From positions 1 through 64,000 of the forward strand of contig NZ_CP089540.1 in assembly GCF_021233055.1 (NCBI RefSeq): a DNA stretch of 64,000 bases, written 5' to 3'. Each line of letters opens with the position of its first letter. Positions within the stretch are counted from its first letter, which is position 1. A model generated the notes under the pieces. That model worked only from the letters and a program-made list of their open reading frames with translations. It made no database searches and was not told the DNA's origin. The translations under genes and the position numbers were made by a program. Positions 1 through 64,000 of this stretch are shown piece after piece. Origin of the DNA: Spirosoma oryzicola (GTDB lineage Bacteria > Bacteroidota > Bacteroidia > Cytophagales > Spirosomataceae).

Positions 1-1586
1 TAAAGACCCGTTTCAATGGCGATGTGTGCGTCGCCGGTCCAGCCATTTTTCTCCCGTTGCGGACAGTCGGTGGGGTAGCCGAACAGGTTCGATAAGTAAG
101 CGTTGTTGGTAGCCCTCCAGATCTTGTCAATGGTTGGGTTAGACGATTTTACCTGACCGATTGGTGGTACATCACTGTGCATAAAGTAGCCCGTCAGACT
201 CGCAGCCTTTAGTTCAACCGGCTTGTTGCTGGTCACCTCTACGTACTGAAATCCCTTATAATTGAAAAACGGCATAAACGACTCGTCTCCCTTGCCGCTT
301 AAGGTAAACAGATCCGTTTGAAATGGATCGCTGGTACCGACAGGCCGGTAATGAACGTCGATGTTTGATTGGTCAACGTGTCCATTCGGGTAAAGTCGTT
401 CGCCATGCTTTAAGCGAAGGACGGTTCCAGCCGACCCTTTTGCCCAGATCTGGCTCACACCAGCTATGTTACGCCCCAGATCAAAGACATAAGTCGTATC
501 ATTGAGCTTTTTAAACGTCTTCGTTAGAATCCGTTCGACGTTGCGGATGGGTTGAAGCGCCTGAGCAACAATCGTTTCGGAGGGTGTCGCCCGATAAATA
601 ACGTCCTTCCAGTTGCGGTCATCAAAATTTGCGGTATTCCAGCCGGGTTGCTCCAGTCGGGCGTCATAATGCTCAGCGGTGTAAATACTGTTGAACAACA
701 ACGGGCTTAGCGCCGTCTTCCAGTCTTTACCGGACGTGATGGTTTCAACCGATCCATCGTCGTACGTAAGACGCAGGTCTAGACAGAAGGTAGGGCGACC
801 GCGCCAGGGCGCTTCGTGAAAGTACCAGACGGCCGTCGATTGGTGGTTGTACCAACCGTTACCGAGCAGCACCCCGATGGCGTTTTTACCGGATTGCAAA
901 AGAGACGTAACATCATGAGTTACATAGAGCGTCCGGCGATCAAAACGTGTGTACATGGGATCAAGGCGATGATTGCCCACTTTCTGACCGTTTATGTATA
1001 GTTCATACAAGCCTGCTACGGCTATATACGCCCTGGCTGATTTAATCTTCTTAGCGGCTTGAAAGCTCCTCCGGAAATATGGAGCCGGTTTAAGATTGAT
1101 ATCCCGGCTATCGCTAATCCATGAACCTTGCCAGTTTTTTTTATCCATCATACCGGTTTCAAAGCTGGCTACGCTACTCGTTGCCAACTTTACGCCGTCC
1201 TGGTCCCACGCTTCTACCCGCCAATAGTACTTGGTAAAGGGACGCAACGGTTTCCCGGCATACCGCACAAGCTGCTGCCCTGACGTTAGTTTGCCCGAAG
1301 TCCACTCATTAGCCTGACCCTGGCTCACGGCTATTGAATCGGTGCCAACCGTGAGTTGGTAAGCCGATTGGGCTGCTCCCCGTCGGCTGTCATCCAACCG
1401 CCAGGTCAGTCGTGGCTTGTTCGCATCAATACCTAACGGATTGACCAGGTGTTCGCATTTTAAATGAACCGGCTTGCCAGCCGTTTGTCCGTAAGCGGTG
1501 GTAGCCATGAGCAAAATACAGATGCTTATACGGGCGATTTGAAAGGCAGGTTTTAAAAAAATAGCGGTAAGGTTCAGAGCAGACAT
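1..1586 (-). CDS. alpha-L-rhamnosidase, GH78 family (3' end outside the window)
   Basis: This is the first 528 codons of a secreted inverting glycosidase that removes terminal alpha-L-rhamnose from glycans or glycosides. The ATG at 1586 opens a signal peptide ending near residue 34 (TAYGQ). Next come an Fn3-like rhamnosidase N-domain (EHLVNPLGIDANKPRLTW) and the jelly-roll region with FDLGRNIAG. Residues 503-521 read GYPTDCPQREKNGWTGDAH, the hallmark entry to the GH78 catalytic barrel. The family usually has 900 or more residues, so most of the (alpha/alpha)6 domain and the C-terminal beta domain lie beyond the left edge. It is 74 bp downstream of the PQQ dehydrogenase on the same strand and may be co-transcribed with it. 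The family call is firm; the substrate is not known. Confidence 0.93.
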   Translation of the reverse strand, partial: MSALNLTAIFLKPAFQIARISICILLMATTAYGQTAGKPVHLKCEHLVNPLGIDANKPRLTWRLDDSRRGAAQSAYQLTVGTDSIAVSQGQANEWTSGKLTSGQQLVRYAGKPLRPFTKYYWRVEAWDQDGVKLATSSVASFETGMMDKKNWQGSWISDSRDINLKPAPYFRRSFQAAKKIKSARAYIAVAGLYELYINGQKVGNHRLDPMYTRFDRRTLYVTHDVTSLLQSGKNAIGVLLGNGWYNHQSTAVWYFHEAPWRGRPTFCLDLRLTYDDGSVETITSGKDWKTALSPLLFNSIYTAEHYDARLEQPGWNTANFDDRNWKDVIYRATPSETIVAQALQPIRNVERILTKTFKKLNDTTYVFDLGRNIAGVSQIWAKGSAGTVLRLKHGERLYPNGHVDQSNIDVHYRPVGTSDPFQTDLFTLSGKGDESFMPFFNYKGFQYVEVTSNKPVELKAASLTGYFMHSDVPPIGQVKSSNPTIDKIWRATNNAYLSNLFGYPTDCPQREKNGWTGDAHIAIETGL

Positions 1587-1660
1587 GTTGAAGTAAAAAC
1601 GGGTTGTTGTATACCCGGTACGTATTGAATAAGCGAGAAACTAAACTTAAAACGAGACGG

Positions 1661-3799
1661 TCAATCCAGGGCGAAAGCAACATAGGTGTCGCCCGTTTTT
1701 GTGCCGAGCTTTCCCCCGCCAGTTGCCGCAATAACGACGTACTGCTTGTCATTGACGGTGTACGTGCTGGGGGTAGCGTAACCGCCAAAAGGTAGTTGCG
1801 CTTCCCATAAAATGGTACCGGTGTCTTTGTCAAAAGCTCTGATTTTTTCGTCTCGTGTAGCGGCAATGAATACCAGTCCACCTTTGGTAACGATACAGCC
1901 CCCAAAATTTTCGGTACCCGTTGGTGGAATTCCTTTTGCCACCAAGGCAGCGTATTCGCCCAGCGGTTTCTTCCAGGCTATTTCCCCCGTGTTCAGATTG
2001 ATGGCATTGAGCGTACCCCAAGGCGGAGCCGTCGCCGGGTAGTTGTCTTTATCCAAAAACTTGGTGTAGTTAGCCGCTCGGTACACGGGTTGACGATTCT
2101 CTTTTTTTATCACCGTTTGGCTGTCCATGTTCAACAAAAATTCGGCGAGTGCCTGAATCTCGTCTTCTGGAATTTGGGAGAACGCAGGCATGGCTCCGCG
2201 ACCGTTTTTCACCAGTTGCACGATGTCGGCTTTCTTATACTTACCTGTCAGACTGGTTAATGCGGGGATACCACCGTTACCCTGCCGCTCAGCGCCGTGG
2301 CATCCTACGCACCCTTTTTCAAGGTATACCCGCCGACCCGGATGCTGCTGCAACGCCCCGGCAACGCCTTCTTTCGCATTAATGTCTATCATTTTGATGT
2401 GCCAAGCTAATTCATTGGCATTCACGTACAGCATGCCCGTAGTTGGATCGTAAGCTCCTCCGCTCCACTCGGCCCCACCATGTATTCCGTAATAAATAAC
2501 CCCTTTCTGCGAAGGTGGCATGTACCAGCCTGTATCAGCGCTGCGAAAGCGTGCTAAAGCATCGGCATGCGCTTCGGGCGACAGATTAGTAAGATCAGCC
2601 TCCGTTACAACCTGTTTTGCGAAAGGCTTAGGCCATTTCACGTACGGCTGGGTCGGATAGGCACTTTCTCCGGCCAAACTGGACGCTGGAACCGGGCGTT
2701 CTTCTACGTCCGAAAGCAGTTCTCCTGTCAGTCGATTGAACAGAAAAATAGTACCCGTCTTGGTCAACTGTACGACGCCGGGCACTTTCTTTCCCTTGTA
2801 ACTGAAATCAGCTAGAATAGGCGCACTCGGCAAATCAAGATCCCACAGATCACGGTGAATCACCTGATAATGCCAGACGCGTTTGCCAGTCGTCGCGTTC
2901 AGGGCAACAATGCTGTTGCCATAGAGTTGGGAACCTTTCTTTCCAGGACGGTAAAAATCATCCTTTGGCTGCCCGGTCGCGAAATAGACCATGCCCGCTT
3001 GCGGATCGACGGATAGTCCTCCCCACACATTTACCCCAGCCCCTGTTTTCCAGAAATGGGGATTATCCCAGGTCTCATACCCGAACTCACCCGGCTTAGG
3101 GATGGTATAAAATGTCCACAGTTTTTTACCCGTTCGGATATCAAATCCGCTGACGTTGGCCGGGGCACTCCAACTCATTGAACCCAGGATGACAATGTCT
3201 TTATAGATTACGGGCGAAGCTGGCGAGGTGATCTTCATGTCGGACGCGGGCCGGACCAGCCCTTCATTCAAATCGACCCGGCCGTTCTGCCCAAAAGTGT
3301 CTACCGTTTTTCCGGTACGGGCATCAATAGCGCAGAGGTAATTATTGGCGGTAAACAAAATGCGTTGATTTTCACCGTCCCGCCAGAAGGCGAGTCCCCG
3401 GTTTATCCCACCCATTTTCTCATTGGGTCGAGCCGGATTATATTTCCAGATTTCCTGTCCCGTAGTCGCGTTCACGGCCACAACCTCATGAGCCGGGGTC
3501 GTTACGTACATCACTCCGTCAATAATCAACGGGTTACATTGTACATTTCCTTTGGTATTTCCTGAATGATACGTCCACACTGGTTTGAGCCGGGCAACGT
3601 TTTCTTTTGTAATCTGATCGGCTTGCGAGTAACGCGTTACACCGGCATCCCCACTTGTAACCGCCCAATCCAAATTTTGAATGGTCTTACTATGATTACT
3701 AATTATCCGCTGGCAACTAAAGACCAACAACGAAAAGCTTAGAAAAGCGATGGCGTACTTGTACGGCGCAAGTTTTCGAAAGAGAACCTTGTATGCCAT
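1661..3799 (-). CDS. PQQ-dependent dehydrogenase with internal cytochrome c domain
   Basis: A 712-residue periplasmic quinoprotein of the glucose/alcohol dehydrogenase class. It would oxidise a sugar or alcohol with PQQ and pass electrons to heme. The N-terminus has a hydrophobic segment ending LLVFSCQR, which looks like a lipobox with Cys29, so a lipoprotein is likely. Propeller blades are recognisable (WAVTSGDAGVTRYS, HEVVAVNATTGQEIW, HRDLWDLDLPSAP, AATGGGKLG at the end). A c-type heme site, CVGCH, lies at about residues 494-498 with a candidate Met ligand in GAMPAF. The cytochrome is therefore inserted between blades rather than fused at an end, as in many Bacteroidota members. The -7 element for this gene overlaps a palindrome (see 3897-3922). 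The substrate cannot be read from the sequence. Confidence 0.92.
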   Translation of the reverse strand: MAYKVLFRKLAPYKYAIAFLSFSLLVFSCQRIISNHSKTIQNLDWAVTSGDAGVTRYSQADQITKENVARLKPVWTYHSGNTKGNVQCNPLIIDGVMYVTTPAHEVVAVNATTGQEIWKYNPARPNEKMGGINRGLAFWRDGENQRILFTANNYLCAIDARTGKTVDTFGQNGRVDLNEGLVRPASDMKITSPASPVIYKDIVILGSMSWSAPANVSGFDIRTGKKLWTFYTIPKPGEFGYETWDNPHFWKTGAGVNVWGGLSVDPQAGMVYFATGQPKDDFYRPGKKGSQLYGNSIVALNATTGKRVWHYQVIHRDLWDLDLPSAPILADFSYKGKKVPGVVQLTKTGTIFLFNRLTGELLSDVEERPVPASSLAGESAYPTQPYVKWPKPFAKQVVTEADLTNLSPEAHADALARFRSADTGWYMPPSQKGVIYYGIHGGAEWSGGAYDPTTGMLYVNANELAWHIKMIDINAKEGVAGALQQHPGRRVYLEKGCVGCHGAERQGNGGIPALTSLTGKYKKADIVQLVKNGRGAMPAFSQIPEDEIQALAEFLLNMDSQTVIKKENRQPVYRAANYTKFLDKDNYPATAPPWGTLNAINLNTGEIAWKKPLGEYAALVAKGIPPTGTENFGGCIVTKGGLVFIAATRDEKIRAFDKDTGTILWEAQLPFGGYATPSTYTVNDKQYVVIAATGGGKLGTKTGDTYVAFALD

Positions 3800-3896
3800 T
3801 AGATGTTGTATTATGATGGTATATGATTGACAAACTACACGAGTCAGCGCATTGCCCAGATAGCTTCCACTGCTTTAAACAGGGGTTTGACTTCGG

Positions 3897-3922
3897 CAAA
3901 TATACATAGTGTACGTACACTA
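3897..3922 (-). promoter_or_regulatory. promoter -7 element with abutting 16-bp palindromic operator
   Basis: Read on the minus strand, TATATTTG (3904-3897) matches the Bacteroidota -7 consensus TAnnTTTG about 95 bases upstream of the PQQ dehydrogenase start. Two bases further upstream lies a perfect 16-bp palindrome, TAGTGTACGTACACTA (3907-3922), in the spacer where RNA polymerase would bind. A repressor site is the simplest reading. The rest of the 412-bp divergent gap (3800-4211) shows only the aldo/keto reductase promoter at its right end. Confidence 0.55.
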
Positions 3923-4172
3923 AAGCCATGAATAGTCGTTTATCTACTGGCTTGTCTGCTAAATTTGAAAATTAGTTTGTCGCAAATTTGCCAACGTAAT
4001 GAGCAGAGCATCTTTGAGTAATGGCTATTACTCTCTTAACCAGACAAAGGATCATGCATTGCATGAAGACGTGGTCAACAACCTTCCTCTCTGAATGCCT
4101 ATAAAGCTCTAGTGTCCTGAATTCGGATACAATCCTCCAAGAAACGGTTACTCTGCCCCCCCAGCGCTTCCC

Positions 4173-4180
4173 TACTTTTG
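4173..4180 (+). promoter_or_regulatory. candidate -7 element for the aldo/keto reductase
   Basis: TACTTTTG matches TAnnTTTG and lies 31 bp before the ATG at 4212, giving a short leader. No convincing -33 TTTG is visible at the usual distance, so the call rests on one element. Confidence 0.4.
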
Positions 4181-4211
4181 TGGCAGTCAACATAAACGAT
4201 AATACGAGCTT

Positions 4212-5213
4212 ATGAAACGGGTAAACTTAGGAAGCCAGGGGCTGGTGGTGCCTGCACTTGGTCTGGGCTGCATGGGAATGACTGCAATGGCCCACAGGGA
4301 TATCTATGGAAAAGCCGATGAAGCCGAGGCTATTGCAACCATTCATCGCTCACGCGAACACGGTGGAAACTTTCTGGATACGGCGGATCTGTACGGGCCC
4401 TTGATCAACGAACAATTGATCGCCAAAGCCATCAAAAACCGACGGGACGACTACCTTATCGCTACCAAATTTGGTTGGGAAATTGATGACACGCATCAGA
4501 TAACCTGGCAATTCAGAGCCGACAAGGCCTATGTCAAGAAAGCAGCCGAACGATCATTAAAAAACTTGGCTACGGACTACATCGATCTGTATTATCTGCA
4601 TCGGCTGGATCCGGCTACACCCATCGAAGAAACCGTGCAAGCGATGTCCGAGTTAGTTCAGGAAGGAAAGATCCGCTACATCGGCTTGTCAGAAGTATCC
4701 ATAGATACCATCCGGCGGGCCCATGCGATCCATCCCATTACGGCTGTACAAACCGAGTATTCACTTTTCGAACGCAGCGCGGAAGAAACAGGCCTGTTGC
4801 CTGCCCTTGCTAAACTGGGCATTGGCTTTGTTGCCTATTCGCCCCTTGGCCGCGGCTTTATAACGGGCGACTTGAAAAGTCCGGACGATCTGGCCGCTGA
4901 TGATTTCAGGCGTTCGCTGCCCCGCTTTCAGGGTGAACAATTTTATAAGAATCTGGAGCTGCTGGCGGCAATTCAGGCAATGGCGGTTGAAAAACAGGTA
5001 ACTGTTTCACAACTGGCCCTGGCCTGGGTGCTGGCTAAAGGGGTTGTGCCAATCCCCGGTACCAAACGTCGGAAGTACCTGGACGAAAATATCGGTGCTA
5101 CTCAGATCCAGTTGAGTGATGAAGATCTGGAACGTCTGGAAGCGATTATTCCGTTAGGGACCCAGACGGGTGATCGGTATGATCAGGCTGGCATGCAAGC
5201 TATCGATCAGTAG
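4212..5213 (+). CDS. aldo/keto reductase
   Basis: A 333-residue cytoplasmic NADPH-dependent oxidoreductase with a TIM-barrel fold that reduces aldehydes or ketones. The catalytic tetrad is visible as Asp56 and Tyr61 in NFLDTADLYG, Lys86 in ATKFGW and His130 in YYLHRLD. The C-terminal IPGTKRRKYLDEN loop fits the cofactor-binding region. Length and motifs match the YakC/AKR13-like group, including the GLGCMGM start and the VQTEYSLFER segment. It is followed after 50 bp by an AraC-type regulator on the same strand, an arrangement repeated at 23.5-25.4 kb with a different oxidoreductase. The natural substrate is unknown; detoxification of reactive carbonyls is an inference. Confidence 0.93.
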   Translation: MKRVNLGSQGLVVPALGLGCMGMTAMAHRDIYGKADEAEAIATIHRSREHGGNFLDTADLYGPLINEQLIAKAIKNRRDDYLIATKFGWEIDDTHQITWQFRADKAYVKKAAERSLKNLATDYIDLYYLHRLDPATPIEETVQAMSELVQEGKIRYIGLSEVSIDTIRRAHAIHPITAVQTEYSLFERSAEETGLLPALAKLGIGFVAYSPLGRGFITGDLKSPDDLAADDFRRSLPRFQGEQFYKNLELLAAIQAMAVEKQVTVSQLALAWVLAKGVVPIPGTKRRKYLDENIGATQIQLSDEDLERLEAIIPLGTQTGDRYDQAGMQAIDQ

Positions 5214-5222
5214 CCAGTCGTG

Positions 5223-5246
5223 CAGGCAGGGTTTAAGCCCTGCCTG
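5223..5246 (+). other. intergenic stem-loop
   Basis: A perfect 9-bp stem (CAGGCAGGG / CCCTGCCTG) with a 6-base loop lies between the aldo/keto reductase stop and the AraC start. No T tract follows, so it may attenuate or protect the transcript rather than end it. Confidence 0.45.
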
Positions 5247-5263
5247 TCGCATATACTCAGCCT

Positions 5264-6178
5264 ATGAAAAAGCAATCGCCCCAACCAATACATTCCATTT
5301 CAGAGCAACACCGAATACTTGGACTTCCCAAACCTGTCCATCCATTGATCAGCGTCTTTACTTTCGATGACATGGATCATACGCAGGCCGACAAGCGCCC
5401 GCAAACGCTTGTCCTCGAGCTGTTTTGCATCTCGCTCAAACGCAACGTAACGGGAAAAATACGCTACGGGCAGGGCTACTGTGATTTTGACGAAGGCATC
5501 CTGTTTTGCACCGCGCCAGGGCAAGTGACGAGTAACATTACTGACGATCATAAACCAAGCGGCTGGTGTGTGGTGTTCCATCCCGATTTGATTCGAGGGC
5601 ATGCTCTTGGTCAGCGAATAAAGCAGTATGGGTTTTTCGACTATGCCGTTCATGAGGCTCTTCACTTGTCCGATCAGGAAGAGACCTTAATGCTTTCGGT
5701 GATGACGATGCTTCGACATGAACTTAACGAACGAATGGACCCCTATTCCGAAGCGGTGTTCATGGCTCATCTTGACCTATTGTTGAGTTATACCCAACGA
5801 TTTTACGGTCGGCAATTTATGACCCGTAAGCCCATCAGCCATGATGTACTGACGCGGCTGGAAAGCGTCTTATCTGATTACTTTTCCAACGATAAAGCCC
5901 TGAGCGAAGGGTTGCCTTCAGTCTCTTATCTGGCCGAGAAGATGAATTACTCGGATAGCTATTTAAGCGACCTGCTAAAAACGTATACGGGGCAAAACAC
6001 CCAGCAGCACATCCATCGCTACGTCATCGAAAAGGCCAAATCATTGCTCACGCAAACGAGTTTAACCGTCAGCGAAATCGGCTTCCAACTAGGTTTTGAT
6101 TTTCCGCAGTCATTCAGCCGCTTGTTCAAGAACAAGACTAAGGTGACTCCCTTACAATACCGGCAATCGTTTGCTTAA
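5264..6178 (+). CDS. AraC family transcriptional regulator
   Basis: A 304-residue DNA-binding protein. The C-terminal 100 residues hold two helix-turn-helix motifs (PSVSYLAEKMNYSDSYLSDLLKTYTG, then LTVSEIGFQLGFDFPQSFSRLFKNKTKVTPLQYR), the AraC/XylS signature. The N-terminal part begins LPKPVHPLISVF and carries a DFDEGILFCTAPGQV strand pattern, a cupin-like sensing domain common in Bacteroidota. It is clearly paralogous to the regulator at 24483-25403. It probably controls the aldo/keto reductase just upstream, but the effector is unknown. Confidence 0.9.
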   Translation: MKKQSPQPIHSISEQHRILGLPKPVHPLISVFTFDDMDHTQADKRPQTLVLELFCISLKRNVTGKIRYGQGYCDFDEGILFCTAPGQVTSNITDDHKPSGWCVVFHPDLIRGHALGQRIKQYGFFDYAVHEALHLSDQEETLMLSVMTMLRHELNERMDPYSEAVFMAHLDLLLSYTQRFYGRQFMTRKPISHDVLTRLESVLSDYFSNDKALSEGLPSVSYLAEKMNYSDSYLSDLLKTYTGQNTQQHIHRYVIEKAKSLLTQTSLTVSEIGFQLGFDFPQSFSRLFKNKTKVTPLQYRQSFA

Positions 6179-6374
6179 GCCAAAGGCAGCCGGTCCGCCA
6201 ATGCGGTCGTAGTTAAGCCGTTTTAGCGGTTTGTTTTTAGGCTGAACGATCCTGCGAGTGTTGACAAGCTTGCTTTACCGATTTATTAGGCTGTCTCAAT
6301 CAGCGGTGAGCAATTTAAGGAGAAACATTTCGAAAAACGCTGGGCGAATACAGAAATGGCTGTCAAACTAATGC

Positions 6375-6638
6375 TTACCAAACGTACATGAACTGATACC
6401 AGAGAGCGGCCACAATAATGGCTTCTACGATCCATATGTTCAGCGTATGTTGGTGTAAAACGCGACGAATTAGAAAATGAAAACCGGCTGCGCCCAGGGC
6501 AATCGATATACCAAAAATAAACTGAAGAATATTGTTTTCACGACCCAATTGCATGAGTCCATACAGTATCATAATGACGCCCATTAGCGAAACAATCATC
6601 AGGGGCGTAACATAGCTGAATAGTCTTGACATATCCAT
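6375..6638 (-). CDS. small hydrophobic membrane protein, function unknown
   Basis: An 87-residue protein with three predicted hydrophobic helices at about residues 10-28, 38-57 and 65-84, ending WYQFMYVW. The pattern is typical of small inner-membrane proteins in Cytophagales, but I do not recognise a family. A second Met at codon 3 could be the start. It stands alone between an AraC regulator and an oxidoreductase on the opposite strand. The 195 bp between it and the AraC gene show nothing notable. Confidence 0.55.
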   Translation of the reverse strand: MDMSRLFSYVTPLMIVSLMGVIMILYGLMQLGRENNILQFIFGISIALGAAGFHFLIRRVLHQHTLNIWIVEAIIVAALWYQFMYVW

Positions 6639-6903
6639 CTGTTCTTATGAGCATTGGGTAAATCACAACCAACAATTAACCCGCTGTAAAGGGTAATGTT
6701 ATGAACGCGATCTACGGGACTTGTTCTGTTGCCTGGACTGCAAGCCTACAAAAAAAAGTTTATTCATGCGATTCTGTCAACACCGTTCTTTGTTTATACT
6801 TATCAAGTATATAGCAAGACTTTTTTAATATAGTTTTTATTTTTCGAAGAGACATTGAAGAACACAAGGTTGTAGCTGTAGATCAATGTAAACATCTACT
6901 TCA

Positions 6904-8310
6904 ATGCTCAACGAAAAAAGTGAAAATCAGGCGCAGCAGGACAAGGCGCTACCTGGGTTGATGAGCCGAAAAGGCTTTTTGCAGGCCGCTGGACAGGTTG
7001 TTGCCGTTGGGGTTGCCGGCGGACTAGCGGCTTCCTGCCAGTCGAGCGGCCAGGCACCGTCGTACCCTGTTCCGACCTCTGGTACGTATAAAGGAGCGGG
7101 CGGTCAGCAAGTGCCAACGTCTCCGCCCTACTCGCCCCCCGCCGAAGTACCCGCTGATATAAACAAGCCAATTGAACTAGAAGCCTGGAAGTCGGATGCT
7201 GATCGTGAATCGGCCCCTACCCCAACGCCCCTGCCCGACGATCAGCGAGTAGGCTATGCGCTGGTAGGCCTAGGCCACCTGACTCTGGAGGAACTTCTTC
7301 CCGCTTTTGGTGCCTGTAAGAAATCGAAACCCGTTGCGCTTGTCAGCGGTAGCCCGGAGAAACTTCAGAAAGTAGCCAAGCAATACGGCATTAAACCCAA
7401 AAGTTGCTATAGCTATGCAGATTATGACAAGTTGAAAGACAATCCGGAGGTGCAGGTTATTTACATTGTGCTGCCCAATTCCATGCATGCCGAATATACG
7501 ATTCGTGGTGCACAGGCGGGTAAACATATTCTTTGCGAGAAACCGATGGCTAACTCGTCGGCGGAGTGCCAGGCCATGATCGATGCCTGTAAAAAAGCGA
7601 ACCGTAAGTTAATGATCGCCTATCGTATTCATTACGAACCATACAACCGCTATGTACGCGAACAGGTGCAGAAAAATGAATACGGCAAGCCCAAATTTGT
7701 GGACGCCTTCAACTGCCAATCATCAGCTAATCCTAAACATTGGCGGCACATTAAGGCACTCGCCGGTGGAGGTGCCTTGCCCGACATTGGCTTGTATTGC
7801 CTGAACACAACCCGGTTTATTTTGGGTGAAGAACCAACCGAAGTATCTGCTTATACGTACAGCGACCCAGACAATCCACTTTTTAAGGAAGTGGAAGAAG
7901 TGTGTTCATGGCAGATGAAATTTCCAAGTGGCGTAATTGCCAATTGTGCTACGCATTATAATACACACGATTCGCGTCAGTATCGGATCATGACTGAGCG
8001 GGGCTGGTACGAACTGGCGAATGCCTATGCGTATTCGGGGCAGAAGCTGATGTCATCCCGCGCAGACGGGGCAATTGTACGACAGGAGAACGTCAACATC
8101 ATGCCCAAGAATCAGTTTGCCGCTGAGATGGACCATTTCTCGGAGTGTATTCTGAATGACAAAGCGCCTTATTCAACCGGCGAGGAAGGTTTGCAGGATC
8201 AGCGAATCATGGAAGCCATTTACCAATCAGCGCGTGAGCGAAGACCCGTCAAACTACCCGCCATCGATAAGAAAGACGCTTTTCGCGGTCCAGAACCGAC
8301 GTTACAATAG
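6904..8310 (+). CDS. Gfo/Idh/MocA family oxidoreductase, exported
   Basis: A 468-residue NAD(P)-dependent sugar oxidoreductase of the glucose-fructose oxidoreductase type. The N-terminus has a Tat-like motif (SRKGFLQAAGQ, residues 21-31), a hydrophobic stretch and LAASC, which could be a lipobox, followed by a Pro/Ser/Thr-rich linker to about residue 112. The Rossmann fold starts at RVGYALVGLGHL, and the diagnostic CEKPM (211-215) carries the catalytic-region EKP. The C-terminal domain is GFO-like (GGGALPDIGLYCLN). Met20 is an alternative start that would put the Arg-Lys pair at the very N-terminus. The Tat pair is R-K, not R-R. The substrate is unknown. Confidence 0.9.
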   Translation: MLNEKSENQAQQDKALPGLMSRKGFLQAAGQVVAVGVAGGLAASCQSSGQAPSYPVPTSGTYKGAGGQQVPTSPPYSPPAEVPADINKPIELEAWKSDADRESAPTPTPLPDDQRVGYALVGLGHLTLEELLPAFGACKKSKPVALVSGSPEKLQKVAKQYGIKPKSCYSYADYDKLKDNPEVQVIYIVLPNSMHAEYTIRGAQAGKHILCEKPMANSSAECQAMIDACKKANRKLMIAYRIHYEPYNRYVREQVQKNEYGKPKFVDAFNCQSSANPKHWRHIKALAGGGALPDIGLYCLNTTRFILGEEPTEVSAYTYSDPDNPLFKEVEEVCSWQMKFPSGVIANCATHYNTHDSRQYRIMTERGWYELANAYAYSGQKLMSSRADGAIVRQENVNIMPKNQFAAEMDHFSECILNDKAPYSTGEEGLQDQRIMEAIYQSARERRPVKLPAIDKKDAFRGPEPTLQ

Positions 8311-8331
8311 ATCTTCTTACAAACTGTACTA

Positions 8332-8365
8332 AAACCGGCTCTTGAAATTGATCAAGAGCCGGTTT
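8332..8365 (+). terminator. rho-independent-like terminator
   Basis: A perfect 14-bp stem (left arm 8332-8345, right arm 8352-8365) with a 6-base loop sits 21 bp after the Gfo/Idh/MocA stop. The A-rich left edge and T-rich right edge allow it to serve both this gene and the convergent DoxX gene. Confidence 0.75.
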
Positions 8366-8421
8366 CGCTTATTGAATTAAACCCACTGTACTCTCACTAG
8401 GATCGAAAATAGATTACCCTT

Positions 8422-8838
8422 TTACTTGTATCTCGGCGCTATGGGGGCTTTTTTCAGTCTACCCCAGGCTACGAAAGCTGCCAAAATCGCGAACATACTA
8501 TTTACCCCGATTGCCGAGGCTTCTCCCCGCATAACGTGAAACAAACCGGCGCACAGCATGAGCCCAACAAGCGCCACAGCCGCAACAGGCGTAAGCTTCG
8601 GTCTGATCTGGAACAATGAAGGCATGATCAAACCCAATGCGCCGATTAAATCGACAACTCCGGTAAATTTTACCAATGCGATTGGCACCTGACCGGCCCA
8701 AGGCCACATACTAGCCAACTGGTCAATAGGCTGAACAAGTTTCATCCAAGCGGCCCACATCAAACTGGCAGCCAGCACTATTTGAACTGACCAAAGACTG
8801 TAATGCATCGCTTTCGACGATTTGGGCTGATTTGTCAT
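8422..8838 (-). CDS. DoxX family membrane protein
   Basis: A 138-residue integral membrane protein with four hydrophobic helices. The LASMWPWAGQVPIALVKFTGVVDLIGALGLIMP region is typical of DoxX-like proteins of Bacteroidota. I place the start at ATG 8838 (MTNQPKSSK) because the in-frame upstream extension to 9027 overlaps the divergent HxlR gene and is not family-like. Divergent pairing with an HxlR regulator is common for DoxX genes and suggests redox- or electrophile-responsive control. The molecular function is not established. Confidence 0.85.
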   Translation of the reverse strand: MTNQPKSSKAMHYSLWSVQIVLAASLMWAAWMKLVQPIDQLASMWPWAGQVPIALVKFTGVVDLIGALGLIMPSLFQIRPKLTPVAAVALVGLMLCAGLFHVMRGEASAIGVNSMFAILAAFVAWGRLKKAPIAPRYK

Positions 8839-8966
8839 TTCGTGAAAAATTTTCGTTGAAGGCGTGAATGTATTTATGTTTGCTATCCAGCAGAAAGCAC
8901 TTCCCTTTCGGATAGCGCTATCCGTTGAGATAGTAACGCATAACTGCACGAACAAAAAAACACGAA

Positions 8967-9305
8967 ATGCTGACAACAGGTGGATGCCCAAAAACGATGC
9001 TTTCAATACGGGATGCACTGGAGGCACTCGAGGGAAAATGGAAACTGCTTATTCTATTCTCGTTATCCGCAGGTCCTAAACGGTTCAGACAGATCGGAAA
9101 GGAAGTGACCGGAATTACGGACAAAACATTATCCAAAGAGCTGAAATCTCTGGAGATGAACAGACTGATAAAGAGGGAGGTACATGACACCTTCCCTCCA
9201 ACAGTAGAATATTCCATCACCGCACACGGAATGTCGCTCGAAAAAGTAATGGAAGAACTGCATTACTGGGGATTAGCCCACCGCAAAACAATCTTCGAGA
9301 AGTGA
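8967..9305 (+). CDS. HxlR family winged-helix regulator
   Basis: A 112-residue repressor- or activator-type protein. The family signature is complete: an N-terminal Cys-Pro (GGCPKTMLSIRDALEALEGKWKLLIL), the winged helix around FRQIGKEVTGITDKTLSKELKSLE, and VEYSITAHGMSLEKVMEEL. Cys7 is the position that senses electrophiles or redox state in characterised relatives. A -7 match TATGTTTG lies at 8875-8882, leaving a leader of roughly 75 bases. It is divergent from DoxX, its likely target. Confidence 0.9.
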   Translation: MLTTGGCPKTMLSIRDALEALEGKWKLLILFSLSAGPKRFRQIGKEVTGITDKTLSKELKSLEMNRLIKREVHDTFPPTVEYSITAHGMSLEKVMEELHYWGLAHRKTIFEK

Positions 9306-9331
9306 TTGGTATTCATCAAAGGGGTGTTGCT

Positions 9332-11119
9332 TTATTGCTTTGAGATGGGCGATTTATCAATTGAGCAATCCGTTACTTTGTATATTTTACCGTCTGCCTT
9401 GGTGTACAGGTAGAATTCGTTATTCAGTCCTACACCAAACCGTAGGTCCGTTTTTTTGCTATTCGTCAATTGCTGAAAGGTGCTGTTCTGTCCACCGACC
9501 TGAACCGTAAACTCCTGAATAGGTGCCTGCTTTCCTGGCTGTAGTTGCTTACTGTCCACATAGTACACCCTGCCGTTGACAATATCACCAAAAATGTACT
9601 TGCCTGTTAACGCGGGAATAGCGGTTCCGGTATAAACAAACCCGCTGGAAATGGCATTGCCCTCGTCATGGTCGTACTGAACGACTGGATAGGTATATTT
9701 AAAGTCAGCGTCATTTTTGGGAAGCGCATATACCTGATCCATCCGCCCCCGGTGATTGATAACGAACGTACCTTCCCGTTCCGGCCAGCCGTAATCTGCA
9801 CCAGCCACGCCTATGTTTAACTCTTCGGACTGCGCTTGACCAATGTCGGAAATAAGCATTTTACCGTCGGGGGTCCAGGCAATCCGGTTTGGATTTCGAA
9901 ACCCACCACAGAAAACCTCCGGCAATCCCTTCTGACTGTTGGCGCCCGCATACGGATTTTGCGCAGGAATGCCATACCGTCCGTTTTTACTGTTCGTTCC
10001 TTTTGGATCAATACGCAACACCTTACCCCATACTCTGTTTCGATCTTTACAAAGAAAGTAATACCCATTTTCCGTAGCGCCACCATCGCCCACGCCAATG
10101 TACAGCAAACCATAGTCCGGGCTTCCTGCCTTGGCAAGTGGGTTGAACGTAATTTCCTGGACACCGTGTATGGTTGTCACCATATTAGTCCGCATCAGTT
10201 CGCGGCCCGACCCAGAAAACGTCTTTGCTGCCGGATCGGTTAGCTTCCATTCGGTAAGCACCCATTGCAGCGAAACTTTAATCGAGTCGGCATAGGCGAA
10301 ATCAGCCGGTGCGGTATTCGGTTTTTCCGTATGCGTGGTATAAAACAGTCCGTTGGTATGAAAATCGGGGTGAAAGGCATAACTGCCGAAGCCAGTAGCA
10401 TGACCGGGCGAATGAATGAACGCAGGCCGCTCGTTAGGAAACGACATAAAAACACGCAGCGAATCACCGACCATTTCGTAGAGCGTTCCCCGCAGGTCTT
10501 CCAGAAACAACCGATCCGGCTTTCCGGGCAACACCTGCATTTTATTAATCCGGGCGAGCGGTACTTTTTCGGCGCTGGCCGGAGCAGTTGTTACTTCGGT
10601 AAGGTGCAGACGCAGACCCGACTGTTGTATGCGAGCGGGAATAGGATCGGTAAGCGCAACACCCAGCTTTTTGTCGTCACCCACATTCGGAGTCCGCTGG
10701 CGTTTGGCGTGAAGGAAAGCAACCAACGCGTCTGTATCACTATCGCTCAACTGCGAAAACGTAGGCATGTACTGCTTATATTCGGCAAAAAGCCGGACGG
10801 CTCGTGCATCTTTCTGCTCGATTTTCTGGGGGGCATTGCGGATAAATGATTTTAGCCATTCTGGTGTAACCTCCGACGTAACTCCGGCCAGATTAGGGCC
10901 TATTCCTTTTTGCAGAAAATTATGGCAGGCGGTGCAATTTTGCTGGAACAACTGCTGCCCTTTCGCCAATACCTGCTTATCAGTCGAATACGCGAAAGTA
11001 ATGCCCGATTGTGCTGTTACTTGTTTGGTTGGCTGCTGACCAAAGCTATTGCTGTAAAGCCCAACGGCGCTGACAAGTAGATACATCCAGCAATGAGCAA
11101 ATTTTGGGTAAAACGGCAT
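9332..11119 (-). CDS. cytochrome c-sorbosone/aldose dehydrogenase fusion (PQQ type)
   Basis: A 595-residue secreted quinoprotein. A signal peptide (to about SNSFGQQ) is followed by a mono-heme cytochrome c with CTACH at residues 62-66 and a candidate Met118 ligand in YMPTF. From about residue 190 a six-bladed soluble glucose/sorbosone dehydrogenase domain follows (SPGHATGFGSYAFHPDF, TTIHGVQEITFNP, GVGDGGATENG, FCGGFRNPNRIAWTPDG, YGWPEREG). The domain order is the reverse of the fused dehydrogenase at 1661-3799. A GTG lies 9 bases upstream, but the ATG at 11119 starts a normal signal peptide. The substrate is unknown; aldose oxidation is expected for the family. Confidence 0.9.
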   Translation of the reverse strand: MPFYPKFAHCWMYLLVSAVGLYSNSFGQQPTKQVTAQSGITFAYSTDKQVLAKGQQLFQQNCTACHNFLQKGIGPNLAGVTSEVTPEWLKSFIRNAPQKIEQKDARAVRLFAEYKQYMPTFSQLSDSDTDALVAFLHAKRQRTPNVGDDKKLGVALTDPIPARIQQSGLRLHLTEVTTAPASAEKVPLARINKMQVLPGKPDRLFLEDLRGTLYEMVGDSLRVFMSFPNERPAFIHSPGHATGFGSYAFHPDFHTNGLFYTTHTEKPNTAPADFAYADSIKVSLQWVLTEWKLTDPAAKTFSGSGRELMRTNMVTTIHGVQEITFNPLAKAGSPDYGLLYIGVGDGGATENGYYFLCKDRNRVWGKVLRIDPKGTNSKNGRYGIPAQNPYAGANSQKGLPEVFCGGFRNPNRIAWTPDGKMLISDIGQAQSEELNIGVAGADYGWPEREGTFVINHRGRMDQVYALPKNDADFKYTYPVVQYDHDEGNAISSGFVYTGTAIPALTGKYIFGDIVNGRVYYVDSKQLQPGKQAPIQEFTVQVGGQNSTFQQLTNSKKTDLRFGVGLNNEFYLYTKADGKIYKVTDCSIDKSPISKQ

Positions 11120-11384
11120 GCTTATCACAACTGACGGTCGGTAAAGATTAAAAAACCAGAAGTATTAGTAGGCGAAATTCGGTCAGAACATCGAAGCAAA
11201 TCGGGCGACTATGCTCGAAGAAGAATAGCCGTCCTCTACTCACCATAGAAAAGGCGATAAGGCTATTTATCTAATGCCTTAGTTCCCAAACTACCTTACT
11301 GTCACACGCTAGCCAAACAACTTCATCATCAGAGCGGCTTTTGATTAGTTGTCCGACGTATAGCCAGGGCCTTTTGCTAGAGTC

Positions 11385-11440
11385 GTGGAGTCGGCGGGTG
11401 GTGTCGGTTTTGAGAAACCGACACCACCCGCCGACTCCAC
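11385..11440. repeat. 26-bp perfect hairpin containing the GGTGTCGGTTT palindrome
   Basis: Arms at 11385-11410 and 11415-11440 are perfectly complementary with a TGAG loop. The inner part GGTGTCGGTTT/AAACCGACACC is shared with the element at 62627-62699, so this is a dispersed repeat rather than a private terminator. It lies between the starts and ends of two minus-strand genes. The remainder of the 392-bp gap (11120-11511) shows no gene. Confidence 0.8.
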
Positions 11441-11511
11441 AGCCAGGCTTTACAAAGCGATTCACGGATTACTAAAAGAATTTGATTCTGTTTTACAACA
11501 CAGCAGTTTCC

Positions 11512-13023
11512 TCAGGGTTCTACGGTCAGCGTGTGGTTGAGACGATTGTAACCGGTGGCAGGCTCCCAGACCGTCTCGTTTGCTAAACGAACGCTATATT
11601 CTGGACGGTTAGCTAGCGAAGCATAGGCATCAGGCAAGTTTAATAAAAGTTCGTATTGACCGGACTGTAACTGAGCGGGCAGCGAAAACGACTCCTGCCA
11701 GCGGATCGGACCGCTAAACCATTTGCGAACATCGGTTTGACTTGCCAAAACGGTTAGCGTCCCCGTACCTTTATGCCGTAAGATTAGCTGAAGCGGGCGC
11801 GGGTTGTAAGGCGATGCGTAACCTACATTCTTTACATTGATCTGACAGGTAATCGACTGCCCTCTCCGAGCCTTGGTGGGCAGAACAGCTTCTTCCAGCA
11901 CGAAGCGATACCCCAGATTCCGACGGATTTTGTCCATACAACCGTCTGATTGCCAATCGTTGTTGACGGTATTGTTGTAGGCAGCGTTTAGGTAGCTGTA
12001 GTGCATAGCCGCCATTTCCTGTTCAGCCCTGCCGACTGGCGCACAGTTATTTTGGGGGCTAAAAGCGTCATCGCAGGTTTCACCACCAATGGCCGTATAG
12101 CGGCTATCCTGTTCAAAATACCGCCGGAGCGTTTCGTTGGCAGGTCCCCGTTTTGAGGAAGAATTACCGTAATCGTAAAACGTACCGTAATCATCGGCGC
12201 TGGCCAGAAAGCAGTCGTTATGGAAGCCGACCCGCGCAATTGCCGAATGGCTATACGCTTCCTTTTCGCTCATAGCCGATGTGGTAACTGGTGCATTCGG
12301 TCCTTTCACAAATCGTTGTTTGATCTGGGGGGTGCGCACCTGCACCATCCGATCACTCGGAAGGGCATTTAACAAAGCGGTCAGCACCTCGTTCCGGTCA
12401 TGCCAGCTACTGTCGGGGATGACCCCAAGCTGGTTCATCGACGCATCGCCAAAGTAATCGGTAAAGTAATTTTCGCCCCAGATACCGATAAATCCCATCT
12501 GCAAAACCGCAATGACATCGGCGTTTTTCGTTAACAACGGTTTGAGCTGAGCGATGTGTGCCAACACGACGGGCTTGCTGGCATCGCCGTAGGGAGGACA
12601 GATTTTATATTCGTCGGGGCAGTCGCCGGTATGGGTTTTGTCCGTGTACGAAAAGCGTAAGATTAGTTTTAGGCCAGCCGACCGAGCCGTGTTAAAATCG
12701 TTCTGAATCTTTTGCAGAAAGTCGGCGTCGATGGGTGACGTTTTAAAGCGTTCGAGCCGGTAAGCCCGGTAAATCAGCGAGCAAAAAAACGAATAGCTGG
12801 CTTTCCCAGGTTGTTGAGGCTGACGACGATAGCGCAACAAAACGTCTTTGTCCAGCGGTTTGAATTCTTCCGTACTGGTACCGAAAGGTATGTAAAAACC
12901 CCGTTCCGGATTGGGAAAATCCTGTAGACTTTCTTTGTAAACAATCCGTTTTGTTTGGGCAAAACTTAGCTGAAACAGCACAAGCAGAACACTCAGTAAG
13001 CAGAGTTTAGACCGGTTCTTCAC
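11512..13023 (-). CDS. secreted DUF4874/DUF4832 domain protein
   Basis: A 503-residue secreted protein of a Bacteroidota family with a TIM-barrel-like N-terminal part (DUF4874: QDFPNPERGFYIPFGT, MGFIGIWGENYFTDYFGD) and a C-terminal beta domain (DUF4832: GYRFVLEEAVLPTKARRGQS). The look of the fold suggests a glycoside-active protein, but no activity is established. I start it at GTG 13023, which opens a clean signal peptide (VKNRSKLCLLSVLLVLFQLSFAQ region). The longer frame begins at a TTG inside a -7 promoter match (13075-13082) and so could not be translated from that transcript. Confidence 0.85.
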   Translation of the reverse strand: MKNRSKLCLLSVLLVLFQLSFAQTKRIVYKESLQDFPNPERGFYIPFGTSTEEFKPLDKDVLLRYRRQPQQPGKASYSFFCSLIYRAYRLERFKTSPIDADFLQKIQNDFNTARSAGLKLILRFSYTDKTHTGDCPDEYKICPPYGDASKPVVLAHIAQLKPLLTKNADVIAVLQMGFIGIWGENYFTDYFGDASMNQLGVIPDSSWHDRNEVLTALLNALPSDRMVQVRTPQIKQRFVKGPNAPVTTSAMSEKEAYSHSAIARVGFHNDCFLASADDYGTFYDYGNSSSKRGPANETLRRYFEQDSRYTAIGGETCDDAFSPQNNCAPVGRAEQEMAAMHYSYLNAAYNNTVNNDWQSDGCMDKIRRNLGYRFVLEEAVLPTKARRGQSITCQINVKNVGYASPYNPRPLQLILRHKGTGTLTVLASQTDVRKWFSGPIRWQESFSLPAQLQSGQYELLLNLPDAYASLANRPEYSVRLANETVWEPATGYNRLNHTLTVEP

Positions 13024-13074
13024 AGGTTTGGCGAGAAAGGGTACGAAAGTAAGGAGCGATAATACATCTACTGC

Positions 13075-13082
13075 CAAATGTA
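13075..13082 (-). promoter_or_regulatory. -7 promoter element for the DUF4874/4832 gene
   Basis: On the minus strand TACATTTG (13082-13075) matches TAnnTTTG. A T-rich TTTTTG lies upstream at roughly -33, with a spacer a few bases shorter than usual. The element fixes the transcript start downstream of 13075 and supports the GTG start at 13023. Confidence 0.5.
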
Positions 13083-13222
13083 ACCCTTAAACGGACTCAA
13101 AAACACACGTTATCCATACGTGGAGCTGATTCTGTCAATCTATCTATCAGTAGGAATACGTAACAAAAAAGGTCTTACCGCTGCCCTTTTGCTAATACCG
13201 GTATATGTAAAGGCACTAACGC

Positions 13223-13542
13223 ATGGTTCGTACACCTGCTTTTTTAGTTGGTAGCGGCAAAGTGACGGCTTCCTGCAAATTGGAGCAAATTATAACCGGA
13301 GCCAGCGCCAAAGCCATTGAGCGAGTGACGCTATACGTCAGTAAGACGCAGTTTGTAGACAGTCGGACGAGCCTTGCTTCCGTTGATCTGAAAGGTGCCG
13401 ACATCAAAGACCTAAACGCCGTTTCGCTTACCTCAGACTTTCCGGCCATAGTGGGGCAACGCTACGCTTACGCCCGGATCGGCGTAAAATCAGTGGAGTC
13501 GAGGATTTGCTCTTTTCGCCCGTACAAAAGGTTCACCCCTAA
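13223..13542 (+). pseudogene. decayed C-terminal fragment of a DUF3823-like protein
   Basis: Translation from 13223 gives a stretch typical of the C-terminal beta domain of SusD-linked DUF3823 proteins (SGKVTASCKLEQII, IERVTLYVSKTQFVDS, YAYARIGVKS). The family-like ending continues only after a frame change near 13490: GVEDLLFSPVQKVHP followed by TAA at 13540. An in-frame stop at 13217 removes the upstream part. So the gene has lost its N-terminal half and also carries a frameshift. It is a relic of a lost SusCD-type locus. The 13078-13222 and 13543-13771 flanks contain no other gene. Confidence 0.6.
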
Positions 13543-13560
13543 CGCCAGGACATTAAGCAG

Positions 13561-13602
13561 TAGGGCCACCCGGTTTTCTTGTTTTATAACTAGGTGGCCC
13601 TA
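13561..13602. other. 10-bp inverted repeat with 22-base loop
   Basis: TAGGGCCACC at 13561-13570 pairs perfectly with GGTGGCCCTA at 13593-13602, just after the DUF3823 relic. An A run follows on the plus strand rather than T. It may be the old gene's terminator in altered form or a leftover element end. Confidence 0.35.
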
Positions 13603-13771
13603 AAAAATCTTAGCTAAACAGAACGCGGTTCCGCCATACTACCGCATTCTTATGGAAGCCATCTCACACTCATTGATCGATAGCAAGCCAACGGAATCAA
13701 CCGTTCGACTCTCTGTCTGCCAATTGACTTATTTGTGACGTTAACCGTGTTTTTTACTTTTTCAAGTGCTT

Positions 13772-15718
13772 ATGTTTCTTACTAACTCATTGACTACACC
13801 GCTTCACTCCTGGCATGCGGCTTATCTATTGCTTGGCTTGTCAAGCGCGGTTCTGGCACAATCGACCTCTCCTACCCCGCAGGTACGCAAGGCCCCCATC
13901 ATGAGCCGCTGGGAAAAACAGATTACGGCCGAAAACGCCTGGCGTGAGTACCCTCGTCCACAACTAGTCCGCCGACAATGGCAAAACCTTAACGGAATGT
14001 GGGAGTACGCCATCACCCCAAAAACGGCCCCCGCCCCAACAACGTTTGCCGGCCAGATTCTGGTACCGTTCTGTGTAGAATCGACCGTATCGAAAGTTAA
14101 CAAACCGCTCTCCCCCGACCAGCGGCTGTGGTACCGCCGGAACGTAGCCATACCTCGTGACTGGAACGGGCAACGGGTGTTATTGCATTTTGGCGCGGTC
14201 GATTACGAATGCAATCTGTGGGTGAACGGCGGGCTGGTCGGTTCGCACACAGGCGGTTCAGACGCCTTTTCATTTGACATAACAAACTATCTTAAAGACG
14301 GTCAGAATCAAGTGTTGCTAGGCGTAACCGATCCGACGTCGACCGATGAACAACCACGCGGTAAACAGCTGCTTAACCCCAATGGCATCTGGTACACGCC
14401 AGTATCGGGTATCTGGCAGACGGTCTGGATGGAGCCGGTTCCCAAGGTTGCCCACATCGAAGAAGTACGCCTGACACCCGAAGTTGATTCGGGCCGGGTA
14501 CGGGTAGATGTATCGTTGAACACGACATTGGATAAGCCCACAACGGCGATTCGGATAACCGCGCTGGATGGCAATCAGACCGTAGCCACGACGATAGTAC
14601 GGGAAGGACGCCCCGCTCACCTGCCCATCAGCAATCCCAAATTATGGTCGCCTGACCGCCCGTTTTTGTACGATTATCGCGTCGAACTGGTAACGGTAAC
14701 CGATCCTTTTGCGGGTCGCCCCAACAACCAGCGGATGCACCGAAATGAAGGGGAGCGAGCGGCTTACGCGCAGGCAACTGTAACGGGCAATCCAACCGAC
14801 GTTGTTACGGGCTATTTTGCCATGCGTAAAATCGCGCTCGGTCCAGGTCCGGTCGCGCAACAGCCGGTCCTGCTGCTCAACAACCAGTTTGTGTTTCAGA
14901 ACGGACCGCTTGATCAGGGCTGGTGGCCAGGTAGTTTGTTAACCCCTCCCTCCGACGAGGCCATGACGTTCGAGATTGATTTCCTGAAAAAGTCGGGGTT
15001 CAACATGCTCCGTAAGCACATCAAAGTAGAGCCGGATCGCTACTACTACCTCTGCGATAAGCTCGGAATTTTGGTCTGGCAGGACATGCCATCGGGTTTT
15101 CTGGAAGGACAGAATGAATGGCCGGGCGATCAAAGCGAACCCGTTCGTCGGTCAAAGGCGAAGGAACAGTATGAACTGGAACTGCGCCGGATGATGAATC
15201 AATTGCACAGCCATCCCAGCATTGTGACGTGGGTGGTGCAAAACGAAGGTTGGGGACAATATGAAAACCCACGTTTAGCGGCTTGGGTTAAAGGAATGGA
15301 CCCGAGCCGGGTGGTCAACGCCATTAGCGGCTGGAACGACCGGAACGCGGGCGATTTCTACGACATTCATACCTACGAGCCAGAACCGAAGGCCCCGGCC
15401 CCGAAATCAGATCGCGTGGTGGTCATCGGTGAGTTTGGTGGTATTGGCTGGCCGGTGCAAGGCCATTTGTGGAATCCTGACATGCGCAACTGGGGTTACC
15501 AGACCTACCATTCGGCTGATGAGGTCCTAAAAGCGTACCAGAAAAAATACGCCAAGATCATTGATTATAAACAGAAACAGGCGCTGTCGGCAGCCGTCTA
15601 CACGCAGACAACCGACGTGGAAGGCGAAGTCAATGGCTTGCTGACCTACGACCGGGAAGTAATCAAGATTCCGGTCGAAACACTGCGTCAGATTCACGCA
15701 CCCCTTTTTACCAAATAA
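13772..15718 (+). CDS. glycoside hydrolase family 2 enzyme
   Basis: A 648-residue secreted retaining beta-glycosidase-type protein (beta-galactosidase, mannosidase or glucuronidase class). The signal peptide ends near SSAVLAQ. A sugar-binding jelly roll follows (WQNLNGMWEYAITPK, LWYRRNVAIPRDWNGQRVLLHFGAVDY), then an immunoglobulin-like domain and the TIM barrel. The acid/base is Glu492 in VVQNEGWGQ and the nucleophile Glu554 in VVIGEFGG. The barrel runs to the C-terminus, so it lacks the extra domains of long LacZ-type members. A GTG 6 bases upstream is an alternative start. It is followed after 28 bp by an enolase-superfamily gene, which suggests joint use of a released sugar acid. Specificity is not readable. 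Confidence 0.9.
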   Translation: MFLTNSLTTPLHSWHAAYLLLGLSSAVLAQSTSPTPQVRKAPIMSRWEKQITAENAWREYPRPQLVRRQWQNLNGMWEYAITPKTAPAPTTFAGQILVPFCVESTVSKVNKPLSPDQRLWYRRNVAIPRDWNGQRVLLHFGAVDYECNLWVNGGLVGSHTGGSDAFSFDITNYLKDGQNQVLLGVTDPTSTDEQPRGKQLLNPNGIWYTPVSGIWQTVWMEPVPKVAHIEEVRLTPEVDSGRVRVDVSLNTTLDKPTTAIRITALDGNQTVATTIVREGRPAHLPISNPKLWSPDRPFLYDYRVELVTVTDPFAGRPNNQRMHRNEGERAAYAQATVTGNPTDVVTGYFAMRKIALGPGPVAQQPVLLLNNQFVFQNGPLDQGWWPGSLLTPPSDEAMTFEIDFLKKSGFNMLRKHIKVEPDRYYYLCDKLGILVWQDMPSGFLEGQNEWPGDQSEPVRRSKAKEQYELELRRMMNQLHSHPSIVTWVVQNEGWGQYENPRLAAWVKGMDPSRVVNAISGWNDRNAGDFYDIHTYEPEPKAPAPKSDRVVVIGEFGGIGWPVQGHLWNPDMRNWGYQTYHSADEVLKAYQKKYAKIIDYKQKQALSAAVYTQTTDVEGEVNGLLTYDREVIKIPVETLRQIHAPLFTK

Positions 15719-15746
15719 TCACACCGTCCGGCAACTATTTTTATCC

Positions 15747-16958
15747 ATGAAACGCAGACACTTCTTACACCAATTGACCGGCGCAACGGCTTCTGCGCTG
15801 GCCTGGAGTCCGTCGGTATTCGGCGAAGCCGCTCAACAGGTCGGATTTGATGACCTCATGCAGCACAAAATTGCCGATGTCAGTTATACCGAGGTGCAAC
15901 TGACGTGGCCGCGTTTTGTGGGTAAGAATGCCCGACGCGACATTCACGGCTATGGCCCTAAAGTCACGGTCTGTACGCTGACGACGGATCAGGGGGCCAA
16001 AGGCTGGGGGCAACCCAACGGTCGCCGGAATGATGAAATCATTGCCTACGTGCGGGGCAAGCGGGTTGCCGATCTATTCCAGCCCGCTCAGGGAGTGACT
16101 GACCCCAAAGCCCTCGCGTTTGATGTACCGCTGCACGATCTGGCAGGCATAATTTTAAACCAACCGGTTTATCAGCTGCTTGGTCAGCGAAAGCCTATTC
16201 TGACCAAGTGCTACAGCGGCATGATTTATTTCGATGAGCTGGAGCCAAAGGCGGGGCAGGTACAGACGATGGCAAACGGCATGGACAAAATCATCGAGAA
16301 CTGCGCCAGCGACTACAAACTTGGCTACCGACAGTTCAAGCTAAAAATTGGACGGGGTAATATGTGGATGGCAAAAGATGCGGGCTTACAGCGCGACATC
16401 GACGTGACTAAACTAGTAGCCAAGACTTTTCCCGACTGTGAGATACTGGTCGATGCCAACGATGGGTACACCGCTGACGGAGCGATTTCGTATCTGAAAG
16501 GGATCGGAGATATTCCGCTATTCTGGTTTGAGGAACCCTTTGCCGAGACCGTGGCCGATTACCGCAAACTTCGCGAATGGACCCGTGCGAACAAACCGAA
16601 AACCTTGCTGGCCGACGGCGAGTACGAACCCGACCAAAATCTTCTACGCGACTTAGAAACGCAGAAGCTGATCGACGTGCACATTACCGACATTATGGGC
16701 TACGGATTTACCCCCTGGCGGAAACTAATGCCGGAACTAAAAAAGATGGGCATTTTGGCATCACCGCATGCGTTTGGCGAAGTGCTGAAAACCAACTACA
16801 CGGCCCACCTGACCGGCGGCCTTGGCAACACGGTAACCATTGAGGGTGTTCCCTGTACCAGCGACGACATTGATTTTGGCGATTATAAAATTGTAAAAGG
16901 GCAGCTTGTCCCGTCGTCTGCGCCGGGGTTTGGTATGAAATTGCTTAAAAGCGCCTGA
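15747..16958 (+). CDS. mandelate racemase/muconate lactonizing enzyme family protein, exported
   Basis: A 403-residue enolase-superfamily enzyme that would abstract a proton alpha to a carboxylate, as in sugar acid dehydratases or epimerases. The Lys-x-Lys motif is K198-L-K200 (FKLKIG). Metal ligands fit Asp236 (VDANDGY), Glu262 (WFEEPF) and Glu292 (ADGEYEP), and His341 (SPHAFGE) is the second base of the racemase subgroup. The N-terminus KRRHFLHQLTG with a hydrophobic stretch is a Tat-type signal, so it likely acts in the periplasm, which is uncommon for this superfamily but seen in Bacteroidota. Its position just after GH2 points to a sugar acid substrate. Confidence 0.88.
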   Translation: MKRRHFLHQLTGATASALAWSPSVFGEAAQQVGFDDLMQHKIADVSYTEVQLTWPRFVGKNARRDIHGYGPKVTVCTLTTDQGAKGWGQPNGRRNDEIIAYVRGKRVADLFQPAQGVTDPKALAFDVPLHDLAGIILNQPVYQLLGQRKPILTKCYSGMIYFDELEPKAGQVQTMANGMDKIIENCASDYKLGYRQFKLKIGRGNMWMAKDAGLQRDIDVTKLVAKTFPDCEILVDANDGYTADGAISYLKGIGDIPLFWFEEPFAETVADYRKLREWTRANKPKTLLADGEYEPDQNLLRDLETQKLIDVHITDIMGYGFTPWRKLMPELKKMGILASPHAFGEVLKTNYTAHLTGGLGNTVTIEGVPCTSDDIDFGDYKIVKGQLVPSSAPGFGMKLLKSA

Positions 16959-17003
16959 TCTATTTCGGCTAAGAAAAACGAAGCCAATACTATCCTCAAC
17001 AAG

Positions 17004-18017
17004 TTAAGGCAGCATTGGCTTAGCACCTTTCCAGGTCAGCTTTTCATTGGACAACAGCCAGGTATGACCCTTGTCATTATTGCCTTGGTAAAACAGATAG
17101 GTTTGTTTGTTCGTATCGTCAAATACGTGCGGATGTCCTGATTCGCTGGCGTTCCAGCTGCCCGGCGCACCGTTTTTCAGAAAAGGTTCTGACTGCATCC
17201 GTTCCCAGTGCAATCCATCTTTGCTGTGCGCGACGCCGATCTGTTGCGGCCAGTTGTTGTAGGCTCCCGCATAAAACATCACCAGCTCTCCCTTCCGCTC
17301 GATTACCGACGCCCCTTCGATGCACTCTCCTTCCCAGGGCAGTTCTGGTTTTAAAATTGGCCCATCGGTAGACAGTTGCTTCCATTCGTCGCGATTGAAG
17401 GTCGTTTTCAACGGCGTTGCCGCCACGCCCAGAATCTGATTTTTGTAGGCCGGATCGCGGGTAGCGAAGTAAAGAAAGTAGTTATTCTTAAACCGATACA
17501 CCTCCGCATCAATTGCCCGACCGCAGTTCCAATCGCCCGTAGGGCGAAAGATGGGATTGGTTGCGTTACGCGTGAAATGAATGCCGTCGTCCGACCACGC
17601 ATGACAGATGGCGTCTTTAGGGCCACCGCCGTAGGTCTGGTAGAACAGGTGTATTTTTCCGTCTTTCAGCAAAGCACCGGGCGCGCAGATACCCGCTTTT
17701 TCGTAATCAGCAACGGGAGGTATTTCCGCAATTTTCTGCCAGTCAACGAGATTCCGGCTCTCGGCGACACCAATTCCCCAACCGTGCTTTACCCCGGCAG
17801 AGTCCGTGTAGGCGGGTACGGAAAAATACATCAGGTAACGGCCTTTGAACTTAACCACGTGCGGATCTTTTGCGTAGGGTCGTCCTAATCGCGACCGGTC
17901 GCCATACATCATTTTTCGGGGCTCATCGCGGTGAACAGCGAGTGGACGCAACCAGCCGCTGCTCACCGTCAACAGGATCGCCAGACATATGGGCACCGCA
18001 ACGTGGTATACTTTCAT
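17004..18017 (-). CDS. glycoside hydrolase family 43-like protein
   Basis: A 337-residue secreted five-bladed beta-propeller protein. Candidate catalytic acids are Asp51 in RPYAKDPHVVKFKGRYLMYFS, Asp in GRAIDAEVYRF and Glu in ECIEGASVI, spaced as in GH43/GH32-type enzymes. The PHVFDDTNKQTYLFYQGN end is also typical. Enzymes of this fold remove arabinose, xylose or galactose units. It lies 17 bp behind the outer-membrane barrel gene on the same strand and is probably its operon partner. The exact family (43, or a neighbouring propeller family such as 32, 68 or 117) is not certain. Confidence 0.82.
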   Translation of the reverse strand: MKVYHVAVPICLAILLTVSSGWLRPLAVHRDEPRKMMYGDRSRLGRPYAKDPHVVKFKGRYLMYFSVPAYTDSAGVKHGWGIGVAESRNLVDWQKIAEIPPVADYEKAGICAPGALLKDGKIHLFYQTYGGGPKDAICHAWSDDGIHFTRNATNPIFRPTGDWNCGRAIDAEVYRFKNNYFLYFATRDPAYKNQILGVAATPLKTTFNRDEWKQLSTDGPILKPELPWEGECIEGASVIERKGELVMFYAGAYNNWPQQIGVAHSKDGLHWERMQSEPFLKNGAPGSWNASESGHPHVFDDTNKQTYLFYQGNNDKGHTWLLSNEKLTWKGAKPMLP

Positions 18018-18034
18018 TGGTTATTTACTCCAAA

Positions 18035-20602
18035 TTAAGGGCGAGATTGACCACCCGTAGACCCTCCTCCCGCTTGAGTCTGGCTAGAACCATCACTCTT
18101 CACGTCGTCGTTGTTGACCGATTTTGCTTTCCGACGGGGGGCCTCCATCGTCATCTTGCCAATTTTAAGGGTAAATGTCAGGCGAATACCCCGGTTATAC
18201 AAGTACACATCGTTGACCTGACTCAGCAAGGGCGAGTTTAATACCGTGTGGATGTTAAATCGGTTGGTAAGAAAGTTTTCGGCGGCTAGGCCAAGGCTGG
18301 CTTTCTTGTTGTTGAATTCTTTCTTGACACCGATTGTGTAGAAGCCGAATCCACCCTGTCTTCCCTGCAATTGCACCTGCGAGCCCTGCATAAAGCCAAA
18401 CGCCTGAGCCCCCCATCCATTTTTGAACGTAGCGTTCATAAAGGTACCCCCACTGATGTTGAACCCGTTGTTAGTTTGCTCAATGGAAGCGCCATCGAGA
18501 CCCATTGTCTGGCCAGTCAGACTTGTGTAGAAGGCATTTAAAAACAAGCCAACCGTAATTTTTGAACTAGCGGCTACGTTGGCAAACAGGTTGGTACCGT
18601 ATGCGTGTTGACGACCGATGTTCTGATAGCTGGTAACAATAGCGCCCGGTATCGTGTCGGAAGGCTGGCTAACCTGCGTAATGGCGTTGTTGGTGACGCG
18701 ACCGAAAAACGTTGCGTTGATAAACGTTTTGCCGATGGATTTACTCACTCCTAATTCAACGTTATTCGTCAATTCAGGATTCAACCGGGGGTTACCGATG
18801 GTAATGTTCTGGGGATTGGCCGCGTTGAAGTTTGGATTTAACTGTTGCAGACCGGGACGCTGAATCCGGCGGTTGAACCCAAGTTTGAGCGTTGTTCCCT
18901 TGAACGTCCGGGAAGCATTTACGCTAGGGACTAATACGCCATAATCACCGATACCGAGGCTACCGCCTTCGCGTGTACTGGCGTCGATAAAGGTATGCTC
19001 GTAACGCAGTCCTCCCTTGAACGTGTATCGATTTTTTGTCGTGAACGTGTAGGATGAATATCCAGCAGCAATGTTTTGATGGTAGGTCAGTTCGCCCAGT
19101 GTATTGTTTGCTTCCGTCGTAAACCCACCCGATGGTCCAGCCAGCAAGTAGCGGTAGTCACTGTTGACTTGGCGGAAGATAGCTTTTCCCCCAAATTCCA
19201 ACAGCTGATTCTGCCGAATGGGAGTCTGGTAATCCGTTTGCAGCGTGAATTCCTGGTTGACGTTTTTGTTCAGGTTTCGTTGACGGGCTGTTAACTCGCC
19301 ACTGCCACTGAACAGGTTCGCGTCAAAGTTATTGGTCAGATCATTGCGGCTATAAAGCGTTGACACACTCCATTCCTGCTGCGGTTTGAACGTGTGCAGG
19401 TAATCGACGTTTGCATCCACTGTACCCGATAGATTCTTAACGTCTACATTTCGATTCCCGGTTGACATGAGCGTGTTGTTGGTAAACAATTGCGTTACCA
19501 GATCTTGCTGATTGAGCATGTTCCGCACACCATAACGAACACCGGCTGTGATACTCTGGTTTTTAGCCAGATCGTAATCGAAGCCCAGATTGTACTGACC
19601 GAAAAGACCCGAACTGTTGCCGTTACCACTTTGGCGGGTCAGCGTCGTTACGTCGTTTACCTGGCTGGTCTGATCAAGGTTAGTTTTGGTGATGGTGTTG
19701 TACATGGCTCGTCCAAAACCGCCCAGCGTAAAACCTGCTTTACCTTTGCGATAGTTGCCGTTGAGTGACAGCATGGAACCCCGGTTGCCTACCCCCGAAT
19801 CGACATTGAGGTTTAAGCCTTGCAGGCTGTTCTTTTTGGTAATGATATTGATTATCCCTCCGGAGCCTTCCGCGTCGTACTTGGCCGAAGGACTCGTGAT
19901 GACTTCCACGGTTTTGATCTGGTCAGCGGGAATTTGCTTGAGCGCATCCGACACGCTACTGGCTACAATTGTAGACGGCTTATTATTGATCAGCACTCTA
20001 ATATTCTGGCTTCCACGAAGCGACACGTTGCCGTCCAGGTCAACGGTAAGCATCGGTACTTTCCGCAGAACATCGCTGGCGTCACCACCCTTTGCCGTAA
20101 TGTCTTTCTCCGCGTTATACACCAGCCGGTCTACTTTCTCTTCGATCAGCGCAGCCTGCCCCACCACCGTCACTTCCTCCAGCGTTTTGATGCTGGAAGC
20201 AAGTTTGATCACACCCAGATCAAGGGTTTGTCCATCGGTGAGTGTCAGGTTGGTGATGGTCTTATTCCGAAAACCGACAAAGCTGACCAGCACATCGTAT
20301 TGACCAGCAACCAACTTGGTCAGCGTAAATTTTCCTTTCTCATCTGCGACCGTACCGTCCACCGCTTTTCCGGTGGCCTTTGTATAGAGTGCTATACTGG
20401 CAAATTCTACAGCTTTAGCTTGGGTCGAATCCATGACGGAACCAACAATTCGGGCACTTCCTTTTGGGCTTTGATCACCCGCCGTTCCCGGCAACGCCTT
20501 GGCCGGGGCTGAGGAGGGGATTGTCGGAGATTGAGCCTGGCCTGGCGTTAGCAAACTCCCTACCAGCAAAAGGGTAGTGATTAGGAAGAGGTTCGTTTTC
20601 AT
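18035..20602 (-). CDS. outer-membrane beta-barrel protein with CarboxypepD_reg domain (TonB receptor-like)
   Basis: An 855-residue outer-membrane protein. A signal peptide (MKTNLFLITTLLLVGSLLTPGQAQ) is followed by a Pro/Ala/Ser linker, a carboxypeptidase-regulatory-like beta domain (GSVMDSTQAKAVEFASIALY), the short LEEVTVVGQ segment, a plug domain (ASDVLRKVPMLTVDLDGNVSLRGSQNIRVLINNKPS, AKYDAEGSGGIINIITKKN) and an outer-membrane barrel of the OMP_b-brl_3 type. The tail after the barrel is a Ser/Gly/Gln-rich segment of about 30 residues. I chose the ATG at 20602 because it starts the signal peptide; an upstream ATG adds seven residues. Substrate import is expected, but which substrate is unknown. 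Confidence 0.9.
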   Translation of the reverse strand: MKTNLFLITTLLLVGSLLTPGQAQSPTIPSSAPAKALPGTAGDQSPKGSARIVGSVMDSTQAKAVEFASIALYTKATGKAVDGTVADEKGKFTLTKLVAGQYDVLVSFVGFRNKTITNLTLTDGQTLDLGVIKLASSIKTLEEVTVVGQAALIEEKVDRLVYNAEKDITAKGGDASDVLRKVPMLTVDLDGNVSLRGSQNIRVLINNKPSTIVASSVSDALKQIPADQIKTVEVITSPSAKYDAEGSGGIINIITKKNSLQGLNLNVDSGVGNRGSMLSLNGNYRKGKAGFTLGGFGRAMYNTITKTNLDQTSQVNDVTTLTRQSGNGNSSGLFGQYNLGFDYDLAKNQSITAGVRYGVRNMLNQQDLVTQLFTNNTLMSTGNRNVDVKNLSGTVDANVDYLHTFKPQQEWSVSTLYSRNDLTNNFDANLFSGSGELTARQRNLNKNVNQEFTLQTDYQTPIRQNQLLEFGGKAIFRQVNSDYRYLLAGPSGGFTTEANNTLGELTYHQNIAAGYSSYTFTTKNRYTFKGGLRYEHTFIDASTREGGSLGIGDYGVLVPSVNASRTFKGTTLKLGFNRRIQRPGLQQLNPNFNAANPQNITIGNPRLNPELTNNVELGVSKSIGKTFINATFFGRVTNNAITQVSQPSDTIPGAIVTSYQNIGRQHAYGTNLFANVAASSKITVGLFLNAFYTSLTGQTMGLDGASIEQTNNGFNISGGTFMNATFKNGWGAQAFGFMQGSQVQLQGRQGGFGFYTIGVKKEFNNKKASLGLAAENFLTNRFNIHTVLNSPLLSQVNDVYLYNRGIRLTFTLKIGKMTMEAPRRKAKSVNNDDVKSDGSSQTQAGGGSTGGQSRP

Positions 20603-20717
20603 AGCTTTTGTTTGACCTGACAAAGGTTAAACAGCGTACGAAGCCTTGAAAACAAAAACGGACGAAGTAAGGATTCCACCGGATAGACAACGGTTAATGA
20701 CTGACGAGTGTAAAGGC

Positions 20718-21476
20718 TTACCGACCCAGCCAATCTTTAAATTCGGAAACGCGGCTCATACTGACAAATACCTCCTGCCGGGCTGTAGGCCGCAAATCAA
20801 GCTTTAGCTTCCCGGCAGAATACGCATTGATGGATTGAATAGCCGTTCGGGCGACGATGAATTGGCGGTTAACCCGAAAGAAATGAGTGGGATTCAATAA
20901 ACCGGCTACCTGATCCAGACTGTATTCAAGCGGCAACAACTGGCCCCCTTTCGTGACCAGAAATGTGGCTTTGTCCTCGGAATAAAAGTAAGCGCTATCG
21001 CTCACCTCCACGCTGTGAATCTTAGTACCAATACTGACCATAAACCGCTCTTTGAACCCACTGGGCTGCGGCTGTTGCATAAATTGAAGCAGTGCATTCA
21101 GGTTTGGCAATGCGGGTTCGCTTCGGATGCTTTTGAATTTGGTCAATGCGGCAACCAACTCATCATAATCGACGGGTTTAAGCAGGTAGTCGATGCTATT
21201 GACCTTGAAGGCTTTAAGCACATACTCGTCGTAGGCAGTGGTGAAGATTACAGGCAAGGTAAGATCAAGCTGCTCAAAAATGCGAAAAGCCAGTCCGTCC
21301 TCCAGGTGAATATCCATAAAGGCCAGATCGGGTTGTGGATTTCCGCTAAACCAGTCGACCGCTTCCTTTACCGAAGGCAGTTGGGTAAGCACCTGCACGC
21401 GGGGATCATACTTTTTCAACATTCGCTCCAGCTGGTGAGCGGTACGGTCTTCATCTTCAATAATGACGACGTTCAT
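20718..21476 (-). CDS. LytTR family response regulator
   Basis: A 252-residue two-component regulator. The receiver has acidic residues at 7-10 (IIEDED) and the phosphorylated Asp55 in AFMDIHLEDG. The LytTR DNA-binding domain fills the second half (FMVSIGTKIHSVEVSDSAYFYSEDKATFLVTKGG, HFFRVNRQFIVARTAI). Its start overlaps the kinase stop by 4 bases (ATGA), so the two are translationally coupled. The barrel gene 115 bp downstream is a plausible target. Confidence 0.93.
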   Translation of the reverse strand: MNVVIIEDEDRTAHQLERMLKKYDPRVQVLTQLPSVKEAVDWFSGNPQPDLAFMDIHLEDGLAFRIFEQLDLTLPVIFTTAYDEYVLKAFKVNSIDYLLKPVDYDELVAALTKFKSIRSEPALPNLNALLQFMQQPQPSGFKERFMVSIGTKIHSVEVSDSAYFYSEDKATFLVTKGGQLLPLEYSLDQVAGLLNPTHFFRVNRQFIVARTAIQSINAYSAGKLKLDLRPTARQEVFVSMSRVSEFKDWLGR

Positions 21477-22582
21477 GGTAGGAGAGGGATTTTGACGATA
21501 AACGATTCATCCTGTTTGCCATACTCAATCGTCCGGTCCGTGAGCAGGGCATAGCGGTTGATAATGTTTTGCAGACCGACACCCGTAGACCGTTCGGGTT
21601 GGTCGCGGGGTTGCCAGGGATTTTCGATAATCAATGTTTCGTCCCGGCAGTAAATCCGCACCTGTAGCGGTTCCTTGACCGACATGCGATTGTGCTTGAC
21701 GGCATTTTCGACCAGCAACTGAAGTGATAGGGGGGCAATACGGTACTGATTCAATTGAGTCGGTGAAAGATCAATGGACACGTCAAACTTGTTTTCAAAG
21801 CGGATCTGAAGCAGAAACGTGTAAGCACGCATGAAATCGACTTCCGTTTTGAGCGAGACAAGTTCCTGGTCCCGCTGTTCGAGGCTGTAGCGGTACACTT
21901 TAGCCAACTGCTTGATATATTGCTCGGAAAGATCCGCATCCTCGTGTACCATTGAGGTGAGAATACTCAGGCTGTTAAACAGAAAATGAGGACTAAGTTG
22001 ATGTTTCAGGGCTTCTACTTGACTAAGCGCGGCTTCTTTCTCCGAGCGTTCTGCCCGAAGCTGGACATCTTTCAGTTGCTGATACGAGCGGGAGATAATG
22101 GTTAGATAGAATGTCGATAAGATAATGACCACGTTAAAAACCTGGTTCACCCGTTGCAGATAAGCAAATACCTCGGGAGAAAACGGGGGTTCATGGGGTT
22201 GGGAAGGCTGGCCCAGGTAAACTTGAAAAAACAGGGTAAACAAGGCCGACAGGATCAGGTGAAACACTTTGGCGTAAAGCGCAGCCAGACCCAGCGAGAT
22301 CAGCATCGTCAGAATCATGGCCAGCCAGTTAAATTCCAGCAGAAAGTCGGCACCAAATAGGCGGAATAGCTGCTGCTGAATCCAGTCAGTAGCCGTAATC
22401 CAAATAAAGAATAGCCCCAGAGCGATTGATACAAAGACTAAAACAAACGGAGCAATCTCCAGCAGCTTGGCCGGATTGCGCACGGACTCAGGCAGGTTCA
22501 CGTACAAGAGCATGGGTGAATACAGCACTATAAGTCGTATGGCTATTTGCCATTTTTGTCGGAAGGTTAGTTTGTCGGCCAT
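21473..22582 (-). CDS. LytS/YehU-type sensor histidine kinase
   Basis: A 369-residue membrane kinase with four hydrophobic helices in the first 190 residues, then a coiled segment and the His_kinase domain. The phosphorylated His lies in LKHQLSPHFLFNSLSIL; the N box is ENAVKHN and the G box is STGVGLQNI. This matches kinases that partner LytTR regulators, and its cognate regulator overlaps by 4 bases. I use the ATG at 22582 (MADKLTFRQKW); an in-frame Met 24 bases upstream is possible. The signal sensed is unknown. Confidence 0.92.
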   Translation of the reverse strand: MADKLTFRQKWQIAIRLIVLYSPMLLYVNLPESVRNPAKLLEIAPFVLVFVSIALGLFFIWITATDWIQQQLFRLFGADFLLEFNWLAMILTMLISLGLAALYAKVFHLILSALFTLFFQVYLGQPSQPHEPPFSPEVFAYLQRVNQVFNVVIILSTFYLTIISRSYQQLKDVQLRAERSEKEAALSQVEALKHQLSPHFLFNSLSILTSMVHEDADLSEQYIKQLAKVYRYSLEQRDQELVSLKTEVDFMRAYTFLLQIRFENKFDVSIDLSPTQLNQYRIAPLSLQLLVENAVKHNRMSVKEPLQVRIYCRDETLIIENPWQPRDQPERSTGVGLQNIINRYALLTDRTIEYGKQDESFIVKIPLLP

Positions 22583-22771
22583 GATCGTTGTCTGTAAGAA
22601 GGCCAAATCTTCCGTTGGCTACTAAGTAAGCGTTGAAAGTAGTGAATCAAGCCGCTCTTTCCAGTAACAGCAAAGCCCTGACTAGCTCTTTCTCCGTGAG
22701 CGTGACTAGACAGGGCATTGATAGTATGAACTGTAGCACAAGCGGCTAATGAAAATTCCTCCACTGCGCTT

Positions 22772-23125
22772 CTATTCCTGGATCGTTACCGATTGTTGGC
22801 TGGGAAGATCGGTAATGGTAAATGCTTTCAACGTACGCTCTTTGCCAACGGCAACCGAAAGCTGGTATTGGCCTTCTTCCAGGTTGGATATATCGAATTT
22901 TTGTTGGACCCCGTCGCGCAAATTGACATTACCCGAATAAAGCACATGTCCTTTATCATCCCGTAAGGAAATAGTAGCCGTTGCTTTTTCGGGAGCAACG
23001 ATTAGTCTAAGCTTTTCCTGACCAATCAGCGACGTGGTAACATGCGGTTTGGTGGGCTCACTGGTTTTAGCGAACGATGCGGAGCTGGCTACCAGCCCTG
23101 CCATCAGGATAAAAATCTTTTTCAT
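22772..23125 (-). CDS. small secreted protein with an immunoglobulin/fibronectin-like look
   Basis: A 117-residue protein with a clear signal peptide (MKKIFILMAGLVASSASFAK). The mature part alternates short strands (RLIVAPEKATATISLRDDKGHVLYSGNV, FDISNLEEGQYQLSVAVGKERTLKAFTI), like the single beta-sandwich DUF3244-type proteins of Bacteroidota. It has its own promoter and lies about 190 bp upstream of the kinase. No function is known; a cell-surface or periplasmic partner of the LytTR system is possible but not shown. Confidence 0.75.
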   Translation of the reverse strand: MKKIFILMAGLVASSASFAKTSEPTKPHVTTSLIGQEKLRLIVAPEKATATISLRDDKGHVLYSGNVNLRDGVQQKFDISNLEEGQYQLSVAVGKERTLKAFTITDLPSQQSVTIQE

Positions 23126-23503
23126 GGTCTGTCTATTGTTTACTTGTTGTTGGTTGACAGATCAAAAGTAGGCTGGTGCTTGATGGTCAGAAAGTTAAAG
23201 GTGACAGAATCGAGAATCTGGGGGATGAGCGTCGGGTTTAGCGCGACGAGTGCAACAGCCAGACCATCGACAACAATGGGGTAAATGACCCAGGCTTATA
23301 CTAACTGCGCAGGAAGCCAGCAACGCCATAAATCATTTGACGGTACAGGCTAATCGTATTTAGCCACTACTTCCATTTCAGATATCAGGAAGTGGATAGT
23401 CGATCTTATAGTACGCCTAATTGAATTTTGGCTAAACCAAACGGTATTCCGGCTAAATCCGCCAGAACACTTGTGCTGACCTTTGCAAAAAGAAAATAGC
23501 ACG
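23126..23503. other. divergent intergenic region, 378 bp
   Basis: No gene is visible. The left end holds the promoter of the small secreted protein at 23163-23170. Near the right end the heptamer GGCTAAA occurs twice about 18 bp apart in front of the quinone oxidoreductase, a possible regulator site. Nothing else stands out. Confidence 0.4.
23163..23170 (-). promoter_or_regulatory. -7 promoter element for the small secreted protein
   Basis: TACTTTTG on the minus strand (23170-23163) matches TAnnTTTG, with TTTC 19 bases upstream in the -33 position. The leader to the ATG at 23125 would be about 30 bases. Confidence 0.5.
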
Positions 23504-24478
23504 ATGAAAGCAATTAGAATCCATGCCTTCGGTGGACCCGAAGTGATGAAACTCGACGAAGTTGAACAACCTATTCCCGCTACCGACGAAATCCTGGTGA
23601 GGGTATATGCTACTAGTGTTAATCCGGCGGATTATATTATCCGTCAGGGCGGTAACGAGGTGTTGCGGTCTTTTCTGAAATTACCCCTAGGATTGGGGTT
23701 GGATGTGGCCGGCGTGGTCGAGCTAATCGGCAGCGCAATTACCCGCTTTAAGGTGGGGGATAAGGTGTATGGCGTCCCAAATTTCCCCGGCGATGGTAGT
23801 TATGCCGAATACATTGCAGCCAAAGCCAGCCAGTTTTGGTTGATGCCTCAAAACATCAGCTTTAATGAAGCGGGAGCGCTGCCCTCCTGTGCCTTGATTG
23901 CCTGGAATGGCATCGTCGATCTTGGGAACGTTAGTCCAGGAAAACGGGTGCTAATTCACGGGGCAGCTGGTGGGGTCGGTAACCTGGCCGTGCAGTTTGC
24001 CAAGGCCAAGGGTGGCTATGTGATTGGAACGGCTTCGGCTCATAATGTTGAATTTTTGACCGAGCTAGGGGCCGACGAAGTGATCGATTACCGCAACCAG
24101 CAATTTGAGGAATTATTGCACGACATTGACGTGGTGTTCAATGCCTCGCCGGTCCGCGACGAGAGCGTTCGGATCAAGTCGGTTGAGGTGATGAAGGCAG
24201 GTAGTATTTTTGTATGTACGCATCTGGACGAACCCTTTAGCGATGATTTTTTGACCGCACTGGTTCAAAAGAATGCGACAGCCACCCTGGTTGGGCAAGG
24301 AAGCGTAACGACCTACACGTCATCCCTGGACGGGGTTACCCAGCTTATTGAGGAAGGAAAAGTAAAAGCCGTGGTGAGCCAGGTATACCCTTTAGAGGAA
24401 GTGGCCCAGGCCCACCGCCAAAGCGAAACCAAACACGTACGCGGTAAAATTGTTCTGCAAATACGAAACGAAGACTAG
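23504..24478 (+). CDS. zinc-independent quinone oxidoreductase/NADP-dependent MDR protein
   Basis: A 324-residue medium-chain dehydrogenase/reductase, cytoplasmic, expected to use NADPH on quinones or enones. The N-terminal catalytic domain starts MKAIRIHAFGGPEVMKL and shows no structural or catalytic zinc ligands. The Rossmann domain has HGAAGGVGNLAVQFAKAKGG and ADEVIDYRNQQFE. I start at ATG 23504; a Met seven codons upstream is less family-like. The next gene, an AraC regulator, begins 4 bp after its stop, so they form one transcript. This repeats the oxidoreductase-AraC design at 4.2-6.2 kb. Confidence 0.92.
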   Translation: MKAIRIHAFGGPEVMKLDEVEQPIPATDEILVRVYATSVNPADYIIRQGGNEVLRSFLKLPLGLGLDVAGVVELIGSAITRFKVGDKVYGVPNFPGDGSYAEYIAAKASQFWLMPQNISFNEAGALPSCALIAWNGIVDLGNVSPGKRVLIHGAAGGVGNLAVQFAKAKGGYVIGTASAHNVEFLTELGADEVIDYRNQQFEELLHDIDVVFNASPVRDESVRIKSVEVMKAGSIFVCTHLDEPFSDDFLTALVQKNATATLVGQGSVTTYTSSLDGVTQLIEEGKVKAVVSQVYPLEEVAQAHRQSETKHVRGKIVLQIRNED

Positions 24479-24482
24479 TCCC

Positions 24483-25403
24483 GTGAAGCGCTTTAAAACC
24501 ATCAGCGAGTTTCTACAATTCCGACACCTGCCCCGACCGGAGCACCCGCTGATTAGTGTGTTTAAAGTAGAGTCCGTTGAAACTTCGAATCTTCTGAACG
24601 AACCAGCGTCCTGGTGTTGCGACTTCTACTGCGTTGCGCTCAAGCGAGTAGCTAGTACCCAGGATGTCAAATTGAAGTATGGGCAGCAAACTTATGATTA
24701 CGACGAAGGTATTCTATCTTTCGTATCACCAAATCAAGTACTAAGCCTGACTGTTGATCCGAACGCTGTCCAACTCAAACAATCCGGATGGATGCTGCTC
24801 ATTCATCCGGATTTTCTCTGGAACACCTCCCTGGCCAAAACCATTCATCACCATGATTTTTGGGACTACTCGGTCAGTGAAGCGTTGTTTCTATCCGAAA
24901 AAGAAGAGATTCAGCTGGTTACGATTCTCAACACGATTCAGCAGGAGTGCCATTCAAACCTGGATACGTTTAGTAAACGCATCATCGTTTCGCACCTGGA
25001 AACCCTGCTCAATTACGCCGACCGCTTTTACCACCGGCAGTTTATCACCCGGGATAAAACCAATCATCAGCTTCTGGAGCAGTTGGAAACGTGGCTAAAT
25101 GCTTATTTTGACCAGGATGATCTAATTACCAAAGGGTTGCCAGCGGTTGGGCAGATCGCCGATGCCTTACATGTATCGCCTAAATATTTGAGTAGCCTTT
25201 TAAAAGCGCTAACCGGACAAACCGCCCAGCAGCACATCCACCAGAAACTAATCGAGAAAGCGAAAGAAAAGCTGTCCACCACGGATCTAACCATTAGCGA
25301 GATCGCTTACGAATTAGGCTTTGAGCATCTTCAATCGTTTAGTAAGCTGTTCAAAACAAAAACCAACCAGTCTCCGCTGGCGTTCAGGGCTTCCTTTCAT
25401 TAA
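24483..25403 (+). CDS. AraC family transcriptional regulator
   Basis: A 307-residue regulator. The C-terminal 100 residues carry both AraC helix-turn-helix motifs (PAVGQIADALHVSPKYLSSLLKALTG, LTISEIAYELGFEHLQSFSKLFKTKTNQSP). The N-domain (HPLISVF, YDYDEGILSFVSPNQV, WMLLIHPDFLW) closely parallels the regulator at 5264-6178. The GTG at 24483 gives the N-terminus KRFKTISEFLQFRHLPRPEHPLISVF, which resembles the usual start of this subfamily. An ATG at 24450 would overlap the oxidoreductase by 29 bases. It probably senses a compound handled by its upstream partner. Confidence 0.88.
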   Translation: MKRFKTISEFLQFRHLPRPEHPLISVFKVESVETSNLLNEPASWCCDFYCVALKRVASTQDVKLKYGQQTYDYDEGILSFVSPNQVLSLTVDPNAVQLKQSGWMLLIHPDFLWNTSLAKTIHHHDFWDYSVSEALFLSEKEEIQLVTILNTIQQECHSNLDTFSKRIIVSHLETLLNYADRFYHRQFITRDKTNHQLLEQLETWLNAYFDQDDLITKGLPAVGQIADALHVSPKYLSSLLKALTGQTAQQHIHQKLIEKAKEKLSTTDLTISEIAYELGFEHLQSFSKLFKTKTNQSPLAFRASFH

Positions 25404-25782
25404 CAACTGCCATTGCTCCCAACGTCAACGGACCCGATTGACCACTTTGTATAAATTCACGACTAACCACTTTCTATCCCAACAAATCCTCACTTATCGT
25501 TAGTCATCGACAAGATTGTGTATTGCCCTAATGATCTGTTGTAACGGCTGACCGTTGAATGCAATAGGCAGTCACTCGTACCCTTTACGGCAGCTTTATC
25601 AAGCGTTGGGCGTGTTGCTTCGCCTTGTTTCTACTTCCTCCTCCGTAAAGCCTGCCGTTCGAAAAGTCTCGTAAAAATAAAACGGCTCAACGTAATTCAT
25701 CTGTGCATAACAATACGCCAGGGGCGTCAACGGAATGAATTCAGCAGCAAGACCAAAATCGATCTGTACTGAACCCAATTTA
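25404..25782. other. 379-bp gap with a possible minus-strand coding remnant
   Basis: No complete gene is visible. On the minus strand from about 25785 down to 25599 an open frame reads like real protein (for example PLTPLAYCYAQMNYVEPFYFYETFRT, shown here in part: YVEPFYFYETFRTAGF) but has no start of its own outside the bestrophin gene. I do not recognise it. It could be the tail of a lost gene or chance. Confidence 0.2.
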
Positions 25783-26703
25783 CTAATCGATAATAGGACC
25801 TGACAACCACACGTTGGGAGGAACTGGTAAGCCAGCCATCTCCAACAAAGAGTGTTCAATCGTTAGACTCATCGCATTCAGCGCCAAATCATTCGGTTCG
25901 TTCCCAAACGGCTCACTGATCTCTTCCACAATCGCATCCAGTGCCATAAAGGTGTACCCAATGAAGGTAACCATAACCGGCGTCATCCAGCCAATGCTAT
26001 CGACTAAACCAAACGGCAACATAAAACAGTAAATGTAAACCGTTCGGTGTAGCAAGACATGATAGGGAAAAGGGATAGGCGTGTTTTTGATCCGTTCGCA
26101 CCCTCCGACAACGGACGAGAGCTTGTCCAGATTTTGATCAATGCCCATTTTGGTGATGGCATCTAGCCGACCCTGTTGTTCCTGTGTCTTTAGCCAAACC
26201 GCCATTTCTTTTAAAATGAGAACCGGGATAAACTGACGTTGGAGCAAGGTCGCACTCAGCGAAGTTGGTAAGAGTCGGTTTAGATCCCCAGCCGGGTTTG
26301 TGTTTCGAAGCTGATGCTTCAAGGCATAGGCGTTGGCAATAGCGAGCAGAACAAACAGGTTAGTATGGCCGGCCTGACTATCCGCTGAGGTAACATAGGC
26401 CAGAACCTGGCGAACAAGCGAGCGACTATCGGTCAACAGGGCTCCCCAAAGCTTACGACCTTCCCAATAGCGGTCATAAGCGGCTGAATTACAGAATCCC
26501 AGAAAGATTGCCAAGGCGACACCCACTAATGTAAACGCAGCGGGATTAAGGGCGATTTTATAGTGAAACAGGACACCGTGATACTGGTAGATAAAGACCG
26601 AAAACAAGGCGAGTAGTAGCAGTCTGGGCAGAATTTTCGACAGCACTGATCCTCGCCATATGAACAGCATCCGAAGCCAGTTTTCGCGTTTTCTCGTAAT
26701 CAT
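25783..26703 (-). CDS. bestrophin family (UPF0187) anion channel-like protein
   Basis: A 306-residue membrane protein of the bacterial bestrophin family. Hydrophobic helices lie at about 22-42 and 58-78, the conserved FLGFCNSAAYDRYWEGRKLWG segment follows, and there are two more helices around 210-255 (FPYHVLLHRTVYIYCFMLPFGLVDSIGWMTPVMVTFIGYTFMALDAI). The C-terminal EEISEPFGNEPNDLALNAM is also typical. Bacterial members form pentameric ion channels in the inner membrane. A -7 match TAATTTTG lies at 26736-26729 on the minus strand. The 290 bp to the next gene show nothing else. Confidence 0.92.
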   Translation of the reverse strand: MITRKRENWLRMLFIWRGSVLSKILPRLLLLALFSVFIYQYHGVLFHYKIALNPAAFTLVGVALAIFLGFCNSAAYDRYWEGRKLWGALLTDSRSLVRQVLAYVTSADSQAGHTNLFVLLAIANAYALKHQLRNTNPAGDLNRLLPTSLSATLLQRQFIPVLILKEMAVWLKTQEQQGRLDAITKMGIDQNLDKLSSVVGGCERIKNTPIPFPYHVLLHRTVYIYCFMLPFGLVDSIGWMTPVMVTFIGYTFMALDAIVEEISEPFGNEPNDLALNAMSLTIEHSLLEMAGLPVPPNVWLSGPIID

Positions 26704-26993
26704 AGTATGAATCTAAACCAAACCACCGCAAAATTAGGGAAAAGCGGTTTGGCGATTATACCCGATGTTTGCTGTACTTATTTTTCTAATGTACCGACTT
26801 CGTTTGCTCGTAGTTTGCTTGTAGAAACGGGGCATTTGACGAGATAAACGAATCTATTTATTGTAAGTAACTTTCAGGTAAGGGTAGTCAACAGTTTCCA
26901 TTGCCTAGTCGTTTCCTAACGATTTTACTCGCTCGGCTATTCCCTGCCAGGAAAAATTAGTTTTATAGTTTTAGGCTTTCTTTTAACCTGAGT

Positions 26994-29900
26994 ATGGCTT
27001 CTTCTTTTCAACACAATGGTGCCCTAGAACAACAGTCTGCTGACCTGCTAGCGACCCAGAAACTGCTCAGAGCTACTTTGGACGCTACCAAAGATATGAT
27101 TCAGGTCTTTGAAGCCGTGCGAAACGAGCAGGGTGAGATTGTCGATTTCAAATGGATACTCAATAACCACGCTTCCGAGAAAATCTACGGCGATGTACTT
27201 GGTAAGAGCCTGTTGACACTCAACCCAGGTGTAGTAGCCGAAGGTATTTTTGCGGCCTTTAAACAAGTAGTCGAAACTGGCGTGCCCCAACAGTACGAGA
27301 AGCAGTATGTCCACGAGCAGTTTGATGGCTGGTTTCATCAATCCGTGGTTAAGCTGAATGACGGGGTGACCACCACTACCTCCACGATTACCGACCGCAA
27401 GCAGGCCCAAGAACAGATTAAGCATAGTCAGGCATTTTTGCAATCGGTCATCGACAGCTCTCTGGATATCATTCAGGTCTTCAAAGCGGTACGGGATGAG
27501 ACGGGCAACATCCGGGACTTTGTCTGGGTCATGAACAACCAGAAAGCCCTTAATCAAAACGGGGATGTCATTGGCAAAAGCCTGTTAACAATAAATCCCG
27601 GCGTGGTTCAGACCGGGATTTTTGACCACATGATCGAGGTAGCCCAAACGGGTGTGCCTTATGAGCATGAACAGTATTATGCCCATGAGCAGTTTTCGGG
27701 CTGGTTCTACCAGGCACTAGTCAAAACAGACGACGGTGTCGCCATGACCACCCGCGATATTAGCCGGCAAAAACAAGCCGAGCAGGAAATTCTTCGCCTG
27801 AAAGACGAGCTAACGCAACAGGTAACCGATAAATACCAGGCTCTTTTTAACTCCATCGATCAGGGATTCAATATCATCGAACTAATCTTTGACGACAATG
27901 GGCGCGTTGTCGATTACTGGCAACGAGAGCACAACCCGGTCTTTACCCGAATGACGGGAATCAAAGACGCTATCGGCAAACGAATGAGCGAACTGGTGCC
28001 TTATGTCGAGCCGGAGTGGCACCAGATGATTCAGGACATCTACTACACCGGTGAGCCGATACGCGTTGACTATCCCGTCGGGGCGCTTGGACAATGGTTT
28101 ACGGCGTACATGTCGCGGGTGGGTGGCGAAGGCAGTCCGCTGATTGCCTGTGTGTATGATGACATTACCGAACGCAAGCAGCGGGAACAACACCAGGCGT
28201 TTCTGCTTCAGCTATCGGACACCTTACGAACGCTGGACGACTTTCAGACCATCGAAAACACCAGCCTGCAAATGCTCTCCGATATGCTGGGCATTGATCG
28301 TTCCTACATTGCTACTTCGACTAAAGGGCAAGACCATACCGTAGTTAGAGCGGCTTATAACCCAAGTAGTCTGACTTCCTTGGTAGGCAATTATCGAATG
28401 GCTGATTTTTCCGAAGGAATCTACTGGATCGACGAACAGACCTTACTTATTGAAGATATAGCTACGGAGCCTACCCTTTCTGAATTAACCAGAACATCGC
28501 TTAAGTCTATTGACCTGGCGGCCCTACTTTCGGTTTCACTACGCGAGGGAGAGCAACCTGAAATGTGGTCGTTTGTTGCAGCCAACTCCAAGCCGAGAAA
28601 ATGGACGAAAGGGGAAGTAGAGCTAATCGAAACAGTTGCTGAACGCACCTGGGCTGCAATCGAACGAGCTAAAGCCGAGGAAGCCCTTCGCCGGAGTGAA
28701 GCCCATCTGGCAACTATTTTTCAGGCGGCTCAGGTCGGCATTTCTGAAATTGACTCTACGGGTCGATTTACCAGGGTCAACGACAAATTATGTCAGTTGC
28801 TGGGCCGCTCGTCGGCAGACCTGCTTACGATGAACGTGAGCGATGTAACCTTCGCGGATGATATTCCGACCAGTGAGCAGGCGCTGCAACAACTTATAGA
28901 TACCCGAGAGCCCGTTTCGCTGGATAAGCGATACGTCGGAGCTGATGGCAAGCTGGTGTGGGCCAACAGTTCGATCTCCCTGCTACCCTTCCTGGATAAG
29001 TCGCCCCAAACCATTGTGGTTATTACCGTTGATTTAACCCGCCGTCGGGAGGCCGAAGAATCGTTACGACAAAGTGAAGAGCGCTATCGGACGCTGGTCG
29101 AAAACCTGCCCGATTATGCCATCTTTCGGGTTGGGCTAGATGGACTAATCAGCGAGTGGCTGGAGGGGGCGCAACGGTTGACGGGCTATGCCGTTGACGA
29201 AATCATCGGGCAGCCTGTTTCTAGCCTGTATACACCGGAAGCGCAGCAAGCAGGTGACCCCACAGATGAACTGAATGAAGCGCTGCAAACGGGACGGGCC
29301 GAACACGAAAGCCTGCGGATTCGAAAAACCGGGGAATACTTCTGGGTGAACGAAATTACAACGGCCATTCGGCAGGAGACAGGGCAGGTCGTCGGCTTTA
29401 CCAAGATCAGTCGGGACATCAGCCGACGTAAACGGGCACAGGAAACGCTCCGCCAACACGAGCAACGAACTCGTCTGGCCGTCGAAGCAGCCGATATGGC
29501 GACTTGGGAGTGGCAACTGATCACCGATGAAGTGTACTGGAACGAACAACACTTTCGCCTGCTGGGGATGGAGCCTCAGCAGGAGCCGGTACCTTCAGCG
29601 GTATTCATCAGCCATATTCATCCCGATGACCGATCGTGGGTAACGGCGGAATTATTGCGGGTTATTGCGGAACAAACGTTGTTCGATGTCGAATTTCGGA
29701 TTGTGCGCGATGACGGGGGATTACGTTGGCTTAGTGGCTACGGCCGCGTGACCAAAGTCGAGGCCGATGTTCCTGTTCAGATCAGCGGGGTCATGCTGGA
29801 TGTTACCGAACGAAAGGAAGCCGAAGAGGCTCTCAAACGCTCCGAAGAACGGCTACAGAAAGCTTTGTCGATCCGAACGGTAGGTGTCATCTACTTTGAT

Positions 29901-30917
29901 TTGGAAGGAACTATCCACGATGCCAATGACGCCTTCGGACGCATGAGTGGCTATACCCGGCGCGACTTTATCGAAGGGCGAGTCCGTTGGGATGAACTGA
30001 CACCGCCTGAATTCATGGCCGTAACCCGCAACGCCCAGCAGGAGTACCGATTAAAAGGCGAGAATACACCGTATGAAAAGCAGTACCGCCGTCCAGATGG
30101 AAGTCACTGGTGGGGCTTATTTGCGGGCAAGCAGTTGGGAAAAGATGACTATATCGAGTTTGTCCTCGACATCAGCGAGAGCAAACAGGCCCAGCAGGCG
30201 CTTGAAGAAACCGACCGCCGTAAGGATGAGTTTCTGGCAATGCTAGCCCACGAATTGCGCAATCCGCTAGCCCCGGTCCGCAATGGTATCCAGCTACTGG
30301 CCCAGACCCACGCTGATGATCAGGTGCTGGGAACGCTGCTGCCCATTATGAACCGGCAGATGGATCACTTGCTTCGAATGCTGGATGATCTGCTGGATGT
30401 GAGTCGCATCAGCCGGGGCAAGATTGAGCTGCGAAAAGAGCGGATAGATTTGACTCAGGTAGTCAACCAGGCAATCGATGCCATACAGACTCTATATACG
30501 GACTCCGGTCGGCAGTTAAGCACACAGCTGCCTGCCTATTCGTTGTACGTGGATGGCGATGCGACGCGGTTACACCAAGTAGTGACCAACCTACTAACCA
30601 ATGGCCTGCGGTATACCAACCAGGGAGGACAAGTCTGGCTCACCCTGGAGCCTGTCGGGGAACAAGCCATACTGCGGGTAGCTGACAATGGCATTGGCAT
30701 TGCCGCCCACCAATTGGACGCCATTTTCGAGCTATTCGTTCAGGCCGATACATCGCTAGCCCGCTCGCATGGTGGCCTGGGTTTAGGCCTGACGCTGGTA
30801 AAAGAACTAACTGCCATGCATGGGGGACGGGTAGAAGCGCACAGTGAGGGCCTTGAACAAGGCAGTGAGTTTGTCGTATATTTACCAATCTTAATGGCTG
30901 AATCCGTCGAAAAATGA
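26994..30917 (+). CDS. multi-PAS/GAF sensor histidine kinase
   Basis: A 1307-residue soluble-looking kinase with no clear membrane helix. It begins with two tandem near-identical PAS-type modules (about 20-135 and 140-260; both contain IQVF.AVR and GKSLLT.NPGVV). A third PAS (about 285-395), a GAF domain (about 400-560, LGIDRSYIATSTKGQ) and four more PAS modules follow (to about 1070). The HisKA dimerisation helix carries His1086 in EFLAMLAHELRNPLAPV, and the HATPase ends VEAHSEGLEQGSEFVVYLP. The gene overlaps the receiver gene by 4 bases (ATGA). The seven or so sensor modules imply integration of several signals; none can be named. The doubled N-terminal module points to recent internal duplication. 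Confidence 0.92.
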   Translation: MASSFQHNGALEQQSADLLATQKLLRATLDATKDMIQVFEAVRNEQGEIVDFKWILNNHASEKIYGDVLGKSLLTLNPGVVAEGIFAAFKQVVETGVPQQYEKQYVHEQFDGWFHQSVVKLNDGVTTTTSTITDRKQAQEQIKHSQAFLQSVIDSSLDIIQVFKAVRDETGNIRDFVWVMNNQKALNQNGDVIGKSLLTINPGVVQTGIFDHMIEVAQTGVPYEHEQYYAHEQFSGWFYQALVKTDDGVAMTTRDISRQKQAEQEILRLKDELTQQVTDKYQALFNSIDQGFNIIELIFDDNGRVVDYWQREHNPVFTRMTGIKDAIGKRMSELVPYVEPEWHQMIQDIYYTGEPIRVDYPVGALGQWFTAYMSRVGGEGSPLIACVYDDITERKQREQHQAFLLQLSDTLRTLDDFQTIENTSLQMLSDMLGIDRSYIATSTKGQDHTVVRAAYNPSSLTSLVGNYRMADFSEGIYWIDEQTLLIEDIATEPTLSELTRTSLKSIDLAALLSVSLREGEQPEMWSFVAANSKPRKWTKGEVELIETVAERTWAAIERAKAEEALRRSEAHLATIFQAAQVGISEIDSTGRFTRVNDKLCQLLGRSSADLLTMNVSDVTFADDIPTSEQALQQLIDTREPVSLDKRYVGADGKLVWANSSISLLPFLDKSPQTIVVITVDLTRRREAEESLRQSEERYRTLVENLPDYAIFRVGLDGLISEWLEGAQRLTGYAVDEIIGQPVSSLYTPEAQQAGDPTDELNEALQTGRAEHESLRIRKTGEYFWVNEITTAIRQETGQVVGFTKISRDISRRKRAQETLRQHEQRTRLAVEAADMATWEWQLITDEVYWNEQHFRLLGMEPQQEPVPSAVFISHIHPDDRSWVTAELLRVIAEQTLFDVEFRIVRDDGGLRWLSGYGRVTKVEADVPVQISGVMLDVTERKEAEEALKRSEERLQKALSIRTVGVIYFDLEGTIHDANDAFGRMSGYTRRDFIEGRVRWDELTPPEFMAVTRNAQQEYRLKGENTPYEKQYRRPDGSHWWGLFAGKQLGKDDYIEFVLDISESKQAQQALEETDRRKDEFLAMLAHELRNPLAPVRNGIQLLAQTHADDQVLGTLLPIMNRQMDHLLRMLDDLLDVSRISRGKIELRKERIDLTQVVNQAIDAIQTLYTDSGRQLSTQLPAYSLYVDGDATRLHQVVTNLLTNGLRYTNQGGQVWLTLEPVGEQAILRVADNGIGIAAHQLDAIFELFVQADTSLARSHGGLGLGLTLVKELTAMHGGRVEAHSEGLEQGSEFVVYLPILMAESVEK

Positions 30918-31336
30918 CAACTGGTGTAAACCCACAATCCCCTGTCAGGCGCGTTTTACTCGTCGATGACAATGCGGATGCGAACCTGATTTTGAGTATA
31001 TCGTTACGATTGAATGGATATGCTGTTCAGTCGTGTATCAGCGGTCAACAGGCACTGGAAATCACGCAAACCTGGACTCCCCACGCTATTTTACTCGACA
31101 TCAGTATGCCCGGTATGGATGGGTACGAAACTTGTCGTCGGCTACGGGAGCAGCCTGGGGGGGATCAGGCTGTGATCGTTGCGGTAACGGGCTATGGACA
31201 GGAAGAAACCCGTCGGCGGACGCGGGAAGCGGGCTTTGATAACCATCTGGTGAAGCCGGTAGATGTAGCCGCTCTGCCGAACTTACTTAGTGAACTTATT
31301 GATCAGAAGAATGCCGATGCAGCTATAGATAGCTAA
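30914..31336 (+). CDS. single-domain response regulator (receiver)
   Basis: A 140-residue protein that is just a CheY-like receiver: acidic pair Asp18-Asp19 (LLVDDN), phosphorylated Asp62 in ILLDISMPGMDG and the switch Lys in HLVKPVD. There is no DNA-binding output domain. It is translationally coupled to the multi-PAS kinase and is surely its partner. It could act by protein contact or relay phosphate to another protein. The 229 bp to the next convergent gene contain nothing recognisable. Confidence 0.92.
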   Translation: MTTGVNPQSPVRRVLLVDDNADANLILSISLRLNGYAVQSCISGQQALEITQTWTPHAILLDISMPGMDGYETCRRLREQPGGDQAVIVAVTGYGQEETRRRTREAGFDNHLVKPVDVAALPNLLSELIDQKNADAAIDS

Positions 31337-31565
31337 TCAATAACTACTTTGCTGCCAAAAATACGGAGACCACATAACGATGGCGATTTATTGTCTGTGA
31401 ATCGATCTGTGGCTAGACCAGTTATCAAATCTGGATCATTGGTCTTTTTCATCACTTAGCTCCCAACCACTCTACGCTAATGTGGCTAACGACTCGAATT
31501 GCAGTACCCAACTTCACGACTCAGCTATAGCCGCTGGACGAGTTATTCGACCAGAAAAAGGCTTA

Positions 31566-32102
31566 TCACAGAACCGACTTTTCCCAGTAGTTGCTAAGCA
31601 ACGAAAAATGCTGCTGCCAGTCTTTATAATCGGCTGGTTTGACCACAAAGTCATTGCTGGCGCGGTCAAAGGCACTCGTCCTATCCTCCACGTCATTCGA
31701 GCGGCTTATCGTAATGACCGGCACCGCATCAAACAGCGGATTGGCTTTGATGCTTTCTAGCAGAGCCAATCCGGCTTCAGCCGTGGGGAGATACAGATCC
31801 AGTAAGATCATAACAGGTAGACTTTTCTCGCTCAAGCCATAGGAATCCAGATAAGCCATCGCTTGATCCGCGCTCGAAAGCCAGACGGGCTCTGCTTCCT
31901 GAAATTGCTTTGACAGCATCCACCGGATTAGAAACCATTCGTCAACATTGTCCTCAATAACCAGGATAGTTGGTTTGCTAAACTGCGCCAGTATTGATTC
32001 AGAATAGGTTGTTGGAGCTAGACTATTTTGCTCGAGTAAGTCAACAATCGTCTGGGTTACCTGGGCTCGGTATTGAGCGAGTTGAATCTTAAATGAACGC
32101 AT
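31566..32102 (-). CDS. response regulator receiver protein with short N-terminal extension
   Basis: A 178-residue protein from the ATG at 32102. Residues about 45-170 form a receiver: TILVIEDNVDEWFLIRWML, phosphorylated Asp in MILLDLYLPTAEAG and the Lys of DFVVKPADYKDW. No output domain follows. The preceding 40 residues are helical. Met codons at 32144 and 32228 are alternative starts. It faces the kinase/receiver pair tail to tail and may be another partner of it or of an unlinked kinase, as this Rcp1-like class often is in Cytophagales. Confidence 0.85.
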   Translation of the reverse strand: MRSFKIQLAQYRAQVTQTIVDLLEQNSLAPTTYSESILAQFSKPTILVIEDNVDEWFLIRWMLSKQFQEAEPVWLSSADQAMAYLDSYGLSEKSLPVMILLDLYLPTAEAGLALLESIKANPLFDAVPVITISRSNDVEDRTSAFDRASNDFVVKPADYKDWQQHFSLLSNYWEKSVL

Positions 32103-32364
32103 AGGTGGCCGTTTGCTCTTAATGGTGAACTTTATATGTTGCATCCTTGCAATGAGTAACAGCCGAACATTACAAACCAAACGGGAACGAATAGGGTAAG
32201 CCAGAAAAGTGAGGAAACGGCAAAACAAAGCAAGCCATTATGGTAACTAGGCTTCAATAAGGCTACGAGAGGTACTTTAGTTAGGCAATGGGTCTTATTA
32301 TAAACGCTTTAGTCAACGCTTTATCCGTAATTTTCCGACTCTGTTTCTAGCCACCTACTCAAGT

Positions 32365-32868
32365 ATGACTTTGCACGTAACCTCTTCCCCAGGGGATAAA
32401 CCCTCTAATGACTTCTCCTGTCAACTCGACAGCATTGAAGACGCTTTTGACGCCCTTAATACCCTGGTTGTGGTCGGACAAACCCTACACGGCGCTTACC
32501 TAGTCGACCAAGATCATATCTTTACAATACCCGTCGCGGCCTTTGATGGACAGCCTATCGGTGATACCATTGCCAGACTAGAAAAAGAGTGGCAGTATTT
32601 ATTAGATAAGCCTTCGCCGGATAAGGCTAATAATGCAAATCCGTTTTGGCAGGAGCGAGTCGATTCGCTGACAACTCGTATTCAAAATGCGCAGCGCATG
32701 ATCGCCAATGTTGAGGGCTTGCTGGCTCGCGCCACTGAATGGAAAGCAGGAGCGCTGAAAACGCATACGGTTAATCGATACACCCGTTACATTATTCGAG
32801 AGAAGGCTTACTTGATGAAACTATCGCGCTTGCAGAAAATGGCTCAAGGAAAGCAGGGGGAACCCTAA
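32365..32868 (+). CDS. hypothetical protein, function unknown
   Basis: A 167-residue soluble protein that I do not recognise. The first 70 residues look like a small alpha/beta domain (DSIEDAFDALNTLVVVGQTLHGAYLVD). Residues 95-167 are strongly helical and rich in Arg/Lys (QERVDSLTTRIQNAQRMIANVEGLLARATEW), suggesting a coiled coil. It has no signal peptide or membrane helix. It is next to the two-component genes and ends at a strong bidirectional terminator. Confidence 0.6.
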   Translation: MTLHVTSSPGDKPSNDFSCQLDSIEDAFDALNTLVVVGQTLHGAYLVDQDHIFTIPVAAFDGQPIGDTIARLEKEWQYLLDKPSPDKANNANPFWQERVDSLTTRIQNAQRMIANVEGLLARATEWKAGALKTHTVNRYTRYIIREKAYLMKLSRLQKMAQGKQGEP

Positions 32869-32924
32869 TCTGTGGCGAACCTCAACGAATTTCTCTAAAG
32901 CGTATTCATTAAAACAATCTGAAA

Positions 32925-32965
32925 CAAAAAAGCCGGACTCGCTAGTGATGAGTCCGGCTTTTTTG
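32925..32965. terminator. strong bidirectional rho-independent terminator
   Basis: A perfect 16-bp stem (32925-32940 with 32950-32965) with a 9-base loop has six A at the left edge and six T at the right edge. It lies between the convergent unknown gene and the HEAT/cytochrome gene, so it can stop transcription from either side. Confidence 0.92.
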
Positions 32966-35900
32966 TTAATTCTTGTCGTCTTTTAGCGTTGCCAAAAAGC
33001 TAACTACGTCTCGAATTTCTCGTTTACTGAGCAGGTATTTCATATCCGGCATACTCGACGGAGCAGAGGTTCGTTTGGCGATTTGATCCTTCCGAACAAT
33101 GATGTCAGGATCATCACCACTTTTAAGAACCAGTTCCGAGTCGGTTTCCTTTTGCACAATACCGCTGAGCGTTTTGCCGTCTTTCATATCGAGTATAGCC
33201 GTTCCAAAACCAGGGGCTAAACGCGCGCTTGGATTGATAACCGCTTCGAGCAGTTGCTCGCGGGTCAGGCGGCTGGCAACTCCGTTGAGCCGAGGTCCGG
33301 CGTTGCCACCCAAATCGTCGTAGGAATGGCAGCGGATGCATTGCGCCGTTTGGTGACGGAAAAAGATGCGTCGGCCTTTGTCGGGTTCACCGCCGAACAG
33401 ACTGGCCTGGTACGAAGCCAGCACGGCATCGGGCGACTGTTTGCCCAGAATCGCTTTGTGCTTCGCAATCAGTTGGGGCGAGTGCGTCTCAGTGATCGCT
33501 TCTTCCAGTTCCAGTGTCACTTCGACGGGTATTTTCCCGGCAGACAGATCAGTCAACAATTGATCGAAGATTGGTTTAGTATTCGCGATCGGCAGTTTTC
33601 CCAGCGTGACCAGGGCTGCCTGTTTTTCTTCCGTCGAATGCGTTTTCAGCACGTCGGCCAGTTGAGCCACCATCTGCGCTTTGGGCATGCTGGTTTTGCC
33701 AATCAGATCCAGCGCGGCAACCCGCACCCGCTTGTCGCCATCAGCCAGCGCCGTTTCAATCGCTTTCCCGATTTGTTTATCGTTCAACGCAGCCAGTGCC
33801 CGCAAGGCTTCCTCCCGAATTTCGGGATCTTTATCGCTTTTCAACCGATCCATCAATACGGGTCCAGCGGTGCTTAACGACAATTTACTGATTGCCCGAA
33901 TAGCGCTTTTACGAATTGCCACTTCTGAACTGGTAGCCAAACTCGTATACAAATCCGCTGACTTCGTTTTTAGCGAGGCTAAATCACGCGTGATCGGGCC
34001 ACGGTACCGACCATCCACCCGGTCGAGCAACGATGGTTTGGCCCAGGTGCTCAGGGCGTCCAAGGCTTCGGCCCGTAAGGCTACGGGATTGTTCGTTCCT
34101 TTGGCGTACTGCATTAGATTCTGCATCGCTTCGGGCGTTCCCACGCGCAGATTAGCGTTGATGGCCCGGCGAATAAGCGGCTCGTTGGTAAACTTCGTAC
34201 TGGCGAGCACATTACCCAAAGCGGGCAGCGCCTGCGGAATCGACAGATCGTCGTTGATACCACGGGCCGCTTCAGTTACGATAAACTCGTCGCTATCTTT
34301 CAGGAAGTTAGCGATCCCTGGATTATTCATCCGGCGCAGGGCCACAACCGCAGCGATACGCACCGCCCGCGATGGGTGATTCGACAGCGCAATAACGGGC
34401 TCCGCTTTACCGATGCGAGCCAGCGCCAGACTACCCGCGTGCCGGAGGTAGGTATCTTCGTCTTTGTTGTCTTCCAGCAACGCAATAATTGGCTGAATCG
34501 CAGGTGCGTACGCAATACGACCCAATGCTTCGGCAGCAAAAAAACGCGTACGGCTATTGCTGTCTTTCAGCAGGGGAAGTAAGGCCGCCCCGGCTTCTTT
34601 GTACCGCATATCGCCCAGCCAACGAGCAGCCTGCGCCCGAATTTCAGCGTCTTTGTCGGTCAACAGCGGCATCAGGCGTTGCGCGTACTTCGACTCTTTA
34701 CGAGCCAACTGACTCAATCCCCAGATGCCATGAATACGGGCCAACTGGTGGTCGGTCTGCTGGATCATCTGGCCAAAAGCCGTCGCCCCTGCGTCGCCCC
34801 GCTTCACGAGTTCAAACTGCGCTTTCTGCCGGACGCGCATATCCGCATTTTTGAGATAGCTGCTGAGATCACTGATCGACGTTTTACCGAAATCCTGAGC
34901 CAGCAGTTTTTTGGTCAATGCCCGTTCGGCCCAGTTCGCTCCGTCTTTATCGTCCAGTTTCCAGATGCGGCCGTAATCTTTCGTATCCCAACCGTTGATC
35001 CAGTCGGCTACGTACATAGCGCCATCGGGCCCGAAATCCAGGCCGGTAGCCAGTACATTGCTCAGAATCTTTTTCGACTTGTCCAGCTGGAACGACGCTC
35101 CTTTGGGTTTCAGCGTAAACGCGTGGATGCCCGACTGCGCCGGACTACCGACAAATTCAGCGATAAAGAATGTGTTTTTGTATTTCGGACTCAACGCTGT
35201 TCCGGGATTGTAAAGCATCCCCGCCGGACCGCTGACAAAGTTGGCCAGTGGCGGTAGGATGTAAGCCGCCTGTCCGTCGAAGCGCGGTTTGTACATCTGC
35301 TCATCCATCCAAACTTTATAGGTGTTATTGAGCGGATCACGGTATTTGCCGTACTGCCAGTTGCTCCGCCAGCCCGTATCGGAACCGTTGACGATGTACA
35401 CCAGCCGCTCTTTTTCGCCGGGGTGATCGCCATCGTTATCTTCGCTAATCAGGTTGCCATATTCGTCAAATACAAATTCATGGGTGTTACGAACACCGTA
35501 GGCGAACACCTCAAAGTCGCTACCATCGGGATTGGACCGCACCACGACACCACTGTTCGGATGCTCCCATTTACGACCGTCAGGCCCAGTTCCGTTGAAA
35601 CCGATATCCCCAATCTGCCAGTAAATCCGACCGTCGGGGCCCATTTCAACCCCCGAAAGGCCATGACCACTGAATCCAACGTGAACACCGTAGCCGTGAG
35701 AAAGCGATTTCTTTTCATCCGCAATACCGTCGCCGTTCTTATCGCGCATCCGCCAGAGGTCGGGTGCTACCGCCACGTACAAATCGTTTCCTTCGGCCAG
35801 CACCCCGCCCATTACGTCGGTTGTTTCATCGTGAAAATCTTCAACCGCCAGCTTCGACAGGTCGGCGACACCATCGCCGTTCGTGTCTTCCAGCCGAAAG

Positions 35901-36394
35901 ACCTGCTCTTTCTCCACGGTCATGTCACGCCAGTCGTGCGAACCGTCGCCGTTGACGTCTTTCAGCCATTCGTTCTTTTTGCTATTGGCGGGCGAAAGAA
36001 CCCGGTGCAGAAACGCCCGTTTGTCTTCAACGGTCTGTAAACGGTTCGACTCGATTTCCCAGTCCTGGTGACCGCGAATATCGAATTCAGAATTTTTCTG
36101 ACGGTTGGTGCGGGTATAATACAGCCGGCCAAGATCGTCAATGTCAATGGCAATCGGGTCGGACACGAGCGAATCGACGCCCCACACATTTAACGTAAGC
36201 CCTTCGGCTAATTGAGGTTTGACCAAAGCTTCGACAGCCTTAGCCATTTCAGCCGCTTTTTCGGGAGCCAGCCGCTTGATCCGCTTACTGATCGGATCAT
36301 CCATGAATCCGGTGAGCCCTATCCAGCCCGTAAGGCCAGCAGCCGCCAGGGGTAAAATTGTTTGTCGAAACGTAAATCGGTTTATCTTTTTCAT
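32966..36394 (-). CDS. membrane-bound dehydrogenase-type propeller with HEAT repeats and cytochrome c (PVC-type CxxCH protein)
   Basis: A 1142-residue exported protein. After an N-terminal hydrophobic segment, residues about 50-480 form a beta-propeller of the TIGR02604-like dehydrogenase domain (HGYGVHVGFSGHGLSGVEMGPDGRIYW, DGQAAYILPPLANFVSGPAGMLYNPG). Residues about 500-960 are a run of HEAT/PBS-lyase repeats (DKDAEIRAQAARWLGDMRYKEAGAALLPLL and similar). A C-terminal cytochrome c has CIRCH at about 1019-1023 and NPSARLAPGFG typical of the planctomycete-type heme domain. It is the third cytochrome-bearing candidate oxidase in the window. The enzymatic activity of the class is not established. 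Confidence 0.9.
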   Translation of the reverse strand: MKKINRFTFRQTILPLAAAGLTGWIGLTGFMDDPISKRIKRLAPEKAAEMAKAVEALVKPQLAEGLTLNVWGVDSLVSDPIAIDIDDLGRLYYTRTNRQKNSEFDIRGHQDWEIESNRLQTVEDKRAFLHRVLSPANSKKNEWLKDVNGDGSHDWRDMTVEKEQVFRLEDTNGDGVADLSKLAVEDFHDETTDVMGGVLAEGNDLYVAVAPDLWRMRDKNGDGIADEKKSLSHGYGVHVGFSGHGLSGVEMGPDGRIYWQIGDIGFNGTGPDGRKWEHPNSGVVVRSNPDGSDFEVFAYGVRNTHEFVFDEYGNLISEDNDGDHPGEKERLVYIVNGSDTGWRSNWQYGKYRDPLNNTYKVWMDEQMYKPRFDGQAAYILPPLANFVSGPAGMLYNPGTALSPKYKNTFFIAEFVGSPAQSGIHAFTLKPKGASFQLDKSKKILSNVLATGLDFGPDGAMYVADWINGWDTKDYGRIWKLDDKDGANWAERALTKKLLAQDFGKTSISDLSSYLKNADMRVRQKAQFELVKRGDAGATAFGQMIQQTDHQLARIHGIWGLSQLARKESKYAQRLMPLLTDKDAEIRAQAARWLGDMRYKEAGAALLPLLKDSNSRTRFFAAEALGRIAYAPAIQPIIALLEDNKDEDTYLRHAGSLALARIGKAEPVIALSNHPSRAVRIAAVVALRRMNNPGIANFLKDSDEFIVTEAARGINDDLSIPQALPALGNVLASTKFTNEPLIRRAINANLRVGTPEAMQNLMQYAKGTNNPVALRAEALDALSTWAKPSLLDRVDGRYRGPITRDLASLKTKSADLYTSLATSSEVAIRKSAIRAISKLSLSTAGPVLMDRLKSDKDPEIREEALRALAALNDKQIGKAIETALADGDKRVRVAALDLIGKTSMPKAQMVAQLADVLKTHSTEEKQAALVTLGKLPIANTKPIFDQLLTDLSAGKIPVEVTLELEEAITETHSPQLIAKHKAILGKQSPDAVLASYQASLFGGEPDKGRRIFFRHQTAQCIRCHSYDDLGGNAGPRLNGVASRLTREQLLEAVINPSARLAPGFGTAILDMKDGKTLSGIVQKETDSELVLKSGDDPDIIVRKDQIAKRTSAPSSMPDMKYLLSKREIRDVVSFLATLKDDKN

Positions 36395-36463
36395 TCAACG
36401 AATCGGTTGCCGGGCCATTGCGTTATCTTTCCCGGTTAAACGCATGCAATCTATTGTAGAAAG

Positions 36464-36495
36464 TGGTTTTGGCAGTCAATTTACTGCCAAAACCA
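36464..36495 (-). terminator. stem-loop terminator after the esterase operon
   Basis: A perfect 13-bp stem (36464-36476 with 36483-36495) with a 6-base loop lies 20 bp past the end of the first carboxylesterase gene. The stretch after it on the minus strand is only moderately T-rich, so termination may be partial and allow read-through into the HEAT/cytochrome gene. Confidence 0.6.
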
Positions 36496-36514
36496 ACTCG
36501 TATAACGGCAATCG

Positions 36515-38140
36515 CTACATTGATTTACCCGTAGCAATTTCCAGCACTTCTTTGTCCGGGTTGTTTTTGATCTGGCAAGCGTTATCGAACATCATCGTAG
36601 CGCCCGTTTCGGCCGTGAACTGCGGCCAGTTGGGCAAGCCTTTATGGTTCGGATTTCCGGTACGGGCGAAAGCGATCCAGGCTTTGCTCATTTTATCGGC
36701 AAGCGTATGAGCTTCTTTGCCACCCCCCGTCATTTCCTCGCAACGGCTGATGTTGTCAAACACAAACGGTAGCTCCATGCAGTGCATCGATTTGTAAATA
36801 CCGTCGTTCACCGGTGAATTCCAGGTAAACAGGTACATGTACACCGGAGCCGCTCCCGCAACCGCTTTCTGGCTAGCTTGACGAACCGCTCCGGCCCGGA
36901 AATTAATGTCGATGTCCATGTAATCCGATGGTGTTGCCGTTTCGGGGTACGCTTTCTTGACGGCAGTCAGATACGACTCCGTTTTGTCGCCGAACCGTTT
37001 CTGAAGGCTGGCTTTGGCTTTCGTCATATCGGTTTCCCGGTTAGCCGGGTTGAATGGACCGAATTCGGTTTTGGTGCTACCCACCAGGAGTGGAATCGAT
37101 TTGGAAAGGGCCATAGCTGCCTGATCCGAAGGTTGGTAAGGCAGAAAGTTTCCGTCGTGAACGGGTCCCCAACCAAGTCCGAAAGCGGGACGCCCCTCCC
37201 CTTTCAAGGTTTCTCCTACTTTGCGTAGGGCTTTTTTACCAGCTGCGTTCAGGCGCTCGTACGAAATCGTTTGCAACGAATCGATCTGAGTTGGTTTAAG
37301 GTTCAGTTCATCCAGCAGGGCCGCGCTTACTTTTTTGGTGATGTCGCTTTCGGTGAAACTGGTCAGGTAACTACCGCTCTGCACAATTGCTTTCTGGAAC
37401 AAGCCTTTTGCGGAGGGCGCATTCATCAAACTAGTTACTTTGCCGCCCCCACCCGACTGACCAAAGATGGTCACGTTGCTGGGATCACCGCCAAATTGAG
37501 CGATGTTTTGCTTGACCCATTGCAGCGACGCGACCAAATCCATCAGACCCGCGTTGGCCGAATTTTTATACTTATCCCCATAAGCTGATAAATCCAGGAA
37601 GCCTAGAATGTTCAGGCGATGGTTTACGGTGACGACCACTACATCGCCTTTCTTGGCTAGATTTTCACCGTCGTAAGAAGGCAGTTCAACCGAAGAACCC
37701 GACGTAAAGCCACCCCCGTGAAACCAAACCATGACCGGTCGTTTTTTACTGCTGTTAACTTCCGGCGACCAAACGTTCAGGCTCAGGCAGTTTTCGTTCG
37801 TGTAGCCCCAGTCGTGGTGAAACGGAAATTCGATTTCGTCGTAAACCGTCGTTGTCGGGTCCATCGGGCATACGGGTCCATAGGTCATCGAACTGCGCAC
37901 GCCCGTCCAAGAATCGGGTTTAGCAGGGGCCATAAACCGATCGGCCTTAGCGTACGGAATGCCTTTGAAGGTAAACGTACCGTTGTGAATATAGCCTTTA
38001 ACTTGGCCGGATTCGGTAGGAACGGTAGCGATTCCTTTCCCGGCAACGATCGGCGCGGAAGTGGTTTTGCTGCTTTGTGCATTGGTCATCAGCGGTAGCG
38101 ACAATGCCATTAAGCCGATCAAAATAGTTTTGTTTTTCAT
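36515..38140 (-). CDS. type B carboxylesterase family protein
   Basis: A 541-residue secreted alpha/beta hydrolase (signal peptide MKNKTILIGLMALSLPLMTNAQ). The oxyanion-hole motif is HGGGF (141-145), the ENCLSLNVW motif matches the carboxylesterase B EDCLxLN signature, and the nucleophile is Ser229 in FGQSGGGGKV. The usual sequence at the elbow is GESAG, so the Gln and extra Gly residues are a variant. An acyl ester on a glycan or plant metabolite is the likely substrate. It is the last gene of a six-gene operon, 18 bp after the next carboxylesterase. Confidence 0.92.
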   Translation of the reverse strand: MKNKTILIGLMALSLPLMTNAQSSKTTSAPIVAGKGIATVPTESGQVKGYIHNGTFTFKGIPYAKADRFMAPAKPDSWTGVRSSMTYGPVCPMDPTTTVYDEIEFPFHHDWGYTNENCLSLNVWSPEVNSSKKRPVMVWFHGGGFTSGSSVELPSYDGENLAKKGDVVVVTVNHRLNILGFLDLSAYGDKYKNSANAGLMDLVASLQWVKQNIAQFGGDPSNVTIFGQSGGGGKVTSLMNAPSAKGLFQKAIVQSGSYLTSFTESDITKKVSAALLDELNLKPTQIDSLQTISYERLNAAGKKALRKVGETLKGEGRPAFGLGWGPVHDGNFLPYQPSDQAAMALSKSIPLLVGSTKTEFGPFNPANRETDMTKAKASLQKRFGDKTESYLTAVKKAYPETATPSDYMDIDINFRAGAVRQASQKAVAGAAPVYMYLFTWNSPVNDGIYKSMHCMELPFVFDNISRCEEMTGGGKEAHTLADKMSKAWIAFARTGNPNHKGLPNWPQFTAETGATMMFDNACQIKNNPDKEVLEIATGKSM

Positions 38141-38158
38141 GAGTTTTATGTAGGAAGA

Positions 38159-39733
38159 TTATTGTTTGCTCATCTGTTTGTACAGGAAATCGAGAGAAGC
38201 CGCGTCCGGCAACGGTTCAGCCGTAACGGTAGAGCCAAGCGAGACAATACGTTTGTTATCCACGGAGTAAGCGGGCCAATTCGGTAAACCCTTCCCGTTG
38301 GGATTTCCCATTTTTATAAAGTTTACCCAGTAGGCCGACATGGTCGTTGCCAGTTTCTGGTCTACCGGTTCCAAGGGCCGGAGCTGACGATCAATGAAAC
38401 GCAGGTTGTCGTAGGCATACGCTACTTCGCCGGTATGGAAAGCGCCGTAATGCGCATATTCACCCGTTGCCGGCAGCTTTCGGGTAAAGCGGTACACGTA
38501 CACGGGATTGCCCTGCTTACTCTGGATATTGGCCCAAGTGTAATTCTGAGCGCCGAAGATCATGTCTCTGGAGATGTGTATCTGTGAAGCTGCGGCTTCA
38601 GCATCCGTATTTCCCGGATAAAATTGGAGTAGCTCTTGAGCTTGCGGACCGTATTGCTGCTCAATCTGCTTCCGGTACTCGTCGGCCTTTTTTGGCGGAC
38701 CGAAGGCCATTCCTTCGTCCTGATTCCAGCCGGTTAGCAAGGCCACGTTATTTTGTTTATTAGCCGCAAAAATCTCAGCAATCGACTGAGGGAGAATGTA
38801 GCCGTCGATAATGGGGCCGCGTCCCTGCGCTTTTTTGAGAATTTCTTCGGCGGGTAAGGCCCGTAGTTCAGCCAGTGACGAAGCGCCCAACGATTGCGCC
38901 ATCTTTACGCCTGTTTCTTCGGCTTGCTGAAGCTTTGGATACGGGCGGGCAAACCCAGCACCGCTTTCGGCAATCGCTTTTTTGAATAAGTTCCGGGCTG
39001 CCGGAGAAGCCACCAGACAGTTGACACTCATGGAGCCAGCCGACTGTCCGGCAATCGTTACGTTATCGGGATCACCACCGAACTGAGCGATGTTTTGCTT
39101 GACCCATTGCAGCGACGCAATTTGATCCATCAGCCCGTAATTACCCGATGCGTCCCTGCCTGATTCTTTTGTCAGATCCGGGTGCGCAAAGAAACCGAAC
39201 GGTCCTACCCGATAGTTGATGCTGACAAAAACGACGCCTTTTTTGGCCGTCGCTTCGCCGTCGTAAATGGGAACACCACTGCCCCCACTATTAAAGCCGC
39301 CACCGTATATCCAGACTAGTACGGGAAGCCGGTTGGACGTGTTTTTTTTATCCGCTGATTTCGCACTCGTCCATACATTCAGGTACAGGCAGTCTTCGCT
39401 AATTGGCTCCTTGGGAATAAGGTACTCCGCACTCCAGGGGCCGAATGGGTTGGGCGTTCCCTGCATCGGACTGGCCCCGAACGCATCGCACGAACGAACA
39501 CCCGACCACGGTTTCACGGGTTGGGGCGCTTTCCAGCGCAAGTCGCCGGTGGGCGGAGCAGCAAACGGAATACCTTTGAAAATTCGTACATCGCCGTCTT
39601 TATTCACGGTCCCCGAAATAAGGCCGCCCGTAATAGAAATGGTTTCTGGTAAGCTGGGCATGGCCCCGGCTACTGTGACGAGGAGGCCAACCAGAAGGAT
39701 GGGTAGTCGCCTGTACAAAAGGGGTAGTTTCAT
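38159..39733 (-). CDS. type B carboxylesterase family protein
   Basis: A 524-residue secreted alpha/beta hydrolase. Motifs are EDCLYLNVW (113-121), oxyanion-hole YGGGF (143-147) and nucleophile Ser231 in AGQSAGSMSVN. It shares the string IAQFGGDP.NVTI with the neighbouring carboxylesterase, but overall the two are clearly diverged, so this is an old pair rather than a fresh duplication. It lies 11 bp behind the DUF1593 gene. It should hydrolyse acyl esters; the substrate is unknown. Confidence 0.92.
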   Translation of the reverse strand: MKLPLLYRRLPILLVGLLVTVAGAMPSLPETISITGGLISGTVNKDGDVRIFKGIPFAAPPTGDLRWKAPQPVKPWSGVRSCDAFGASPMQGTPNPFGPWSAEYLIPKEPISEDCLYLNVWTSAKSADKKNTSNRLPVLVWIYGGGFNSGGSGVPIYDGEATAKKGVVFVSINYRVGPFGFFAHPDLTKESGRDASGNYGLMDQIASLQWVKQNIAQFGGDPDNVTIAGQSAGSMSVNCLVASPAARNLFKKAIAESGAGFARPYPKLQQAEETGVKMAQSLGASSLAELRALPAEEILKKAQGRGPIIDGYILPQSIAEIFAANKQNNVALLTGWNQDEGMAFGPPKKADEYRKQIEQQYGPQAQELLQFYPGNTDAEAAASQIHISRDMIFGAQNYTWANIQSKQGNPVYVYRFTRKLPATGEYAHYGAFHTGEVAYAYDNLRFIDRQLRPLEPVDQKLATTMSAYWVNFIKMGNPNGKGLPNWPAYSVDNKRIVSLGSTVTAEPLPDAASLDFLYKQMSKQ

Positions 39734-39744
39734 AAAAAAGAGGT

Positions 39745-41193
39745 TTAGTTAGGGATGATGTCTACGATAACCCGTTTGTAGCGAGTCAGCGCGGGCGCAC
39801 CTTTATCGGTAACTTTCAGAATAAAATGTACCGTCTGTGGTTTATCGACCGCTGGTGCCGTTACGGGCAAATCGTACAGCTTATGTGAGTAAGGCCGGAA
39901 GCTGATCGGGCCGGTGTAGGTTCCGGCTTCGGGGTAATAAAACCACCGGTAACTCATTGAATCACCATCGGGGTCTGTAGTGCCCGCAGCGTTTACATGA
40001 AAAACCTGCCCCGATTTGACTGTCAGATGATCGGCGTGCGCCAAGGCAGGTACGGGTGGGTGATTAGCTGCGGTATAGGGCTTGGTACACCAATCCATAC
40101 GAGCCGCAAAGTCGTTCTGGAACTCCTGACGCCAGCGCCATATCGTAACCTGGTTAGTCTGATACGTTTTTTTGTCTAGGTCTGATACAACGGAGTCGGC
40201 GGCATTCGTCCAGAAGGGTCGCGTTTCGGGTTCGTCTTTTGGCCAGTTCGGACGGACGAACGCAGGGGTTGTTTGCGAAAAAGCAGGGGTGTATAGTTTG
40301 TAACGACCGCCCCACCCGCCATAAGACGGCTTTTCCGGTTCGTTCAGTCCGTTTGGAATTAAGCCCATAAAGGCGGGGGAATCACCTTCCATTCCATACG
40401 CTACATCCGGGTAAGCCGCGCCCAGTGGCCCGTGCCCCTGCTGAATATGCTCCGCCAGCCAACTGTCGCTGATCACATCGTTGTTGGCTCCGGAAGTTTC
40501 CATGTTGATACCTCGCCAGGTTGCCTGACCGTACGAATAGCCGGGGCTACAAATAAAAAAAACGTCGGGAAAGGTTTTGCGAATCCAGGGGCCGGAGTCG
40601 TCCTGATCCGAAATGGTGTAAACGCGAAGTTTGCGGTAAAGCTGCTGCGCTTGTTGCGCCGATCTGGTTTTTCTGATTTTCCAGAGCGCCTGAGCCAATG
40701 TATTGGGTCCACCCCAGACCGATACCCATAAAGGCCGCTGATCTGGTTTTTCCAACAGCGAAATAATCCATTCGGAACCTTCCGAGTCGTGCCCCTCTCC
40801 TACGCCCGCCATGCCATAAACGGGAAGCCCTTTTTTGATTTTGGTTCGTAAAGTTGCCGCTGTGGGATAGCCCGGTTCGTGTTTCAACAGGTTAGGCTGG
40901 ACTTTCTCGTAGGTGTTCACCAGCTGATGAATGGTTTCGGGAGCGACCCGCGTTTTCTGGTGAATCGACGTAGTTGCGACTAACCCCTCGGTGTCCCACT
41001 GATTGGCGTACGTCAAAAAACGAATCAGTGATTGTGAATCGTCGGGGTCCGCTTCAATATCGGTCAGTACCAACAGTCTGATTTTTCGCTCCGTCGGCAT
41101 TGCCTTAGTGGGCTTATCCCCCGGAGGTACCAAAGCAGAGACGAGCAAAAGCACAATGCACCATCCTGACAGCGATATTTTCATGCTAACCAT
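39745..41193 (-). CDS. DUF1593 protein (nucleoside hydrolase-like), secreted
   Basis: A 482-residue secreted protein with a signal peptide at residues about 4-25. The main domain opens RLLVLTDIEADPDDSQSLIRFLTYANQWD, the Asp-rich calcium-binding style motif of nucleoside-hydrolase-like folds. Other matches include ISDQDDSGPWIRKTFPDVFFI and YSYGQATWRGI. A C-terminal PKD-like beta-sandwich follows (VNAAGTTDPDGDSMSYRWFYYPEAGTYTG). The family occurs in polysaccharide loci, probably as a glycosidase-like enzyme, but activity is not established. The start codon overlaps the upstream esterase stop (TAATG), indicating coupling. Confidence 0.88.
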   Translation of the reverse strand: MVSMKISLSGWCIVLLLVSALVPPGDKPTKAMPTERKIRLLVLTDIEADPDDSQSLIRFLTYANQWDTEGLVATTSIHQKTRVAPETIHQLVNTYEKVQPNLLKHEPGYPTAATLRTKIKKGLPVYGMAGVGEGHDSEGSEWIISLLEKPDQRPLWVSVWGGPNTLAQALWKIRKTRSAQQAQQLYRKLRVYTISDQDDSGPWIRKTFPDVFFICSPGYSYGQATWRGINMETSGANNDVISDSWLAEHIQQGHGPLGAAYPDVAYGMEGDSPAFMGLIPNGLNEPEKPSYGGWGGRYKLYTPAFSQTTPAFVRPNWPKDEPETRPFWTNAADSVVSDLDKKTYQTNQVTIWRWRQEFQNDFAARMDWCTKPYTAANHPPVPALAHADHLTVKSGQVFHVNAAGTTDPDGDSMSYRWFYYPEAGTYTGPISFRPYSHKLYDLPVTAPAVDKPQTVHFILKVTDKGAPALTRYKRVIVDIIPN

Positions 41194-42077
41194 TAAAGAA
41201 CCGTGACCCCGTTTGCTTTCAAAATCTTGCTAAAAAACAGCACCTGATACGGCAACGCGTTTTCCCAGTATTCCCAGGTATGCGCACCGGGCCGTTCGGT
41301 ATAGTCGTGCGGAGTTTTGTTTTCGACCAGCTGCCGGTGCAGATCGCGATTACCCTCAATCAGAAAATCATCGACGCCGATATCGAAAATCAATGGCAGG
41401 TTGTTCGCTTTGAGCTGACTGGCGAGCGTCACCATGGTATAACCCGGATAAGGCGCGTCGCCTTCTTTTGGTAGACCGAGCAGCTTGACGAAGTTTTCGG
41501 AGCGAGACTTGGCAAAATCAGCCGGTACTTTCCAGGTCGCGGTGTTGATGTTCATAACCCCGCTCATACTCCCCGCAGCCGCGTACAGATCAGGATGACG
41601 GCTTGCAATAAACATCGCCCCGTGACCGCCCATTGACAAACCAGCGATGATGCGTCCTTTCTTGTCCCGAACGGTACGGTAGGTTTCGTCAATTTTAGAC
41701 AGCAGTTCTTTGGCAATAAACGTCTCGAACTGACTGTTTTTGACCAGTGGACTGTCATAGTAGTAGCTGGTCGGATCGCCATCGGGTGTAACAATGATCA
41801 GGTTATATTGATCGGCCAGCCGATGCAGCAAGGTCTTGTCGGGCACTTTCGTCAGCCAGTCACGGAAACTGCCGGTACCGCCATGGAGTAAATACAAGAC
41901 CGGGAAGGGTTGCTTTTTCGCTTTTCGGTACGCTTCCGGCAGTACGACAGCCGCCCGCAGTGTTCGGTTCATGCTCGCACTGGGCACCTCCAGTGTGTCA
42001 ACTCTGGCGGCCCATGTGGGCAGTGTCATTAGACAAAGGAATAGAAATTGCAGTGTTCGGGTACGGGTTTTCGGCAT
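41193..42077 (-). CDS. secreted esterase, alpha/beta hydrolase (esterase D/feruloyl esterase-like), copy 1 of 3
   Basis: A 294-residue secreted hydrolase with a signal peptide to TWAARVDT. It has the HGG oxyanion motif (65-67, LYLLHGGTGSFRDW), nucleophile Ser148 in AGLSMGGHGA, a likely Asp in FDIGVDDFLIEGNRDLH and His in RPGAHTWEYWENALP. The fold matches CE1-type acetyl- and feruloyl-esterases. The two upstream genes are close paralogues. It has 4 bp of space to the next one and overlaps DUF1593. Acyl removal from a glycan is the most likely role. Confidence 0.9.
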   Translation of the reverse strand: MPKTRTRTLQFLFLCLMTLPTWAARVDTLEVPSASMNRTLRAAVVLPEAYRKAKKQPFPVLYLLHGGTGSFRDWLTKVPDKTLLHRLADQYNLIIVTPDGDPTSYYYDSPLVKNSQFETFIAKELLSKIDETYRTVRDKKGRIIAGLSMGGHGAMFIASRHPDLYAAAGSMSGVMNINTATWKVPADFAKSRSENFVKLLGLPKEGDAPYPGYTMVTLASQLKANNLPLIFDIGVDDFLIEGNRDLHRQLVENKTPHDYTERPGAHTWEYWENALPYQVLFFSKILKANGVTVL

Positions 42078-42081
42078 GATT

Positions 42082-42957
42082 TCATTGAACAGCGGTTCCG
42101 TTTTCTTTTAAGACGTTACTAAAAAACAAGACGTGGTTGGGGAGGGAAGCTTGCCAGTAGTCCCAGGTGTGACCACCGGGTCGTTCGGCGTACTGATGGG
42201 GCGTCTGGTTGAGCGTCAATCGCCGGTGTAGCTCCCGGTTTGCTTCGATCAGAAAGTCGTCCGTGCCACAATCGAAAATCAACTTTAGTCCATTCGTTTT
42301 CATCCGGTCGGCCATGTTAATCACCGAATAAGAAGCCCACCCATCCGGAGACTGATCGAAGGGGCCTAAAATCGTTTCAAACTGTGCTTTAATGTCTTTG
42401 GTAATACCGGGCGTAAGTATCCAGCCATGCATATCAGGATTCAAAGCCGCACTCATGCCGCCTGCCGCGCAGTAAAGCTCTGGATGAAGAGTCGACAGGT
42501 GTAACGCGCCGTAACCGCCCATCGACAAACCCGCAATGACCCGGCCTCTACGGTCGGGGATGGTGCGGTAGGTGTTGTCGATTTTGTCGATGACTTCTTT
42601 GGTGATGTAGGTTTCGAACTGGCTTTTTTTATTGACTGGACTGTCCAGATAATAGCTAAATGCTTCGCCTTCGGGCATCACAATGATGATGTTGTGCTCA
42701 TCCGCCAACCGGTGCAACAAGGTTTTGTCGGACGTTTTTGTAGGCCAATCCGTAAAGTGCCCGAAACCACCGTGCAGTAAATACAGGACCGGGAACCTGG
42801 TTTTGTTCTTGATCGCATCCGCCGACGAGTAGGATTCCGGCAAAACAACGGCGGCTCGAAACTCTTTTTTCATAACCGCACTAGGTATGTCCACGGTGTC
42901 TACTTTACGGACAAATAAGGGTAGTATCAGGAAAAAGCTAAGAACAAAAGACAGCAT
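42082..42957 (-). CDS. secreted esterase, alpha/beta hydrolase, copy 2 of 3
   Basis: A 291-residue secreted paralogue of the flanking esterases. It shares LYLLHGGFGHFTDW, the nucleophile in AGLSMGGYGALHL, the acid in FDCGTDDFLIEANRELH and the base in RPGGHTWDYW. It differs around the lid region (MHGWILTPGITKDIKAQFETILGPFDQSPDGW), which may shift substrate choice. It lies 24 bp behind copy 3 and 4 bp ahead of copy 1. Confidence 0.9.
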   Translation of the reverse strand: MLSFVLSFFLILPLFVRKVDTVDIPSAVMKKEFRAAVVLPESYSSADAIKNKTRFPVLYLLHGGFGHFTDWPTKTSDKTLLHRLADEHNIIIVMPEGEAFSYYLDSPVNKKSQFETYITKEVIDKIDNTYRTIPDRRGRVIAGLSMGGYGALHLSTLHPELYCAAGGMSAALNPDMHGWILTPGITKDIKAQFETILGPFDQSPDGWASYSVINMADRMKTNGLKLIFDCGTDDFLIEANRELHRRLTLNQTPHQYAERPGGHTWDYWQASLPNHVLFFSNVLKENGTAVQ

Positions 42958-42981
42958 TGCGCATCAATCTTATCCGGGTAT

Positions 42982-43872
42982 TTACTGAGCTACAGTCCCG
43001 TTTTCTCTTAAAACCTTCTGAAAAAACAGAACGTGATACGGCAGTGAGTTTTGCCAGTACGCCCAGGTATGAGCGCCGGGCCGCTCGGTGTAGTCATGGT
43101 CAACTTTGCTGTAGACCAACCGGCGATGCAGCTCCCGATTCGGTTCGATCAAGAAATCGTCAACGCCACAGTCGATAACCAGTTTCTGGCCGTTGGCTTT
43201 GATTTTGTCTACCAGATTAACCACCGAGTTTGCCGCATAATTATCGGGTATCGAACCCAATGGTCCCAAAATCCGGGCGAATCCCGGTTCGATGGCTTTT
43301 TCGAAATCAGGATTGATGCGCCAGGTCTTATAATTCAAATCCAACGCTCCGCTCATGCTACCAGCCGCGCAGTATAGTTCCGGATGACGAGTCGCCAGAT
43401 ACAAAGCCCCGTGCCCACCCATCGACAAACCCGTAATAACCCGTCCTTTGCGGTCACGGACCGTGCGGTACGTGTTGTCAATTTTATCGACAACTTCTTT
43501 GGCGATATACGTTTCGAACAGATTGTCTTTTTGAACCGGACTGTCCAGATACCCGCCGAGCCGTTCCCCTTCGGGCATCACCACAATGAGATTATACTGA
43601 TCGGCTAGTTTTTGAACGAGCAACTTATCGGGCGTTTGCTTAAGCCAGTCGCTGAACTGTCCGCCACCACCATGCAACAGATACAGCACAGGGTAAGCCG
43701 TTTTGTTTTTGGTTGCATCCGCGGAGCGATACGCTTCGGGGAGTACCACGGCCGCGCGCATCGTTCGTTTCATGGCCGCACTTGGTATGTCCAGCGAATC
43801 GACTTTGGCGCTAAAAGCCAGAAAAGGAACAACTTGTAGAAGACTATAAACAAATAAGGAGGTTAAGCGCAT
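42982..43872 (-). CDS. secreted esterase, alpha/beta hydrolase, copy 3 of 3
   Basis: A 296-residue secreted paralogue and the first gene of the six-gene operon. I start it at ATG 43872 (MRLTSLFVYSLLQVVPFLAFSAK), the proper signal peptide; an upstream Met adds 15 residues. The catalytic set is visible as LYLLHGGGGQFSDW, TGLSMGGHGALYL, IDCGVDDFLIEPNRELH and RPGAHTWAYW. The promoter must lie in the 168 bp up to the quinone oxidoreductase end, where the heptamer CGCAAAG and its complement recur several times (43930-43980). Confidence 0.9.
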   Translation of the reverse strand: MRLTSLFVYSLLQVVPFLAFSAKVDSLDIPSAAMKRTMRAAVVLPEAYRSADATKNKTAYPVLYLLHGGGGQFSDWLKQTPDKLLVQKLADQYNLIVVMPEGERLGGYLDSPVQKDNLFETYIAKEVVDKIDNTYRTVRDRKGRVITGLSMGGHGALYLATRHPELYCAAGSMSGALDLNYKTWRINPDFEKAIEPGFARILGPLGSIPDNYAANSVVNLVDKIKANGQKLVIDCGVDDFLIEPNRELHRRLVYSKVDHDYTERPGAHTWAYWQNSLPYHVLFFQKVLRENGTVAQ

Positions 43873-44040
43873 GGTTCTGATTGAATCGTACGGGCATGGA
43901 ATAATCAGCAAAGGCAAGTACCACTTTCCTTTGCGTTAAAAGTACGCAAAGATGCGTTAACTTCGGAAAACGCAAAGCCTTTATGGTAAAATTTTACGAT
44001 AAACTATAACCATACAGTTCGTAATATGGCCCATACAGCC

Positions 44041-45009
44041 TTAATTAGGCATTTTTAATATGATTTTCCCAATGTGCTCGCTGCTTTCCAGCAGGGTTTG
44101 CGCGTTGGCGGCTTCGGCGAGCGGAAACGTACGATATACAACCGGTTTGAACTGACCACTGGCTACCAACGGCCACACATGTTCTTCAACCGCAGCGGTC
44201 AGAGCTGCTTTAAATTCGGCATCGCGTGGTTTTAGCATACTCCCACTGATCGTAATGCGCTTCTTCATCAGAGTAGGAATGTGAATCTGGCTGTCGGCCC
44301 CCTTCATCGAATTAATAAACATCAGCCGGCCATCCATAGCCAGTAGCCGCAGGTTTTTGGGCGTATAACTCCCTCCTACCATATCCAGAATAACGTTGAT
44401 TCCGATATTGCTAAGAACCTCTTCAAAATCTTCGCGCTTGTAATTAATGCAACGCACTGCGCCCAGTTGCTCACAAACAACGCATTTTTCGTCGCTCCCC
44501 GCCGTAGCATAGACTTTCGCGCCAAACGCCTTCGCCAGTTGAATCGCAGTTACGCCGATGCCGCTACTACCACCGTGAACCAGCAAGGTTTCTCCCGCGC
44601 TTAAGTGTCCCCACCCAAAAACCGTTGACCAAACCGTCATCACCGTTTCGGGTAAGGAAGCGGCCTGAACAAAATCGAGATTTGTCGGTACGGGAAGGCA
44701 ATGACGCTCATCGACGGCCACGTATTCGGCGTAGCCACCGTCCCTAATCAGCGCACACACCGCCTGACCGACCTGCCAGCGAGTAGCTCCCGGCCCGCAT
44801 TGTTCTACGGTTCCTGCTACTTCCAGACCGGGTATCTGACCCGCCGGACTAGCACCGTAACCGCCCTGTCGCTGATGAATGTCACTCCGATTGACACCGG
44901 CTGCCCGTACGCGTATGAGCACCTGTCCTGCTTGAGGTTTGGGCGTAGGTTGTTCCTGAAGTTGAAGAACTGAACTGTCGCCGGGTTGAGTAATGATGAT
45001 TGCTTTCAT
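44041..45009 (-). CDS. NAD(P)H quinone oxidoreductase, PIG3-like
   Basis: A 322-residue cytoplasmic MDR protein. The start MKAIIITQPGDSSVLQLQEQPTPKPQAGQVLIRVRAAGVNRSD is that of the PIG3/QOR group, and HGGSSGIGVTAIQLAKAFGAKVYATAG is the cofactor loop. KREDFEEV and MLKPRDAEFKAAL are also group features. It should reduce quinones with NADPH. It is divergent from the DinB gene and has no AraC neighbour, unlike the oxidoreductase at 23.5 kb. Confidence 0.92.
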   Translation of the reverse strand: MKAIIITQPGDSSVLQLQEQPTPKPQAGQVLIRVRAAGVNRSDIHQRQGGYGASPAGQIPGLEVAGTVEQCGPGATRWQVGQAVCALIRDGGYAEYVAVDERHCLPVPTNLDFVQAASLPETVMTVWSTVFGWGHLSAGETLLVHGGSSGIGVTAIQLAKAFGAKVYATAGSDEKCVVCEQLGAVRCINYKREDFEEVLSNIGINVILDMVGGSYTPKNLRLLAMDGRLMFINSMKGADSQIHIPTLMKKRITISGSMLKPRDAEFKAALTAAVEEHVWPLVASGQFKPVVYRTFPLAEAANAQTLLESSEHIGKIILKMPN

Positions 45010-45130
45010 AACTCAATAACTGCAAACGAGCGTAATTGTCCGGAACATGGAATGATCGTGTGCCATTGCAGCACGCCAAACTAAACACTTACCGCGCTAG
45101 GTGGTAGTTACTGAAAACAACCCAACTCCG

Positions 45131-45634
45131 ATGAACCCAGCTACTCAACCTGACTCCAACGCGACGGATGCGCTACGGAAGCAACTCATTACCTTACTCA
45201 GAAAAAGTGAAGCTCATCAATCGTTCGATGACGCGATCAAAAATTTACCGGCTGAACTGCGGGGTATAAAGCCTGATAATTTGCCGTATAGCATCTGGCA
45301 GTTGGTTGATCATATTCGCATAGCCCAATGGGATATTCTCGAATTTTCCCGTGACCCTAATCACCAGTCGCCCGATTGGCCCGAAGGCTATTGGACGAAG
45401 GAACTACAGCCATCGGACGAAGCAGCCTGGGAGCAAGCGTTGAATCAAATCCGGCAAGATCGAGACGCGTTTATTGACCTTCTCAATGACCCGGAACGAG
45501 ATTTGTACGAGCCTTTTGCCTATGGACAGGGACAAAACTTACTACGGGAAGCCCTCCTCATTGCAGACCACAACGCGTATCACGTCGGCGAAATCATTAT
45601 CATCCGGCGACTATTGAATGCGTGGCAAAGCTAG
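45131..45634 (+). CDS. DinB family protein
   Basis: A 167-residue four-helix-bundle protein of the DinB/YfiT type. Candidate metal-binding His residues are in WQLVDHIRIAQWDIL and in IADHNAYHVGEIIII, giving the family's three-His pattern. I use the ATG at 45131; a GTG at 45101 is possible. Such proteins are often thiol-S-transferases or have unknown roles. It is divergent from the quinone oxidoreductase. Confidence 0.85.
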   Translation: MNPATQPDSNATDALRKQLITLLRKSEAHQSFDDAIKNLPAELRGIKPDNLPYSIWQLVDHIRIAQWDILEFSRDPNHQSPDWPEGYWTKELQPSDEAAWEQALNQIRQDRDAFIDLLNDPERDLYEPFAYGQGQNLLREALLIADHNAYHVGEIIIIRRLLNAWQS

Positions 45635-45719
45635 CGACATATGCTTTTTTCGGATGGTCAAGAGCGGACGATAACGTCCGTGCGATACGGTCAAAGGAGT
45701 ATATAATGCTTTTTTAGCT

Positions 45720-45775
45720 GCTTTTTGGTCTGTAGATGCGTATTCGCAAACCGGTATGTATACAGACCAAAAAGC
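45720..45775 (+). promoter_or_regulatory. 15-bp inverted repeat in the leader just before the GH127 start
   Basis: GCTTTTTGGTCTGTA at 45720-45734 pairs perfectly with TACAGACCAAAAAGC at 45761-45775, leaving only 4 bases before the ATG at 45780. A smaller TGCG-TATT-CGCA hairpin sits in the spacer. In RNA the right arm would cover the ribosome binding region; in DNA it could be an operator. Confidence 0.5.
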
Positions 45776-45779
45776 CTTC

Positions 45780-47810
45780 ATGACCCGTACACTCACGTTT
45801 CAATTTTTCTTGTTTTGTTTTTCCCTGACTGCATGGGGTCAGGGAAAACTAAACGCGTCTCAATCCACAACCCGTTCTGCCAGTCGCGCAGCAATACGTA
45901 AGAATCCGTATGGAGAATTGCCTTTAGGAGCCATTAAACCGCAGGGCTGGTTACGGGAAATGTTGGTTCGTCAGAAAAACGGCGCAACGGGTAATCTGGA
46001 CAAGCTGTATCCGCTGGTCATGAACGAGCGGAACGGCTGGTTAGGCGGTGATGGCGATCAATGGGAACGGGGCCCCTACTGGATTGACGGTCTGTTGCCG
46101 CTTGCTTACATGCTGGACGATCAGGAGCTGATCAACAAAACGAAGCCCTGGGTAGAATGGGCCATCAACAGCCAGCAGCCAGACGGGTACTTTGGTCCCT
46201 CCAAAGATTACAGTTCTGAACCGGGACTCCAGCGCGACAACAGCCGCGACTGGTGGCCCAAGATGGTGATGCTGAAAATTTTGAAACAGTATTACTCCGC
46301 TACCAACGACAAACGAGTCATCAACCTGATGACGAATTATTTTAAGTATCAACTAAAGGAGTTGCCTAAAAAACCGCTCGATCACTGGACCTACTGGGCG
46401 CGGTATCGGGGTGGCGACAACCTGATGGTTGTTTACTGGCTGTACTCCATTACGGGCGACAAATTCCTGTTGGACCTGGGCGATCTGATTCATAAACAAA
46501 CGTTTGATTACACCAACGCTTTTCTGCATACCGACATGCTGAGTAAGCCGGGTAGCATTCATTGCGTAAATCTGGCGCAGGGCATCAAAGCACCGCTGAT
46601 TTATTACCAGAATCACCCGGAAAAAAAATACCTGGATGCTACCAAAAAAGGCTTCGCTGACCTACGCAAGTACAACGGGATGGCACACGGCCTCTACGGA
46701 GGAGATGAAGCGCTGCACGGCAACAATCCGACGCAGGGCTCGGAACTGTGCTCGGCGGTAGAAATGATGTTCTCACTGGAAAGTATGCTAGCCATAACCG
46801 GCGATATTAGTTTTGCCGACCATCTTGAGAAAATCGCATTCAATGCCCTGCCCGCCCAGATTTCGGACGATTTCATGACTCGTCAGTATTTTCAGCAGGC
46901 CAATCAGGTGATGGCAACGCGGCAAGTCCGCAATTTTGGCGATAATCACGGCGGTACTGATGTATGCTTTGGCTTGCTTTCCGGCTATCCGTGCTGTACC
47001 TCAAACATGCACCAGGGATGGCCTAAATTCACGCAAAACTTGTGGTACACGACGGCTGATAAGGGAATTGCCGCCTTGGTATATGCGCCCAGTGAAGTTA
47101 AAACCACCGTTGCGAATGGAATAAACGTGACGATTAACGAAGAAACGAATTACCCGTTCGAGGAGAGGATCAAATTTGCACTAATTACCGATAAAGCGGT
47201 AAAATCGGTTTCCTTTCCGTTTCATCTTCGCATACCGGAATGGTGTACGAAAGCGTCGATTAAAATCAACGGAAACACATGGCAGGAAGCAAACGGCAAC
47301 CAGATCGTTACGATCAATCGAACTTGGCAATCGGGCGATCTGGTGGAGCTGGAATTACCCATGCATGTTAGCAAGAATGTGTGGTTCGAAAATTCCATAT
47401 CGGTCGAGCGCGGACCAATTGTCTACGGTCTGAAGATCGGTGAGGAAAGCAAGCTGGTTAAGAACGACAAAGATCCGATTGATTACGGGTCTTCTTACGT
47501 AGAAGTTCGCCCGACGACGCCCTGGAATTACGGCTTGATTCCGGTACCGGATAACAAGCTTGCGGAAGCTTATAAAGTAGAAAAGAGAGGACCTGTTTCG
47601 CCTTTTCCCTGGAACTTGGACAGCGCACCGATCCAGATTAAAACACGAGCCCGACGAATTCCGTCCTGGGGTTTGTATAATGAATCGGCTGGGCAGCTTC
47701 CATACAGTAGCATTTATAATCTGGAAATCGGTGCCGAAGAAGAAATTACGCTTATCCCGTACGGCTGCACCAACCTGCGCATTTCCCAGTTTCCGGTCGT
47801 TCGAAAGTAA
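45780..47810 (+). CDS. GH127 beta-L-arabinofuranosidase family protein (DUF1680), first copy
   Basis: A 676-residue secreted glycosidase. A signal peptide (to SLTAWGQ) is followed by the (alpha/alpha)6 barrel (PYGELPLGAIKPQGWLREMLVRQ, GPYWIDGLLPLAYMLDD). The cysteine-glutamate zinc-site pattern of HypBA1-type enzymes is present: Glu322 and Cys324 in SELCSAVEMMF, Cys405-Cys406 in GYPCCTSNMHQGW, the second Cys being the likely nucleophile partner. Beta-sandwich domains complete the C-terminus. It should release beta-L-arabinofuranose or a related sugar. I chose the ATG at 45780 because it follows the leader repeat; an upstream Met lies inside it. It lies 76 bp before its paralogue. Confidence 0.92.
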   Translation: MTRTLTFQFFLFCFSLTAWGQGKLNASQSTTRSASRAAIRKNPYGELPLGAIKPQGWLREMLVRQKNGATGNLDKLYPLVMNERNGWLGGDGDQWERGPYWIDGLLPLAYMLDDQELINKTKPWVEWAINSQQPDGYFGPSKDYSSEPGLQRDNSRDWWPKMVMLKILKQYYSATNDKRVINLMTNYFKYQLKELPKKPLDHWTYWARYRGGDNLMVVYWLYSITGDKFLLDLGDLIHKQTFDYTNAFLHTDMLSKPGSIHCVNLAQGIKAPLIYYQNHPEKKYLDATKKGFADLRKYNGMAHGLYGGDEALHGNNPTQGSELCSAVEMMFSLESMLAITGDISFADHLEKIAFNALPAQISDDFMTRQYFQQANQVMATRQVRNFGDNHGGTDVCFGLLSGYPCCTSNMHQGWPKFTQNLWYTTADKGIAALVYAPSEVKTTVANGINVTINEETNYPFEERIKFALITDKAVKSVSFPFHLRIPEWCTKASIKINGNTWQEANGNQIVTINRTWQSGDLVELELPMHVSKNVWFENSISVERGPIVYGLKIGEESKLVKNDKDPIDYGSSYVEVRPTTPWNYGLIPVPDNKLAEAYKVEKRGPVSPFPWNLDSAPIQIKTRARRIPSWGLYNESAGQLPYSSIYNLEIGAEEEITLIPYGCTNLRISQFPVVRK

Positions 47811-47886
47811 CATCGATTATGAGCCCAACACTGTGCATAAATTATGTTTGTTTCCTCACCCTTAACGCATCTTGGCTACGCAATTC

Positions 47887-49905
47887 ATGAAAAACGTTTT
47901 CTCGTTGGGCTTTCTTAGCGCTTTACTATCGCTTACGGTTAGCGCTCAGTCGCCCAAACCTGTTCCCGAAAAGTACCGGGAGTTACCACTGTCGGCCATC
48001 AAACCCACCGGTTGGTTACGCCATCAGCTGCAAATTATGCGCGACGGTACAACCGGTCACCTCGACGAAATTTACAGCAAAATAAGCAATGACAACGGCT
48101 GGCTGGGCGGCAAGGGCGATGCCTGGGAAGAAACCCCTTACTGGCTCGATGGCGCGGTACCGTTGGCTTATCTCCTGGATGACAAAGCTTTACAGCAAAA
48201 AGTAGCAAAATACGTTAACTGGGTTATCGAGAACCAGCGTCCATCGGGTTACTTTGGGGCCACCACCAAGGATGAGCGAGAGAAAAACGTTAAGATAGAC
48301 GTCGCCAACTGCGCTTCCGGCGACGATTGGTGGCCCAAGATGGTGATGCTGAAAGTAATTCAGCAGTACTATTCCGCCACGAACGACAAGCGGGTGGTTC
48401 CGTTCATGACGAAGTATTTTCACTATCAATTGCAGGCGCTGAAAAGTTGCCCCGTTGGTAAATGGACTGAGTGGGCAGCGTCGCGCGGGGCGGATAATGT
48501 CATGATGGCGCAATGGTTATACGGCATCACCGGCGACAAATCGTTGCTTGAACTAGCGTCAATGATCGAATCCCAGAGTTTTCAATGGAGCGAATGGTTG
48601 GGTAATCGCGACTGGGTGATTGGCGCTGCGGCTCAGCAAAACGGCGACCACTGGATGCGTCGTCACGCGGTCAACGTGGGGATGGCACTTAAATCCCCCG
48701 CAGTCAACTATCAGCGGACTGGCGACGCAAAGTTTCTCCGATCACTGAAAACCGGTTTCAACGACCTGATGACCTTACACGGCTTGCCGATGGGCATTTT
48801 CTCCGGTGACGAAGATTTACACGGCAATGATCCAACGCAGGGCGTCGAACTTTGCGCCATCGTCGAATCGATGTTTTCCCTGGAAAAAATCATCGGTATT
48901 ACGGGTGATATTCAGTACATGGACGCTTTGGAGCGTATGACGTTCAACGCCTTACCAACGCAAACCACCGACGATTACAACGCCAAGCAGTATTTTCAGA
49001 TTGCCAATCAGGTTCACGTGAAGCGCGGAGTGTTCAATTTCTCCTTGCCTTTCGGCCGGGAGATGAACAATGTGTTTGGTATGCGGAGCGGTTACACGTG
49101 TTGCCTCGCCAACATGCACCAGGGTTGGACAAAATTTGCGACTCATTTGTGGTACGCATCCCCCGACAAGGGCCTGGCAGCTTTAGCGTATAGCCCCAAC
49201 GAGGTAACCGCAAAAGTAGGCGTCAAACAGACCGAAGTCACCCTGCGCGAAAGCACCACTTACCCGTTTGACGAAACGATTCGGTTTGATTTGTCTACCC
49301 CATCGGATGTACAGTTTCCTTTGCACCTGCGTATTCCCTCCTGGTGTCAAAAAGCAATGGTAACGGTTAACGGCAAATCGGTTCAAACATCCGAAGGCGG
49401 AAAAATCATTGTACTCAACCGGCTCTGGAAAAACGGCGATAAGATCATGCTGCAACTCCCGATGGCCGTTAACACCTCAAACTGGGGCCGTAATTCGCGG
49501 ACGGTGGAACGAGGCCCACTGGTGTATGCTCTGAAACTTGAAGAAACCTGGCAAAAAGAAAACCAGAAGGAGGAAGGCGACTACTTTACCGTTTTTCCGA
49601 AAAGCGACTGGAATTATGGACTGCTGGATAAAATCGTGAAAGATCCGGCAGCCAATCTGGAGGTAAAAATCGGTAAGCCTGTTACCGACACCTTTGTCTG
49701 GAATCTGCAAAACGCCCCGTTGGAAATTAAGGCATCCGCCAAAAAGATTCCGGAGTGGAAAATTGTTAACGATGTTGCCCCCCAACCCGTAACCGATCGG
49801 GATGGTCATTTTCTCGGCAAAGTGGATGACAACGTAGAAACGATTACACTTGTGCCCTACGGCTGCACAAAAGTCCGCGTAGTCGCTTTTCCCATAGTTA
49901 AATAG
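47887..49905 (+). CDS. GH127 beta-L-arabinofuranosidase family protein (DUF1680), second copy
   Basis: A 672-residue secreted paralogue. The start is the ATG at 47887 (MKNVFSLGFLSALLSLTVSAQ); the TTG five codons upstream is rejected. Key residues fall at the same places as in copy 1: Glu321, Cys323 (VELCAIVESMF) and Cys405-Cys406 (GYTCCLANMHQGW). The two proteins share long blocks (DDWWPKMVMLKVIQQYYSATNDKRV) but differ in loops, so they may take different linkages or side chains. It ends at a strong terminator. Confidence 0.92.
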   Translation: MKNVFSLGFLSALLSLTVSAQSPKPVPEKYRELPLSAIKPTGWLRHQLQIMRDGTTGHLDEIYSKISNDNGWLGGKGDAWEETPYWLDGAVPLAYLLDDKALQQKVAKYVNWVIENQRPSGYFGATTKDEREKNVKIDVANCASGDDWWPKMVMLKVIQQYYSATNDKRVVPFMTKYFHYQLQALKSCPVGKWTEWAASRGADNVMMAQWLYGITGDKSLLELASMIESQSFQWSEWLGNRDWVIGAAAQQNGDHWMRRHAVNVGMALKSPAVNYQRTGDAKFLRSLKTGFNDLMTLHGLPMGIFSGDEDLHGNDPTQGVELCAIVESMFSLEKIIGITGDIQYMDALERMTFNALPTQTTDDYNAKQYFQIANQVHVKRGVFNFSLPFGREMNNVFGMRSGYTCCLANMHQGWTKFATHLWYASPDKGLAALAYSPNEVTAKVGVKQTEVTLRESTTYPFDETIRFDLSTPSDVQFPLHLRIPSWCQKAMVTVNGKSVQTSEGGKIIVLNRLWKNGDKIMLQLPMAVNTSNWGRNSRTVERGPLVYALKLEETWQKENQKEEGDYFTVFPKSDWNYGLLDKIVKDPAANLEVKIGKPVTDTFVWNLQNAPLEIKASAKKIPEWKIVNDVAPQPVTDRDGHFLGKVDDNVETITLVPYGCTKVRVVAFPIVK

Positions 49906-49937
49906 TACGAACACCTATTGCTAAACGTTCGTGCCGT

Positions 49938-49971
49938 GAAGGGGGCATTACGGGCTCGTAGTGCCCCCTTC
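49938..49971. terminator. bidirectional terminator between GH127 and the barrel gene
   Basis: A 15-bp stem with one G-U pair (49938-49952 with 49957-49971) and a 4-base loop contains five consecutive G-C pairs. It starts 33 bp after the GH127 stop and ends 2 bp before the convergent gene's stop. Confidence 0.85.
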
Positions 49972-49973
49972 AT

Positions 49974-50690
49974 CTATTTAGGCGTATAGGTCAACTGCAC
50001 AACTACTGCCTGCTGCCCATCCTGGTTTGATCGACGCCAGCCAACAGCTAATGGGAGATGCTTTTGCAGATACACTTCAGCCCCAAGAACCAGCTGACCA
50101 TATTCGTGTGTACCGGTTGCCCAATCGCCGAGTATGTGTACTTTCTCGAACCAGACACCCGCGTCGAAGCCTGCATGAAAACCTACCGTCGATCCTTCGG
50201 CCAGATAGCGCTGATTACCGGCGTAAGCACCTACAACGGTTTTGTAGTGTTCATTGGCAAAAGAGCCACCCAGGTTTACATACCCCCACCCCACCCAGGA
50301 ACTTCGGTCTTTGGTAGGATACAGGTTCAGCCCCGTTTGTCCACCAATGCCTACATGCAGACTTTCGGTTAGGTCGAACGTTTTTTGTGCATTGAGCAGT
50401 AACAACGGCGCATAAGGCATTTCAATCGTGGTATCGTTACGTTGCCAGGTATGCTGCTGAGGCAGGTAGTCCAGGTTGTACAGATTCACACCAACTTCCC
50501 AATTGCGGCCCAGGCCGTAGTTCACCGTTGTTGATGAGCGTAATTCTTCTGCATTTACGTCGACCTGCTGTTGAGCCAGTATTTTGTGTTTAGGCGTCAT
50601 ATCGGACGATGGGACGCTGAAAATAGTTTGCTGAGCCAGTGCACTCAGGCTACAGCTTAGCAGCCAAAAAAGAAGATAGATTGTTTTCAC
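49974..50690 (-). CDS. outer-membrane beta-barrel protein, function unknown
   Basis: A 238-residue exported protein. The start is a GTG at 50690 that opens a signal peptide (KTIYLLFWLLSCSLSALAQ). The rest alternates amphipathic strands with aromatic ends (TVNYGLGRNWEVGVNLYNLDYL, SLHVGIGGQTGLNLYP, HEYGQLVLGAEVYL, QAVVVQLTYTPK), the look of an 8- to 12-strand outer-membrane barrel. I do not recognise a family. It lies just upstream of nothing obvious and downstream of the DUF6766 relic on the same strand. Confidence 0.7.
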   Translation of the reverse strand: MKTIYLLFWLLSCSLSALAQQTIFSVPSSDMTPKHKILAQQQVDVNAEELRSSTTVNYGLGRNWEVGVNLYNLDYLPQQHTWQRNDTTIEMPYAPLLLLNAQKTFDLTESLHVGIGGQTGLNLYPTKDRSSWVGWGYVNLGGSFANEHYKTVVGAYAGNQRYLAEGSTVGFHAGFDAGVWFEKVHILGDWATGTHEYGQLVLGAEVYLQKHLPLAVGWRRSNQDGQQAVVVQLTYTPK

Positions 50691-50719
50691 GTTGAGGAAA
50701 AATGGAATTAATAAGCTAC

Positions 50720-51379
50720 TTATTTCCCTGTTTCATCGTCAGGGGCATCAACAGGTTTGGATTCGGGGGAGCCTTTCTGACGGAGAAAGATAGATAGCAC
50801 AACAATAGAGAGTACGGATAGAAACTCGCTCTGCCAGTTCTGCAAGGATTGAAACCAAAACTCACTCGTTCCTAGAAACTGCCCTAATGAAAGCACTTCC
50901 GTTTTGCCTTTCAAAGCGTTTTCCGTGTTGTATTCTTTCATACCACCGATAGCATGTAGGTAGAAAGAAAGGGCAAACAACAAAAGAAAGGCAATACTCA
51001 GCGAGTTCTTATAAAGCATCAGGATTAGTCCACCCTGCCGAACGGGCCAGGGTGCGCCCGGACGCGTGGCCGATGGCTCCCGATCCACTTCTTCCGGCTC
51101 ATCGAGGCTTTTGGACTCAGAAGAGCCCTTCTGTCACAGTGAAACTGTTAGAAGCACGTACAGACCCATCTGCAAAAATTCGCTCTCCCAGTTTTCAAAG
51201 ACAGCCTCAATACAGTGGCCGCTGCTCAGGTACGACAAAAAGTTAATGGGAGACCGTCCATAATCGGTTAGCTCATCATTGAAGTTGTGCCAGCCTACAA
51301 CTAGCTGACCTCCCAGCGTCAATAACGTGATGACAACAAGCACAAGAGAGAGGTTATTCTCGCGCAAAAACTTCTTCAT
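50720..51379 (-). pseudogene. DUF6766 family membrane protein split by one in-frame stop codon
   Basis: One continuous 220-codon frame is broken only at codon 82 by TGA (51136-51134). Both sides match a single DUF6766-type protein made of two similar halves, each with a hydrophobic helix, a NW-SEFL helix and QKGS-ESK. In half two the sequence before QKGSPESK is IFLR; in half one it is VSL then the stop then QKGSSESK, so the stop replaces an expected Arg. CGA to TGA is a one-base change. The ATG at 51379 and the reading frame are otherwise intact. A real nonsense mutation, read-through or an assembly error are all possible. The family's function is unknown. Confidence 0.82.
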
Positions 51380-51744
51380 ATAACGCCAAATTGATTTAGT
51401 TCTAGAACGTGCGGTTAAAGGGTATCCATTTTAAAGAACCTAACAGGCCGTATTCGTTTTCCGCTAAATGCAACAGTTGCTTACTGTCTATGTCACCTAA
51501 GTTATAACTCAGATCACTGAAAGGTTCTTTGTGTTACTGAACGACCTTACACAAGCGTCTTTCGATGATTTGAAAGCACCATAGTCAACCCATCCTATCC
51601 ATCAACTGTTACGCTGTAATGAGCTAACAGTCCGGCGGGTACGTGATCTCTGCAATAGCTCCATTCCTAGTTTCAACAAAGCCAGTTAATTAAGTAAATT
51701 TTCTAAACTCTGTACGCACCAGATTATAATCTCTTTTTAATTAT

Positions 51745-51813
51745 GAACCGTTTTTCGAAAAGTCTACATTGACCCAGTTTATTGATCAATGTAGACTTTT
51801 CGAAAAACGGTTC
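51745..51813. repeat. 28-bp perfect inverted repeat beside the replication origin
   Basis: Left arm 51745-51772 and right arm 51786-51813 are perfectly complementary, separated by 13 bases. Each arm also contains the small palindrome TTTTCGAAAA. It may be a single-strand initiation hairpin, a transcription barrier guarding the origin, or a recombinase site. The 365 bp between the DUF6766 relic and this repeat (51380-51744) contain no gene or other clear signal. Confidence 0.75.
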
Positions 51814-52000
51814 GTATAAAACCGTCACCTAGTCGTCCGTACTTTTCGATACCGCTGTTTAAAAAATGGTCCGTACACTCTTTTATCATTAGTAGTTTGA
51901 CTTATAACCAGCCAACATTCTGATTGAATCATTTCTATACGCTGACTATGTGTCAGAGTAGATCGTTGAGATTCAGCAACCTGTTCTAGCAAAACTGTCC

Positions 52001-52042
52001 AACTATAACTCATATCACGTCTAACTATAACCTATATCACGT
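52001..52042 (+). repeat. iteron group 1 (2 copies)
   Basis: Copies start at 52001 and 52023. The second matches the consensus AACTATAACCTATATCACGT exactly; the first has CTCATATC instead of CCTATATC. The spacing of 22 bp places Rep monomers on one face of the helix. Confidence 0.85.
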
Positions 52043-52124
52043 ATCCGCGGAGAGTTTCTTTTTTATGCGCACTGCTTCTTATCTAGGCTGTTTATCGCTT
52101 GGTTTTTAAGAAGAAAAAGAAGAA

Positions 52125-52154
52125 AAACACACAACAAAATGCTGTTGTGTGTTT
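52125..52154 (+). terminator. terminator-like hairpin inside the origin
   Basis: A perfect 12-bp stem (52125-52136 with 52143-52154), 6-base loop, followed by C then five T. It separates iteron groups 1 and 2 and could stop incoming transcription or end a small origin RNA. Confidence 0.55.
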
Positions 52155-52227
52155 CTTTTTATAAAGTTTTAAAATAGTTTCTTTTTAGACCCTCATAACA
52201 TCTTATGAATCAGTAATTTACAAGCTG

Positions 52228-52399
52228 AACTATAACCTATATCACGTTTAACTATAACCTATATCACGTTTAACTATAACCTATATCACGTTTAACTATA
52301 ACCTATATCACGTTTAACTATAACCTGTATCACGTTTAACTATAACCTATATCACGTATGTATAACCTATAACACGTACTACTATAACCTATAACACGT
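52228..52399 (+). repeat. iteron group 2 (8 copies)
   Basis: Copies start at 52228, 52250, 52272, 52294, 52316 and 52338 with a strict 22-bp period and a TT spacer. Copy five has CTGTAT. Two variants with ATAACACGT follow at 52358 and 52380, the step before the first being 20 bp. This is the main Rep-binding array. Confidence 0.93.
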
Positions 52400-52403
52400 A
52401 CGG

Positions 52404-52412
52404 TGTGGATAA
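52404..52412 (-). promoter_or_regulatory. DnaA box
   Basis: TGTGGATAA is the exact reverse complement of the consensus DnaA box TTATCCACA. It lies 4 bp after the last iteron of the main array, so host DnaA is probably recruited for opening. Confidence 0.75.
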
Positions 52413-52545
52413 CTATAATAAGTCGCGCTAACAATGCCGATAATCCTCAAAAAGTTGGCATTCCTACACATACCCGACCGTGTTTACGGAAAATTAGCCT
52501 GAATTATGTACTGATCTAATTGTTTTAGCCTGAACGCACAGGTTG

Positions 52546-52585
52546 AACTATAACTCAAATCACGCAACTATAACCTGTATCACGT
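52546..52585 (+). repeat. iteron group 3 (2 copies) in front of rep
   Basis: Copies at 52546 (variant with CTCAAATCACG) and 52566 (CTGTAT variant) are 20 bp apart and end about 100 bp before the rep ATG. Their position fits an operator by which Rep represses its own gene or handcuffs origins. Confidence 0.75.
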
Positions 52586-52688
52586 AATGAACCACTGTTC
52601 GGGTTTCTGTGGCGTTAATAGAGTTAACGCGCAAGTTTTTGTTATGCGATCTTGTTTTTGTAAGTTCACCCCTGTTGGCTGCAATAGT

Positions 52689-54071
52689 ATGGCAAAAGAA
52701 ACGAAGGTTCGGAAGCGCGCTGATATCGGTGAACGAACGATTGCTCGCATGAAAGCGGGTCGTAACGGAATTGTGGAAGCTACGTACCGAATGGACGTAG
52801 TTGAGTTCAGAGTTTTTTTTACCATGCTGACGATGATCAGCCCGGACGATGTTACCTTCTGCGAATACGAACTACGAGTAGCTGACATTATCCGGTTATT
52901 TAGCTTGAGTCGGGATGGACGTAGCTACGAAACGATAAAGGAAGCAGCCGAGCGGTTGGTCAACAAAACAATGGTTATCTACCACACCAAGGAAGATGGC
53001 AATCGTTACCGAACCGTTATTCCATTTCTGACAAGCGCCAGCTCACAGATTGGCGATGCTAAAATGGAGTCTATTCGCGTTACGTTTCACCCCGAATTAA
53101 AGCCGTTTCTGCTGCAACTACGAACCGAATACCTGGAATTTGATGTACGGAATTTAGCGCGGGTACAAAGTCAGTATTCTATTCGGCTCTACATGATGCT
53201 GCGTCACCAGATGAACCTTAAAAAAACATCGGTTCGCTACACGGTAGAGCGTCTGCGGGAAGTTTTCGAAATCGGTGATAAAGATTACCCGCTGTATGGC
53301 AATTTCAAGCAAAAGGTTTTAGTCAGAGCCTGCACAGACTTGAGTACGACAACCAACATCCGGGTCGATAAAATGGAGGAAGAGCGTAGCAACCGGAAGG
53401 TTGTGGCGGTCGTGTTTCACATGTCTTCACAGGAACTACCGCTTGTTTTGCCCGATGGTGAAGGCATTACGGCCAGCGTAAGCACACCCGTAGCTACAAG
53501 TAGTAAAAAAAGTAATAAGGCGGTTGTTGAAATCGATGACCCAGCGACTGACTCGTTGGTAGATGAGCTTCACCCGCTCGTTGCTCAGTATGTTGGTCGC
53601 GAAGCCGTACGTACCTGGCTGCACCAGTCGTCGGAGGATCAAGTGCGTACCGCAATCGATTATACGCTAAAGCAACTTAAACAGGGGGCTACCATCAAGA
53701 ATGTGGGCGGTTATTTACAACGGATGGTGAGCATGTCGATACCCTTATCGTTTGATGAGCCGGTCCCTCCTGTCACCAAAACAAATCGCCCGACTGACGT
53801 ACAGTCGAATGTTCAGAAGGAGCAACAAGCCCTTGAAAATGCGCGACTCGAAGCCTTGACAGAGAAGAAATACCAGGCGGCCATTCAGGTGTTAAGTGAT
53901 CATCCTGAGTGGCATGAAACCGTTGCTGAACACATGCAGTCGGGTTTGTTCGGCAAGTTCTACAAGGAAAAGCTAAGTCTGCTCGAGAACATTAGGAATC
54001 CGGCTATGTACGGTCCTCTCTTCCAAGCTATAGAGCGGCTCAAAGCCGATGTTTTTACGGATATTAACTAA
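52689..54071 (+). CDS. replication initiator protein, Rep_3 (RepA/RepB) family
   Basis: A 460-residue plasmid replication initiator. Two winged-helix domains are recognisable: WH1 around YRMDVVEFRVFFTMLTMISPDDVTFCEYELRVADIIRLF, and WH2 around SQYSIRLYMMLRHQMNLKKTSVRYTVERLREVFEIGDKDYPLYGNFKQKVL. A C-terminal extension of about 180 residues is more variable and helical. I start at ATG 52689 (MAKETKVRKR) because the in-frame extension to 52587 abuts the last iteron and is Cys-rich and unlike the family. Rep should bind the iterons upstream and melt the origin with DnaA. Confidence 0.9.
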   Translation: MAKETKVRKRADIGERTIARMKAGRNGIVEATYRMDVVEFRVFFTMLTMISPDDVTFCEYELRVADIIRLFSLSRDGRSYETIKEAAERLVNKTMVIYHTKEDGNRYRTVIPFLTSASSQIGDAKMESIRVTFHPELKPFLLQLRTEYLEFDVRNLARVQSQYSIRLYMMLRHQMNLKKTSVRYTVERLREVFEIGDKDYPLYGNFKQKVLVRACTDLSTTTNIRVDKMEEERSNRKVVAVVFHMSSQELPLVLPDGEGITASVSTPVATSSKKSNKAVVEIDDPATDSLVDELHPLVAQYVGREAVRTWLHQSSEDQVRTAIDYTLKQLKQGATIKNVGGYLQRMVSMSIPLSFDEPVPPVTKTNRPTDVQSNVQKEQQALENARLEALTEKKYQAAIQVLSDHPEWHETVAEHMQSGLFGKFYKEKLSLLENIRNPAMYGPLFQAIERLKADVFTDIN

Positions 54072-54171
54072 TCGTTTGTCGTTTAGATATAATTCTTCTA
54101 CCAGCTACCCTAAAATGCCTGTCAAGAGATTCGCTTACTAACGAGAAAGTAACATAAATCGCCAGAATTAT

Positions 54172-54201
54172 TTTGGATAAAAGAAGTTCTTTATACCTTT
54201 G
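54172..54201 (+). promoter_or_regulatory. promoter of the parAB operon
   Basis: TTTG at 54172-54175 and TACCTTTG at 54194-54201 match the Bacteroidota -33 and -7 elements with an 18-base spacer. Transcription would start about 20 bp before the parA ATG. Confidence 0.65.
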
Positions 54202-54206
54202 GAAAA

Positions 54207-54220
54207 GATAAATATTTATC
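54207..54220 (+). promoter_or_regulatory. 14-bp palindrome, candidate ParA operator
   Basis: GATAAATATTTATC is a perfect palindrome between the -7 element and the parA start. ParA has an N-terminal helix-turn-helix-like domain, so autorepression at this site is likely. Confidence 0.6.
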
Positions 54221-54229
54221 CAGGGTACG

Positions 54230-55174
54230 ATGATCACTCAGGAGAAGCTAATCCGGTTCCTACGCGCCAAACCAGCGCTTAATCTGTCTCAGATCGAGAA
54301 AGAAGCTGGTATACCATCAAAAACGCTGCACAAAGCACTTTCTGACCAGAAAGATATTCCTGCCAAGCACCTTCCTGCCTTAGATGAAGCTGTTCGTAAA
54401 TACGGCTATTCCGAAGCGTTGTTCGATAAAGCAAAAGTAATTTCAATCGTCAACCACAAAGGGGGCGTTGGTAAAACGACAACGACGATCAATGTTGGAA
54501 AAGCGCTGAGCTTGTTAGGAAATCGCGTGTTGTTGGTGGACATGGATTCGCAGGGCAATCTTTCGCAGTGTTTCGGCATTCACGTTCCAGACGAGCAGGT
54601 GATCGACGCTTTATTGGGAGGGTCTCCCCTACCCATGATCGAAATCACCGAGAATTTGTTTCTGACGCCTTCCGATATACGCATGGCTTATCGGGAGTCG
54701 GAGCTTGCCAATTCCATCGGTGCCGATCGTCGCTTGTCGCTCAAACTGGAAGAAGCGCGGGATAAGTTTGATTATATTCTTATCGATTGTCCGCCAAGCC
54801 TGGGTATCTGTACGACTTGTTCACTGGTTGCTTCCAACTACTGTGTTGTGCCCATCCAGCCGGAAGCCAGCGCGTACCACGGTGTTGAAAGCTTGTTCAA
54901 CCGAATTGCCGAAGTACGGACCTACATCAATCCAACGTTGACGGTAAAAGGCATTGTCTTTACGATGGTGCACAAGAATCAGAGCGTCCACAAAAGTATG
55001 ATGGCTCACATTCGGGATACTTTCCAAAACTTCCACATTTACGATTCGATCATCGAAGTATCGACGGTTATCAAACAATCGCAGGTTGCCAAGGAAGATT
55101 TGTACACATATTCTGCCAAGTCTCCTTCCTGGCAGCAGTACCACCAGTTGGCTACCGAAGTAATGACGATCTGA
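54230..55174 (+). CDS. parA: ParA family partition ATPase with N-terminal DNA-binding domain
   Basis: A 314-residue Walker-type partition ATPase. Residues 1-65 are an HTH-like domain (LNLSQIEKEAGIPSKTLHKALS), as in type Ia ParA proteins that repress their own operon. The deviant Walker A is KGGVGKTT (77-84), followed by LLVDMDSQGNLSQ and IDCPPSLG. It forms DNA-bound gradients that move ParB-loaded plasmids apart. parB starts 1 bp after its stop. Confidence 0.92.
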   Translation: MITQEKLIRFLRAKPALNLSQIEKEAGIPSKTLHKALSDQKDIPAKHLPALDEAVRKYGYSEALFDKAKVISIVNHKGGVGKTTTTINVGKALSLLGNRVLLVDMDSQGNLSQCFGIHVPDEQVIDALLGGSPLPMIEITENLFLTPSDIRMAYRESELANSIGADRRLSLKLEEARDKFDYILIDCPPSLGICTTCSLVASNYCVVPIQPEASAYHGVESLFNRIAEVRTYINPTLTVKGIVFTMVHKNQSVHKSMMAHIRDTFQNFHIYDSIIEVSTVIKQSQVAKEDLYTYSAKSPSWQQYHQLATEVMTI

Positions 55175-55175
55175 T

Positions 55176-56060
55176 ATGAAAAAAGACTTCATGAGTTCGA
55201 TGAAAGAGAAGACGTCAACGTTGCGACCATCTCTCCTATCTACCGAAGAAAATATAAAGAATCAGATCCTGGTTCTCGACAAACTGCGCGATCTGATACC
55301 GCCTTTAGCCAATGACGAATACGACCAGCTTCAGCAGAATATTCTTAAACATGGTGTAAAAGATCCGCTTACCGTGTGGGAGACAACACCTGCCGCTGCT
55401 CAGGTTGATACGGACACGTCTCCGCTTTTTGTTCTCATTGACGGGCATAACCGCTACAGCATATGCCAGCAGTACAAACTCGATTACCGAATTAATCTCG
55501 TTCGGTTTTCGACGCTGGATGAGGTCAAGGATTACATGATCGATTACCAGCTGGGCCGGCGAAACCTGACCGCTGAGCAAACATCCTACCTGCGTGGATT
55601 ACGCTATCTGCAACAGAAATCGATGCGGGGCGGGAACAGAGCTGCCGAAAATGCGCAGGGCGATGTAGCGGCTACACTTGGGAAAGAATATGGCGTAAGT
55701 AGCCGAACCATCAAGCGCGATGCTGATTTTGCTGCCGGTCTGGAAAAACTGGCTCCCGGTTTGAAGCAGGACGTTTTGTCTGGGAAAAAGAAACTGGCAA
55801 AAGCGTCGATCAACGCCATTGCAAAAACGGAAATAACGGAGTCTGTCCAGGACGCCGATGACTTGATCAATGGCGTATCAGCGCCGAACGTGCCAGGCGA
55901 AAAGCTGTCGAAGGCAGGTGAAGTAACGTCGAAAAAAAGTCAAATACTATCGCTTGAGACAACCATTCGGGAACTAGCCACCGGGAAGCTTAATGTCCAG
56001 ACCTGCGCCCAACTAATCGCAAAAACAGACGAGTTGCGGGCACTACTTCGAGCAAAGTGA
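55176..56060 (+). CDS. parB: ParB family partition protein
   Basis: A 294-residue centromere-binding protein. The N-terminal ParB/sulfiredoxin-like domain has VKDPLTVWE and the nucleotide-binding motif LIDGHNRYSICQQY (in place of the GERR of chromosomal ParB). A helix-turn-helix follows (VAATLGKEYGVSSRTIKRDADFAAG), and the C-terminal 60 residues are a probable dimerisation helix. The final codons lie inside the first copy of a 29-bp palindrome. The centromere it binds is not known. Confidence 0.88.
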   Translation: MKKDFMSSMKEKTSTLRPSLLSTEENIKNQILVLDKLRDLIPPLANDEYDQLQQNILKHGVKDPLTVWETTPAAAQVDTDTSPLFVLIDGHNRYSICQQYKLDYRINLVRFSTLDEVKDYMIDYQLGRRNLTAEQTSYLRGLRYLQQKSMRGGNRAAENAQGDVAATLGKEYGVSSRTIKRDADFAAGLEKLAPGLKQDVLSGKKKLAKASINAIAKTEITESVQDADDLINGVSAPNVPGEKLSKAGEVTSKKSQILSLETTIRELATGKLNVQTCAQLIAKTDELRALLRAK

Positions 56061-56081
56061 CAGCGTGTCACTTTGCTCGAA
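56047..56081. repeat. 29-bp palindrome family, copy 1
   Basis: Core GAGCAAAGTGACA, loop GCG, TGTCACTTTGCTC. Here the stem extends to 16 bp (56047-56062 with 56066-56081) through flanks TTC and GAA. It begins in the last codons of parB and covers its stop. Confidence 0.88.
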
Positions 56082-56145
56082 AAAATTCTTTTGACAGTCT
56101 TTTATCTCGAAGTAGCAACCAGCTATTTCCGAATCAATTGCTTTC

Positions 56146-56174
56146 ATAGGCCTGTAATTCAAGGCCTATTTTTG
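56146..56174 (+). terminator. rho-independent terminator of parAB
   Basis: An 8-bp stem ATAGGCCT/AGGCCTAT (56146-56153 with 56162-56169) with an 8-base loop is followed by a T tract. It lies about 85 bp after parB, so the palindrome at the parB end is not needed as the terminator. The rest of 56082-56360 shows no gene. Confidence 0.7.
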
Positions 56175-56360
56175 TTTATACATAAGACATCTCCGTCTCT
56201 TCCTCTCGACTTTGTTCTCGAAGGTCGTTCGTCATTCGTTTTGGCAATTTCAATTATCAGTTTCCGGCGGGTAAATAAATTTTCTTTAGCTAACACTTTG
56301 AGCTACGGCGAGTTAAAATAGTATCGATTTAAGTAGAAATAGTATTACCAAAAGATTCCT

Positions 56361-56368
56361 TATTTTTG
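56361..56368 (+). promoter_or_regulatory. -7 promoter element of the susCD operon
   Basis: TATTTTTG matches TAnnTTTG 28 bp before the susC-like ATG. No clear -33 element is seen, which may mean an activator is needed. Confidence 0.4.
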
Positions 56369-56395
56369 TCGCCCAATTTAAATTTTCGCTCACTT

Positions 56396-59300
56396 ATGAG
56401 AACATTCGGTTACTTTTTAACCGTGATCTGGCTAGCGGTCTGTAGCAATACGCAGGCGCAAAATCAGCAGGTTACCGGGAAGGTCGTCAACAAAGCGGAC
56501 AAGGGTGCGTTGCCCGGTGTCAACGTCCTGATAAAGGGCACAACTACGGGTACTGCTACCGATGCAAATGGAAATTATCAGATCAGTGTCTCCAGCGGAG
56601 CAGTGCTGCAATTTAGTATGATCGGCATGACCAGTCAGGAAGTTCCGGTCGGCAATCAGACCATGATAAACGTTGAGTTAGCTGATGACGCCAGAGCGTT
56701 GGAAGAGGTGGTCGTTGTGGGTTATGGTACGCAACGCAAGATTGACGTAACGGGATCAGTTGCCCAGATCAAAGGGGAAGAACTGGTTCGCCAGCCGGTA
56801 TTATCAGCCACGCAGGCGCTGCAAAGCAAAATGTCCGGCGTTCAAATTATCAATTCGGGTGCACCAGGACAGGCACCAACCGTTCGTATTCGCGGAACAG
56901 GTACGCTGCTGGGCGGGGCCGATCCACTGTATGTGGTAGATGGGATCATTACCGAAGATATCCGCAACATCAATACCTCGGACATTACATCGGTTGATGT
57001 GCTCAAGGATGCTTCGGCGACGGCCATCTATGGGGTTCGAGCTGCTAACGGTGTTGTCCTGATCACGACCAAGCGTGGAAAAACAGGTGCGCCAACGGTT
57101 TCCTATGATGCGTATATAGGTATTCGTACCCCAGCCTACCGCGTTAAAATGGCTGACTCACAACTGTTTGCTCAATACAACAATGAAGCTGTTCGGTACG
57201 ATGATGCCAGTGCGACGCTACCGTTCGACCCGGCTACCGCTACGACGAATAACACGGACTGGTTCAAGGCGATTACCCGCACCGGTTTTCAGCAGAATCA
57301 CGCCTTGTCGGTGAGTGGTGGTACCGAGAAAACGACCTATCTGTTCAGTGCCGGTTATTTCACCGAAAAAGGGATTCTGAACGGCACGGATTATAACCGG
57401 CTTACCCTTCGTCTGAACAACGAATACACGCTGACGCCGGTGTTTAAATTAGGTCATAACCTGAGTCTTGCCAACGACAATTCAAACCTGTCGAGCAATT
57501 CTGATGCTGCTCTGCCCGAATCGAACCAAACGGTTTACGCGGCCTTCACGAATGCCTATAAGCAGGCTCCGCTGGTGCCTGTTCGGAACAGCGATGGTTC
57601 GTACGGCTATACACCACGCAACAACGTAGCCAATCCGGTAGCGCAACTGGATTACACGAACTACAAAGCGCGGGGACTCCGGCTGCAAGGCTCTTTCTAT
57701 GGAAACCTGACAATTCTGAAAAAGATCACGTTGCTCTCCAACTTCGGGATTGAGACTAACACGAGTCGCTCGTACAATTACAATCCTGTTTATCAGGTAT
57801 CGGCCAACCAGCGAAACCTGACAAGCCAATTATCGACCGGGCGGGTTAACAACACGCGCTGGCTGTGGACCAATACGGCTGAATACAGCAACACCTTTGC
57901 GGAACGCCACACGGTGAAAGTATTAGCCGGGTACGTGGCCGAGCGTTTTCAGGACAATGTTCTGGTCGCTGGCCGGCAGGATGTGCCACCCCAATCGAAT
58001 TACTTTTACCTGAACACGGGTAGCGCATCATCGGCAACCAACAGCGAAACGGGCAGTATTCAAACGCGCCAGTCGTATATCGGTCGGGTTAACTACAATT
58101 ATTCGGATCGCTACCTGTTTACGGCTACCGCTCGTTACGACGGATCAAGTAAGTTTCCGACTAACAATCGCTGGGGATTCTTCCCGTCCATTGGTGCGGG
58201 TTGGGTACTGAGTGAAGAACCATTCCTGCGGGGAAAAACGCCTTTCGACCAGTTAAAAGCGCGGGTGAGCTGGGGTAAAACCGGTAACGACCGGATCGAT
58301 CCGAGTGCCTTCCTGTACACGATTGCCAGCGGGCTGGATTATCCATTGGGACCCAATCAAACGCTGCAACAGGGACGCACCATCACCAACTTGATTGACC
58401 CTAATTTACGCTGGGAGGTTACCACGGGTACGGATATCGGTTTAGAGTTTGCCTTGGCTAATAACCGGCTTACCGGGGAGTTTGCTTATTACAACAAACG
58501 GACCAGCGACGCTTTATTTCAACGACCCATCGACGCTATTTTTGGGGATGTCGATGGGGCTTATCTGACCAACGCAGCCAGCGTCCGCAACCGGGGGTTT
58601 GAGTTTGCTTTGAACTGGCGTAACAACTCGACCAAAGGATTTCAGTATAACATAGGCGCTAACGTAACCATTAACCGCAACCGGCTCGAAGATGTACAGG
58701 GCGGCTTGCCGATCAACGAGGGTGGAATCGGTAACGGACAGTACACAACCCGCACAGCAGTCGGCCAGCCAGTCGGAAGTTTCTGGGTGTGGCAAACAAA
58801 TGGCATTTTCCAGACGCAGGAAGACGTTAACAACACAAGCGCGAAAATAGAAGGAACCAAACCGGGTGATTTCCGCTATGTGGATCAGAATGGCGATGGT
58901 GTCATTGACGACAACGACCGGATTTTTGTCGGATCGTATCAGCCTAAACTGTACTTTGGCGTGAACGGCGGCTTTACCTATCGCAGCTTCGATTTCTCGA
59001 CGGATTGGTACGCTAATTTTGGCAACAAAGTGTACAACGGTAAAAAAGCGCAGCGATTTGGTAACGAAAATATCGAAGCGTCGCGGGCCGACCGATGGAC
59101 ATCGACCAACCCCAGCAATACCGAGCCACGGGCCAGCAACGCGGTACCCATCTCGTCAACCTATTACGTAGAGTCGGGTTCTTTCTTCCGGATCAATAAC
59201 ATTACGCTGGGCTACACGCTGCCCAAATCCGTAGTGTCATCGCTTAAAGTAAGCCGGGTTCGATTTTACGTAACGGCGCAGAATGCGTTGACGATCAAAG

Positions 59301-59416
59301 CGTTCTCGGGATATACACCCGAATTGCCCGGAAGCAATCCGCTGAATGCTGGTATCGAATTGAGTACGTATCCCGTAACATCGGCGTATCTGGCTGGTCT
59401 GAACATTGGCTTTTAA
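56396..59416 (+). CDS. SusC/RagA family TonB-linked outer-membrane protein
   Basis: A 1006-residue glycan importer. The signal peptide ends NTQAQ. The CarboxypepD_reg-like domain (VTGKVVNKADKGALPGVNVLIKGTTTGTATDANGNYQI) leads to the TonB-box region LEEVVVVGYGTQRK, the plug (VDGIITEDIRNINTSDITSVDVLKDASATAIYGVRAANGVVLITTKRG) and the 22-strand barrel ending LAGLNIGF. I start at the ATG at 56396 rather than an upstream TTG because the -7 element lies between. SusD starts 13 bp later. It pairs with SusD as lid and channel. Confidence 0.97.
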   Translation: MRTFGYFLTVIWLAVCSNTQAQNQQVTGKVVNKADKGALPGVNVLIKGTTTGTATDANGNYQISVSSGAVLQFSMIGMTSQEVPVGNQTMINVELADDARALEEVVVVGYGTQRKIDVTGSVAQIKGEELVRQPVLSATQALQSKMSGVQIINSGAPGQAPTVRIRGTGTLLGGADPLYVVDGIITEDIRNINTSDITSVDVLKDASATAIYGVRAANGVVLITTKRGKTGAPTVSYDAYIGIRTPAYRVKMADSQLFAQYNNEAVRYDDASATLPFDPATATTNNTDWFKAITRTGFQQNHALSVSGGTEKTTYLFSAGYFTEKGILNGTDYNRLTLRLNNEYTLTPVFKLGHNLSLANDNSNLSSNSDAALPESNQTVYAAFTNAYKQAPLVPVRNSDGSYGYTPRNNVANPVAQLDYTNYKARGLRLQGSFYGNLTILKKITLLSNFGIETNTSRSYNYNPVYQVSANQRNLTSQLSTGRVNNTRWLWTNTAEYSNTFAERHTVKVLAGYVAERFQDNVLVAGRQDVPPQSNYFYLNTGSASSATNSETGSIQTRQSYIGRVNYNYSDRYLFTATARYDGSSKFPTNNRWGFFPSIGAGWVLSEEPFLRGKTPFDQLKARVSWGKTGNDRIDPSAFLYTIASGLDYPLGPNQTLQQGRTITNLIDPNLRWEVTTGTDIGLEFALANNRLTGEFAYYNKRTSDALFQRPIDAIFGDVDGAYLTNAASVRNRGFEFALNWRNNSTKGFQYNIGANVTINRNRLEDVQGGLPINEGGIGNGQYTTRTAVGQPVGSFWVWQTNGIFQTQEDVNNTSAKIEGTKPGDFRYVDQNGDGVIDDNDRIFVGSYQPKLYFGVNGGFTYRSFDFSTDWYANFGNKVYNGKKAQRFGNENIEASRADRWTSTNPSNTEPRASNAVPISSTYYVESGSFFRINNITLGYTLPKSVVSSLKVSRVRFYVTAQNALTIKAFSGYTPELPGSNPLNAGIELSTYPVTSAYLAGLNIGF

Positions 59417-59429
59417 GTAAACAACGAAT

Positions 59430-60929
59430 ATGAAAACCTTACAGAAAATTGCAACCTACGCTTGTTTTGGCGGACTCATGGTCGCTGGTGGTTGTTCCAA
59501 AACATTTTTGGATGTGCCGCCACAGGGACAGCAAACGCCAACTGATTTCTTTTCGAGCAATGCCGACGCAGCTACCAGCTTGGTCAACGCGATTTATTCC
59601 AAAATGCTCGACTGGAATTTCCATTCTTTTTCCTGGAATGGCGTAACCAGTATTATCTCAGATGATGCTGATAAAGGCAGTTCGCCAGGGGATACCGGAA
59701 CGGATAAAGACCAGTTGGATAACTTTACGTTTACGTCGTCGAGTCTTTCATTCAACGAGTTGTGGGGTGGCCATTACGAAGCCATCGCCAGGGCTAACCA
59801 GGCCCTGGACAATCTACCAGCGCTAAGCATTAACGATACGCTAAAAAACCGGCTGATCGGCGAAGCCAGCTTCTTACGCGCGTACTGCTATTTCAACCTG
59901 GTCCGTTCGTTTGGTGGTGTACCGCTGATTACGAAAGTAGCTGACCCTACTAATCAGACGGATATTCAGAACGGTCGGGTCCGGGCCACATCGGCACAGG
60001 TATACGCCCAAATCGAATCGGATCTGACAAAAGCCGTTGCCAATTTGCCGGAGAAGTCACAATATAATTCGGCTGATTTGGGCCGGGCGACGAAAGGGGC
60101 GGCCAAAGCGTTGCTGGCTAAAGTGTCGATGTACGAGAAAAAATGGAACGTGGTTCTCCAGTTGACCGATGAGATCATTGCATCGGGCCAATACTCGCTT
60201 ATGCCTAACTACGGAGAACTCTGGCGCGAATCGTCTGAGAACGGAGTAGAGTCGATTTTTGAAATTCAAGGCCGGGGTGTGACGCCCAATAAAGGAGTTC
60301 AGGGTTACTTTGAATCGCAGGGAGCACGTGGGGAGAATGGTTGGGGTTGGGGTTTCAATACGCCTTCCGAAGATCTGGTTAAAGCGTACGAAACGGGTGA
60401 TACGCGCATAGACGGAACGATTATCCGACGGGGTATGACCTTGTGGGATGGTCGGGTCGTTAGTGCGAACGCTGAAAATCCGTACTATAACATGAAGGCG
60501 TACGTCAGCTTTACCCGCGAAACGAACAACGGCAATACGTGGGAAACCAGCAAAAATATTCGGGTGCTGCGCTACGGTGAAGTACTGCTGATGAATGCTG
60601 AAGCGGCCAACGAGTTGGGACAGCCAACCAAAGCGTTAACGTCGCTCAACCTGGTTCGGGCACGGGCGCGGGGCGGTGTTTCGGGTGTTCTTGCCAACGT
60701 TACGACTACCGCCCAAACCGATCTACGGCAGGCTATCTGGCGCGAACGTCGGGTTGAAATGGCCTTTGAACACGACCGGTATTTTGATCTGGTTCGTCAG
60801 GGACGGGCAGCCGCCGTTTTTCAGGCGCTTGGCAAAAACTTCGTGACCGGTAAACACGAGTTATTCCCAATTCCACAGCCTCAAATTCAGTTAAGTGGTG
60901 GGCAGCTAACACAGAATCCAGGGTACTAG
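59430..60929 (+). CDS. SusD/RagB family nutrient-binding lipoprotein
   Basis: A 499-residue surface lipoprotein (lipobox AGGC near residue 22). The SusD-like N-terminal motif KTFLDVPPQGQQTPTDFF and the helical tetratricopeptide-type fold (GEASFLRAYCYFNLVRSFGGVPL, KGAAKALLAKVSMYEKKW) are followed by the C-terminal RWIRRERRVEMAFEHDRYFDLVRQG-like segment (here WRERRVEMAFEHDRYFDL). It captures glycan for the SusC partner immediately upstream. Confidence 0.97.
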   Translation: MKTLQKIATYACFGGLMVAGGCSKTFLDVPPQGQQTPTDFFSSNADAATSLVNAIYSKMLDWNFHSFSWNGVTSIISDDADKGSSPGDTGTDKDQLDNFTFTSSSLSFNELWGGHYEAIARANQALDNLPALSINDTLKNRLIGEASFLRAYCYFNLVRSFGGVPLITKVADPTNQTDIQNGRVRATSAQVYAQIESDLTKAVANLPEKSQYNSADLGRATKGAAKALLAKVSMYEKKWNVVLQLTDEIIASGQYSLMPNYGELWRESSENGVESIFEIQGRGVTPNKGVQGYFESQGARGENGWGWGFNTPSEDLVKAYETGDTRIDGTIIRRGMTLWDGRVVSANAENPYYNMKAYVSFTRETNNGNTWETSKNIRVLRYGEVLLMNAEAANELGQPTKALTSLNLVRARARGGVSGVLANVTTTAQTDLRQAIWRERRVEMAFEHDRYFDLVRQGRAAAVFQALGKNFVTGKHELFPIPQPQIQLSGGQLTQNPGY

Positions 60930-61031
60930 GCATTCGATAATCGAATCTAATTTTAGTCGGCTTCTGTACCGGTAGTGGGCAATAAAACGCTTTGCCGCTG
61001 GTGCCGAAGCCGATCTTTTATTCTGAAAGTT

Positions 61032-62450
61032 ATGAGACTACTATTCATTCTTCTTTTATCATGTGGTGGCTTAACTATGGTTTGCTGCCAACCGAAACCC
61101 CAACCCATTGCCTCTGCTCCAACGGCGTTTTCTCTTTCTAGTTCTGACGTTCAGTTTCTGGATAGTTTGCAACGCGATACTTTCCGCTATTTCTGGGAAA
61201 CGAGTAACGCTGACAATGGACTCGTCCCTGACCGCGCCCCCTCAAATTCGTTTGCCAGCATTGCCGCTGTAGGATTTGGCCTGACATCGTATCTGGTCGG
61301 GGTTGAGCGTGGCTATATTACGCGGGCGCAGGCTGCCGAGCGAACGCTTAAAACCTTACGTTTCTTCGCCAATGCACCTCAGTCGGAGAAAGCATCGGGC
61401 ATTGCGGGATACAAAGGATTTTTCTACCATTTTCTGGATATGAAAACCGGCGAACGCTTTAAGCAGGTCGAGCTTTCGACCATCGATACGGCCCTGTTAC
61501 TAGGCGGCATACTGAGTGCGCAAAGCTATTTTGATCAGAACAACGCCACTGAAACCGAGATCCGGCAACTCGCGGATACGATCTACGGACGTGCTGACTG
61601 GACGTGGTTTCAAAATCATAACGGTGCCAAGCCGCTGGTTTCAATGGGTTGGCATCCTGAAACTGGCTTTATCAAAAACGACTGGGCGGGATACAACGAA
61701 GGCATGTTGCTTTACGTGTTGGCACTGGGTTCGCCGACGCATCCTGTCGGTACGGATGCCTGGACTACCTGGACAAAGACCTACCCATGGGCCACCTTTT
61801 ACGACCAGACACACCTAAACTTTGACCCTCTATTTGGCCACCAATACTCGCACGTATGGATTGATTTTCGTGGTATCAAAGATGAATACATGCGCGGAAA
61901 AGGTATCGATTACTTCGAGAATTCACGGCGGGCAACCTACGCGAACCGAGCTTATTGTATGGCAAACCCGGCTAAATGGCAGGACTACAACTCAACCATT
62001 TGGGGACTCACCGCTTGCGATGGACCCAGCGATACACTGGTAAATGGGAAACAATTCTTTTCCTACCGGGCGCGTGGGGCAGCGAGTACACAGATCGTTG
62101 ATGACGGGACGATTGCGCCTACAGCGGCTGGTGGATCGATGGCTTTTGCACCCGAAATCTGCGTCCCGGCCTTACGAGCCATGAAAACAAAATACGGAGC
62201 CAAGCTTTATGGTACCTACGGGTTTCGGGATGCTTTCAACCCTACGTACCGGTATCCTGCCCGCGTGGCCAATGGTTCAACCCAAAACGGCTGGTTTGAT
62301 ATTGATTACCTAGGCATTGACCAAGGACCAATTTTACTGATGGCTGAAAATCTACGAACGGGTTTTATCTGGAAACTGATGCAGAAAAACCCCCATATCA
62401 AACGTGGACTCGTGAAGGCTGGGTTTACGGGAGGATGGGTAGCCAACTAA
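61032..62450 (+). CDS. glucoamylase-family (GH144-like) secreted lipoprotein enzyme
   Basis: A 472-residue enzyme with an (alpha/alpha)6 barrel. The start is ATG 61032; a lipobox-like MVCCQ near residue 18 marks a lipoprotein. Family blocks are LDSLQRDTFRYFWETSNADNGLVPDR, FASIAAVGFGLTSYLVGVERGYITRAQA, GYNEGMLLYVLALGSP, FGHQYSHVWIDFRGIKDEYM and ENSRRATYANRAYC. These fit the Glycoamylase Pfam group, which includes GH144 endo-beta-1,2-glucanases. With SusCD upstream it forms a small utilisation locus; a beta-1,2-glucan or similar glucan is an inferred substrate. Confidence 0.88.
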   Translation: MRLLFILLLSCGGLTMVCCQPKPQPIASAPTAFSLSSSDVQFLDSLQRDTFRYFWETSNADNGLVPDRAPSNSFASIAAVGFGLTSYLVGVERGYITRAQAAERTLKTLRFFANAPQSEKASGIAGYKGFFYHFLDMKTGERFKQVELSTIDTALLLGGILSAQSYFDQNNATETEIRQLADTIYGRADWTWFQNHNGAKPLVSMGWHPETGFIKNDWAGYNEGMLLYVLALGSPTHPVGTDAWTTWTKTYPWATFYDQTHLNFDPLFGHQYSHVWIDFRGIKDEYMRGKGIDYFENSRRATYANRAYCMANPAKWQDYNSTIWGLTACDGPSDTLVNGKQFFSYRARGAASTQIVDDGTIAPTAAGGSMAFAPEICVPALRAMKTKYGAKLYGTYGFRDAFNPTYRYPARVANGSTQNGWFDIDYLGIDQGPILLMAENLRTGFIWKLMQKNPHIKRGLVKAGFTGGWVAN

Positions 62451-62498
62451 TAAATTCGTACAGTTAGCGTAGTTGTTCATTAGGGTGTAAAACAGGAT

Positions 62499-62535
62499 CG
62501 GGGAGCAAAGTGACAGCGTGTCACTTTGCTCCCCG
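62499..62535. repeat. 29-bp palindrome family, copy 2
   Basis: The same 29-base core as copy 1, but the stem extends to 17 bp by different flanks (CGGG and CCCG). It lies about 50 bp past the GH144-like gene. Confidence 0.88.
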
Positions 62536-62626
62536 GTGTTCGTAAATGAGGAGTTTGTTATGATATCAGGTTCTATAATTTGAAATGCCAATCAAGCCGA
62601 GAGTGCCAGATTTAGTGATGTCGGCG

Positions 62627-62699
62627 GGGCCGCCCGCGCGGTTCTCAAAACCGACGCTTGGCGTCAGCAACTGGTGTCGGTTTTAAGAAACCGACACCA
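62627..62699. repeat. second GGTGTCGGTTT palindromic element (composite)
   Basis: A 12-bp hairpin TGGTGTCGGTTT/AAACCGACACCA at 62672-62699 with TAAG loop, preceded by a half-copy GGTTCTCAAAACCGAC (62640-62655) and a small GACGC-TTG-GCGTC hairpin. TCGGCGGG at its left edge is also present in the 11385-11440 element. Confidence 0.7.
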
Positions 62700-62867
62700 C
62701 CGCAAGGGATATACTGCTATGAGCTGATAGAACCACAACCAGTATCTATTCGTCAATGGATTATTGGCTATTGCTGGTAATCATGATCTCGAAATCGATG
62801 TTATCCTGCCGGAAAAAACTATAGGCAAATGACAAGTCGGCTTAAGTCATTGTCACCCGATAAATGC

Positions 62868-62910
62868 AAAATTGGAGCAAAGTGACAGCGTGTCACTTTG
62901 CTCCAATTTT
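62868..62910. repeat. 29-bp palindrome family, copy 3
   Basis: The same core with a 20-bp stem; the extra pairs are AAAATTG and CAATTTT. It lies 16 bp past the end of the START-domain gene. The 475-bp convergent gap 62451-62925 thus holds three palindromic elements and no gene. Confidence 0.9.
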
Positions 62911-62925
62911 AATAAAAAGCACAGC

Positions 62926-63582
62926 CTAATCGCGTAAGAAAGTAAATGTTTTTCCCTGGTATTGCGGCAAACTCTCTCTGATCAGCACAAACGAACGATA
63001 GGCACTCGTCGCTGCGGCCAGGTTGTCTAACCACGCTGGTATGGAGCCACCCGGATCTACCCGACAGGTATACGTAACCTGAAGGTTTCGCTTGCCAACC
63101 GAACGCACCTGCCAGACCGCTAACCAATCAGCAACCCGAACAATACCCGTCTGAACGGGGACAACATTCGGCACCCCGACCGCCCGGATATGGAGCAGTT
63201 TAGAAGCTGGGTCCTGCACGAACGTCATTTGTATCGTCAAATCCCGGTCTTCGACGGGCCAGGGCAGCTCGTTGACTATATGATAGGTTAACTGTGTTTC
63301 GCTCGTCCGACGAACCAGATACGCTGACTTGGTCTTGTAAATAGTTTTTTTGTAGTTAGCGATGTCGGATAGCAGTGCGACCAGTTGGCTTTGCGTACCT
63401 GGCAGTGTACACTCTACTTTTAGCTCCGTCAGTCGGCTTCCTGCTACGTGACGAGAGTAAACCTGTATCTGGTCTTTATCTTTCTCCAGATGCCAATCGC
63501 CGGTTGGTTGTGCCTGTACAGTCAATGAAGACGAGCTAAACCAGCAAAGTAAAAACCACAGCAAAAACAAAAATCGGCTCAT
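62926..63582 (-). CDS. START domain lipid-binding-like protein
   Basis: A 218-residue exported protein with a signal peptide (MSRFLFLLWFLLCWFSSSSLTVQAQ). The rest fits the START/SRPBCC fold: DWHLEKDKDQIQVYSRHVAGS, LVALLSDIANYKKTIYKTKSAYLVRR, HIVNELPWPVEDRDLTIQM, YTCRVDPGGSIPAWLDNLAAATSAYRSFVLI. I start at ATG 63582 because the longer in-frame extension to 63723 lacks a signal peptide and overlaps the PAP2_3 gene. It probably binds a lipid in the periplasm; the neighbouring PAP2_3 enzyme suggests a sphingolipid. Confidence 0.88.
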   Translation of the reverse strand: MSRFLFLLWFLLCWFSSSSLTVQAQPTGDWHLEKDKDQIQVYSRHVAGSRLTELKVECTLPGTQSQLVALLSDIANYKKTIYKTKSAYLVRRTSETQLTYHIVNELPWPVEDRDLTIQMTFVQDPASKLLHIRAVGVPNVVPVQTGIVRVADWLAVWQVRSVGKRNLQVTYTCRVDPGGSIPAWLDNLAAATSAYRSFVLIRESLPQYQGKTFTFLRD

Positions 63583-63626
63583 TATTTTGTCAACGAAATG
63601 GGAAGAGGCATCAAGCATAGAATGGG

Positions 63627-64000
63627 TTAGAATGCAGTCAGAGACCGCATGCGCCCGATCAGAGATTTTAGCCAGCTTGTTTGCTGTAACAACCCGAAAA
63701 GGCCAATTCCGGTTAATGCGCACGTAAGTCCGGCCAGTACATCTAATACGTAATGGTGACTACTGTATACCGCCGAGAACCATACGCCCAGCATAACGAC
63801 GATGAAAAAAACATTGATCAACCCCATCTTTTTCCGCACGCTATGGTAAACCACAATCACCGGATAAGACGAGTGTAACGATGGCATAGCGGCAAAAACG
63901 TTGGAGCTCTTGGCGTAGATAGAATGAAAAACAGAGACACCAAAGTAGCGGTCGAAGTTAGCTAAGCCAGCCGTGTTGCCGGGAGTATGGGGATAAAAGT
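63627..64000 (-). CDS. PAP2_3 family membrane phosphatase/inositolphosphotransferase (5' end outside the window)
   Basis: The last 124 codons or so of a membrane enzyme. The frame reads GNTAGLANFDRYFGVSVFHSIYAKSSNVFAAMPSLHSSYP and SSHHYVLDVLAGL (parts given here), the motifs of PAP2_3 proteins related to Aur1/Ipt1 inositol phosphorylceramide synthases. The catalytic His of SLHS and the His/Asp of HHYVLD are present. At least two hydrophobic helices remain. Bacteroidota make sphingolipids, so a ceramide head-group transferase is plausible, but a phosphatase role is equally allowed. Confidence 0.82.
   Translation of the reverse strand, partial: FYPHTPGNTAGLANFDRYFGVSVFHSIYAKSSNVFAAMPSLHSSYPVIVVYHSVRKKMGLINVFFIVVMLGVWFSAVYSSHHYVLDVLAGLTCALTGIGLFGLLQQTSWLKSLIGRMRSLTAF

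Follow-up and report, generated by a model that had tools for sequence, protein, structure and literature searches.

Palindromes near parB on a Spirosoma oryzicola replicon as probable parS sites with self-complementary flanks

Plasmid partition systems of the ParABS type, such as F sopABC and P1 parABS, carry their centromere downstream of parB. The canonical chromosomal parS is TGTTTCACGTGAAACA. The operator of KorB differs in sequence and length from the palindromes described here. We analyzed a stretch of 64,000 nucleotides from Spirosoma oryzicola (hereafter, the window), in which a replication initiator gene, parA, and a parB-like gene precede three copies of a palindrome. The relevant features are as follows.

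52001..52585, forward strand: iteron-like direct repeats ahead of rep, in which the 20-nt unit D3 recurs 11 times, mostly at a spacing of 22 bp
52587..54071, forward strand: gene for a Rep_3-type replication initiator
54230..55174, forward strand: gene for the ParA ATPase (314 aa)
55176..56060, forward strand: parB-like gene (294 aa; an N-domain with the ParB/Srx fold, then a helical middle and a helical C-terminus)
56047..56081, no strand assigned: palindrome copy 1, parS-like (16-bp arms, spacer GCG, overlapping the parB stop codon)
56146..56169, forward strand: separate terminator-like hairpin 3' of parB, followed by TTTTTGTTT
62499..62535, no strand assigned: palindrome copy 2, parS-like (17-bp arms, spacer GCG)
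62868..62910, no strand assigned: palindrome copy 3, parS-like (20-bp arms, spacer GCG)

The product of parA is a Walker-type ATPase (AAA_31, 1.2e-48; CbiA, 5.6e-23), and its gene adjoins parB. The window ParB had no match in Pfam or NCBIfam, ParB_N was matched weakly in 7 of 59 relatives, and sequence searches of the PDB gave nothing useful (one match at E 1.3 in one search, none in another). The predicted model of this ParB matched structures of CDP-bound ParB, Noc, and KorB (KorB: 8qa9 and 8qa8), and its N-domain showed the fold of nucleotide-binding (CTPase-type) ParB. In the same model, the helical middle is a candidate for the DNA-binding part.

An earlier note, made from the letters of the window, had described three 29-bp palindromes at gene ends with self-complementary flanks that differ from copy to copy, and our measurements reproduced this description. 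The exact 29-bp core occurred at 56050–56078, 62503–62531, and 62875–62903 (three matches; none in 100 shuffles), and the perfect arms of 16, 17, and 20 bp enclosed a 3-nt spacer. Beyond the 13-bp half-core, 3, 4, and 7 flank pairs were all paired with sequences differing among the copies, and simple arithmetic puts the probability of 14 such pairs out of 14 at about 4^-14. Single-stranded DNA folding gave one perfect hairpin per copy, and the stem of copy 3 ends in AAAA/TTTT. A search of Rfam with the window returned no family match. The TGA stop codon of parB is contained in copy 1, copy 2 starts 48 bp past a glycoamylase-like gene, and 15 bp separate the end of copy 3 from the stop codon of an opposite-strand gene for a START-domain protein. 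In the whole 7.33-Mb genome, only these three copies were found with up to three mismatches, spanning 6.9 kb, and all lie on a single 240-kb contig that carries the Rep_3 initiator, ParA, and the divergent ParB-fold protein.

The palindrome was linked to parB in relatives. Within the genus, it occurred (up to three mismatches) in 9 of 36 genomes, and these are exactly the nine that encode a ParB at no less than 57% identity; among the matches listed, the palindrome lay at the parB stop or within about 100 bp of it. Across the family, a 21-bp core (up to one mismatch) was found in 31 of 222 genomes, and a ParB match accompanied it in 26 of these 31 compared with 45 of the 191 other genomes (Fisher p 1.6e-10), leaving five core-bearing genomes in which the ParB match was absent, all among the matches listed. 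In a set of 100 parB loci, the regions up to 60 bp from the stop, 12 kb in total, contained 52 perfect 10-3-10 inverted repeats, or 43 per 10 kb, whereas the density beyond 3 kb was 0.19 and 0.32 per 10 kb, a difference of approximately 135- to 230-fold. A perfect 10-3-10 repeat was missing from the 600 bp around the stop in 31 of the 100 loci; an imperfect site accounts for some of these cases but not for others. Copies in relatives were also found inside parB and in clusters, in which neighbors were mostly 45–112 bp apart.

The half-site also diversified together with ParB. In 70 loci, ParB identity was correlated with half-site difference (Mantel r -0.49; 0 of 5000 permutations): pairs with ParB identity of at least 60% had an identical half-site in 80–87% of cases, and at 40–50% identity, 3.7 of 9 half-site bases differed. 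We found 23 distinct half-sites over these loci, some of them at a single locus, each with a ParB of one protein family; these pairs constitute a data set for the ParB-parS recognition code and for plasmid incompatibility. Because of the repeat density at the parB stop and this co-diversification, the palindromes are most likely parS, the landing sites of the plasmid-sorting ParB and the centromere of a ParABS system. The role of ParB-binding centromere, which the earlier note had listed among three possibilities, thus gains strong support from sequence comparison, through the linkage in 9 of 9 genomes of the genus, the stop-centered density, and the half-site/ParB co-diversification. A ParB dimer would recognize two half-sites of 9–13 bp in duplex DNA, AAAGTGACA...TGTCACTTT, with the 3-bp spacer between them, and the ParB-parS complex would be moved by ParA.

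Next, we focused on the self-complementary flanks, which the earlier note had taken as evidence of selection for the fold. We compared 91 matched orthologous site pairs, which are non-independent and among which some inverted repeats probably do not represent parS. The spacer was conserved in 48 of them, replaced by its exact reverse complement in 30, and different in another way in 13. Of the jointly paired flank columns of these pairs, 344 were unchanged and 40 had changes at both positions. In L202/L203 and at both sites of L224/L225, 93 bases were identical except for the inverted spacer (90 surrounding bases alike), and such an exact inversion between near-identical orthologs is a known mark of template switching. 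The L224/L225 inversions are inside parB, and two ParB residues were changed at each of the two sites. In L127/L130, 6 of 19 jointly paired columns were changed with pairing kept in all, and the arms of L151/L152 likewise stayed paired through co-changes. No flip was seen among the window copies, whose spacer is GCG in all three, and none in six matched parS pairs of three Dyadobacter species. The spacer is possibly limited to A/T in some families; if so, AAA/TTT flips are less telling.

According to a study in yeast, template switching at short inverted repeats gives spacer inversion (arms >9 bp) and arm homogenization, and one case grew a 5-bp arm to 16 bp (PMC8604942). The exact spacer inversions and co-changing arms at inverted repeats found here resemble what that study describes; unlike the yeast coding genes treated there, the present sites are probably held by a DNA-binding protein.

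We therefore favor, as fairly probable, the explanation that the replicon's own ParA-ParB system uses the palindromes as parS and that their arms grew by template switching. This proposal draws on parB linkage, positional density, and ParB co-diversification and, in relatives, on flipped spacers and flanks that change together, all computed here. The centromere would hold a strong palindrome in place, and DNA polymerase would repeatedly switch template at it; each switch could copy one flank across, maintain the identity of the arms, and invert the spacer. The self-complementary flanks would thus arise because a fixed strong palindrome invites repeated template switching. If the flanks are such a by-product, a protein-held site can turn into a template-switching hot spot, and covarying flanks, which are usually read as the sign of a selected hairpin, could appear in the absence of one.

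A possible but rather unlikely alternative is that these are parS sites whose outer arms stay paired by selection, forming at least part of the time a cruciform or single-strand hairpin that is read by ParB or a replication protein. The perfect fold of each window copy and the co-changes in L127/L130 and L151/L152 are consistent with this, as is the extent of pairing in relatives: 21 of 51 AAAGTGACA sites had paired flank runs of at least six (shuffles: mean 0.70, maximum 4), and arms reached 41 bp. Among arms of at least 15 bp, mismatches occurred in 1 of 588 flank columns compared with 10 of 693 core columns (p 0.014), a bias not predicted by simple uniform homogenization. However, 28 of 79 loci had no listed site with at least six paired flank bases, although L097, which belongs to this group, carries a variant site with longer arms off the list. 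Sites inside the parB frame had short flank arms: 3 of 26 reached at least six, compared with 39 of 81 around the stop and 34 of 72 in other places. Additional copies whose flanks do not pair, which the earlier note had named as evidence against its covariation argument, exist in relatives (e.g., L115:10302, L118:7715, L108, and L109), and paired and unpaired copies stand side by side on one replicon in L115, L116, and L118. Moreover, the spacer inversions require a copying or recombination event in any case. Since exact inversions point to a copying mechanism that can make paired flanks without selection, and paired flanks are frequent rather than obligatory, paired change does not by itself imply that the fold is selected.

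At 17 sites with the Runella-type half-site TAAGTGCAA, pairing exceeded every shuffle only for runs of 4 and 6, and neither runs of 8 nor the paired fraction of 0.485 (shuffle mean 0.434 and maximum 0.578) did so. Against template switching, Dyadobacter sites had few long arms, with runs of at least 8 in 0 of 11. In its favor, arms ended abruptly, pairing past the first mismatch being 0.251 compared with 0.263 for random partners. Mismatches read on the parB sense strand, as a test for RNA-type selection, comprised 12 G-T and 6 A-C among 37, of which 36 were in the core, and were not decisive.

In a more specific form of the selected-hairpin reading, extrusion of the palindrome would enable or improve recognition of the core by ParB. 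Arbitrary yet perfectly paired arms of up to 41 bp would then be favored because they promote extrusion, and the flipped spacers would be scars of frequent extrusion and resolution in vivo. We consider this doubtful; in the open-licence literature, at the level of abstracts, we found no paper on a cruciform parS-ParB complex.

Control sites provided a weak background for flank pairing. The exact canonical parS was found in 0 of 36 genomes of the genus, and the control was therefore drawn from the phylum (148 genomes searched, 78 matched; at least 30 loci and 31 distinct canonical sites measured). Paired flank runs of at least four occurred in 7 of the 31 (shuffles: mean 1.1, maximum 5), and the paired fraction of 0.368 was inside the shuffle range (maximum 0.382). 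Likewise, 4 of 22 REP-like copies of the S. oryzicola genome had 16–25 paired flank bases, with a paired fraction of 0.407 inside the shuffle range (maximum 0.519). In 20 background stretches of 20 kb (18 from the same chromosome and two from genome G005), one 9-3-9 repeat was coding-internal and lacked extension, and 6 of 10 others were extended by at least four, indicating that intergenic hairpins with long arms also occur apart from parS. The lack of arm growth in coding-internal palindromes speaks against template switching, although coding constraint can account for it. At parB loci, arms were extended by at least four in 22 of 36 other hairpins with loop 3 and arm 9 (0.61) and in 0.65 of 93 parS-like ones, a comparison that supports no conclusion because the former class mixes terminators and unrecognized parS types.

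The sites might instead be operators only, bound by ParB or another regulator, and not a centromere. In some loci, such repeats (22 in all) lie 1.5–3 kb before the parB stop, which for genes of this length is near the parA start, where an operator could be placed; repeats are nevertheless densest around the parB stop and not at a promoter, and the multi-site clusters resemble centromere clusters, making the operator reading improbable.

A role as bidirectional terminators or mRNA 3'-end protectors is still less credible, even though all three window copies sit at gene ends. A loose terminator scan picked copies 1 and 2 and not copy 3, with its AAAA/TTTT stem ends, and none of the copies has a clean T-run. 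Copy 1 is followed by AAAAAATTC, which lacks a T-run, and parB has a terminator of its own 85 bp on, as the earlier note had observed. The scan count of 17 showed no clear excess over shuffles (14.1, sd 4.2). Some copies in relatives are clustered or fall within parB, and the core sequence varies with ParB identity; termination is thus not their general role.

A REP-like dispersed extragenic element, also proposed as an mRNA end protector, shares the palindromic, repeated, and extragenic character of these sites and can nevertheless hardly account for them, given three copies in 7.33 Mb within 6.9 kb instead of many dispersed ones, and given that the REP-like family of this genome has a different sequence at 102 places.

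Finally, we compared the locus with known systems. Several hallmarks of ParABS were found: a Walker-type ParA adjoining parB, a ParB-fold N-domain, a palindrome cluster near parAB, and a site that tracks ParB. At abstract level, the open-licence literature yielded no paper on such sites in Bacteroidetes or Spirosoma or on such sites with template switching. KorB of RK2 is, like the window protein, a plasmid ParB-fold protein, and its structures match the predicted model. The canonical parS is likewise a palindromic ParB site, sometimes with paired flanks (7 of 31 with at least four), but has a different sequence and lacks the 3-bp spacer of the window sites. As in F sopABC and P1 parABS, parA-parB lies beside a replication initiator, inverted repeats stand at the parB end, and ParB has the N-domain fold. 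Unlike in those systems, the half-sites are 9–13 bp with a 3-bp spacer and long self-complementary flanks, the site shares bases with the parB stop or, among some relatives, is placed within the parB frame, and the ParB falls outside Pfam recognition.

The 7.33-Mb genome comprises 10 contigs, and the window covers bases 1–64000 of one of them, C3 (240,128 bp). Relatives with named records belonged to Spirosoma, Siphonobacter, Arcicella, Dyadobacter, and Rudanella. A plasmid-type backbone at 52–56 kb contained iteron-like repeats, a Rep_3 initiator, ParA (matching AAA_31 at E 1e-48), and a 294-aa ParB-like gene without a match among Pfam or NCBIfam models. A 31-bp inverted repeat (51742–51816; 97% complementary, 13 nt between arms) preceded the replication region. 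The three palindromes of the earlier note were confirmed as described, each with the spacer GCG:

56047–56081: copy 1, 16-bp arms, the common site at the parB stop
62499–62535: copy 2, 17-bp arms, 6.4 kb from copy 1
62868–62910: copy 3, 20-bp arms, 6.8 kb from copy 1

No further copy was found in the 7.33-Mb genome. A long receptor-like frame, a SusD-family gene, and a glycoamylase-like gene lie between copy 1 and copies 2 and 3. Since 51 of 62 close-neighbour sites (<250 bp) in relatives were spaced 45–112 bp apart, these genes may have entered later between the sites. The window also contains REP-like elements of the form GTGTCGGTTT-N4-AAACCGACAC at 11385–11440 and 62672–62699; this family occurs at 102 places in the genome at ≤2 mismatches, often as pairs about 40 bp apart.

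The palindrome was closely linked to parB. At ≤3 mismatches, it was detected in 9 of 36 genus genomes, exactly those encoding ParB at ≥57% identity, and was absent from the eight others with a ParB match (≤51% identity only); the genus sites were at the parB stop or within about 100 bp. Among the matches listed for the family, the 21-bp core at ≤1 mismatch was found in 31 of 222 genomes, and a ParB match accompanied it in 26 of these 31 vs. 45 of the remaining 191 (p 1.6e-10). Core-bearing genomes without a ParB match were G093, G103, G124, G128, and G177, the last with an asymmetric core match that may be due to chance. One stretch (L112, G153:C3; 16746–17240) had four AAAGTGACA-core sites at 158-bp spacing in similar contexts; the contig's parB lay roughly 34 kb away.

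We collected 100 stretches around family ParB relatives, one lacking parB, which together with the window gave 100 parB loci. Within 60 bp of the parB stops (12 kb in all), 52 perfect 10-3-10 inverted repeats were counted. The next 540 bp downstream contained 41, the adjoining 540 bp upstream (inside parB) contained 16, and 22 lay between 3 and 1.5 kb upstream; at distances above 3 kb, the density on the two sides was 0.19 and 0.32 per 10 kb. Such a repeat was located ≤600 bp from the parB stop in 69 loci; some parB loci had no recognised site, a misfit to the parS and template-switching picture developed here. The half-site (one palindrome side) varied with ParB type, with 23 in total, including AAAGTGACA, TAAGTGCAA, ATGTGGTAA, ATGTTGCCA, and TAAAGGACA, and half-site difference tracked ParB divergence (Mantel r -0.49; 0/5000 permutations; 70 loci). 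Two more contigs of the same genome encoded ParB relatives with other half-sites, TAAGGG(A/T)CA on C2 and ATGGTG(T/C)CA on C5, all near-palindromic and none perfect. An array of 11 near-palindromes (AAAGTATCA...TGACACTTT), mostly 76–80 bp apart, was observed in another locus (L148; 14178–15046), with the same half-site mismatch in all 11 and a further change in one. Because position, copy number, and co-diversification with ParB combine, these sequences are best read as parS, which is highly likely, and the ParB-centromere role proposed in the earlier note gained support.

The flanks were analyzed at sites chosen on the core alone, so that pairing itself was not selected for. Exact AAAGTGACA sites (n = 51) had at least four paired flank bases in 27 cases (shuffled mean 2.1, maximum 8) and at least six in 21 (shuffled mean 0.7, maximum 4). 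Runs of at least six beyond the first three flank bases occurred in 9 of 15 TAARGGACA sites (shuffled mean 0.7, maximum 5), and pairing was less clear at TAAGTGCAA sites. The longest arms reached 41 bp, and flank sequence changed from one site to the next. Flank covariation was therefore real and general, these counts far exceeding the shuffles, though with exceptions: 28 of 79 loci had no listed site with at least six paired flank bases (one of them, L097, has a longer-armed variant site), and paired-flank and unpaired-flank sites were found side by side. Adjacent palindromes in one locus (L099; 9329–9458) had mirrored arms, one of 41 bp and the next with 20 paired flank bases, a pattern that double copying of a single flank would give. 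Another long-armed hairpin type (L124, 8548–8622; L169, 13127–13193) shared the core ATACGCC[GA]TATCT, with flanks that differed but were paired; it was present in G002, on a 47-kb contig, and in the window's own genome, on the chromosome.

Template-switching events described in yeast include arm homogenization, spacer inversion where arms exceed 9 bp, and growth of one 5-bp arm to 16 bp (PMC8604942). At parS inverted repeats, this process would produce spacer inversion and co-changed arms. Among 91 site pairs matched between loci with ParB ≥80% identical, which are dependent within group and array and include some probably non-parS repeats, the 3-bp spacer was the exact reverse complement in 30, identical in 48, and otherwise different in 13. 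By our count, flips were spread over 10 of the 17 ortholog groups giving a matched pair; the flipped spacer was the sole difference over the 93 bases shown for L202/L203 and for each of the two L224/L225 sites. In L224 and L225, both sites are parS-like and lie within the parB reading frame, 430 and 499 bp ahead of its stop, and inversion between these genomes converts HKGQNVPY to HKGHFVPY at both. Jointly paired flank columns were unchanged in 344 cases and changed on both sides in 40, with one-sided breaks under-counted because columns beyond the shorter arm were left out. Arms ended abruptly, pairing past the end being random (0.251 vs. 0.263), and flanks were short at in-frame parB sites, where the flank codes. 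Canonical chromosomal parS, an unrelated palindromic site, showed the same tendency weakly (runs of at least four in 7 of 31; shuffled maximum 5), its paired-flank fraction lying inside the shuffled range, as did the REP-like copies, 4 of 22 inspected having 16–25 bp of extra self-complementary flank.

Given parS, the spacer flips, co-changed columns, abrupt ends, short in-frame flanks, and weak parallels at canonical parS and REP-like copies suggest that paired flanks are probably a by-product, and maintenance of pairing by selection is less likely. The earlier argument from paired flanks to a selected fold is not conclusive, as even real, widespread pairing is no proof of a functional hairpin. 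Several data fit the by-product reading poorly: in long arms, mismatches were rarer in the flank (1/588) than in the core (10/693; p 0.014), and Dyadobacter sites had few long arms (runs of at least eight in 0/11) and no spacer flips in six matched pairs. As a guess, the flank, unlike the core, might be copied over and over with the core hairpin acting as primer, which would leave fewer flank mismatches. The window feature is real and strong, and in all probability it is the parS centromere of an already known type of partition system, with a divergent ParB.
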